Source: a virus
IMG/VR virus record: IMGVR_UViG_3300020160_001165
Span: 1-32,199 of that record
DNA: 32,199 nucleotides
Reading direction: 5' to 3' (one strand)
Below, piece by piece: positions 1 to 32,199 of this stretch. Each line of letters opens with the position of its first letter. The stretch's first letter is position 1. The notes beneath the pieces were generated by a model. The model was not told the DNA's origin, did not search any database, and was given only the letters and a program-made list of their open reading frames with translations. The position numbers and the translations under genes are program-made.

Positions 1-50
1 ACGCCGAATGATTTATCTTTATTCCTTGCGGAATGTTTAGTGTGTAATTC

Positions 51-83
51 TTGGGGAGTGTCTAGTTTATAGACACTCCCCAA
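51..83 (-). terminator. Long hairpin closing the small-gene block
   Basis: A perfect 14-bp inverted repeat (arms 51-64 and 70-83, loop GTTTA on the plus strand) begins 18 nt after the stop codon of the last gene. The stem contains a GGGG/CCCC block. There is no T-tract after the second arm in the transcribed direction, so it is not a textbook intrinsic terminator. It could terminate without a U-tail, as proposed for some actinobacterial terminators, or stabilise the mRNA 3' end. A second small hairpin with a GCAA tetraloop follows at 21-34. Confidence 0.65.
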
Positions 84-101
84 TTCCGAATTAACTTTTA
101 G

Positions 102-704
102 TTATTGCTGCCAAGCATTGTATGTAAGGTTATTGATTGAAGGGTTATTCTCCAAAGTCTTTTGCCTTGCAATTTCATCAGAATACTCTTTCAACTCTCT
201 CTTGAAGTCTTCAATGATGTGTGGCTTAGCTGCATCAATTGCTCTGCTTTTCTCTTCATCAATGATTTGAATCAATTCATGCTTCTTAATTGCTTTAGAA
301 ATGTCATTAACAAAGTCTTCATCCTTGAGCAAAAGATAACGAATAGTTGATTGAATAATATCCATAGCAGCTTTACCTGTACCACAAGCATTAATCGGAC
401 TAAAACTTTCCATCAAATTGCGAAGATTATTCTCAATATCAATGTTGTCTGTATCCATATACTCAGCCAGATCCATATGTCTAATTACATCTTTGATATC
501 ACTTTCAACATCTAAGTTGTAATCAACCCAGCTTTGAATCTTATCATCAAGGTCATAATTTTCAATTGCTGATTCAATTTTGTCATCTAAATCGCAATCA
601 TCAACTGCACTCTGAACTTTTTCTTGAAAGTCTTCCATAATAGCTTCAGCAAGAGTTTCCAAACTTGCTTCGCTAATGTCCATTGTTACTTCTAATTTTT
701 CCAT
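102..704 (-). CDS. Acidic helical protein with DLDDKI repeats, unknown function
   Basis: This 200-residue protein is not recognised. The ATG at 704 is chosen because AGAAGGA lies just upstream and the preceding gene stops at 709; a longer reading to 800 would overlap that gene by 92 nt. Residues about 28-75 contain a short acidic repeat (CDLDDKIES, then YDLDDKIQS, then a degenerate copy), and the rest is mostly charged helix, suggesting a coiled-coil or oligomeric protein. No enzyme motif or signal peptide is visible. It is the last gene before the hairpin at 51-83. Confidence 0.8.
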   Translation of the reverse strand: MEKLEVTMDISEASLETLAEAIMEDFQEKVQSAVDDCDLDDKIESAIENYDLDDKIQSWVDYNLDVESDIKDVIRHMDLAEYMDTDNIDIENNLRNLMESFSPINACGTGKAAMDIIQSTIRYLLLKDEDFVNDISKAIKKHELIQIIDEEKSRAIDAAKPHIIEDFKRELKEYSDEIARQKTLENNPSINNLTYNAWQQ

Positions 705-708
705 TTTA

Positions 709-1068
709 TTATCCTTCTGTATCTGTAAATTGTATTGCGAAATCCCAAAGATATGAATTCTCTGAGACTTTTCTCTCTGCGTGGTCAAACCAATCTGCAT
801 AGTGATATTCCATTCCTAGAACATGACCTGTTTCATCAGTCTTAATTTCAATCCAATCTGCTGGGCCTCCACCTGATAAAATAATTTTAGTTACTTTAAA
901 AGTTTCAATACCAGCAGGGAAATCTCCAAGCTCTCTCAATGCTTCTTCTACCTTTTCAGTTTCAGATTCATTATCTCCAATAATGTCATTTAGTTCTTCT
1001 AAATAAGCATTCCGGTCTTGCATTTGTGAATCAATTATTTGTTCACAATTTTTCTTTTCTGTTTTCAT
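709..1068 (-). CDS. Conserved phage protein with SGGGPADW motif
   Basis: This 119-residue protein has a charged helical N-terminus and then a compact alpha/beta part carrying SGGGPADW (about 65-72) and YHYADWFD (about 88-95). The paired 'GGPAD... YHYADWFDHA' pattern resembles small hypothetical proteins of actinobacterial and other phages; this is from memory and no function is known. The ATG overlaps the stop of the upstream gene as ATGA, so the two are probably translationally coupled. It could be a small regulator or inhibitor, but nothing in the sequence decides that. Confidence 0.8.
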   Translation of the reverse strand: MKTEKKNCEQIIDSQMQDRNAYLEELNDIIGDNESETEKVEEALRELGDFPAGIETFKVTKIILSGGGPADWIEIKTDETGHVLGMEYHYADWFDHAERKVSENSYLWDFAIQFTDTEG

Positions 1069-1511
1069 AGTGACATATACCTTTCCATATTTGTCATAAA
1101 TTCCTCAAATGTTTTTGAGTATCTGAGTATTTTTTTCATAGATGAGAATGACTCTTCAATTAAAACAAAAAGTGAAGCCATTCTATCTTCTAATACATAT
1201 TCTTCAAATGAAATATATTCATCAATTACTGCTGGCACTGGTTTACCATTATAATGTGGTTTAAGCCAACCTTCAGATCTACCTTCCATACTATAAGTAT
1301 CAAAGCCATAAAGATTACATAAAGTCATCATTCTACTGCGAAAGTAATAAATTGCTTCTTCATAAGCTTTTTCAAAGTCTTCCTCAGTCATTTGATTAAT
1401 ATGAGCATAAGGATGTTTTGCATTAAATGCATAACTACCTTCGTGAGTCATAAGTCTATATGGATTTTTATATTTGCCTATTGAAATAAATAAAACTTCA
1501 CTCAAAGTCAT
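1065..1511 (-). CDS. Hypothetical phage protein with GRSEGWL motif
   Basis: This 148-residue protein has no assigned function. The ATG at 1511 is preferred over an in-frame TTG at 1529 because GGAAAGGAA directly precedes the ATG and the TTG lacks a ribosome binding site. The middle contains YSMEGRSEGWLKPHYNGK (about 74-91); a GRSGGWL-like stretch recurs in hypothetical phage proteins. The C-terminal third is predicted helical. It is coupled to the next gene through an ATGA overlap. Confidence 0.8.
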   Translation of the reverse strand: MTLSEVLFISIGKYKNPYRLMTHEGSYAFNAKHPYAHINQMTEEDFEKAYEEAIYYFRSRMMTLCNLYGFDTYSMEGRSEGWLKPHYNGKPVPAVIDEYISFEEYVLEDRMASLFVLIEESFSSMKKILRYSKTFEEFMTNMERYMSL

Positions 1512-1559
1512 TTCCTTTCCACAACCCAATTACAAACCAATACTTTGCAACCAAATCTA

Positions 1560-1703
1560 TCATTTATCATTCTCCATTCCATCTTCATTTTTATTTTCCA
1601 TTTCAGTATCGCTATTCTTCATCATGATTGGAATATGTAGTTTCTTTTTGGCTTCTTTTGCTGTAATAGTTGCATCAAAAGATAGCCCCATGTCTTCTTC
1701 CAT
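1560..1703 (-). CDS. Small charged protein, unknown function
   Basis: This 47-residue protein is lysine- and glutamate-rich and ends in an acidic, asparagine-rich tail. The ATG at 1703 is chosen because it follows the stop of the WhiB-like gene by one base and is preceded by TTGGAG at proper spacing. An in-frame ATG at 1721 (53 residues) is possible but has a weaker ribosome binding site and would lie inside the WhiB-like gene. Its tight linkage suggests co-translation with that regulator. No motif is recognised. Confidence 0.6.
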   Translation of the reverse strand: MEEDMGLSFDATITAKEAKKKLHIPIMMKNSDTEMENKNEDGMENDK

Positions 1704-1704
1704 T

Positions 1705-2043
1705 TTAAACTCCAAATTCATTCTTAAGGATATTAGCTTTGATTGATTTAATTTCTTTATTAACAACCATCTTGCAAAGATCAATATCTATTCCGTCTTC
1801 TGGAAATATATTCCTCAATGTATTTCTTTCTTTAGGGGCAAATGACCCCCAAATTCCAAAAACTTCATTATGATTTATTGCATACATTAAGCATTCCGCG
1901 GCTACTTCACATTTTCTACAAATAGCTTTAGCATAGCTTTCTCTATTTGCATTAATTTTGTTATCAGTACTGTCGCAATAAAACATTTGAGAATTTTCAT
2001 TCTTACAAGCTGCTTTTTCTGTCCAATCCAAATTAATTTTCAC
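1705..2043 (-). CDS. WhiB-like iron-sulfur transcriptional regulator
   Basis: WhiB-like (Wbl) proteins bind a [4Fe-4S] cluster and, in characterised actinobacterial members, contact the primary sigma factor to alter promoter choice. The 112-residue product has the family layout: Trp7, the four cluster cysteines C13, C42, C45 and C51 with the C-x2-C-x5-C core, then GIWGS (63-67) in place of the usual GIWGG turn and a following KER. An extra cysteine (C23) and a C-terminal extension of about 30 residues are unusual. The start is GTG at 2043, overlapping the upstream stop at 2033; no ATG lies close enough to keep the N-terminal Trp/Cys. The family is essentially confined to Actinobacteria and their phages, which is the main host clue here. 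Confidence 0.9.
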   Translation of the reverse strand: MKINLDWTEKAACKNENSQMFYCDSTDNKINANRESYAKAICRKCEVAAECLMYAINHNEVFGIWGSFAPKERNTLRNIFPEDGIDIDLCKMVVNKEIKSIKANILKNEFGV

Positions 2044-2377
2044 TTTCTTTTAGCAATGGATATATAACTACATTGTCAAAATACTCAAAGTATTTATCTC
2101 TTTCTTCATTAACTGCTAACATTGCTACTACATGAGATAATAAACACATAATAACATTCAATGCACCTTCTTCTTCTTTTGTTCCAGTAAGCCCGGTCAT
2201 ATTGAAAAGCTTCATCATTACTTCATGACCACCTCGAATACCATCTTTATGGTCAATGTTTTTCAACATATGAGTTACTATCATTAATGAACTTGTAAAA
2301 TCAGCCAAATCATTTGGGTCTGGATTGATATTTGTATAAAATTCTGGATCTTTATTGAAATCTTCAAAACTAAACAT
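2033..2377 (-). CDS. Hypothetical helical phage protein
   Basis: This 114-residue protein is not recognised. The ATG at 2377 overlaps the upstream stop as TAATG; an in-frame GTG at 2386 would add three residues. The C-terminal two thirds is predicted helical with a hydrophobic, methionine-rich segment (about 70-95) that is too interrupted by charges to be a confident membrane span. It sits immediately before the WhiB-like gene with a short overlap. Confidence 0.75.
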   Translation of the reverse strand: MFSFEDFNKDPEFYTNINPDPNDLADFTSSLMIVTHMLKNIDHKDGIRGGHEVMMKLFNMTGLTGTKEEEGALNVIMCLLSHVVAMLAVNEERDKYFEYFDNVVIYPLLKESEN

Positions 2378-2868
2378 TACCACCACACTGCCGAACCATC
2401 GCTTGTTTTTCCAACAAACTTAAGCCACCACGCAGCGTAAATCCAATCTTTAATATAACTATCTTTATTTTCTTCAAGCACTTCGCCTTTCTCTACCATT
2501 TTATTAACCGCATATGACCAAGATTCCATATACTGAAACATAACATCAGACATTTCTAAACAAGTATCTGCATCAATTCCATCATCTCTATTCCCATAGA
2601 AATCTGTAGGCATATCATTATCAAAATTTGGATTGTATTTGATCATTGCTTCCAACATTTGATTTCCATATTTACCCCTATACCAACAATCAGTTCCAAG
2701 CATTCCATAAACCGGGGCTATACCCTCCAGCATTGGCTCACTTTCATACTCATTCATATATGGGCAATTTCCAGATTCCTGTGTATCTTTACAAAGAATT
2801 TGATTATCGCTATTCCTTACAGCATTATTTGCACAAGGATAATTTTGTGGCATATTATCTAATCCCAT
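2377..2868 (-). CDS. Cysteine-containing phage protein, unknown function
   Basis: This 163-residue protein carries cysteines at 12, 26, 35 and 61 in its N-terminal half, the last in GTDCWYRGKYG, which could form a metal site or disulfides. The C-terminal half is helical and ends in aromatic residues (VWW). A strong AGAGGGA site lies before the ATG. I do not know a function. The cysteine spacing does not match a named zinc-finger class, so metal binding is only a possibility. Confidence 0.75.
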   Translation of the reverse strand: MGLDNMPQNYPCANNAVRNSDNQILCKDTQESGNCPYMNEYESEPMLEGIAPVYGMLGTDCWYRGKYGNQMLEAMIKYNPNFDNDMPTDFYGNRDDGIDADTCLEMSDVMFQYMESWSYAVNKMVEKGEVLEENKDSYIKDWIYAAWWLKFVGKTSDGSAVWW

Positions 2869-2877
2869 TATTCCCTC

Positions 2878-3306
2878 TTATTCTGCCAAACTTAGCATTG
2901 CATGATTTAATGAACCTGTTGCACTTCCGAAGTCATAAACCATTTCCTCTTCATCATCAAATTTAAGGAGACTTGCCAATTCGCTTTGCTTAATGTCAAC
3001 AATTGACAATAAAGTAACTCTACGGCGATCCTTATGCTTACTTGGAGCTCCTTCAATTTCTCCATTTTCATCCAATGGAGCAGCCCAACCTGTTGTCATA
3101 ACGGCAACAAAATCATACATTGATTGCTTTTTGTCAAGATTAATCTCTTCAAGAAGGTCATAAATATCTTCACCTTCTCCAATCATTGTTGCTGTAGTAA
3201 AAGCATTAAGATCAACACCAAATGCCTTTGCTGTATTGCTGTTATTGTTTTTTGAAACAATGCTGTAAACATCTTTCAAAGTTTTTGTCATTTCAATTTC
3301 ATTCAT
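2878..3306 (-). CDS. Conserved actinophage-type protein with GWAAPL motif
   Basis: This 142-residue protein contains FVAVMTTGWAAPLDENGE (about 67-84) followed by GAPSKHKDRRRV (about 87-98) and a beta-rich stretch. The combination 'GWAAPL... PS.H..RRRV' is one I associate with small hypothetical proteins of actinobacteriophages; no function is established. An AAAGGA site precedes the ATG. Its resemblance supports an actinobacterial host but says nothing about activity. Confidence 0.8.
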   Translation of the reverse strand: MNEIEMTKTLKDVYSIVSKNNNSNTAKAFGVDLNAFTTATMIGEGEDIYDLLEEINLDKKQSMYDFVAVMTTGWAAPLDENGEIEGAPSKHKDRRRVTLLSIVDIKQSELASLLKFDDEEEMVYDFGSATGSLNHAMLSLAE

Positions 3307-3323
3307 TTTATTTTTTCCTTTTT

Positions 3324-3866
3324 TTATTTTTCTTTGTTTTCGATATAGATTTCATGGTAATAAGACTCATCAAAATACTTTGAAACTAACTCTGCTTGAT
3401 ACTCTTCTTGACACTTTCCATTTGCCCAAATATTTGAACCACAGAATCCCATTCCTGACTCTTCATAATAAAGGCAAAAGACTAAGTTTGGATAGTCTTT
3501 GCAGATTTTATTAAACGCTTCTATTGGAGGCGACCAAGCTGATTCAAAATTAAAAGCAATTACTGATGTTCCGTTATCATTCTTAGTATAATCTTGACCT
3601 ATGCATAAATCAGATTCTGGCCATTTAGTTCCCCATTTATCAATTCGCCAATCATACCAACTTTTATACCCAAACTTTTCAAGGTTTGCAGTTTGTTGTT
3701 CATCAGGGTTAAATGAAACATTGCCAATGTTTAACTCTTCAGGAGTTGGATAAAGTTTTTCCAGCAACGAATATTCATCATCACCGATGGTAATCACTTT
3801 CATTAACTTTTTCATATCTTCTTGATTGCCGTAAATCGACAAATTATTACTACACCAATTTGGCAT
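3324..3866 (-). CDS. Api92-like (DUF1281-type) ferredoxin-fold protein
   Basis: This 180-residue protein begins MPNWCSNNLSI, the hallmark start of the Api92/YubB-like family found in phages and plasmids. Other family features are LYPTPEEL (38-45), DKWGTKWPESD (about 76-86), FESAWSPP (about 107-114) and a C-terminal LYYEESGMGFCG (about 132-143). Members are annotated with a ferredoxin-like fold domain; their biological role is unknown. The length suits a complete member. The upstream gene stops two bases before this ATG. Confidence 0.85.
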   Translation of the reverse strand: MPNWCSNNLSIYGNQEDMKKLMKVITIGDDEYSLLEKLYPTPEELNIGNVSFNPDEQQTANLEKFGYKSWYDWRIDKWGTKWPESDLCIGQDYTKNDNGTSVIAFNFESAWSPPIEAFNKICKDYPNLVFCLYYEESGMGFCGSNIWANGKCQEEYQAELVSKYFDESYYHEIYIENKEK

Positions 3867-3867
3867 T

Positions 3868-4065
3868 TTAGTTGTATCCTTTTTCTTTGTTGTACTTTTC
3901 AGCTGCTAATTCAATAGCAGTATTTATATGCTTGTGCAATTCTTCCGAATCAATTAAAACTGATGGGCTTAGTATTCCTTGTTTAATCAACTCGTCAATG
4001 GCATCTCCTATTCTTTCAATGTATTCTTCATCCGGCAAATCCGTAAAGTATACTTCTTCTATCAT
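3868..4065 (-). CDS. Small acidic hypothetical protein
   Basis: This 65-residue protein is acidic and helical (DLPDEEYIERIGDAIDELIK at about 8-27). The ATG at 4065 is preferred over the ATG at 4077 because GGGAGAAAG lies at ideal spacing and it forms an ATGA overlap with the upstream stop. No family is recognised. Confidence 0.7.
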   Translation of the reverse strand: MIEEVYFTDLPDEEYIERIGDAIDELIKQGILSPSVLIDSEELHKHINTAIELAAEKYNKEKGYN

Positions 4066-4247
4066 TCTTTCTCCCATTCTGGATTATTAAGAATTACAAG
4101 TGCTTTATCGTAATCCTCTTGTGTTTCCTCATGTGCATCTAATCTATTGAGCAATGAGCAAATCTCTGTATATTCTTTATCATCAATAAACTTAATTCCT
4201 TTATCAATGTCTACTGCGACTAGAAAATAAACTAATTTGTTTTTCAT
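4062..4247 (-). CDS. Small hypothetical protein
   Basis: This 61-residue protein begins MKNKLVYFLVAVDID and is otherwise polar. The ATG at 4247 follows the upstream stop by one base, but its ribosome binding site is weak. In-frame ATGs at 4262 and 4259 would add up to five residues and overlap the previous gene. The N-terminal hydrophobic stretch is too short and too strand-like to call a membrane segment. Function unknown. Confidence 0.65.
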   Translation of the reverse strand: MKNKLVYFLVAVDIDKGIKFIDDKEYTEICSLLNRLDAHEETQEDYDKALVILNNPEWEKE

Positions 4248-4248
4248 A

Positions 4249-4560
4249 TTAGAATTCATCATCCCAATCTATATTCATAGGACCATCTCCCATTTCACAT
4301 TTACCACAAAGAATATCTGGGCCCCACCAAGAACCTATAAAAGTTCCGTGTTCACAGTATTGACTTCTATCATTCCTGTCCCAATCATATTCATCACCAA
4401 TTTCATAATCATCACCCATAACTTCAATCCTTTCATTGACGCTTAATGTCATTAATTCCATATATTTTTGAACTGAAATACCTTTAAGATGAGCATGATA
4501 TTCAATATCAAGTGCTGCATCAGCTTCCATTTCTAATTGTTCATGTGTTAACTCAGTCAT
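4249..4560 (-). CDS. Zinc-knuckle phage protein with CEHGTF motif
   Basis: In this 103-residue protein the C-terminal third carries C69-E-H71-G-T-F and C85-G-K-C88, a plausible zinc site of the form C-x-H ... C-x2-C. The pattern 'C.HGT..G....... C..CE' recurs in small actinobacteriophage proteins of unknown function (memory only). The N-terminal part is helical and acidic. The ATG lies inside the end of the upstream gene (8-nt overlap) and an AGAGGA site lies somewhat far upstream. Confidence 0.75.
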   Translation of the reverse strand: MTELTHEQLEMEADAALDIEYHAHLKGISVQKYMELMTLSVNERIEVMGDDYEIGDEYDWDRNDRSQYCEHGTFIGSWWGPDILCGKCEMGDGPMNIDWDDEF

Positions 4561-4813
4561 AATTATATGATTCCTCTATCTTTCTTTCCCAATCCGTTGT
4601 TACACGAAATTTAATTTTGTTTTCATTAATGCCAACTGGCTCTAATACTGTAATAATTCCTTCTTCAACATCTAATAATGATCCACAATCTTCACATTCC
4701 CATTGTTCCCATTTGGCATATAATTTTTTAACTTCTTCTGACGGATAGGTGATACTTTCACTACTATCAACAAAGAACAAGTTTTCTAATTTACAATTTG
4801 GACATTTTTTCAT
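4553..4813 (-). CDS. Small zinc-ribbon protein
   Basis: This 86-residue protein has two CxxC knuckles, C4-C7 (CPNC) and C40-C43 (CEDC), the usual signature of a zinc ribbon, followed by a beta-rich C-terminus. Such proteins can bind nucleic acid or act as protein adaptors; nothing here separates the two. GAGGATTAAAA provides a clear ribosome binding site before the ATG. Confidence 0.75.
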   Translation of the reverse strand: MKKCPNCKLENLFFVDSSESITYPSEEVKKLYAKWEQWECEDCGSLLDVEEGIITVLEPVGINENKIKFRVTTDWERKIEESYNYD

Positions 4814-4815
4814 TT

Positions 4816-5505
4816 TTAATCCTCAAACAATTTCAGTTGGTTAGGGTTTTCTTTTACTGGAAATATAGGTCTATCAAAACCTTGTTCATCGCACCATTCA
4901 TACCATTCACCCCATCTTTCGGGGTTGCATAATCCTGATTTCAATATTGCTTCCAACATTTTATTATCATTTGGAAATTGATCATAATCTGGATTGAATT
5001 CAAAGTTTAAGTCAATGTCTAATGTATATAGAATTTTTTCAGCCCATCCTTTTTCTTCTGTATTTGTTACAAGAAGTAAGTAATCTGCCATATTTTCAAT
5101 ATAATCAACACACTCATCGTGTAGATTATTTAGATAATCATTCTCATCAGCTATTGGATATTCATTCAATTCGTCATGCCATTTTAATACTGCCTTAAAA
5201 GATTCAGTAATATTGTTTTCATTGTAATTTCCCGGCTCTTTAAGAATTCGACAAATTAAACGATCAATTGAACCACAAGCCCAATGAGAAAATGTTTCAA
5301 TTTTAAAATCATTAGGGTATTTGTTTATTAAATCATCAGTAATTGTTTTAAAGTTTGATCTTTGCATGATATTAGAATCTCTTTGTTTATCAATCCCAGT
5401 AAAACCCCAGGTTATAAACATATCTTCTTCACCCCAATAACCAAAGTCTTCAGGTCTTGCTAATGCTTGTGATGCAAGATTTATAATATTTTCTGTATCT
5501 ATCAT
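4816..5505 (-). CDS. Conserved phage protein ending in a clamp-binding motif
   Basis: This 229-residue protein begins with a helical region followed by FSHWACGSIDRLICRI (about 72-87) and LNEYPIADENDY (about 113-124). The 'HWACG... EYP..DE.D' pattern is one I know from hypothetical actinobacteriophage proteins of similar length. The last ten residues include Q223-L-K-L-F227, matching the QLxLF consensus by which many proteins bind the bacterial sliding clamp DnaN. An exposed C-terminal position is typical for such motifs. GGGAGAA before the ATG gives a strong start. Clamp binding is inference. Confidence 0.8.
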   Translation of the reverse strand: MIDTENIINLASQALARPEDFGYWGEEDMFITWGFTGIDKQRDSNIMQRSNFKTITDDLINKYPNDFKIETFSHWACGSIDRLICRILKEPGNYNENNITESFKAVLKWHDELNEYPIADENDYLNNLHDECVDYIENMADYLLLVTNTEEKGWAEKILYTLDIDLNFEFNPDYDQFPNDNKMLEAILKSGLCNPERWGEWYEWCDEQGFDRPIFPVKENPNQLKLFED

Positions 5506-5506
5506 T

Positions 5507-6049
5507 TTAATTCTCCCATTCGTAGTATCCTAATTCCTCCAGATATTCTTTAGATTCATCAAAACCGAATTTTTTATCAATATCAATAACTCCATTTGCA
5601 ACATCTCTAATAACCAATGCTGCATCTTTATTTGTAATATCAGTAAAACAATCTTCATCTTCACTAAGACCAAAATTACATTTTTCTATATAATAAGTCC
5701 ATACTGTATCAATATTCATTAGAAAAAGATTGTTAGCTTGTGCATAAGTTAAATCAAGCCATTCCCTTCCTCTATCTTCAATTGTTTTATCGTCTTGCAT
5801 CATAGCAATTGGTTTGAAATTGTTTTCAATTGCAGTTGCCCATCCAGCAATACAACAAGCTGTACCACAATCTAAAGGTTCAAGAAAAATATCGACATTA
5901 AAAACTGGAGCATAATCTGTTTTCCAGAAGTATACGCCATTAGAATATTCTTTTTTTACTTTTTGAGAAATCCAATATTGCATTTCAAACTTATGTTCTG
6001 GCAGATCTTCAATATAATCTGCAAGTTGTAACATTCTATCTTTGTTCAT
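5507..6049 (-). CDS. Conserved phage protein with CGTACCIAGWA motif
   Basis: This 180-residue protein has its key feature at C61-GTA-C65-C66-IAGWA, a cysteine-rich turn followed by a helix that recurs in hypothetical phage and bacterial proteins ('CGT.AC.AGWA'). A DLTYAQANNLF segment (about 99-109) follows and the C-terminus is helical and acidic. Three close cysteines could bind metal, but no fourth ligand is obvious. Function is unknown. AGGAG at good spacing defines the start, which is coupled to the upstream membrane peptide by an ATGA overlap. Confidence 0.8.
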   Translation of the reverse strand: MNKDRMLQLADYIEDLPEHKFEMQYWISQKVKKEYSNGVYFWKTDYAPVFNVDIFLEPLDCGTACCIAGWATAIENNFKPIAMMQDDKTIEDRGREWLDLTYAQANNLFLMNIDTVWTYYIEKCNFGLSEDEDCFTDITNKDAALVIRDVANGVIDIDKKFGFDESKEYLEELGYYEWEN

Positions 6050-6156
6050 TTTGAACTCCTATCATCTCTTGATTCACTAATCATCATTGCTAAACCAATA
6101 AATGCTATTGGTAATGCAATTAAAAATACAATTGCAAAACTAAATATTTTAATCAT
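6046..6156 (-). CDS. 36-residue single-helix membrane peptide
   Basis: This short gene reads MIKIFSFAIVFLIALPIAFI, then a few more hydrophobic residues, then a charged tail (SESRDDRSSK). Residues 4-26 form a clear transmembrane helix with a polar C-terminus. AGGAATAGCG precedes the ATG at correct spacing. It overlaps the upstream gene by 8 nt and the downstream gene as ATGA, exactly as neighbouring genes do. It could alter the host membrane, exclude other phages or be a small lysis-related protein; none of these is shown. Confidence 0.7.
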   Translation of the reverse strand: MIKIFSFAIVFLIALPIAFIGLAMMISESRDDRSSK

Positions 6157-6472
6157 TCGCTATTCCTAACTCTTCCATTGCTAATTTGTCCCAGCTTTCA
6201 GGCAATCTTTTTTCAATCTCATAAACATAACTATCAGCTTCTTCATTTTCTGTATTCCAATACATACAAACTTCACCATAAGCTCCAAAGTCGTGGTCAA
6301 ACCATTTTTGTTTAAATGTAATTCCTTTACTTTCTGCATCAATGAATGTACGATTTAGTTGATTAATATAAGCAGTCATTTCTTTCAATGCATCTTTGCG
6401 ATAATTTTCACTACCAACTTGAGCACAATCTTCTTCATAAGGTGATGAGCCAATTTCAATATATTCTTTCAT
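6149..6472 (-). CDS. Conserved phage protein (IGSSP/CAQVG family)
   Basis: This 107-residue protein begins MKEYIEIGSSPYEEDCAQVG, then carries FDHDFGAYGEV (about 58-68) and an acidic C-terminal helix. The combination 'IGS.P.eE.CAQVG ... HDFG.Y.EV' marks a small protein family I recognise from many phages and some bacteria, with no known function. It is near full length for that family. AAAGGA precedes the ATG. Confidence 0.8.
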   Translation of the reverse strand: MKEYIEIGSSPYEEDCAQVGSENYRKDALKEMTAYINQLNRTFIDAESKGITFKQKWFDHDFGAYGEVCMYWNTENEEADSYVYEIEKRLPESWDKLAMEELGIAND

Positions 6473-6484
6473 TTCACTATTCCT

Positions 6485-6604
6485 TTATTTCCAAGTTCCA
6501 GCAACATTCCAATTATCCATTGGCATTGTTTCAAAACAATCATCACAGATATCAATATCTTCGTCAATTTGTTTTTCACAATTTAAACATTTAATTTGTT
6601 CCAT
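6485..6604 (-). CDS. 39-residue zinc-ribbon peptide
   Basis: This very short gene has C6-x2-C9 and C20-x2-C23, a minimal zinc ribbon, then a tryptophan-containing tail (NWNVAGTWK). It is supported by a TAATG junction with the upstream mini-gene and by the paired knuckles. It may be a small adaptor or nucleic-acid-binding peptide. It lies between two well-supported genes and fills an otherwise empty 236-nt gap together with the next entry. Confidence 0.65.
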   Translation of the reverse strand: MEQIKCLNCEKQIDEDIDICDDCFETMPMDNWNVAGTWK

Positions 6605-6717
6605 TAGTTTATTCTTCCATTTCTATCTTTAAATACTTTTTGTTCATAACAGACAATACAAATATTGTCTTCTGGTTCTTCTTCATACAACTCTTCACAG
6701 TTATAGCATTTATACAT
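6604..6717 (-). CDS. 37-residue zinc-ribbon peptide
   Basis: This mini-gene reads MYKCYNCEELYEEEPED and carries C4-x2-C7 and C20-x2-C23, almost the same spacing as the next mini-gene downstream, so the pair may be an old duplication. Its ATG lies inside the end of the upstream gene, and its stop shares one base with the next start. The tail is basic (KVFKDRNGRIN). Function unknown. Confidence 0.65.
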   Translation of the reverse strand: MYKCYNCEELYEEEPEDNICIVCYEQKVFKDRNGRIN

Positions 6718-6991
6718 ACATAACTTCAGTTTCCCATAAAAGCCAATCTGGATTAAATTCTAAATCTAGATCGCAAGTATAATCTTCAACCAATTCTCTA
6801 TCTGGCATGTAATCATCTATGTCAAAATTACTCCAACTATCATTGATAGACTCAAATGAAGCTTCATCAACTTGTGATGCTTTTTTAATTTTTAAAAGCA
6901 AATTGGTTTCATCTCGCTTAGTGCAGCTTTCGCTTTCACATAAACAAAAAATTTCATTCATATTGCTTTCTTTATTCTTACTGTTCTCCAT
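6710..6991 (-). CDS. Acidic hypothetical protein
   Basis: This 93-residue protein uses the ATG at 6991, preceded by a strong AAGGAGAAGAGT; a longer reading to 7063 would overlap the upstream gene by 86 nt and has no ribosome binding site. The N-terminal 40 residues contain three cysteines (FCLCESESC), and the remainder is acidic with a conserved-looking LEFNPDWLLWE end. No family recognised. Confidence 0.7.
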   Translation of the reverse strand: MENSKNKESNMNEIFCLCESESCTKRDETNLLLKIKKASQVDEASFESINDSWSNFDIDDYMPDRELVEDYTCDLDLEFNPDWLLWETEVMYV

Positions 6992-7271
6992 ACTCTTCTC
7001 CTTGTGTTTCGCTATCCCCATTATCTTCTTCTTCATCTTCATCAAAGCTTTCAAACATTTCAATCCAACATTCTGGATGTATACCTGAAATCATAAGTTC
7101 TCTATCTTCTTTTGGCATAAGAGGATAGACATCTTGAACATGTTCTTGTTTGATAAACAATCTTTGGTATTCTTCATAATTAATACCAAATTGACTTTCT
7201 TCTCCACAATGATTACATGTTCTTTTAAAACCATAAATCTCATTAGTAATCATATAAACATTACCTCTCAT
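6978..7271 (-). CDS. Conserved phage protein with CNHCG and SGIHPECW motifs
   Basis: In this 97-residue protein C19-N-H-C22 near the N-terminus is followed by VQDVYPLMPKEDRELMISGI and HPECW (about 65-69). The pattern '.QdVFP.l...dRE.l.sGi...CW..lf' is one I recall from many actinobacteriophage hypothetical proteins. The cysteines and histidine could form one zinc site. The C-terminal 25 residues are very acidic and probably disordered. AAAGGAAACAAA before the ATG at 7271 fixes the start. Confidence 0.8.
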   Translation of the reverse strand: MRGNVYMITNEIYGFKRTCNHCGEESQFGINYEEYQRLFIKQEHVQDVYPLMPKEDRELMISGIHPECWIEMFESFDEDEEEDNGDSETQGEEYGEQ

Positions 7272-7554
7272 TTTGTTTCCTTTCTACTATAACTCTAGCT
7301 TCATATCTAACTCTTTTTGAAGGATTATCGTAAGCTAATGAGCCAGGTTCTGCTTTAGACATAACTGGCAACTCATCTCTATAAATATAGATAACTGTAC
7401 CGTTAACTTCAATATCTAATCGATATCCATCATAACCAATAAAATCAGTCATAGCTTCTTCTACTGTATCAAAAAATGTAACAACACCATTTTGATTTCT
7501 TGTTGAGTATGGAGTATCTTTCATAAGATATTCCTCTGGGATTCCATCAATCAT
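7261..7554 (-). CDS. Hypothetical beta-rich protein
   Basis: This 97-residue protein uses the ATG at 7554 because AAAGGAG lies seven bases upstream; an ATG at 7560 touches that site and an extension to 7593 would overlap the upstream gene deeply. The sequence alternates strand-like segments (RLDIEVNGTVIYIYRDEL, about 45-62) with a basic C-terminus (RKQNER). No family recognised. Confidence 0.7.
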   Translation of the reverse strand: MIDGIPEEYLMKDTPYSTRNQNGVVTFFDTVEEAMTDFIGYDGYRLDIEVNGTVIYIYRDELPVMSKAEPGSLAYDNPSKRVRYEARVIVERKQNER

Positions 7555-7804
7555 TTTCATTCTCCTTTTCATAATTGTAATCAATATCTTCATTAATCAT
7601 AAAGACTCTTTCTTTCATTTTTTGTTCAATACATTCATCACAAATCCAAATAAGCATTTGGGAAAGATCAAATTTAGAACCATATCCACCTTCAACAACA
7701 ACTTCAATTGCTCCATCTATTTCCATTAGGGAACTTTTCCCAAATGTTAAATAATCAAGTTGCTTTCCACAAGAAAAACAAGGACATACTGTAACCATTT
7801 TCAT
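7547..7804 (-). CDS. Zinc-binding phage protein with GGYGSKFD motif
   Basis: In this 85-residue protein C7, C9 and C12 pair with C55-D-E-C58 to give a likely zinc ribbon around a central beta segment carrying EGGYGSKFD (about 38-46). 'GGYGS..D' between two cysteine knuckles occurs in small bacterial and phage hypothetical proteins. TGGAG lies eight bases before the ATG, which forms an ATGA overlap with the upstream stop. The C-terminus is acidic. Confidence 0.75.
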   Translation of the reverse strand: MKMVTVCPCFSCGKQLDYLTFGKSSLMEIDGAIEVVVEGGYGSKFDLSQMLIWICDECIEQKMKERVFMINEDIDYNYEKENEND

Positions 7805-8196
7805 TTTTTTAACTCCATATATTCAGGATGCATTTTATAAAACAGAACTGTTTTAATATGATACATTATCATTTGATGTACATAGTTAGATGCAATTCCT
7901 ATTTTCACAGCACCACCTAATCTTTTATTTTGACTAAGACTCTTAATTACAGAATCCTTAACTCTTTGTGTATAAAAACATTCTCTTTCTTTTTTGATCT
8001 GAAAAGAATTAATTGTTTTTACAATTGCTTTTCCAACTGATTTATTGCCAGATTTAGACTCAATTCCATAATCAGCAGAAAGCAAAGATTCAATTTCATA
8101 TTCATTCAATTGATATGAAACAAAATCTGGATTCTTTGACAATTGGTAATTGGTAAATTCTTCATTATTCATTTCCATAATTTTTTTAGTGTTCAT
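7801..8196 (-). CDS. Hypothetical protein
   Basis: This 131-residue protein is not recognised. The N-terminal half is acidic (NYQLSKNPDFVSYQLNEYEI, about 16-35), the centre is basic with SVIKSLSQNKRLGGAVKIG (about 83-101), and the C-terminus is helical (VHQMIMYHIKTVLFYK). That layout could suit a nucleic-acid-associated protein, but no fold is evident. AAGGATAAGGCA precedes the ATG. Confidence 0.75.
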   Translation of the reverse strand: MNTKKIMEMNNEEFTNYQLSKNPDFVSYQLNEYEIESLLSADYGIESKSGNKSVGKAIVKTINSFQIKKERECFYTQRVKDSVIKSLSQNKRLGGAVKIGIASNYVHQMIMYHIKTVLFYKMHPEYMELKK

Positions 8197-8200
8197 TGCC

Positions 8201-8425
8201 TTATCCTTCCAATAAGTCGCTTCTTACATTTAAAGAAGTCAATTCCGACTTCTTAATCCAAAAGTAATTACATTTGTGCAATAATGCCGGAGTGTAAATC
8301 TTTCGAAATTCTCTTTCTCTTATATCTAAACCAATTCGATTACACTTTTCATCTAAGCAATAATCGTAACCAGCTTCAAATCTTTCATCTATAAATTCTA
8401 GGGAACAATAAATGCATTTAGCCAT
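8201..8425 (-). CDS. Small zinc-finger phage protein
   Basis: In this 74-residue protein C4-x2-C7, C23 and C28 surround a short helix (RFEAGYDYCLDEKC). The arrangement 'C..C...F...R...GyD.Cl' recurs in small actinobacteriophage proteins of unknown role. The C-terminal half is basic and could contact nucleic acid. The ATG overlaps the end of the upstream gene by 8 nt, and no strong ribosome binding site is visible, so expression probably depends on coupling. Confidence 0.7.
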   Translation of the reverse strand: MAKCIYCSLEFIDERFEAGYDYCLDEKCNRIGLDIREREFRKIYTPALLHKCNYFWIKKSELTSLNVRSDLLEG

Positions 8426-8642
8426 TGTGGTTTGCTTTCTTTTCTAGTAGATCAATAAGCAGCTTTTGAGTTTTGATGTAATTATCAGCAATCTCTTGTC
8501 TTTTCCTTGCTGTATCAATTACATTACCTAAGCCATTAATCAAATCTGATTGCTTCTTAATAATCAGCTCTTGTTCTTTTACCTTTTTTTCAAGACTAAT
8601 AATCATCATTGTATAGACTACTTCATCACTATTTACATTCAT
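8418..8642 (-). CDS. Small coiled-coil protein
   Basis: This 74-residue protein has, from about residue 10 onwards, an almost uninterrupted amphipathic helix (IISLEKKVKEQELIIKKQSD and beyond) typical of a coiled coil. The ATG at 8642 follows the upstream stop by one base and has TTGGAGAATAAA in front; in-frame ATGs at 8660 and 8669 would overlap the upstream gene more. Function unknown. Confidence 0.7.
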   Translation of the reverse strand: MNVNSDEVVYTMMIISLEKKVKEQELIIKKQSDLINGLGNVIDTARKRQEIADNYIKTQKLLIDLLEKKANHNG

Positions 8643-8643
8643 T

Positions 8644-8907
8644 TTATTCTCCAAGTTCATAATAATCAACTCCTAATTCTTTATTTACTTTCCATTTTGT
8701 TAGAGCAGTTTGTGAATTTTTTAATTTTTCATAAGATTCTTCAGTAGATTTACTTAAATCAAAAGATATAAATTTTAATAAATCTTCAATAATAGAAACC
8801 ATTTTGAATTTTTGTGCTCTTTCTTCATTTTCTTGTTGTATTTTTTTGTCTAATCGAGAAAGACGGTATCTTTCTTTCCAGTATTCTATTTCTTCATCTT
8901 GGTTCAT
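8644..8907 (-). CDS. Small helical protein
   Basis: This 87-residue protein is highly charged at the N-terminus (EEIEYWKERYRLSRLDKKIQ, about 5-24), probably a coiled coil, and then a mixed helical region. No motif recognised. The ribosome binding site (AGAAGATAGAA) is weak compared with neighbours. The gene sits tightly between coiled-coil and unknown genes. Confidence 0.7.
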   Translation of the reverse strand: MNQDEEIEYWKERYRLSRLDKKIQQENEERAQKFKMVSIIEDLLKFISFDLSKSTEESYEKLKNSQTALTKWKVNKELGVDYYELGE

Positions 8908-8920
8908 TTCTATCTTCTTT

Positions 8921-9172
8921 CTAAAATATGTTAGCTTGTATTTTAATTAAAGCTTGATTTCTTTGTTTGATTATTTTAAGATCAATACAATTAAATTTAG
9001 CTGATTTCCTCAATGCTTTTACCATTTGCTTTTCTTCTTCTTCAGTAATTGAATCAGTAGATAACTTAATCTCTTGTCCATAACGAAGTGAAGAAACAAT
9101 TTTATGCATTTTTTTCTCTATATCTGTATTAAAGAATAGATTACTCGTATTCCAATTGGAATTTGATATCAT
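8921..9172 (-). CDS. Hypothetical protein, first gene of the terminal small-gene block
   Basis: This 83-residue protein has a helical N-terminal half (TDIEKKMHKIVSSLRYGQEI, about 16-35) and a basic beta-rich C-terminus. No family recognised. It starts 23 nt after the terminator at 9195-9221 with a strong AAAGGAAATAAAAA site, so its transcription needs readthrough of that terminator or a promoter I cannot identify in the short gap. Confidence 0.7.
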   Translation of the reverse strand: MISNSNWNTSNLFFNTDIEKKMHKIVSSLRYGQEIKLSTDSITEEEEKQMVKALRKSAKFNCIDLKIIKQRNQALIKIQANIF

Positions 9173-9194
9173 TTTTTATTTCCTTTCTGGCAAT

Positions 9195-9221
9195 AAAAAA
9201 GCCAGGGCAAAGCCCTGACTT
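9195..9221 (-). terminator. Intrinsic terminator
   Basis: Arms at 9212-9221 and 9199-9208 (plus-strand coordinates) form a 10-bp stem with one G-U pair and a 3-nt loop, followed in the transcribed direction by a run of T residues covering 9195-9200. It lies about 30 nt after the stop of the gene ending at 9252 and only 23 nt before the next start codon. An additional 7-bp hairpin (9236-9253) lies just upstream, and its second arm could alternatively pair with 9220-9225, touching the base of the terminator. Confidence 0.85.
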
Positions 9222-9251
9222 AGTTTGAATTTTTGAACTAATTTGTATTAG

Positions 9252-9677
9252 TTATTTTATGAATATAAATTCGTATTGGTTAGTCTCACTATTAAAATCA
9301 ACCATAACACTTCCGTCACCGTTGACATTTTGGAAAACATTACAATCATTATCATCAGCAATCAATGTCATAAGATGAAGCTGATACTTCATCAACTCTG
9401 AAATGTTATCCTTACTCAAATGAGTAGCTGTACGGCAATACTTAATATCGAGCATAAACCCTTTATTAAGAGAACGGCTAATCTCAACTCTTGTCAAAGC
9501 CATTTCTAAATCAGTACCTACATCATTACCCCAATAATTACGATCAAGCAAATTTGAATCGTATAAACTAGGTGTTTTTTTAGCAGTACGATTTTTACGA
9601 AAATTCAACTTTGACATTTCTGCAGCTGAAATCTTACGCACTTTTGGTTTTGTTTCTGTTTCTATTACTTCACTCAT
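9252..9677 (-). CDS. Hypothetical protein with basic N-terminus
   Basis: This 141-residue protein has a basic, probably disordered N-terminus (KPKVRKISAAEMSKLNFRKN, about 10-29) followed by a helical and then beta-rich domain ending in FIFIK. No family recognised. It is the last gene before the terminator at 9195-9221. An AGGACAGG site precedes the ATG. The basic leader would suit DNA or RNA contact, but that is speculation. Confidence 0.75.
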   Translation of the reverse strand: MSEVIETETKPKVRKISAAEMSKLNFRKNRTAKKTPSLYDSNLLDRNYWGNDVGTDLEMALTRVEISRSLNKGFMLDIKYCRTATHLSKDNISELMKYQLHLMTLIADDNDCNVFQNVNGDGSVMVDFNSETNQYEFIFIK

Positions 9678-9682
9678 TGTAT

Positions 9683-9973
9683 TTACCTGTCCTTATCTTT
9701 GTGTATTTTTGATTGATTAATAACAAGATCAATAAGAATAATTAATCTTTGCCCATCGTAATCATTTTTGTTAATCATTCCTCTTTCTAGTTGATTAGCA
9801 ATTTTATCAAGATGATTCATTGCTATATCAAATAGACTAGGCTTTTCATTCTCTGTTTCTATTGTTTCATTCATTTCTTCTCCAATATCCATTCTCATAT
9901 ACGCATCTCTTATGTTTTTTAAAGACTCAATTTTATGATTTAAGAGTCTTTCTACTTCTTTTTTTCTTTCCAT
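9683..9973 (-). CDS. Small helical protein
   Basis: This 96-residue protein is helical and charged throughout, beginning MERKKEVERLLNHKIESLKN and ending in a basic tail (KIHKDKDR). Coiled-coil formation is likely at both ends. No motif recognised. AAGGAAGAGAA precedes the ATG. Confidence 0.75.
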   Translation of the reverse strand: MERKKEVERLLNHKIESLKNIRDAYMRMDIGEEMNETIETENEKPSLFDIAMNHLDKIANQLERGMINKNDYDGQRLIILIDLVINQSKIHKDKDR

Positions 9974-9982
9974 TTCTCTTCC

Positions 9983-10426
9983 TTATTCCTTGTTTTCTTC
10001 GGCAAAATTTGTTCTAGGTGAAACATAAGAAGTAATGTTTACTGTTTCTTCACCAATAACTGCTTTTGTATTTATAGAACCATTAGAACGCAATTGTTTA
10101 GAGTGCGCCATAGGTTTAGGTCTTGACATAACTTTATTCGAAATTACAGCATTTTCAAAATAAGCAGGAGCTAAATGAGTAACATTTTCATTAACCTCAT
10201 TCTCAGCCTTTTCCGCAGCTTCTTCGTAAAGATTTGCCAGTGCGACAAGATTTAGAATAAGACCTGCGTTAAAAGAATAACCAAGATTTGTGTAAACAGT
10301 GAAGTAATCATTTGTTGAAGTAATACGGCAAATAATACCGTAATTCTTATCTCCATCATTTATTTCTAAACCCATTAACTTTTCGTCAATGAGTTCAGAT
10401 TTACTTTTTTGTATTTCTGATGTCAT
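9983..10426 (-). CDS. Hypothetical protein, first gene after the non-coding stretch
   Basis: This 147-residue protein is not recognised. Residues about 25-60 look like a small beta domain (YGIICRITSTNDYFTVYTNL), followed by a helix and a proline/serine-rich, probably disordered C-terminus. The ATG at 10426 has TTAGGGCAATTT in front. An in-frame ATG at 10447 lacks a ribosome binding site but cannot be ruled out. Its upstream region contains two TATAAT boxes and several hairpins, so it may be the first gene of its own transcript. Confidence 0.75.
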   Translation of the reverse strand: MTSEIQKSKSELIDEKLMGLEINDGDKNYGIICRITSTNDYFTVYTNLGYSFNAGLILNLVALANLYEEAAEKAENEVNENVTHLAPAYFENAVISNKVMSRPKPMAHSKQLRSNGSINTKAVIGEETVNITSYVSPRTNFAEENKE

Positions 10427-10470
10427 AAATTGCCCTAAGCCTTTCATTAAACTTATTATTAACTTATTAA

Positions 10471-10497
10471 TTCTTTTAGCAAATCTTTTGCTAAGAA
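10471..10497 (-). promoter_or_regulatory. Hairpin in the leader of the downstream gene
   Basis: In the transcribed direction TTAGCAAA and TTTGCTAA pair perfectly around an AGA loop, extended by three more pairs past a two-base bulge. It lies 24-45 nt before the possible starts of the next gene, too far to hide its ribosome binding site directly. There is no T-tract, so it is not a standard terminator. It may be a leader structure affecting mRNA stability. Confidence 0.4.
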
Positions 10498-10543
10498 TGA
10501 CTTTCAGCCTACCAGCAAGAAAAACAATACACTACACAAGAAA

Positions 10544-10564
10544 TGGATATGATTTGGATATGAT
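10544..10564. repeat. Direct repeat with 11-bp period
   Basis: The 10-mer TGGATATGAT occurs twice on the plus strand (10544-10553 and 10555-10564), separated by one base, so equivalent positions lie one helical turn apart. This arrangement is typical of protein-binding half-sites on one face of DNA. It lies downstream of the two TATAAT boxes in the direction of transcription, where a bound repressor could block elongation or initiation. Confidence 0.5.
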
Positions 10565-10601
10565 ATTGATCAGTAAATTGGCCAGAAAACTATCGAGAGT
10601 T

Positions 10602-10628
10602 ATTATAAAACTTAAGATCAGCATTATA
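10602..10628 (-). promoter_or_regulatory. Two candidate -10 boxes for the downstream gene cluster
   Basis: Two exact TATAAT hexamers occur on the minus strand at 10628-10623 and 10607-10602, about 150-200 nt before the next gene. Neither has a good -35 box at 16-18 bp, but actinobacterial promoters often depend mainly on the -10 element. The surrounding TGATCA palindromes could be operators. In AT-rich DNA such hexamers also occur by chance, so confidence is modest. Confidence 0.4.
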
Positions 10629-10648
10629 TTCAGAGTTCTGATCAGAGA

Positions 10649-10724
10649 TTGAAGAAGCCTGACCAAATACTGCCGCTAAGACTTTGGAAATCTTTTGCAG
10701 AAGCATTTGACCAGGCTTGATCAA
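10649..10724 (-). ncRNA. Long imperfect hairpin, candidate structured RNA
   Basis: In minus-strand RNA, 10718-10702 pairs with 10655-10671 in 17 consecutive base pairs including three G-U wobbles, then after one mismatch four more pairs (10700-10697 with 10673-10676), closed by a 20-nt A-rich apical region. Beyond a 2x2 internal loop, four outer pairs (10724-10721 with 10649-10652) extend it. In plus-strand RNA the G-U pairs would become A-C mismatches, so the structure favours the minus transcript. No match to a named RNA family was recognised. It could be part of a leader, a processing site or a separate small RNA. Confidence 0.5.
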
Positions 10725-10886
10725 AGTCCCATTAAACTTAATCGGAAATTTCTTGGTTAAATCATTAGCAAAATCAATTAATAAATTATTAACGCCCCGC
10801 TATTTTATTTAAACATACACGAAATTTTAGTATATATTTTTCACACCCTGGACTCGGCAGGGATAAGTTGAGTTTTCAACTCACTT

Positions 10887-11705
10887 TCAATCTTTTGCGA
10901 TAGCGTTTCTTTCAAGCCAATTCAACATGGTAGCCTGATATTTAAGCCTTCCTAAATGCAACATTTCAACTGAAGGGTCAGTCCAAATTTTTCCACCAAT
11001 TTCTTGCCAGTATCTACAGAAACCATAATCTTCAGATAAGAATCTATGTTTCTCCGGATCAACATATGAATTAAAGAATGCGTATGTCCATTCCTTTTCT
11101 TCTTCTTGTAATCCACCTGTATCATCAACATATTTCAATTCGGGATAAGAATCTATTAGCTTCTCAAACACTTCTCTTTTTATAAGCATAAACCCAGTCC
11201 CGGCATCATAGACACTAATAGCGCCATTATTAACTTCTACATTATTGCTGTCTTTATCCTTGACTGTATTGACAACAAATCGTAAAGAATTCTCAAGAAG
11301 TTTTTCGTTATCCATTCCGGCTCTAGCATTTTCCCCTACTTGTTCCCAATTAATATTCTTAATAGGATAGGCAGCTGTCATGATTTCCTTCTCATGCCAT
11401 AGCATTTTAATAATGTCGTCACCCTTAAACCCAAGGTCACAGTCAATAAACATTAAATGTGTAAACTCCTTGTTAGCTAAAAATTTAGCAGCCATTTGGT
11501 TTCTTGCTCTTGAGATTAATGAATCACTCATTGTACAAATTGAAAATTTCAATCCAATTTCTTTAAACTGCATTACTGTTCTAATTAAAGACATAACCGT
11601 AGGCTCAGAAATTAATTGATCGTAACAAGGTAAAGCAATCATTGGATACCATGAATTTATTTGTTCTTGGTCTATTTCTATTGTCTGTTCTTGAAAAATT
11701 GTCAT
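10887..11705 (-). CDS. GT-A fold glycosyltransferase
   Basis: This 272-residue protein probably transfers a sugar from a nucleotide-sugar donor. After a short leader it shows the GT-A layout: MIALPCYDQLISEPT (22-36), the RARNQMA helix (66-72), then LMFIDCDLGF (84-93) containing the metal-binding D88-x-D90, and an HEKEIMTAAYPIKNINWE stretch (about 104-121). Similar phage and bacterial proteins ('FIDaDigF... aaYP.K.idW') are annotated as glycosyltransferases. No membrane segment is seen. It is isolated from its neighbours by a terminator upstream and has a TATAAT box 5 bp before its ATG and no ribosome binding site, suggesting a leaderless transcript. Acceptor (DNA, virion protein or host glycan) is unknown. 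Confidence 0.85.
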   Translation of the reverse strand: MTIFQEQTIEIDQEQINSWYPMIALPCYDQLISEPTVMSLIRTVMQFKEIGLKFSICTMSDSLISRARNQMAAKFLANKEFTHLMFIDCDLGFKGDDIIKMLWHEKEIMTAAYPIKNINWEQVGENARAGMDNEKLLENSLRFVVNTVKDKDSNNVEVNNGAISVYDAGTGFMLIKREVFEKLIDSYPELKYVDDTGGLQEEEKEWTYAFFNSYVDPEKHRFLSEDYGFCRYWQEIGGKIWTDPSVEMLHLGRLKYQATMLNWLERNAIAKD

Positions 11706-11710
11706 GCCAT

Positions 11711-11716
11711 ATTATA
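11711..11716 (-). promoter_or_regulatory. -10 box for a probably leaderless glycosyltransferase mRNA
   Basis: The exact hexamer TATAAT reads on the minus strand at 11716-11711, separated by five bases from the ATG at 11705. Transcription starting about seven bases after the hexamer would begin at or next to the start codon. No Shine-Dalgarno sequence precedes this ATG, unlike most genes here. Leaderless mRNAs with a -10 box just before the start codon are common in actinobacteria. The hexamer directly follows the terminator T-run. Confidence 0.55.
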
Positions 11717-11719
11717 CAC

Positions 11720-11748
11720 AAAAAAAGGGCGTGATTTGCATCACGCCC
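11720..11748 (-). terminator. Strong intrinsic terminator ending the replication/terminase unit
   Basis: A perfect 9-bp GC-rich stem (arms 11740-11748 and 11727-11735 in plus coordinates) with a GCAA tetraloop in the transcript is followed by seven T residues (11726-11720). It lies 26 nt after the stop at 11774. This is the most convincing terminator in the window and separates the long upstream operon from the glycosyltransferase gene. Confidence 0.92.
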
Positions 11749-11773
11749 CTTTCTTATTTAGTTTTTTTGCTGA

Positions 11774-12121
11774 TTAAGCGTTTGTCTTTGAAGGAGACTT
11801 TACTGATTTTACATCCTTAGCCTTAACAGTAGTATTAACTGTTTCTTCTACTGCTTCAATCATTGGAGACATGTAGTAAAGGCTACTTGTATTCTTGTCA
11901 AAATGAATTTTGACACTAAGTTCCAATTTCTTTGCTTGAGCACGAATTCTTTGCTGAAGAGAATTAAACTTCTTTCCTTCTTCAACATTTTCAATCATGT
12001 ATGTTTTTCCTGTCTTACTTGATTCAATCAAAGAATTAATAATTTCCTGAAGCTCAGCCGAAGTACGACCTGAACGAGTAATTTGAGGGAAACTATCAAC
12101 TGTTTTAATATTGAGTGTCAT
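11774..12121 (-). CDS. Hypothetical protein, last gene before the strong terminator
   Basis: This 115-residue protein uses the ATG at 12121, with AAGGAATAGCAAA in front; an in-frame ATG at 12187 lies in the loop of a hairpin and lacks a ribosome binding site. Residues 1-85 look like a small alpha/beta domain (QITRSGRTSAELQEIINSLI, about 14-33; QQRIRAQAKKLELSVKIHFD, about 56-75), and the C-terminus is lysine/threonine/serine-rich and disordered. It could be a nucleic-acid-binding protein, but no family is recognised. The 100-nt gap before it contains a long hairpin, so it may be separately regulated. Confidence 0.75.
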   Translation of the reverse strand: MTLNIKTVDSFPQITRSGRTSAELQEIINSLIESSKTGKTYMIENVEEGKKFNSLQQRIRAQAKKLELSVKIHFDKNTSSLYYMSPMIEAVEETVNTTVKAKDVKSVKSPSKTNA

Positions 12122-12155
12122 TTTGCTATTCCTTGCTATGTTTGGATTTAAGAGC

Positions 12156-12217
12156 GTTTGCCCTTGTGTTAGACACACTATCGGCATTAATTAGATGGCA
12201 CAACACCCAAAGCAAAC
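12156..12217 (-). promoter_or_regulatory. Long wobble-containing hairpin in a 5' leader
   Basis: In minus-strand RNA 12217-12209 pairs with 12156-12164 (nine pairs, two G-U), and after a GG/A internal loop 12206-12201 pairs with 12166-12171 (six pairs, one G-U), leaving a 29-nt loop that contains an unused ATG. The G-U pairs form only in the minus transcript. It begins five bases after the stop of the upstream gene and ends about 35 nt before the next start. Without a T-tract it is more likely a leader or processing element than a terminator. Confidence 0.5.
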
Positions 12218-12221
12218 TTTT

Positions 12222-12407
12222 TTAAAATTCTTTTTTTACTTCGTCATGTTCATGATCAAGTTCGTGAACAACTGATTCAAGTTTTTTTATCATAATTTTC
12301 ATAACGGTATTCTCCATAATAAGGTTGGAGATTGTTCCGGTCAATTCCTTGACGATTTCATCGTAAGAAGGATTTACATCTTCTCTTGTTATAGGCTTTC
12401 GAGCCAT
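12222..12407 (-). CDS. Small helical protein following the terminase
   Basis: This 61-residue protein begins MARKPITREDVNPSYDEIVK and is then a continuous helix with a histidine/glutamate-rich coiled-coil end (ESVVHELDHEHDEVKKEF). Its ATG overlaps the end of the large terminase gene by 19 nt. No family recognised; the position right after the terminase hints at a packaging or head-related role, without direct evidence. Confidence 0.7.
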   Translation of the reverse strand: MARKPITREDVNPSYDEIVKELTGTISNLIMENTVMKIMIKKLESVVHELDHEHDEVKKEF

Positions 12408-14131
12408 TTTTCACCACTTTCTGTAGATAAGGTTTGTTTTTCATAGCCAGGAACAAACTGGCCAATATCATTATTATACACCCTAACCGTACCAAATTCT
12501 TCCATATCGTCAAGCTCTTCATATTGCTTGAAGTCAGAGCCAAGAATTTCAATATCGACTTCCATTTCCATTGACATATTCTCAACACATGTGAAAACTG
12601 AACCGGCTAATGCGTCAGCCAAATCTTTTGATCCAGAGTTCGGGTGATCAATTTTGTTATTAGCAAACAATCTTAATTTCAACAATTCTTCCTCAACCAA
12701 TAACTCATTCCAATAACCACGCAATCTTGTATCATATATTGTTGTCATTAAAGTATCGTAATCAGTTTTCTTAACGCTATGGAAATCAGCATTGATACCT
12801 TGCGCTTTAAGACTTTGGATCATCTCAATGGATTGCCAACGGTCAAAAGTTACTTTTGCTACATCGAATTTTCTACACAATTCAATAATCATTTGCCTAA
12901 CTGAAGCAAAATTTATTTCAGCTCCGGGAGCTGCTTCCCAAGAATGAATCAAATCAACATTAATAACAGGAAGGTTTTCCACTCCCATAGATGTTTTAAT
13001 TTCCTTAAAGCCAGCGCAATGGCTCATACATAAAGCTGACCTGTCTCTTTTAAGGCCTAAGTCAATATGAATAAACCTTCTGTGCCCATCTGTATTGTTA
13101 AACCAAGGCTTATAAATACCATCTTCATCAACAGGGCTTTCTGCATGCATAAAAGATTTCCTTACTAGATCAGGATCTCTAAAGTATGCGTCTTCCATTG
13201 CCGGAGGTTCACATTCAAATCTTGCCCTAGCCTCAATTGGATTTCTAATATATTCTGATTCTAATTGATGTCTTTCAATCGTAGGATTACATTCCCATGT
13301 AGCAGCTTTAATTCTCCAAGTTTTTGGCTCTTCTCTTTCAGCAGAACCAAAATATCTTTGTTGAATAAAGTCTCCTTTATATCTAGGGAATGACAAAAGG
13401 ATAACCTTACCGACTTCCGGGAAACGAGACATAACAGATAACTTACTCATGTTATAAATTGCAGAGGCAGAACCTTTTGATCTTAATTCCCCTCTTGTTT
13501 CCGCATCTGTTTTAAAAGCTGAGATCTCATCCAAAATTACAGTCATAACTTCATAACCTTCCCATCCTTCACTTTCAGAGTGACCTGAAAAGCATCGTAC
13601 TGGTCTGCTAAAGAAAAAGATTTCCGATACTCTTGGCTCGAATCCAACTTGATTAAAATAAGGTGAACTTAACAATAGGTTCTTCAAAGGTTCAAAAAAA
13701 ACTCTTTGAGCTTGCTGTGCGTTAACAGCTAAGTTAAGAAGGTCAATATATACACCCTTTGCTTTTCCATAATAACCTAATGGGTCTTTTAGGCAATGGA
13801 GAATATAAACGGTATAAGCCATTGATATTCTTGCACAATGGTCTTTTCCAGAACCCTTGCCTAACATGCAGATTACTTCGTTGTCGGTATATTTTTTATA
13901 ATATTCTGATCCCTTTTCCTCTCCCATCATCTTTTGTAGGGTATGCTCTTTCAGGATTTGGGTACTGTGCCTTACTATTTCCAATTGAATTGGGCTTAAA
14001 TTTGGTAAACCTAAAAATCTTTTATCAGTTACAAATTCTTCAATAGATACCGGCACTTCTTCAAGTTCATCTTGATTTAATAGTTTATCAAAATCTTCAT
14101 ATCGAAGATTCATTCCGAGATAATCACTCAT
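12389..14131 (-). CDS. terL: Terminase large subunit
   Basis: This is the DNA-packaging motor of tailed phages: an N-terminal ATPase translocates DNA into the prohead and a C-terminal RNase H-like nuclease cuts the concatemer. The 580-residue product shows a P-loop LGKGSGKD (90-97), a Walker B/glutamate pair VILDE (198-202), a coupling-type LSFPR segment (246-250), and nuclease acidic residues in HIDLG (D357), TFDRW (D430) and SKDLADAL (D503 and D506). Length is typical. AAAGGAG lies before the ATG. It follows the putative small subunit, separated by 115 nt containing tandem repeats. Confidence 0.95.
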   Translation of the reverse strand: MSDYLGMNLRYEDFDKLLNQDELEEVPVSIEEFVTDKRFLGLPNLSPIQLEIVRHSTQILKEHTLQKMMGEEKGSEYYKKYTDNEVICMLGKGSGKDHCARISMAYTVYILHCLKDPLGYYGKAKGVYIDLLNLAVNAQQAQRVFFEPLKNLLLSSPYFNQVGFEPRVSEIFFFSRPVRCFSGHSESEGWEGYEVMTVILDEISAFKTDAETRGELRSKGSASAIYNMSKLSVMSRFPEVGKVILLSFPRYKGDFIQQRYFGSAEREEPKTWRIKAATWECNPTIERHQLESEYIRNPIEARARFECEPPAMEDAYFRDPDLVRKSFMHAESPVDEDGIYKPWFNNTDGHRRFIHIDLGLKRDRSALCMSHCAGFKEIKTSMGVENLPVINVDLIHSWEAAPGAEINFASVRQMIIELCRKFDVAKVTFDRWQSIEMIQSLKAQGINADFHSVKKTDYDTLMTTIYDTRLRGYWNELLVEEELLKLRLFANNKIDHPNSGSKDLADALAGSVFTCVENMSMEMEVDIEILGSDFKQYEELDDMEEFGTVRVYNNDIGQFVPGYEKQTLSTESGEKWLESL

Positions 14132-14148
14132 TTATTTTGCTCCTTTAG

Positions 14149-14251
14149 CAAGTAAGGGCCCAAAAAGCCGTCTCTTCTTATAATGGGTAAGGCCCCTAAA
14201 AAGAGTCTCTTTATATGAGGGTAAGGCCTTGTTTTTCCGTCTCTTCTTATG
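14149..14251. repeat. Three imperfect 34-35 bp tandem repeats between terminase genes
   Basis: On the minus strand three units (14251-14218, 14217-14183, 14182-14149) share AAGAGAC, a homopolymeric A/T patch and GGCCTTAC (GCCCTTAC in the third). Distances between matching AAGAGAC and CCTTAC elements are 34 and 35 bp. The first unit overlaps the stop codon of the upstream gene; the last ends just before the ribosome binding site of terL. The stretch is open in one frame but has no independent start. Candidate roles are a packaging (pac/cos) recognition site for the small subunit, or a translational control element. Confidence 0.75.
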
Positions 14252-14846
14252 GTTCAGTAATTTCTGCATCGCTAATTTCCTCACTATCAACATCAACGAC
14301 TTCTTCCTCAGCCATAATCTCAAAAGCTATTGCTAACTCTCTTCTTACAGCATCAGCAATCTCTGGGTACTTGGAAATAACATCACGAAGAACTCTTGAG
14401 AGTATTTGGTTAACATTCTCAGCTTTCTGCATTCGTGCAATGTATTCCCCATCAGAAGTGTTAATGCCCAACAACTTGTGTAACTGAGCTTTCTTTGTTG
14501 CCAGTTCACCCGCAAGTTTGATTGCAGAAATTCTTGCCGGAACCATTCCATGATCTGTTGCAATATTGATTGTCTCCCAAGCCTCTTTGCTCAACTGATC
14601 AAATTCTTGGAGTGCTTTTACAGTATTAAACTGAACTCTTTCAAGGAAATATGGGTCTTCATCTGCTTGGCGATTGAGAATCTTCTTGTATTCATCAATG
14701 TATATTTTTACATCATTTGTTTTTAAAGCCATTAGTGATGCAATTTCATGCATTGAATAGCCTTTTATGTGAAGAAGACCAACTTCTTCCACATCTCTTA
14801 ATTTTTCAATTAAAGTTTTACTTTCAGTTCTTTCGATATCTGACAT
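14247..14846 (-). CDS. terS: Putative terminase small subunit
   Basis: In tailed phages the small subunit recognises the packaging site and loads DNA on the large subunit. This 199-residue protein directly precedes terL and begins with a helix-turn-helix-like segment (LLHIKGYSMHEIASLMALKT, about 24-43) followed by long helices (NTVKALQEFDQLSKEAWETI, about 74-93) and an acidic disordered tail. That DNA-binding/oligomerisation/acidic-tail layout and the gene order fit a small terminase, but sequence identity of this family is too low to be certain. The start at 14846 overlaps the upstream glycosyltransferase gene by 37 nt. Confidence 0.65.
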   Translation of the reverse strand: MSDIERTESKTLIEKLRDVEEVGLLHIKGYSMHEIASLMALKTNDVKIYIDEYKKILNRQADEDPYFLERVQFNTVKALQEFDQLSKEAWETINIATDHGMVPARISAIKLAGELATKKAQLHKLLGINTSDGEYIARMQKAENVNQILSRVLRDVISKYPEIADAVRRELAIAFEIMAEEEVVDVDSEEISDAEITEP

Positions 14847-15886
14847 AATCTTTCGTAGTACCCTTCTGCAGCAGAATCCCAGCTCATAGTCTGTTCATTT
14901 AGTACGGCATTATTAAATGTATAATCAGAAACTACATCGTAGTTATTGTATACATATAACATTTTATCACATAAATCATCAAATTTTGGCTTTGCCCAAG
15001 TACCACAGTCACTATAAATACCATTCATATTAATAGAACTATCTTCAAACTCTAATGGGACTGATAACTCTGCGTACTCTGTACAAGCAGTTGCATTGGT
15101 GCAAATTGTTGGGATACCTTTTGCTATACCCTGATAAGGGAGCATCCCCCAACCTTCACCGCTTGTTGGATAGACAACACAATCACATAAGTCATAAATA
15201 TTGCTCAACTCTTCCATTGAGACATCTTTATCAATCACATCTATTTGAGGATGTTTCTCGATAGCAAGCATCTCTCCAGATTTGTACCATCGGGCATCAG
15301 GAGCGTCTATGCTCTTATAAAGGAGTCTTATACTCTCATCGCCTGAAAATATCTTTATAAAAGCATCCACAGTCATCTGAGTATTCTTGCGAGTCGATGG
15401 TGATCCAATACAAAGGAAAGTAAATTTATTATCAACGAAGGAAGCAAACCTTCTCTTGGGACTGAATAGTTTGTTAACTCCAAGTCTGAAATTAAAAACA
15501 GGAACTGTCACACCGGATTCTTCAAAAACATTCTTTGCCCAAAGAGATGTTGTCCATATCTCATCCATTTGATTCATTCGAGAAACCCAATCACTTGGTA
15601 ACTTGCTTGTTTCCCAATATGAAAAACCAATGTTGTACTTATTCGATACAGTATAGTCAAGAGGTAATCTATTATTTATGAATACATCTGCTTCAATATT
15701 AATTGATGCACTAGATTGATATTCAATACCGAGTAGTGACAAGTCTTGAATGTCGGATGGTATAAGACATGTTCTTTCAATGTCCATTCCTTTCCCAACA
15801 AGACGACTGTGGATCTCATCTTCAGCGACCTTGTAGCCCTCATTGCGCTCCTGAGAGACGCTAGTGCCATTCCAAATGATTTTCAT
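14810..15886 (-). CDS. GT-B (GT4-like) glycosyltransferase
   Basis: This 358-residue protein is probably a retaining GT-B sugar transferase using a nucleotide-sugar donor. The second Rossmann half begins near FLCIGSPSTRKN (157-168), and the donor-site signature YPTSGEGWGMLPYQGIAKG (239-257) matches the GT4 'EG.G....EA...G.P' pattern, although the usual second glutamate is replaced by glutamine. IGFSYWETSKLP (86-97) and DEIWTTS (108-114) resemble GT4 proteins that act on large acceptors. No membrane anchor is seen. It lies between a YkgJ-type gene and the small terminase, so expression with packaging genes suggests a virion target, but a DNA target is also possible. Confidence 0.88.
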   Translation of the reverse strand: MKIIWNGTSVSQERNEGYKVAEDEIHSRLVGKGMDIERTCLIPSDIQDLSLLGIEYQSSASINIEADVFINNRLPLDYTVSNKYNIGFSYWETSKLPSDWVSRMNQMDEIWTTSLWAKNVFEESGVTVPVFNFRLGVNKLFSPKRRFASFVDNKFTFLCIGSPSTRKNTQMTVDAFIKIFSGDESIRLLYKSIDAPDARWYKSGEMLAIEKHPQIDVIDKDVSMEELSNIYDLCDCVVYPTSGEGWGMLPYQGIAKGIPTICTNATACTEYAELSVPLEFEDSSINMNGIYSDCGTWAKPKFDDLCDKMLYVYNNYDVVSDYTFNNAVLNEQTMSWDSAAEGYYERLCQISKELKVKL

Positions 15887-15889
15887 GAA

Positions 15890-16645
15890 TTACTCTTCTG
15901 TTTCAAAAGCTAATTCTTTGCCTCTGTCTTTTGCAGCTTTTCTAAGCTCAACAACAGAATACCCATGAAGTTTTGTGTACTGAACACGATAGTTGTACCA
16001 GCCAGATGTTCCAATCCAGAATTTCTCATCAGTAACCTCTGCAAGCTTCTGTAATTCTTCTGTTTCAAGTAGGAAACTGAGAACACCTAATGGCATATAC
16101 AAACTCATATCATAGTTTTCATGTTTATCTTTTGCATATTCATCAAGCAAGTCTTGATATTGCTTAATAACCTTCTGAACAGGTTCTCCTACGAAGTGAT
16201 CAATCTCACCATTTGCATTTCTAATTCTTGGACAGAATTCATCAACACTTGTGATTGTTCCGAATGTCCGGCACACCAATGGTCGATATCCATAAACGGT
16301 GCAACCGTTTTTATAAAAAGCACAATGCCTCTTCGTTTCTCCACCGTCTTTCCAAGTTTCATCGTACATCGCTTCTTTAAGTGATTCAATTACTTCTAGA
16401 ATCCACGCATCAGCACTTTCTTGACCAGTGCTTTCCATCTTCAAGTAATACTCTTGAGTAATTCTAAATGCGATATTTGCACATTCAGTCATTGGTATTA
16501 CAAGACCAATCTTGCAACACTCCCCGGAGCCAAGGCATTTGTACTTAGTAGCATTCTGCTTTGCCTCAATAACACGCACTTGGTTATACAACATATCTAG
16601 TTTTGCAAAAGTTATAATATCTTTTGCGACAACACTTCTTTTCAT
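15890..16645 (-). CDS. YkgJ-family cysteine-cluster protein
   Basis: In this 251-residue protein C37-x5-C43-C44, then C108-x6-C115, YGYRPLVCRTFG (118-129, C125) and C138 reproduce the YkgJ-type domain, annotated as a putative zinc- or iron-chelating cysteine cluster. The biochemical function of the family is not settled; some members have been proposed to be Fe-S oxidoreductases. The C-terminal 100 residues are a helical extension ending in KAAKDRGKELAFETEE. The ATG overlaps the upstream HTH gene as ATGA. Possible roles include modifying an amino acid or supplying metal, but nothing in the neighbourhood decides. Confidence 0.85.
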   Translation of the reverse strand: MKRSVVAKDIITFAKLDMLYNQVRVIEAKQNATKYKCLGSGECCKIGLVIPMTECANIAFRITQEYYLKMESTGQESADAWILEVIESLKEAMYDETWKDGGETKRHCAFYKNGCTVYGYRPLVCRTFGTITSVDEFCPRIRNANGEIDHFVGEPVQKVIKQYQDLLDEYAKDKHENYDMSLYMPLGVLSFLLETEELQKLAEVTDEKFWIGTSGWYNYRVQYTKLHGYSVVELRKAAKDRGKELAFETEE

Positions 16646-16938
16646 CTTCCCATTCCTTTTTTTCTTGCTCTTGTTTGTTTTGCCTGATCACGCCTACGCT
16701 TCTCAACTTCAAGTTGCATAGGTGATTTTGGCCTTCTTAAAGCTGTTGCTGATAGGTTTCTTCCCTTACCTCTAAACTTTAAAAGATCATATTTTTTACA
16801 CCAGTTATAGATAGCCTGTGGTGTTACTGAGATACCGTAACTCTGCTCAAGAACTTTGACAATATCTGTAAGGTTCATGCGCTTCTTTACATAGTGTTCA
16901 TAAAGCCATGTCTGATCCTTGTAAGGTTCATCAGCCAT
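16642..16938 (-). CDS. Helix-turn-helix DNA-binding protein
   Basis: In this 98-residue protein residues 6-55 look like a homeodomain-like HTH (TWLYEHYVKKRMNLTDIVKV, then ISVTPQAIYNWCKKYDL as recognition helix), similar to short phage and transposase HTH domains. The C-terminal 40 residues are strongly basic (RRPK, KRRRDQAKQTRARKKG) and probably bind DNA backbone. It may be a regulator or an accessory DNA-binding protein. The ATG overlaps the RuvC-like gene by 8 nt with AAGGTAAAGAAG in front. Confidence 0.8.
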   Translation of the reverse strand: MADEPYKDQTWLYEHYVKKRMNLTDIVKVLEQSYGISVTPQAIYNWCKKYDLLKFRGKGRNLSATALRRPKSPMQLEVEKRRRDQAKQTRARKKGMGR

Positions 16939-17506
16939 TCTTCTTTACCTTCCAGTACCATAGAGAAATGCCAATTGCGTCAACAATGTCGTCATCTTCA
17001 ATCCCATCAGTGTCTTTACCAAAAGCAACACCGACAATTTCTCTTACTCTATTTTTTCTTTCGTTCTTCATTTTAATTTGCATTGAACCTTTTGCACCAT
17101 TCTTATCTAAATCAAGTCCATCTTTCTTTGTAACATTTTTATAGCCAATAGCTGGCTTCCACGAAAGAGGGCTTACATCTTCAATTTTTCTGCATCTATC
17201 AGAGATAATTCCCCAAGTAAAACCTATTATATACGAAATAATCCTACTTGTTTGAAAGTTTTGGATATAAACAGATTGTTCAATTACAGCAACATCTGGA
17301 GAATATTGATCAACGACTTTAATCAATTCTTTCTTAATCTTATTAAACTTCTCTGATTGCTGTTTTTCTTTTGATAAATCAATTTTACCAGTTGCAATCA
17401 GTTCTTTATCCCAAGACAAAATTGCCCAAGCTAAGGAATGAGATGCTGGGTCAATAGCTAAGACTTTTTCCCATTTTTCTTTTTGTACAATATCTCTAAG
17501 ACTCAC
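16931..17506 (-). CDS. RuvC-like Holliday junction resolvase
   Basis: In this 191-residue protein the RNase H-like core is visible: VLAIDPASHSLAWAIL (15-30) with D19, VAVIEQSVY (72-80) with E76, and the C-terminal EDDDIVDAIGIS (170-181) with D173 and D176. This is the acidic set of RuvC-type resolvases, which cut branched DNA; in phages they debranch concatemers before packaging. The start is GTG at 17506; TATAAT lies six bases upstream and AGAGG lies rather far away, so a leaderless start is possible, although the hexamer also overlaps the stop codon of the upstream gene. Confidence 0.85.
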   Translation of the reverse strand: MSLRDIVQKEKWEKVLAIDPASHSLAWAILSWDKELIATGKIDLSKEKQQSEKFNKIKKELIKVVDQYSPDVAVIEQSVYIQNFQTSRIISYIIGFTWGIISDRCRKIEDVSPLSWKPAIGYKNVTKKDGLDLDKNGAKGSMQIKMKNERKNRVREIVGVAFGKDTDGIEDDDIVDAIGISLWYWKVKKNG

Positions 17507-17513
17507 TTAGATA

Positions 17514-17822
17514 TTATACCTCTTTTCTAAGTTTTTCTTCGTCATATCCCCAAGAAACAAGTCTTTTTATGTATCTTTCTTTCTTGCATTGTTCACAAAT
17601 TGCTTCTTTATTATAAGAAGATAAAATTGTAGTACATAATTTAGTCTTACAAACTCTTTTTTTATGCTTGTTTTCTTTAGTTTCATAATACTTCTCTAAT
17701 AGTTTTTTATTAGTTACTAATCTTCTACATTCAACGCTACAATATAAAGCATTATAGACTTTTGCAACAAATACATTATTGCATTTGTCATTCCCGCATA
17801 TTCTTGGTTCTTCTCTAAACAT
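17514..17822 (-). CDS. Double zinc-finger protein
   Basis: In this 102-residue protein two four-cysteine groups are clear: C9-x4-C14-x13-C28-x3-C32 and C58-x4-C63-x12-C76-x2-C79. The first resembles treble-clef fingers of small phage proteins and HNH-like proteins without a nuclease motif. The ATG at 17822 lies inside the end of the upstream gene; a GTCGGGGG stretch abuts it. An extension to 17861 would deepen the overlap. It probably binds nucleic acid and sits between two junction-processing nucleases. Confidence 0.75.
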   Translation of the reverse strand: MFREEPRICGNDKCNNVFVAKVYNALYCSVECRRLVTNKKLLEKYYETKENKHKKRVCKTKLCTTILSSYNKEAICEQCKKERYIKRLVSWGYDEEKLRKEV

Positions 17823-18534
17823 CCCCCGACCAGCATTTATCAGCCAAATCACATTGAGCACATTTTGCGGATGTGCGCTTGTAAGGCTGCTTAGGCATAT
17901 TACCTTCTAGGAAGTCAGTATATATACCATTATATTTTTTAAAGAGTTTGTCGATAAACTCATCATCTCGCTCTATAAAGATAGGCAAAATCTCTTGATT
18001 GTTTTTATTTTCGTAAATTACATAACCACTTGGTAAGTCTAGGCATCTCATGTAGATTTGCGCCTGCCTATAGTGATCGTCTTTGGGCTTGTTATAAATC
18101 TGTCTATAGTTAAAACCTTCTGCGCTGATTGACTTCAGCTCAATAAGTTTATGACCATACCAGTCAATTATACCATCGGCTGTGCCCTCAATTGGTGGAT
18201 TTGAATAATTAACAGGGATTTCCTCTGCTACCAATATACCCATCTCTCTGAGATAACTGTAAAGTCTTTCATGAACCGCATGCCCATTATCAAAGATTCT
18301 ATAAGTTTGTGGTCTGAATGAAGTTGTTACTTCTTGACCTTCAAATAGGTAATGCCAGTACCTAGCGCACTGGTTTGTGTAACTAGGGTGGAAGCCCCCT
18401 ACCTTTTTCATGGCAGGAGAGTTTCTTTTTTCCAAATTTGCGTCAATAGCAATTAGCAATTCTGCTGTTACTTGTTCGTCAGATTTAAGAATCTTCTCTA
18501 CTTTTGGGGCTTTGAGTTTGTTTAGTGATTTCAA
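17815..18534 (-). CDS. Cas4/RecB-like PD-(D/E)XK nuclease with Fe-S cysteines
   Basis: In this 239-residue protein the nuclease core shows H86, GTADGIID (117-124, D120) and LIELKSIS (130-137, E132 and K134), followed by YRQAQIYM (155-162), the QhxxY-type helix of RecB-family nucleases. C56 in the N-terminal part and C225, C228 and C234 at the C-terminus match the four ligands of the [4Fe-4S] cluster in Cas4/AddB-type exonucleases. It probably degrades or resects DNA ends for recombination. The start codon is TTG at 18534, supported by AAAGGAACTTATAA and a TTGA overlap. No CRISPR array is present, so an adaptation role is unlikely. Confidence 0.87.
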   Translation of the reverse strand: MKSLNKLKAPKVEKILKSDEQVTAELLIAIDANLEKRNSPAMKKVGGFHPSYTNQCARYWHYLFEGQEVTTSFRPQTYRIFDNGHAVHERLYSYLREMGILVAEEIPVNYSNPPIEGTADGIIDWYGHKLIELKSISAEGFNYRQIYNKPKDDHYRQAQIYMRCLDLPSGYVIYENKNNQEILPIFIERDDEFIDKLFKKYNGIYTDFLEGNMPKQPYKRTSAKCAQCDLADKCWSGDV

Positions 18535-18848
18535 TTATAAGTTCCTTTACCTGAAATTTTGAGTGCATTTATATTTTCAGACAATGCTTCATACATTGTC
18601 TTCCAAATATCATTAACAAGTTTATCTTGCTCATTCATAATACTTGATTTTCTCTTGAATGCTTGAGATTTGATAATCATTTGTGTCCTATAAGCAGCTA
18701 AAACATTAGCATATTTAATTGCTTGCATTCCAACATAATGATCCGGATTATCAATAATATCCTGAACAATCCTCATGCACTCAATGAATTCCTTTGCTTT
18801 ATCACCCATCTGTGACGCAAGCCATTCTTCATTAACAATTATATCCAT
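18531..18848 (-). CDS. Small helical protein, unknown function
   Basis: This 105-residue protein is predicted all-helical (EEWLASQMGDKAKEFIECMR, about 7-26; MQAIKYANVLAAYRTQMIIK, about 41-60). No motif recognised. It lies between the cytosine methyltransferase and the Cas4-like nuclease, overlapping both, and has AAAGGAAATTAAAAA before the ATG. It might be an accessory subunit for one of them. Confidence 0.75.
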   Translation of the reverse strand: MDIIVNEEWLASQMGDKAKEFIECMRIVQDIIDNPDHYVGMQAIKYANVLAAYRTQMIIKSQAFKRKSSIMNEQDKLVNDIWKTMYEALSENINALKISGKGTYN

Positions 18849-20140
18849 TTTTTAATTTCCTTTCCTATCCACTCTGCTACTGGTGATGCAATGGCGTTAC
18901 CACACATCTTGTAGCGATTTGTGTCAGCAATTATCTTATCATCTGCGGTGAGTCTTGTATGGTCGTCAGGGAACCCCATCAACCGTTCACATTCCAATGG
19001 TGTCAATCTTCTTAAAACCAATTCCGGTGTGCAAACACCATGTTGTGAAATTGTATCAAGAGTATAAGACGGATCACCAATCTCACCAAAACCTTTACCT
19101 TGTGGACCAGAAGTGTCTGCTCTTCCTATGATTGTTCCTTGTATTGGGATAGCAACTTGCTCACCAATAAGAGGAACTTGACCACCACCTGTGCCCATTC
19201 TGTGTTTTAATGTTGGCATAATTCCATCTTCGTATATACGAACATCATTAACCCTTGTTCCATCAACTATTATTACAGTTGAGCGGCTATCACCTGTGTT
19301 GTCAAAAGCGTTTAGAGTCGGCGCTACGGCATTTGTAATCCAAGATTCATCATCTTCAGTGCTTTGAGCTCTTTTAGATTTGACATAAGGCTCCAGTATG
19401 AAGTTCATATCTGGTCTTTTATAATCAGATGCTGAGAGACTTACTCCGCCTTCTTCGTACTTACTGAATCCAGTTTTTCCGTACCAGATAGGTTCACTAA
19501 CGCTTGCCTCAACGGTTCTGGAAGCCTGTTTCCTTTTCTTTCGGCTCTTCTTAATATCCCCTCTGCTGTCTTCGGGGACAGGTAGAATTTTTCCACCACT
19601 TCGCTCAAGGGCTGAAGAATCCCAACTAGCGATGACGAATACTCGTCTTCTACGCTGGGGGACTCCGAACCACTGTGCATCCAAGATGTGCCATTCGATT
19701 CCCAATGCCCCGATGTTTGCCATTTGGTCAAGGACTTCTCCGAAGTCTTTTCCATTATTACTTGTGAGGGCGCCTGGTACATTTTCCCAGATTGCCCATT
19801 TTGGATATTGATTATTGGTTGCATTACGCATCTCCTTTATTATTCTAATTGCTTCAAAAAATAGACCTGAACGATTGCCTTCAAGTCCTGAACGCTTACC
19901 TGCTACAGATAAGTCTTGGCATGGTGAACCAAATGATATTAAATCAACTGGTGGTAAGTCTGCGCCATTGACATCTCTTACATCTTCAAACTTGGGCACA
20001 TTCGGCCAGTGTTTCTTCAATACACTTTGACAATGTTTATCCCATTCAACTTGGAACTTGCAATTCCATCCTGCTGAGTCAAATCCTAAATCAAATCCGC
20101 CTACTCCGGCAAATAAACTTCCATAAGTTAACTGTCCCAT
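18839..20140 (-). CDS. DNA (cytosine-5-)-methyltransferase
   Basis: This 433-residue protein transfers a methyl group from SAM to C5 of cytosine in DNA. Motif I FAGVGGFDLG (10-19), motif IV with the catalytic PC (GSPCQDLS, 71-78, C74), motif VI WENV (118-121), motif VIII QRRRRVF (162-168) and motif X near the C-terminus (CGNAIASPV) are all in order. A target-recognition region of roughly 200 residues lies between VIII and IX. No restriction endonuclease gene is adjacent, so it is an orphan methyltransferase that may protect phage DNA from host restriction. Target sequence cannot be read from the protein. Confidence 0.95.
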   Translation of the reverse strand: MGQLTYGSLFAGVGGFDLGFDSAGWNCKFQVEWDKHCQSVLKKHWPNVPKFEDVRDVNGADLPPVDLISFGSPCQDLSVAGKRSGLEGNRSGLFFEAIRIIKEMRNATNNQYPKWAIWENVPGALTSNNGKDFGEVLDQMANIGALGIEWHILDAQWFGVPQRRRRVFVIASWDSSALERSGGKILPVPEDSRGDIKKSRKKRKQASRTVEASVSEPIWYGKTGFSKYEEGGVSLSASDYKRPDMNFILEPYVKSKRAQSTEDDESWITNAVAPTLNAFDNTGDSRSTVIIVDGTRVNDVRIYEDGIMPTLKHRMGTGGGQVPLIGEQVAIPIQGTIIGRADTSGPQGKGFGEIGDPSYTLDTISQHGVCTPELVLRRLTPLECERLMGFPDDHTRLTADDKIIADTNRYKMCGNAIASPVAEWIGKEIKKWI

Positions 20141-20295
20141 TTTTTTCCTGACATTAGTTTTGGTTCTTTATGACAGATTCCACATTTACCGAAATGTCCA
20201 TTTCCGTAGTGTGTCTTCCACTCACGACAGCATAGCACCACAATCTCCATTCCGTAGAGTTGCTCAAGTTTTTTTCTTCCGTCACTCAATGTCAT
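20128..20295 (-). CDS. Small zinc-finger protein
   Basis: In this 55-residue protein C22-C23 and C38-x2-C41-H42 flank REWKTHYGNGHFGK, giving a plausible zinc site. The frame is the only coding content of the 140-nt interval between two well-supported genes. The ATG at 20295 overlaps the upstream gene by 14 nt but has no ribosome binding site; an alternative is the ATG at 20250 (40 residues). Longer extensions would lie inside the upstream gene. Function unknown. Confidence 0.6.
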   Translation of the reverse strand: MTLSDGRKKLEQLYGMEIVVLCCREWKTHYGNGHFGKCGICHKEPKLMSGKKWDS

Positions 20296-20908
20296 AATGG
20301 TATCTATTGTCGTCAGATGTTTTCCATTTGTTTGCATCCTCAACATCCCATTTTTTAGTGTTGACAAATCTCTCAATGAGAGTCCCTGTTTTAGTCGTAA
20401 AGGAGGGGTCAAATAATCTAACCCTATTGTTTGGCTGAATAGCGTAGTTACCATCATCACGAAGCATTACATGACCACATTTATGCTGACCGGGATTTGT
20501 ACTAAACCCAAGGTTTATGGTGTTGTCATCTGGAGCATGCCAGTCAAGAGTGAATAGATACTTTGCGTTCACAAACTCTCCAGAACGAGCAACATAAGTC
20601 ATTCTCATATTTCTCATCGCTTGAAATTCAGTAACCGCAATATGGGGACTGAAGGAATTCCACAAAACAAGTTCATGAATATCAACTTCTGGGACACCTG
20701 GTCTTTCACAGAAGGCATTAATTGGCATTCTCCACCAAACCCCGCCATCTTCCATTAGAAAGTGGAATAAAGGACTTCTTCCTTGAATGCTAGTCACTCC
20801 GAAAATCATGCAAGGAAAATATTTATCATGAGAGTCTAATTGATCTCTCAAGAAGTTACCTCTAACATAACATTCAATCATGGGGACATTGGCATTAAGC
20901 TCTGGCAT
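20282..20908 (-). CDS. Conserved protein shared with marine myoviruses
   Basis: This 208-residue protein begins with LNANVPMIECYVRGNFL (4-20), then LFHFLMEDGGVWWRMPINAF (about 47-66), LVLWNSFS (about 81-88), YLFTLDWHAPDDN (about 117-129) and YAIQPNNRVRLFDPSFT (about 155-171). I recognise this order from hypothetical proteins of cyanophages and other marine T4-like phages ('PNVPMV..YVR... LWD.FS... EYLFTID... QPNNR'), whose function is unknown. A match in a phage with actinobacterial features would suggest gene exchange between aquatic phages. No strong ribosome binding site; it follows the previous stop by five bases. Confidence 0.85.
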   Translation of the reverse strand: MPELNANVPMIECYVRGNFLRDQLDSHDKYFPCMIFGVTSIQGRSPLFHFLMEDGGVWWRMPINAFCERPGVPEVDIHELVLWNSFSPHIAVTEFQAMRNMRMTYVARSGEFVNAKYLFTLDWHAPDDNTINLGFSTNPGQHKCGHVMLRDDGNYAIQPNNRVRLFDPSFTTKTGTLIERFVNTKKWDVEDANKWKTSDDNRYHYDIE

Positions 20909-20913
20909 TTTGA

Positions 20914-21102
20914 TTATATAACTTTCTTTTCATCATGATTAGCTATAATTAGACGCATTTCTGATATTTCATCTTTTAATTCTTGGTTTATTCTTTCCAA
21001 ATTAGCGCAATGATCGACCCAGAATTTTATAACTCTACGCTGCTCAACAAGTTGCTGGTTAACAGGAAGGTCTGGCATATTGCCAGTTGTATTGTCACTC
21101 AT
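20914..21102 (-). CDS. Small coiled-coil protein
   Basis: This 62-residue protein has a polar N-terminus followed by an amphipathic helix (VDHCANLERINQELKDEISE, about 29-48) likely to form a coiled coil. No motif recognised. It overlaps the upstream PD-(D/E)XK-like gene by 8 nt and has no clear ribosome binding site, consistent with translational coupling. Confidence 0.7.
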   Translation of the reverse strand: MSDNTTGNMPDLPVNQQLVEQRRVIKFWVDHCANLERINQELKDEISEMRLIIANHDEKKVI

Positions 21103-21394
21103 AATTGCTGTCTTGAATTAATTCTTTAAAGACATGCCATTCAATAATGGCAACTTTAACATCTGAATCCTCGCCCAAAACAACGGAAATGCAAGGGTAT
21201 TTATGATTTGACTTCCAAGCATCCTTACGCATTTTCATCCATGCAAGACGAGTCAGTGTGAACGATGATCCGTTATGTTTGTAATCCAAAAGAAACTCAT
21301 GAAATTCTGCATCTCCTTTACGGAAACCTCTCCCTGAATTCTTGACAGGCTTTGCATGATCTCTTTTGATTTCATCTTTCTCTGTTCTTTTCAT
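21095..21394 (-). CDS. Possible PD-(D/E)XK nuclease-like protein
   Basis: In this 99-residue protein the sequence RGFRKGDAEFHEFLLDYKHN (22-41) followed by SFTLTRLAW (44-52) and CISVVLGED (68-76) resembles small phage endonuclease-like proteins. E30/E33, D37 and K39 (in DYK) could form the acidic/lysine centre. The fold is short but close to minimal Holliday-junction-resolvase-like domains. The assignment is from motif shape only; the protein could instead bind DNA without cutting. Neighbours (SNase, RecA, RuvC) fit a recombination role. Confidence 0.55.
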   Translation of the reverse strand: MKRTEKDEIKRDHAKPVKNSGRGFRKGDAEFHEFLLDYKHNGSSFTLTRLAWMKMRKDAWKSNHKYPCISVVLGEDSDVKVAIIEWHVFKELIQDSNYE

Positions 21395-21411
21395 ATTTCA
21401 ACTTTCTGTAG

Positions 21412-21813
21412 TTATTTTTTAATTCTCTTTGCAAGCAATGCTTCAAAATCTTTTATCTTAGTCTCACCCATGTAAGGCCATGCAAAACCTTCGTCAATCA
21501 ATGTTTGATTAATAGATACTGGGTTCTCGTCTAGGAATACCCATCCAAGTATTCGACCATACTTTTCTGTGCTGTCAGGCTTTTCTGTTCTAATAACAAT
21601 TACCTTAGCTGCTTCAACAGCTTTCTTAAGTTTATCCTTGACTTCAAGACCTAGAGTTTTTTCATGCTTATCAGTTGTGCGAGACTCTGGCGTGTCAATG
21701 CCTGCCAACCGAACTCTTTGGGTGAATGAGATATCAAACCCTAAATCTAGGTCAACATCGATAGTGTCCCCATCAACAATTTTTAAAACTTTTTTTACCC
21801 TATACTCGTACAT
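21412..21813 (-). CDS. Staphylococcal-nuclease-like (thermonuclease) protein
   Basis: This 133-residue protein is a Ca2+-dependent phosphodiesterase fold (OB fold). With the ATG at 21813 the key residues appear as D21, R35, D40, T41, E43 and R87, the same positions as in mature S. aureus nuclease: IVDGDTIDVDLDLGF (12-26), VRLAGIDTPES (34-44) and KYGRILG (84-90). GGGAGTAGAA precedes this ATG; an in-frame TTG at 21825 lacks such support. No signal peptide is present, so it probably acts inside the cell, on host DNA or on phage recombination intermediates. Confidence 0.92.
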   Translation of the reverse strand: MYEYRVKKVLKIVDGDTIDVDLDLGFDISFTQRVRLAGIDTPESRTTDKHEKTLGLEVKDKLKKAVEAAKVIVIRTEKPDSTEKYGRILGWVFLDENPVSINQTLIDEGFAWPYMGETKIKDFEALLAKRIKK

Positions 21814-21815
21814 TT

Positions 21816-21944
21816 CTACTCCCAAAAATAATCATGATCATGAGCCTCTTCAATGGCTTTTACAATTGCTATATATGAAACAACAACCAAGCCCATCATG
21901 GCTGAGACGACTGTAAATCCAATAATTGGTATCTTTCTAATCAC
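21816..21944 (-). CDS. 42-residue single-helix membrane peptide
   Basis: The frame begins with GTG at 21944, overlapping the stop of the RecA-like gene as GTGA, and ends just before the nuclease start. The product starts IRKIPIIGFTVVSAMMGLVV, continues as a hydrophobic helix to about residue 28, then has a charged histidine/aspartate tail (EEAHDHDYFWE). Positive residues before the helix suggest an N-in topology. It fills an otherwise empty 115-nt gap and also carries the nuclease's ribosome binding site. Function unknown. Confidence 0.65.
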   Translation of the reverse strand: MIRKIPIIGFTVVSAMMGLVVVSYIAIVKAIEEAHDHDYFWE

Positions 21945-22855
21945 ACCAATATTTTAGCATTTATTTCGTCTAATTGCTTGTCCGTCAAGATAATCTTGGA
22001 GATTCCATTCCACTTTTCTTCGCCATAGAAGTACCAAGCACCTCGGCGCTCAATGATGTTCATCTCTATTGCAATGTCTAGCAATTCTCTATACTCATCA
22101 ATTTTGGCTTCTTGAGGGATTACATAATAATCACCCTTTGTGCCAATACTTGCTCTCTGCTTAGTCTTGTCTATTGTCCAAGCAACTTTCTGGGAAACAA
22201 TCATATTCCGGTCATCTCTCTCCATCTCCTTAGACGATTGAGATAGGAACAGTTTAATAATATTATGCATATTGTGATAAACAGAGTTACCAATCTTTGC
22301 TTTTGTAATTGCATACATTCCACTCAAGTCCATTGTTTGATGAGCAATAAAAATCATCAAGTTCTTTTCTTTGTGTAAGTAATTGACTAACTGCTGTAGA
22401 AGAGCGCCTTGCGATCTTGCAAGTAAACCAATTGCCTTTGAGCCTTCTGGCTTATCGTATGCTTCTTGTCTAATGATATTGGAAAGGGAGTCGAATAAAA
22501 ATATATGCTTTTCTTCATCATGATTTAGATAAGGATGCAAGTTCCTAAGAATGTCCTCCACAACTGTTGATTGAATAACAACAATGTCGCTAACATCAAT
22601 ACCGCACTTGGCGGCATATTCTTCATTAAAAGAATATTCCGAATCAACAATCACTGGTCTAAAGCCTCGGCTCTGAGCCTCGGCTAAAATTCTAAAACAT
22701 ATTGTTGATTTCCCTACTGATGGGTTTCCCCAGAACAGGTGAGTAGCACCTGTGTTAAGACCTCCACCCAATGCTCTGTTCAATCCTACACTTGGCGTAG
22801 GAATGACATCATGCACTGGCATTTTATCGCCTTTTCTTTTATCTACTATTAACAT
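21941..22855 (-). CDS. RecA-like recombinase
   Basis: This 304-residue protein is a strand-exchange ATPase of the RecA/UvsX class. Walker A is GNPSVGKS (43-50), Walker B is HIFLFDSLS (117-125), and FIAHQTMD (about 169-176) corresponds to the sensor/L1 region. IERRGAWYFYGEEKWNGI near the C-terminus corresponds to RecA's 'GAWYSY.GE..GQG' segment. It is shorter than bacterial RecA (about 350 residues), mainly by lacking the C-terminal domain. AAGGAGAAAAA precedes the ATG at 22855. It probably works with the SSB, Cas4-like and RuvC-like proteins in recombination-dependent replication. Confidence 0.9.
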   Translation of the reverse strand: MLIVDKRKGDKMPVHDVIPTPSVGLNRALGGGLNTGATHLFWGNPSVGKSTICFRILAEAQSRGFRPVIVDSEYSFNEEYAAKCGIDVSDIVVIQSTVVEDILRNLHPYLNHDEEKHIFLFDSLSNIIRQEAYDKPEGSKAIGLLARSQGALLQQLVNYLHKEKNLMIFIAHQTMDLSGMYAITKAKIGNSVYHNMHNIIKLFLSQSSKEMERDDRNMIVSQKVAWTIDKTKQRASIGTKGDYYVIPQEAKIDEYRELLDIAIEMNIIERRGAWYFYGEEKWNGISKIILTDKQLDEINAKILV

Positions 22856-22877
22856 TTTTTCTCCTTATTGAATATTT

Positions 22878-23930
22878 TTAGTGAAAAGTTTTTGTGCCAA
22901 GTCTTTTCACTACAGACTTGAGGAACTCATCGCACCTTGTTTGCCAATTGTACCTTGCGTAAACAGATGGCGCTTGATTAAAGTAATAATTTATTTCGTC
23001 ATCAAAATTATCCACTACTCTTCTCATTAAATAAATTAAAGAATCAATTTCAGGAAGAATAACATCTCCACAGGTGTACCCAGTGTTTTGGGTCTTTCCT
23101 AATTTGGCATCTATAATATTTCTACCCAAGAGGTCTTTATAAGAGCACCACAAACCTGTTGAAATAACTGGCATGCCGGTAGCAAGTGCTTGTAAGGGAA
23201 TAAACCCAAACCCCTCACCCTCACTAGGGTAAATCAAAACATCATGATCATAGTAAAGCTTAATTAAATCTTCTTGGGATAGAGTTTCATGAATGTAAGT
23301 GATGTTGTCATGACGAGGCACCAGCATTGATGATAAACCAAAGCCTTCTGTATTCTCATTACCGTGATATTTCAAAGTTAAAGACACATCATGTCTGTCC
23401 TGAAATGCTTTAGAAAAGGCAGCCTGTGCCATGTCGGCCCTCTTCCTGGGGCTTGCTGAATCAATGTGTAAGAATTTTATCTTTCTATCTCCACCTCTTC
23501 TGTGAGGCTTCCACATATCGTCAATTCCCATTTCAAAAACATATGTTGGAGTTGTAATTCCGGAATTGATAACAGCGTCTTGTGCAAAATAATTACCAAC
23601 CCATATCTCATCTACACGATTCATTGCATCAATCCAATGATCCCAAACTCTTGTTGCTTCTAAATGAGTACCTTGTATTTTGTATTGATTATCATAAAAT
23701 TTTTTAAAATCAGAAGTACGCAAATTCTGCATGTTGTAATGGTTGTATCTCTCAGGCTCCATGTAGAATAACTGAGCATTGGCTTCACTTGAATTATCAA
23801 GTATTCTCATCTTTTCATTCCTGTAAGTAAACTTAGAGAAATGATCAATCATTTTATAATAACTATATGAATAACCGGATGAACCGTTCGCATCTTTAAC
23901 AAACTGGTCTGTATGCAATGATAACTTCAA
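22878..23930 (-). CDS. GT-B (GT4-like) glycosyltransferase
   Basis: This 350-residue protein begins MKLSLHTDQFVKDANG as in other phage GT4-like proteins. RVDEIWVGNYFAQDAV (105-120), KFLHIDSASPRKRAD (152-166) and the donor site YPSEGEGFGFIPLQALATG (234-252) are present; as in the second GT-B enzyme of this window, glutamine replaces the last glutamate of the E-x7-E pattern. The start is TTG at 23930, supported by TTGGAGAAG. Directly upstream are two methyltransferase-like genes, so the three probably build or modify one glycan. Confidence 0.88.
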   Translation of the reverse strand: MKLSLHTDQFVKDANGSSGYSYSYYKMIDHFSKFTYRNEKMRILDNSSEANAQLFYMEPERYNHYNMQNLRTSDFKKFYDNQYKIQGTHLEATRVWDHWIDAMNRVDEIWVGNYFAQDAVINSGITTPTYVFEMGIDDMWKPHRRGGDRKIKFLHIDSASPRKRADMAQAAFSKAFQDRHDVSLTLKYHGNENTEGFGLSSMLVPRHDNITYIHETLSQEDLIKLYYDHDVLIYPSEGEGFGFIPLQALATGMPVISTGLWCSYKDLLGRNIIDAKLGKTQNTGYTCGDVILPEIDSLIYLMRRVVDNFDDEINYYFNQAPSVYARYNWQTRCDEFLKSVVKRLGTKTFH

Positions 23931-23932
23931 AA

Positions 23933-23983
23933 TTAAACTTCTCCAATAAAAAGCATTCTGGTATTATTTGAAAGTTTTAACAT
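23933..23983 (-). CDS. 16-codon mini-gene, possible leader peptide
   Basis: The frame reads MLKLSNNTRMLFIGEV and stop. It has a strong AAAGGAAATAAT before its ATG, starts one base after the upstream stop and ends two bases before the TTG of the glycosyltransferase. Its end carries the GGAG site used for that TTG. It may couple translation across the gap or be a remnant. It is too short to be judged by composition. Confidence 0.35.
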   Translation of the reverse strand: MLKLSNNTRMLFIGEV

Positions 23984-23984
23984 A

Positions 23985-24476
23985 TTATTTCCTTTCCAAA
24001 ATAGCTAGTTTTCTTTTACTATGGGGAATAAAACCTTCTGTTTGTATATCACAAAATTCAAAATCAATTATCGTTGTAATCCTCTTCTCTGTGGTATCCA
24101 GTATTTTATTGAATTGCAAAACACTAGGCGCATGAGTAACTGAATGTTCAATAATTGCGACTTTTGATTGCTCAACAAGTGAAGTAAAACAATTCCACTC
24201 ACTATTGTCTCCTTCGATTTCAAGACCTAGAGCCATCACTCCGCACTCTGAGATGTCAAAGAATTCACCTTGCCTGCTGTACCACTCCTTGACTGTGCCA
24301 TGAAAAGATTCCGGCATTGAACCGAGAGGATCGATTTGCACAACTCTTTTTACATTGGTCAAGCTTTTCTTGTACGCCCCTACATCAATAACAGTATCAA
24401 CATCACTAAGATAGTATTCGCAAATGTGATGACGAATCATGTACTCCTTAGAAATGAGGTATTCCCATCTATCCAT
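23985..24476 (-). CDS. Methyltransferase-like protein (Rossmann fragment)
   Basis: This 163-residue protein contains DTVIDVGAYKKS (27-38), which resembles the SAM-binding motif I (hDhG.G), followed by VKRVVQIDPLGS (42-53), consistent with motif II. Later motifs are less clear and the length is short for a class I methyltransferase (usually over 200 residues), so it may be a reduced or non-catalytic member. The ATG shares a base with the upstream stop (TGATGG), next to AAGGTTGGTAAC. Its position between a methyltransferase and a glycosyltransferase suggests a role in glycan modification. Confidence 0.6.
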   Translation of the reverse strand: MDRWEYLISKEYMIRHHICEYYLSDVDTVIDVGAYKKSLTNVKRVVQIDPLGSMPESFHGTVKEWYSRQGEFFDISECGVMALGLEIEGDNSEWNCFTSLVEQSKVAIIEHSVTHAPSVLQFNKILDTTEKRITTIIDFEFCDIQTEGFIPHSKRKLAILERK

Positions 24477-25075
24477 CAGTTACCAACCTTTGGCATAATA
24501 ACAGCAGTTCCACAACCGACAGGGAAGTTGAGCATGTCATGTCCATACTTGGTTGACCAATCAACAGCAGCACGATAAGATCCAATGTCCGGGTGGTCGC
24601 CATCAGAAGAATTCTTTGTGTCATGAACAGTAATAGCCCATACCTCATGTTTGTTCATCTTTGAACCATAATTCTCTAGGTCTTTATAAACCTGATCATA
24701 TGTGTGGTCTGCATCAACATGAAGGTAGTCGATTGAATCAAACAATTGATGACAGTTATCTGTCTTGTCAATAATAAGATTAATTTCTGGATAACCATCA
24801 ACCCCTTTGGCAGTATATACTGGCAAACCCCAGGGTCCAATGTTTGCGTCAATTAAACTGACATTATATTGACTAAGTAGACCTTCTTTAATTAAAGACT
24901 TTTGTGATTCAACAGCCAACTTTGGTACAAAACCAGCACCAGAACCCAAACAAACAATGCTACTAGCTCTCAGGGAATAAGGAAGTGCGTAGTAAAAAAT
25001 ACCCATCCCAGCATGATTCCCTACTGCGCCATGAGATTCGGACCACTTGGAGTTTTTGATAATATCATCAAACAT
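24476..25075 (-). CDS. Class I SAM-dependent methyltransferase
   Basis: This 199-residue protein has SIVCLGSGAGFVPKLAVES (39-57) as the SAM-binding glycine loop, VSLIDAN (72-78) as the acidic strand-2 end, and YLHVDADHTYDQVYKDLENY (117-136), the 'hDadH.Y..v..D' segment typical of Methyltransf_24-type enzymes that methylate small molecules or sugars. Complete for the family. It overlaps the end of the polymerase gene by 8 nt, with AAGGAATAAAGAAAGAAAG upstream. Probable partner of the adjacent glycosyltransferase. Confidence 0.8.
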   Translation of the reverse strand: MFDDIIKNSKWSESHGAVGNHAGMGIFYYALPYSLRASSIVCLGSGAGFVPKLAVESQKSLIKEGLLSQYNVSLIDANIGPWGLPVYTAKGVDGYPEINLIIDKTDNCHQLFDSIDYLHVDADHTYDQVYKDLENYGSKMNKHEVWAITVHDTKNSSDGDHPDIGSYRAAVDWSTKYGHDMLNFPVGCGTAVIMPKVGN

Positions 25076-28000
25076 AGCTTTCTTTCTTTATTCCTTTTCT
25101 TTCGATATAATTCTCAACTGCGATAATCCCAGCGTCACTCTCTATTTTATACGAGTCAAGTCTCGTTAATGTCTGTTTATCCTCAATTTTCTCAAGACGA
25201 ACAGCAAACCAAGAGTTTACCTTAATGATGTGCTTAATCTTTTTAAAAACTGTAGGAAAAACAACAATCTTAAAAATGGTTTCACCATCCCAGCAGTAAA
25301 GATTTGACATTTCCTTATCTTTTGCAGTCATAAATGTTCTTTGATGGAATACATACATCAATGTCTTCTCATCAGTTACTTGTCCTAAACCAGTGTCGTA
25401 CAGCCAAGAATACTCATGATTCAGACCTTTGTTCTGGAACATCATCAAGTTGTACAAGTCGCTATCGTGGTACTCATATGCATCACAAAATGCATGCAGT
25501 GTTCTATCCCCAATCAATGCGTAAACATAATCTCTTGTAGCTAGTTCAGTATTCCTCTCGGCAAACACTGTAGTACCGCCTGAATGGTCTTCAAATTCAA
25601 TTCGGAGGTACTGTGGAGTTTTCTTTGTAGAACGCACCACAGCCTTAACCAGCGTTAATGGAGAGGTGATTTCATGGAAGTCCGCAAGTTTTCCAACAAA
25701 TGAATCCATTTCATTCGGAGCAGAGTTTGTGTTTAGCGAAAACCCAAGAACAGGTAAGTAATATCTTTCATGATCAAATGAAGATACATGACCAATGTTT
25801 TGGAAAGCACCTACCTTGTCAAGATTCTCTCTGAGAGTACTCTTAACTGCTGTCTTCTTGCATTTATTTGCAAATTCATCATATGAGTTGAAAGGTCGTT
25901 TCGTAGTAATTTCTTCAATAGCAGACTTGCCACATGAAGAAACATTTGCTAGACCGAAACGAATAGCCTCATATCCATCTCGGACTTCTACTGAGAAGAA
26001 CTCCTCTGAAAGATTAATATCTGGAGGAAGGATTGTTGTCCCCATTCTCTGTGCTTCCATGAGGTAAGCAGTAATCTTGTCAGTTGTGGATTCATTAAAC
26101 AATAGCGACCATACGAACTCTACTGGGTAGTTAATCTTTAACCACATTGTCTGATACGAAAGCATTGAATATGCAACAGCGTGAGATTTGTTAAACATAT
26201 ACAAGGCTGCCATTTCAAACTCTGACCAAATCTTTTTAGCAGCAGCTTTTGTAGTATATCTATTGTTAATAAACTTCTCTTGGAACTCATCAAACCCAGC
26301 AGCATCACGCTTCTTACCAATAATCTTGCGAAGTTTGTCAGCCTCTGCCCATGTGAAGTCTGCTAACAGCACTGCCATTTGCATCAATTGCTCTTGGAAG
26401 ATAACTGTGCCGAATGTTTCTTCCAAAACATCTTTAACAACAGCGTGAGGATACACTGGCTTTGCTACACCCTTTTTACAATCAATATACCTTTGACCCT
26501 GAGAAAGCAAAGCACCGGGGCGAACTAGAGCGTTAGATACAACAAGGTCGTTGAAGTTATCAATACCCATTCTTTCAATAAGGTTACGATAGGCAGCAGC
26601 ATCTGTTTGAAAAATACCGACTGTATTACCTGCGTTAAAGTTCTCATAAACTTTTGGATCATCAAGAGTTAGCGATAATTCACGAACATCAATTCCTCTT
26701 GTCTCTTTAATCTTATTGATACAGTCTTTAATAACAGATACTGTCTTCAAACCAAGAACATCAATCTTAATAAGACCAACAGCCTCTGCATCTTCCATGT
26801 CGAACGCTGTTACAACAGACCTTTCTCCAGTTGCTGAGTCCTTTCGTGTCTCTACAGGGCAAACATCACTAAGAGGGATTGAGGATACAACCATACCAGC
26901 AGCGTGTACACCAGCGTTTCTAATGCGACCTTCGAGCGTTCTTGCGAGTTTCGTAACATCGGGATATTGACGATTAAAAATCTTTCCCTTTTCAGAGGTA
27001 TCCAACTCATCAATCGTCTCAAAGTATGGAGTAATCATATTAATTTCCTGATAAGGGACTTGAAATACTCTTGCAACATCTTTAACAGCAGACTTGGGTT
27101 TGAACTGACCATAAGTGGTAATAGCTGCTACATTATCTTCTCCCCATCTTTCTCGAAGATAGTTACGAACTTCACCTCTACGCTTATCTTCAAAGTCTAA
27201 GTCAATGTCAGGATAGTCGTTACGCTCAGGGTTGATAAATCGTGCAAACAGAAGATTGTACTTCAAAGGATCAACGGCTGAAATATCTAGAAGGAAAGCG
27301 AGAACGGAACCACCGACAGAGCCTCGCCCTGTACCACGACCAATACCATTCTTGTCAGCCCATTTCACCAAGTCCCATACAATGAGGAAGTAATCAGAAA
27401 AGCCCAATCCCTCAATGATTCCTAGTTCTTCTTCTAATCTGACACGATACTCATCACCCAACTTTTGGGTTTGAATTGCGAACATCGCAATCTCACGCAG
27501 GTACTGATTGGAGTCAAGTACCTTTGAATACTTTGGAAGCAGATTTCTTTTCGTCTGAATCTTGGCCGTACACTTATCGGCAACTTCCATTGTGTTCTCC
27601 AGATATTCAACATTGTCATATCCGACTTCCTTGAACCATGAATGAACCGTTGTGGCATTTGCAATATATGGATTGATTTCATCAAAGCGTAGGTATCTCT
27701 CCGGATACATCGCATTCATCTTGCCGATAATGTCAATGCTCTTATCTTGTACAACATGAAGATTGTTCTGTGCGACACGGATATCCCCAGCGTTGAGGGA
27801 AGGATATTGTGACACCATGAGTAGCACTTCTTCGGCACCACGATGGTCATGGGTTGGGAAGTGGCAGTCCGCCGTGGCAACAACCTTTTTGTTGTACGCC
27901 TTTGCCAAGCGAATCAATTCATCATTGAGATGCTTTGGATTCCATGCTTGAATCTCAAAATAAAAGTCATCGCCGAAAATCTTAATGAACCGTTCCGTCA

Positions 28001-28466
28001 ACTGTTCAGCCTTAGCGTAGTTCTTTGCCTCAATCGCTTTAGAAATCGCACCACCCATGCAACCAGACAATGCAATGATATCCCCATCCACAACTTCCTC
28101 TAGCAGAGAAAAGTCAATGCGAGGCTTATAATAGAAATTTTGTGTCCAGCCCAGTTGAGAGATCTTGAATAGTTTATTTAGCCCCACATTGTTCTTCGCT
28201 AACAAGATGAGGTGAAAGCGCTCATACTTAGTCTGTTCGTCTGTGCTGATAGAAGGAACGAAATAGGCTTCGACCCCGAACAAAGGCTTAACACCTTCCT
28301 TAGCGCAGGCATCTTGGAATTTGAGTACTCCACCCATTGTTCCGTGATCGGTAAGGGCAGCAGCATACTGTCCATTTATACTTGAGATGTTAGCAATCTC
28401 ATGAGGTGTTGACATTCCGTCAAGTAGTGAATACTCGGAGTGGCAGTGTAGGTGGACAAAATCCAT
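25068..28466 (-). CDS. dnaE: DNA polymerase III alpha subunit (DnaE type)
   Basis: This 1132-residue C-family replicative polymerase is close to full length. The N-terminal PHP domain keeps all nine metal-site residues: H6, H8, D16, H41, E66, H85, C136, D200 and H202. The polymerase part has GRGTGRGSVGGS (376-387), catalytic aspartates in YPDIDLDFED (418-427; D422 and D424) and IDVLGLKT (568-575; D569), and HAAGMV (521-526). An intact PHP site is known in DnaE1 of actinobacteria, where it provides 3'-5' proofreading. No separate exonuclease subunit is seen in the window. The C-terminus may hold an OB fold; no clear clamp motif was found. Confidence 0.95.
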   Translation of the reverse strand: MDFVHLHCHSEYSLLDGMSTPHEIANISSINGQYAAALTDHGTMGGVLKFQDACAKEGVKPLFGVEAYFVPSISTDEQTKYERFHLILLAKNNVGLNKLFKISQLGWTQNFYYKPRIDFSLLEEVVDGDIIALSGCMGGAISKAIEAKNYAKAEQLTERFIKIFGDDFYFEIQAWNPKHLNDELIRLAKAYNKKVVATADCHFPTHDHRGAEEVLLMVSQYPSLNAGDIRVAQNNLHVVQDKSIDIIGKMNAMYPERYLRFDEINPYIANATTVHSWFKEVGYDNVEYLENTMEVADKCTAKIQTKRNLLPKYSKVLDSNQYLREIAMFAIQTQKLGDEYRVRLEEELGIIEGLGFSDYFLIVWDLVKWADKNGIGRGTGRGSVGGSVLAFLLDISAVDPLKYNLLFARFINPERNDYPDIDLDFEDKRRGEVRNYLRERWGEDNVAAITTYGQFKPKSAVKDVARVFQVPYQEINMITPYFETIDELDTSEKGKIFNRQYPDVTKLARTLEGRIRNAGVHAAGMVVSSIPLSDVCPVETRKDSATGERSVVTAFDMEDAEAVGLIKIDVLGLKTVSVIKDCINKIKETRGIDVRELSLTLDDPKVYENFNAGNTVGIFQTDAAAYRNLIERMGIDNFNDLVVSNALVRPGALLSQGQRYIDCKKGVAKPVYPHAVVKDVLEETFGTVIFQEQLMQMAVLLADFTWAEADKLRKIIGKKRDAAGFDEFQEKFINNRYTTKAAAKKIWSEFEMAALYMFNKSHAVAYSMLSYQTMWLKINYPVEFVWSLLFNESTTDKITAYLMEAQRMGTTILPPDINLSEEFFSVEVRDGYEAIRFGLANVSSCGKSAIEEITTKRPFNSYDEFANKCKKTAVKSTLRENLDKVGAFQNIGHVSSFDHERYYLPVLGFSLNTNSAPNEMDSFVGKLADFHEITSPLTLVKAVVRSTKKTPQYLRIEFEDHSGGTTVFAERNTELATRDYVYALIGDRTLHAFCDAYEYHDSDLYNLMMFQNKGLNHEYSWLYDTGLGQVTDEKTLMYVFHQRTFMTAKDKEMSNLYCWDGETIFKIVVFPTVFKKIKHIIKVNSWFAVRLEKIEDKQTLTRLDSYKIESDAGIIAVENYIERKGIKKESYV

Positions 28467-28470
28467 TTGT

Positions 28471-29001
28471 TTAGTTCCAGTCTAAATCGTAAAGTGTGTC
28501 TATCGTTGGGAGTTTAGTCCAATATTTTTTATTGTACCATTGCTTTCGCAAAAAAGCATTCACGCCTTCACTAAGAAGGATTTCAACTTCTCTTGGGTTA
28601 TCTTCAACCACAAATCTAGGGTTGAGCTTTTCTATAACCTCATGCTTTTCATGAATGTTTGTGAATATCGGAGGGCTTGTGCTCAATCTCCAATAATCAA
28701 GCCACGGCTGAGTCTGGCGAATAGAAGCAGGGCATCTTCTTGCAGTAACGATATGAACATCAATGTCCATCTCGAACCAATAGTTTATTTGGTGCCACGC
28801 ATCCTCATACGGCTTCATGTTCTTCCAAAACAATGGATCATTAAATATCTTCATTGCTTCTTCATCATTACTATCGGATATGAGCCAATCCGTATAGTCA
28901 AAAAAATCTGGGTAGCCTGTGCCGGCGATGTAGTCATCAAGCGACAGTGCTATGTTTGCAATGACCCCATCGAGGTCAAGTACAATTGATTGCTTTTCCA
29001 T
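28471..29001 (-). CDS. HAD-superfamily phosphatase, nucleotidase-like
   Basis: This 176-residue protein has the HAD motifs: motif I VLDLDGV (7-13, nucleophile D9 and D11), motif II HIVTAR (83-88, T86), a lysine in EKHEVIEKL (118-126) and motif III VVEDNPREV (131-139, E133-D134). The size and the acidic cap between I and II suit 5'(3')-deoxyribonucleotidase or phage phosphatase-like members. A likely role is nucleotide pool adjustment during replication, or end processing of nucleic acid. It lies just upstream of dnaE and after the hairpin at 29019-29047. Confidence 0.85.
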   Translation of the reverse strand: MEKQSIVLDLDGVIANIALSLDDYIAGTGYPDFFDYTDWLISDSNDEEAMKIFNDPLFWKNMKPYEDAWHQINYWFEMDIDVHIVTARRCPASIRQTQPWLDYWRLSTSPPIFTNIHEKHEVIEKLNPRFVVEDNPREVEILLSEGVNAFLRKQWYNKKYWTKLPTIDTLYDLDWN

Positions 29002-29018
29002 AAATATCTTTCTACATG

Positions 29019-29047
29019 GTGAAGCCCCGCACTTGGCAGGGCTTCAC
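29019..29047 (-). terminator. 12-bp hairpin between SSB and phosphatase genes
   Basis: Arms 29036-29047 and 29019-29030 pair perfectly in the minus transcript (GTGAAGCCCTGC with GCGGGGCTTCAC, one G-U pair) around a 5-nt loop. It follows the SSB stop at 29065 by 17 nt. No T-tract follows, so full termination is unlikely unless U-independent. It could set higher expression of the upstream SSB by partial termination or by protecting the mRNA 3' end after processing. Confidence 0.6.
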
Positions 29048-29064
29048 ACACATATGAATTTTTA

Positions 29065-29712
29065 TTACCAAGTATCCTTGGAAATCTCTCCAGTTGTATA
29101 GAACTTCTCTTGCTTTTCGTAAGGAAGTGTCATGTACAAGGTATTAAGGTCATGCATTGGCAATTCCTTAATGTTGTCAGGCATATCTGTTGATTCAAGA
29201 GGGATAAGACTATAGTTTGTATCTGATGCTCCCGAACCTGTACGAGAAATCTTATAGAAACGATCAGTGATAGTTCCAAATTCCTTTGCGTACTCAATCA
29301 AAATCAAACCGACATGGCGCTGGTTGAAAGTAGTGTCAAGCACTCTCGGTTCCCATGTTCCCGGCTCAGTCTCAACTGCAATGTTGATAACCAAGTGAGG
29401 CTTTGATCTCCATGCCTTATCGTGAACAGACTGCTCTGTTCCCCAGCAACGATAGTTAAACTTAGAAAGTCCAGCAGTTGAAGCTGCTCTCCATTTCCAG
29501 TTAATTGGTGAAGTAATGACTGGAATGTTAATTGCAGTTCCTGTCTCTTCATCATAGTGCTTTGAATCTTCTGTCAATTCCTGACGGAAGCGAATGCGAT
29601 AAGATTCCCCAGCCGAGACTGTGAAATACTTCTTGACACCAGACTTTTGTGTATTTTGTGCTGGTACCACATTCTTTTCTAATTCTTTTAGTGATTTAAT
29701 TGTTTCAAACAT
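29065..29712 (-). CDS. gp32-like single-stranded DNA-binding protein
   Basis: This 215-residue protein resembles the SSBs of actinobacteriophages: a basic leader, a beta-rich OB-like core with WKWRAASTAGLSKFNYRCWG (72-91), LVINIAVETEPGTWEPRVLD (about 106-125), then ALLEYAEEFG-type text here as LILIEYAKEFGTITDRFYKISRTG (split around 135-158). It would coat single strands at the fork. Compared with zinc-bearing relatives only one cysteine (C89) remains, so no zinc site is likely. AGGAGAAAAACAATT precedes the ATG, overlapping the primase stop. A high expression level is expected. Confidence 0.8.
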   Translation of the reverse strand: MFETIKSLKELEKNVVPAQNTQKSGVKKYFTVSAGESYRIRFRQELTEDSKHYDEETGTAINIPVITSPINWKWRAASTAGLSKFNYRCWGTEQSVHDKAWRSKPHLVINIAVETEPGTWEPRVLDTTFNQRHVGLILIEYAKEFGTITDRFYKISRTGSGASDTNYSLIPLESTDMPDNIKELPMHDLNTLYMTLPYEKQEKFYTTGEISKDTW

Positions 29713-29725
29713 AATTGTTTTTCTC

Positions 29726-30619
29726 CTATATTGTGTGTGTTTTGTTATTAATGACTTCTTGTATTTGTATACTTGTCATTGCTCCAGGGTCTTTTAACCC
29801 TGTATTGTTTTCTACCGTGTAAATTTCTTTACCTCGGCAGAGATCTATTATATCATCACGCATGGCGATTCCTGCGTCATCATTGTCAGAAAAAATAATA
29901 ATACTATCAAAGCATCTTTTCAATATTTTCACCTGATTACTAGACACCTGCGCTCCTAGTGTTGAAACAACATTAGGAAACCCAGCTTGATGGATCATCA
30001 TTGCATCAACACTGCCTTCTACGACAATGCAACTTTCGTACTTCTTTGCGTTCTGTATATTGAATAATACATCTGCTCTCTTAAACCCCTTATTGTAAAG
30101 ATAACGAGGCTCTTGCTCTTCATGAATTGCTCTACCGATGAACCCTACAAGTTTGTAGTCTTGCGCTCTCACCGGGATAACAACTCTGTCCTTAACTCTT
30201 GAGTATCCTATTTCAAAATACTCTAGTGTTTCTAATGACAGACCACGATTTAAAAAAGGATCTAGAAGTGAGATGTCCGTTTCGCTTTCGTAATCGATTG
30301 ATACATCTGATATATCAAGTTCTTCTACTGCGCCTTTATTGCGGAATCCTCTTTCTATTTCATTCTTTAAGGCAATAGGGTCAAGACGAACATCCTTCCC
30401 ATATGGCTTGCCAGTTATCTCACGATAAAGTTGTCTAAAGTTTCCTCTTTTACCACAGGATGGATTAAAGCATTGCCATAAACCAGTTTTTGCATTAATA
30501 AAGAATGCAGGACTATTCCTGTTTTTGTGAAAAGGGCAATACAGATTAAATTCTTGAGCATTTTGAGTTTCAATTGGTATATTGTTCTTCTCAAACAGTT
30601 CACGAATTTGAGATTCCAT
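29726..30619 (-). CDS. DnaG-type DNA primase
   Basis: This 297-residue protein makes RNA primers for replication. The zinc-binding domain has C28-P-F-H31 and C50-x4-C55-G, and the TOPRIM core has IVVEGSVDAMM (198-208, E201) and IFSDNDDAG (242-250, D245 and D247). It is shorter than bacterial DnaG and lacks a helicase-binding C-terminal domain, as in small phage primases. The ATG at 30619 follows the upstream stop by one base. An in-frame ATG at 30667 would add 16 residues and overlap the upstream gene by 47 nt; a weak GGA site there leaves this open. Confidence 0.9.
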   Translation of the reverse strand: MESQIRELFEKNNIPIETQNAQEFNLYCPFHKNRNSPAFFINAKTGLWQCFNPSCGKRGNFRQLYREITGKPYGKDVRLDPIALKNEIERGFRNKGAVEELDISDVSIDYESETDISLLDPFLNRGLSLETLEYFEIGYSRVKDRVVIPVRAQDYKLVGFIGRAIHEEQEPRYLYNKGFKRADVLFNIQNAKKYESCIVVEGSVDAMMIHQAGFPNVVSTLGAQVSSNQVKILKRCFDSIIIFSDNDDAGIAMRDDIIDLCRGKEIYTVENNTGLKDPGAMTSIQIQEVINNKTHTI

Positions 30620-30620
30620 G

Positions 30621-30809
30621 CTATATATTGAATATGATTTTAAACTTGAATACATTCTTGCTGGCATCGTAGTCCGTCTTTAAAATTGTTTTACTAAACT
30701 TACCATGAGTGTTGCTCCATTCATCTTCCATCCAAGGCCTAAGTCTTGCTATGGTTTCAATGTCTTCGGCTTCACCCTCAATAAATTTCTTTTTAATTAG
30801 ATATCCCAT
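30621..30809 (-). CDS. Small protein between helicase and primase
   Basis: This 62-residue protein carries WSNTHGKFSKTILKT (about 32-46) in a beta-rich C-terminal part after a charged helix (IEGEAEDIETIARLRPWMED, about 10-29). The ATG at 30809 has GGGTAGAAGA in front; an ATG at 30821 is a less likely alternative. It overlaps the helicase gene by 13 nt. The location suggests a replisome accessory, but no family is recognised. Confidence 0.7.
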   Translation of the reverse strand: MGYLIKKKFIEGEAEDIETIARLRPWMEDEWSNTHGKFSKTILKTDYDASKNVFKFKIIFNI

Positions 30810-32014
30810 TCTTCTACCCATTTTCCTGTCTCTAGGTTCCATCTTAAGAAGAAACCAAATTGTGTTGACCGTCTTACCTTTCTTGATACTACTTGAAATA
30901 AATCAGAGTTATATTCACGATGAATTGCTAGAACTAAGTCTGCATCGTAAGCTAACTGTTTACTCCATGCTACTTCTTCTAACTCGGGTGGTCGCTCTGA
31001 GTGACCATCATTCATCGTTACTGCTGCCACATCAATAATTGGCACTCCATTCTTGACCGCCATGCGCTTGAATGCCTTAGAAAGATTCTTTGCTTTCTCA
31101 GTTTCATTCTTCGCTCCACTAGCATCGTCAAATAGACCGTGATAGTCGAGAATAACGAGGTCTGGTCTGTATTGGTCAATCTTAGCCTGAACCATGTTTT
31201 GATCTGCAGTTTCAAGACCTTCTGATGTAACGAGATATATAGGGTGTTTACCCTCAAATGTCATCTCAGCCCATTCCTCATAGGAGTCAACAATCGCTGG
31301 GTTTGCACGAACAAGGTCTGTGTTAGTGAATGAACCATCACCATTCGTAAGAAGAGTATCAAGCCTCTGCCCCTCCTGCTGTTTGTTCATTTCTAGAGAG
31401 ATAATCAATGGTCTATAACCAGCCCTCCAAGCATTAACCGCAAATAGTCTAGCGATGAAACTTTTACCAACACCTGTCCAGCCTAAGAGAACAATAAAAT
31501 CTCCCGGTTGCCAGCCACCGAACTGCTTATCAATGACACCAATGCCACTAGGGATCCCCTGAAGCTCGTTAAGACCCTTCTCAGACCTCTCTCGCAAGTC
31601 TTTAGCACGATCTCTCCACTCTCCAGCCAAGTCTGTGTCTTTTAAATTGCTTGAGAACTTGTACAACATGGATGTGTTTTCCATAAGATAAGCTAAAGCC
31701 TCTTTAGGACCAGCCTCTGAAAGCAAGCCATTTGTCTTTGACACTAGAACTCTAGTTTGATACGACAGGGATTCTTTCTTTGCTTCATCAATGTAATACT
31801 TCAAAGGCTCAGGAGTGGAATAGAATTCAAACTCCGGATGGTGTTGCTTAACAGTCTCTTTGGATGGAACTTTCTTGTGCTCATCATAATGAGAGCAAAC
31901 AAAATTCCAAATATCTCTATATTCCATGAAGACGCTTTCAACACCCTCGTTAACAGCCGTTACATAATCATTTGATTGAATTAATGAATTCAACAATCTA
32001 ACTTCGTAGTTCAT
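30797..32014 (-). CDS. DnaB-type replicative helicase
   Basis: This 405-residue protein unwinds DNA at the fork as a hexamer. A helical N-terminal domain (1-145) is followed by the RecA-like motor: PSGIGVIDKQFGGWQPGD (155-172), Walker A GWTGVGKS (178-185), SLEMN (206-210), and Walker B DLVILDYHGL (285-294), then MKNDG-like text here as AVTMNDGHS and RKVRRSTQFGFFLRW with the arginine finger region. Length is slightly below bacterial DnaB. Start ATG at 32014 overlaps the upstream partial gene as ATGA. Confidence 0.9.
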   Translation of the reverse strand: MNYEVRLLNSLIQSNDYVTAVNEGVESVFMEYRDIWNFVCSHYDEHKKVPSKETVKQHHPEFEFYSTPEPLKYYIDEAKKESLSYQTRVLVSKTNGLLSEAGPKEALAYLMENTSMLYKFSSNLKDTDLAGEWRDRAKDLRERSEKGLNELQGIPSGIGVIDKQFGGWQPGDFIVLLGWTGVGKSFIARLFAVNAWRAGYRPLIISLEMNKQQEGQRLDTLLTNGDGSFTNTDLVRANPAIVDSYEEWAEMTFEGKHPIYLVTSEGLETADQNMVQAKIDQYRPDLVILDYHGLFDDASGAKNETEKAKNLSKAFKRMAVKNGVPIIDVAAVTMNDGHSERPPELEEVAWSKQLAYDADLVLAIHREYNSDLFQVVSRKVRRSTQFGFFLRWNLETGKWVEEWDI

Positions 32015-32199
32015 TCTTTTGCCATTCTATCATGAGTCTCCCTCATGATCTGTTTGAATTTTTCTTTGGATTCTTTTTCTTGCTTTACTTTGTCAGTAAT
32101 TTTCTTTGATTCAATCGCAAAGTCGAATAGCAGGAATGGTCCTGTCCGACCTTTGACAAAGTATTTGATTGAATCAATTAACAATTCACCATCATAGTG
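32011..32199 (-). CDS. C-terminal fragment of a gene upstream of the helicase (partial)
   Basis: Only the last 62 codons lie in the window; the gene continues beyond 32199. The fragment includes YFVKGRTGPFLLFDFAIES (about 13-31) followed by a lysine/glutamate-rich helix ending RETHDRMAKE. Similar small proteins are found upstream of helicase genes in phages, as I recall, with no known function. The stop overlaps the helicase start as ATGA. Confidence 0.75.
   Translation of the reverse strand, partial: HYDGELLIDSIKYFVKGRTGPFLLFDFAIESKKITDKVKQEKESKEKFKQIMRETHDRMAKE

Follow-up and report, generated by a model that had tools for sequence, protein, structure and literature searches.

Tandem repeats between the terminase genes and a distant solitary copy as candidate TerS recognition sites in a family of uncultured phages

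The virus record analysed here, a stretch of 32,199 bp that is referred to as the window, carries a tandem repeat array in the gap between a candidate small terminase gene (terS) and the large terminase gene (terL). The array, together with one further site about 25 kb downstream at a probable genome terminus, is best explained as a set of double-stranded DNA recognition sites for the phages' own TerS, a reading to which we assign a probability of roughly two in three. The family of uncultured phages to which the window belongs would accordingly have two packaging addresses, of which the one away from the terS-terL gap is the probable genome end. To our knowledge, end recognition by phages with long terminal repeats (T5/SPO1/BE type) is poorly understood. 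Sequence comparison alone yields a candidate recognition sequence, a probable reader and one suspected specificity residue, which makes packaging specificity and termini directly testable in this phage group.

The repeat array and the terminase genes of the window

The array and the genes that flank it are all located on the minus strand:

14247..14846, minus strand: candidate TerS, 199 aa, HTH protein encoded immediately 5' of terL, assigned from position, HTH matches and distant homology
14676..14777, minus strand: TerS HTH, residues 24-57, with AF2 helices 32-39 and 43-63
14712-14714, minus strand: codon of TerS residue 45, the specificity candidate, which separates GAGA from non-GAGA lineages
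14220..14245, minus strand: repeat unit 1, 26 nt, core AAGAGACGGAAAAACAAGGCCTTACC, starts at the terS stop
14186..14211, minus strand: repeat unit 2, 26 nt, core AAGAGACTCTTTTTAGGGGCCTTACC
14151..14176, minus strand: repeat unit 3, 26 nt, core AAGAGACGGCTTTTTGGGCCCTTACT
14140..14146, minus strand: ribosome-binding site of terL, AAAGGAG, assigned from the sequence
12389..14131, minus strand: TerL, 580 aa, PHROG_2 terminase large subunit, E 1.4e-18

The gap between the two genes measures 115 bp. Its repeat periods (14152-14186, 14187-14221 and 14221-14255) are spaced 35 and 34 bp from start to start. In minus-strand orientation, the terS stop codon (14249-14247) marks the beginning of unit 1, and unit 3 stops just 5' of AAAGGAG, which is followed by the terL ATG at 14131. 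With a TRF score of 96 (runner-up 68), the array ranks first among the tandem repeats of the window, and the gap reaches a tandem score of 45 against a mean of 28.4 (sd 2.3, max 38) in 200 dinucleotide-preserving shuffles. A 26-nt PWM built from the three units matches only the array within the 32-kb window, with 27.4-30.6 bits compared to about 15 bits for the best match in Markov sequence. The three tandem repeats of 34-35 bp that a first-pass annotation had described between the terminase genes are thus real, and they extend from the terS stop to the ribosome-binding site of terL as it had proposed. By eye, A and T tracts interchange between the units. Elsewhere in the window, a two-copy 24-bp tandem repeat (1555-1602) has a TRF score of 68.

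TerL shares about 39% identity with the TerL of Stanwilliamsviridae phages. The assignment of the HTH protein upstream of terL as TerS is well supported by its position, its HTH and its distant homology. It directly adjoins terL on the upstream side in the loci read, and a distant homologue in phage Elmer is annotated as terminase small subunit. Weak profile matches place the HTH among the sigma-4/GerE/Terminase_5 kind. The AF2 model has a mean pLDDT of 65 overall and of 78 at residues 41-50, and residue 45 is located where the predicted recognition helix (43-63) begins. In a comparison of this model (pLDDT 65) with the PDB, no solved small terminase was matched, and HTH regulators were matched weakly. 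The window also encodes a C5-cytosine DNA methyltransferase (18839-20140, minus strand; PF00145, E 1.6e-63) and two PHROG_2170 glycosyltransferases (14810-15886 and 22878-23930).

Conservation of the array across the family

Searches with TerL and with TerS hit more than 300 IMG/VR stretches each. The 80 best of these were read, and dereplication at 90% gave 25 TerS lineages. In 19 of these 25, the same terS-terL gap holds two to four tandem GAGA-type units, so that the layout of the array is kept in relatives and a repeated motif lies near the terminase genes in most lineages. The spacing is mostly 33-36 or 41-46 bp, and some arrays start inside the last terS codons. In the direction of terL, the consensus of the GAGA unit reads CTCA-N5-TGAGA-C, followed by an A/T tract and GCC-TTAC (the last part is also given as GCC-TTA). 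The spelling of the unit drifts across lineages while the layout is retained. The unit is spelled differently in further lineages: L128 carries TTTGTGAAGTC in two of three units, L100 has a non-GAGA core with the spelling CTAAAGGAAC, and L142 and L151 share the spelling TGAAATGAGTCC...CTCAT. L061 and L075 have no clear array in the terS-terL gap. The exact spelling of the window was matched at 10 loci in a pattern search. Three loci (L244, L249 and L252) that were considered as terminus arrays proved to be terS-terL gaps with 42-bp spacing and were rejected as such.

On a given strand, the A/T tract may be rich in T or in A, and some arrays contain both forms. Its presence in either strand orientation fits reading of the duplex rather than of an RNA.

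A solitary copy in a distant non-coding gap

Four whole long contigs and the window were scanned genome-wide with PWMs made from each genome's own units. Beyond the arrays, the scan gave one strong match, which lies in a non-coding gap of contig G001, 24 kb downstream of terL. The corresponding gap was located in other lineages by synteny, by the terminator-like hairpin or by pattern search. A 13-nt core PWM is too weak for genome-wide specificity. A unit-like copy on the terL strand is present in each gap (G001, G002, G003, G005, G008, G013, G016, G018, G022, G023, G026, G027, G035 and G036), 23-26 kb downstream of terL and after the terminator-like hairpin. These lineages are not all independent, as G026 and G001 do not differ over the 3 kb compared. 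The solitary copy reads TCATATAAAGAGACTATAAAAGAGAGGCCTATCG in G023, whose TerL matches that of the window at 100%, and TCATAAGAAGAGAATCTAATATTTAGGCCTTACC in G036, where both halves of the unit are present. Outside of G001 and the AAGAGAC-type clades its 3' half is degenerate.

In G001 and G005, for which the flanks were mapped, the solitary copy follows a block of small genes, and the next genes converge on it. No gene starts downstream of it on its strand, which speaks against a role as promoter or in translation at this place. This bears on the view that the HTH protein is a transcription regulator, with the array as an operator that limits read-through into terL and the solitary copy as a second operator. 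The HTH does resemble LuxR/GerE and sigma region 4, one homologue carries the annotation of a putative sigma factor, and the space between two genes of one operon is a natural place for autoregulation. We nevertheless consider a regulator unlikely, given the converging genes at the solitary copy and given that the scan of the four long contigs and the window revealed no unit ahead of other genes. A resemblance of the units to tandem promoters (TTGAGA-N15-TATR), noted by eye, was rejected owing to the short spacer and to the absence of the unit ahead of other genes in the sequences scanned.

Control at the RNA level, in which leader repeats regulate the translation of terL or transcription termination, would fit the position of the array in the terL leader and a strong hairpin at the same place in Streptomyces relatives (z about -6.8). 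The folding z-score, however, is -0.70 in the window and between -1.9 and +1.1 in most relatives (one reaches -3.2), and it is near zero in 11 of 12 arrays. The interchange of A/T tracts between units would change the RNA completely, and the motif also occurs outside of a leader, in a gap without a following gene on its strand. Translational control of terL, which the first-pass annotation had named as the alternative, therefore receives little support, and RNA-level control as a whole appears very improbable.

Further elements accompany the solitary copy. Several lineages carry a second GAGA-type element (AAGAGACG...CTCAA) before the terminator (L209:2728, minus strand; G003:59989, plus strand; G002:24970, minus strand). 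The element at this place reads AAGTGAAGCGTACACAAC in G018, where it perhaps follows the switched core. In G016 (L202:13350-14450) and G022 (L213:8700-9650), the solitary unit is followed within its gap by two more degenerate copies (CATAATTTGAAA...CCCTTACC). In G005 (L188:14138-15700) and G013 (L183:1959-2264), small paralogous genes in tandem come after the terminus-like gap; they are encoded on the opposite strand, each near a conserved inverted repeat. When terminus loci were sought via the small paralogous gene beside this gap, the only matches were the source contig or contigs near-identical to it.

Concerted change of array, solitary copy and TerS

Array and solitary cores resemble each other more within genomes than between them. 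Their match sum is 91, compared to a permuted mean of 74.8 (sd 4.7; p=2e-4). G003 and G022 are exceptions, as their solitary copy is no closer to their own array than to others. Vertical descent contributes part of the match. That two non-homologous places about 25 kb apart share the same changing spelling suggests one reader.

The identity of this reader is suggested by the TerS alignment of the 25 lineages, in which residue 45 is the one column outside of the gappy C-terminal tail that separates the GAGA lineages from L128, L142, L151, L061 and L075. These non-GAGA lineages take up two or three separate places on the TerL tree, and none of the 579 TerL columns separates them from the GAGA lineages. 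L100 is an exception, with Glu45 despite its non-GAGA core. In G018, the cores of the array and of the solitary copy depart from the norm together with TerS residue 45: TTGTGAAG is common to the solitary copy and two of three array units, and residue 45 is Ala, while it is Asp or Glu in the GAGA genomes checked. G018 is thus a natural lineage in which the recognition sequence and the suspected TerS residue differ together. We infer from these patterns that the array and the solitary copy are sites read by TerS.

The units could also be origin iterons or sites of another phage DNA-binding protein, given that replication origins typically contain tandem iterons with A/T tracts and that the motif is found again at a likely genome end. 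This is just as improbable as RNA-level control, since the covariation, examined in TerS and TerL, points to TerS residue 45, and the neighbors of the array are terminase genes and not an initiator.

The probable genome terminus

The blocks of the family follow the order of Streptomyces phage Jay2Jay: structural genes, helicase, primase, DNA polymerase III, RecA, terS, terL, small genes, gap and mixed-strand early genes. The Jay2Jay gap that is syntenic with the solitary-copy gap holds the left edge of an exact 11,438-bp direct terminal repeat (DTR; record position 122,094). In Jay2Jay, the isolate examined for this comparison, the distance from terL to the terminus downstream of it is about 52 kb. 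For cluster BE1, direct terminal repeats measuring about 11 kb have been reported (PMC5764925). Based on the synteny with Jay2Jay, we infer that the genomes of the uncultured family end in the same way, and the solitary-copy gap is probably a genome terminus and the edge of a long direct terminal repeat.

Four contig ends are situated within 200 bp of the solitary copy (G004, G026, G027 and G035). G004 ends 36 bp before it and G035 inside the unit, while G027 begins 159 bp and G026 196 bp before it. G004 and G027, which stem from one sample, overlap at this gap by exactly 123 bp. The clustering suggests a special spot, but could also reflect assembly difficulty. The family is represented by fragments, all of them classed as linear and lacking end repeats, and no terminal repeat is seen in any family contig. 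The array repeats are absent from the isolates with deposited ends. In Jay2Jay, the terS-terL gap and the DTR edge have no 10-mer in common, and no scoring tandem repeat is found near the DTR edges, which show short two-copy matches only. L254 (contig 3300034109_000763) and G001, which come from different samples, were compared over 3 kb on the side of the terminus and over 4 kb at the opposite end, and are 100% identical in both.

The distance of about 25 kb between the array, which lies in the terS-terL gap, and the proposed terminus counts against the preferred reading. In an alternative, headful (pac) packaging would start at the array, and the solitary copy would be a secondary or relic site. 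Stronger binding is expected of an array with several units than of a single copy. SPP1 has pac repeats at its terS gene (PMC4737164). The nearest isolates, however, have long fixed terminal repeats with an edge at the other gap, and the solitary copy retains the spelling of its own clade, which leaves a headful start at the array improbable, and less probable than a regulator. The first-pass annotation had interpreted the repeats as a packaging site. What holds of this are probable DNA-level recognition sites tied to TerS, as their architecture is kept, they recur at one other terminus-like place and they vary with the recognition helix. The interval itself is disfavored as the cut site, as the Jay2Jay terminus is syntenic with the solitary-copy gap, about 25 kb from the array.

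Proposed mechanism and comparison with known systems

In the proposed mechanism of TerS recognition, the HTH recognition helix would read the GAGA-type core, assisted by the A/T tract and the GCC-TTAC half. TerS would probably load on the array beside its own gene and on the terminal copy, and would bring TerL to the terminus for cutting or the start of packaging. The array may additionally regulate terL. A tentative extension, which we regard as possible but doubtful, is a two-site packaging code of phages with long DTRs, in which the same TerS reads the array and the terminal copy about 25 kb apart and joins both to choose the first cut, while site and reader evolve in concert and give each lineage its own specificity.

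In lambda, the R sites of cosB are several TerS-binding repeats with bendable DNA between them, and cosB adjoins the cut site cosN upstream of terS. The family array likewise consists of several putative TerS-binding repeats with bendable DNA in between, but it comes after terS, with the probable cut about 25 kb off. The pac region of SPP1/SF6 contains the direct repeats boxA, boxB and boxC at terS, which are proposed targets of an HTH small terminase (PMC4737164). Direct repeats at the terS gene and an HTH small terminase are thus shared, whereas the SPP1 repeats cover the promoters and start of terS and the family array lies in the terS-terL gap. The DNA-binding domain of SF6 binds without sequence preference, while in the family spelling and HTH change together. 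The second, distant copy at the terminus is a feature of the family that is not described for SPP1/SF6. The pac sites proposed for T4 gp16 lie in genes 16 and 19, one of them at the terS gene, and are part of a synapsis model (PMC9958956). Both systems have two separate places thought to be recognized by TerS, one at the terS gene; the T4 sites are putative and defined by recombination, whereas the family has a clear repeated motif at both places.

The Stanwilliamsviridae (Jay2Jay, Elmer and Coruscant) share homologous TerS and TerL, the block order and the gap before the early region. They differ in that their terS-terL gap holds a long hairpin and not repeats, and in that their long terminal repeat is deposited, while the family consists of fragments only. 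In Elmer and Jay2Jay (L191:1985-2060 and L196:1950-2010), this hairpin is near-perfect and stands directly before the terL start codon (z about -6.8).
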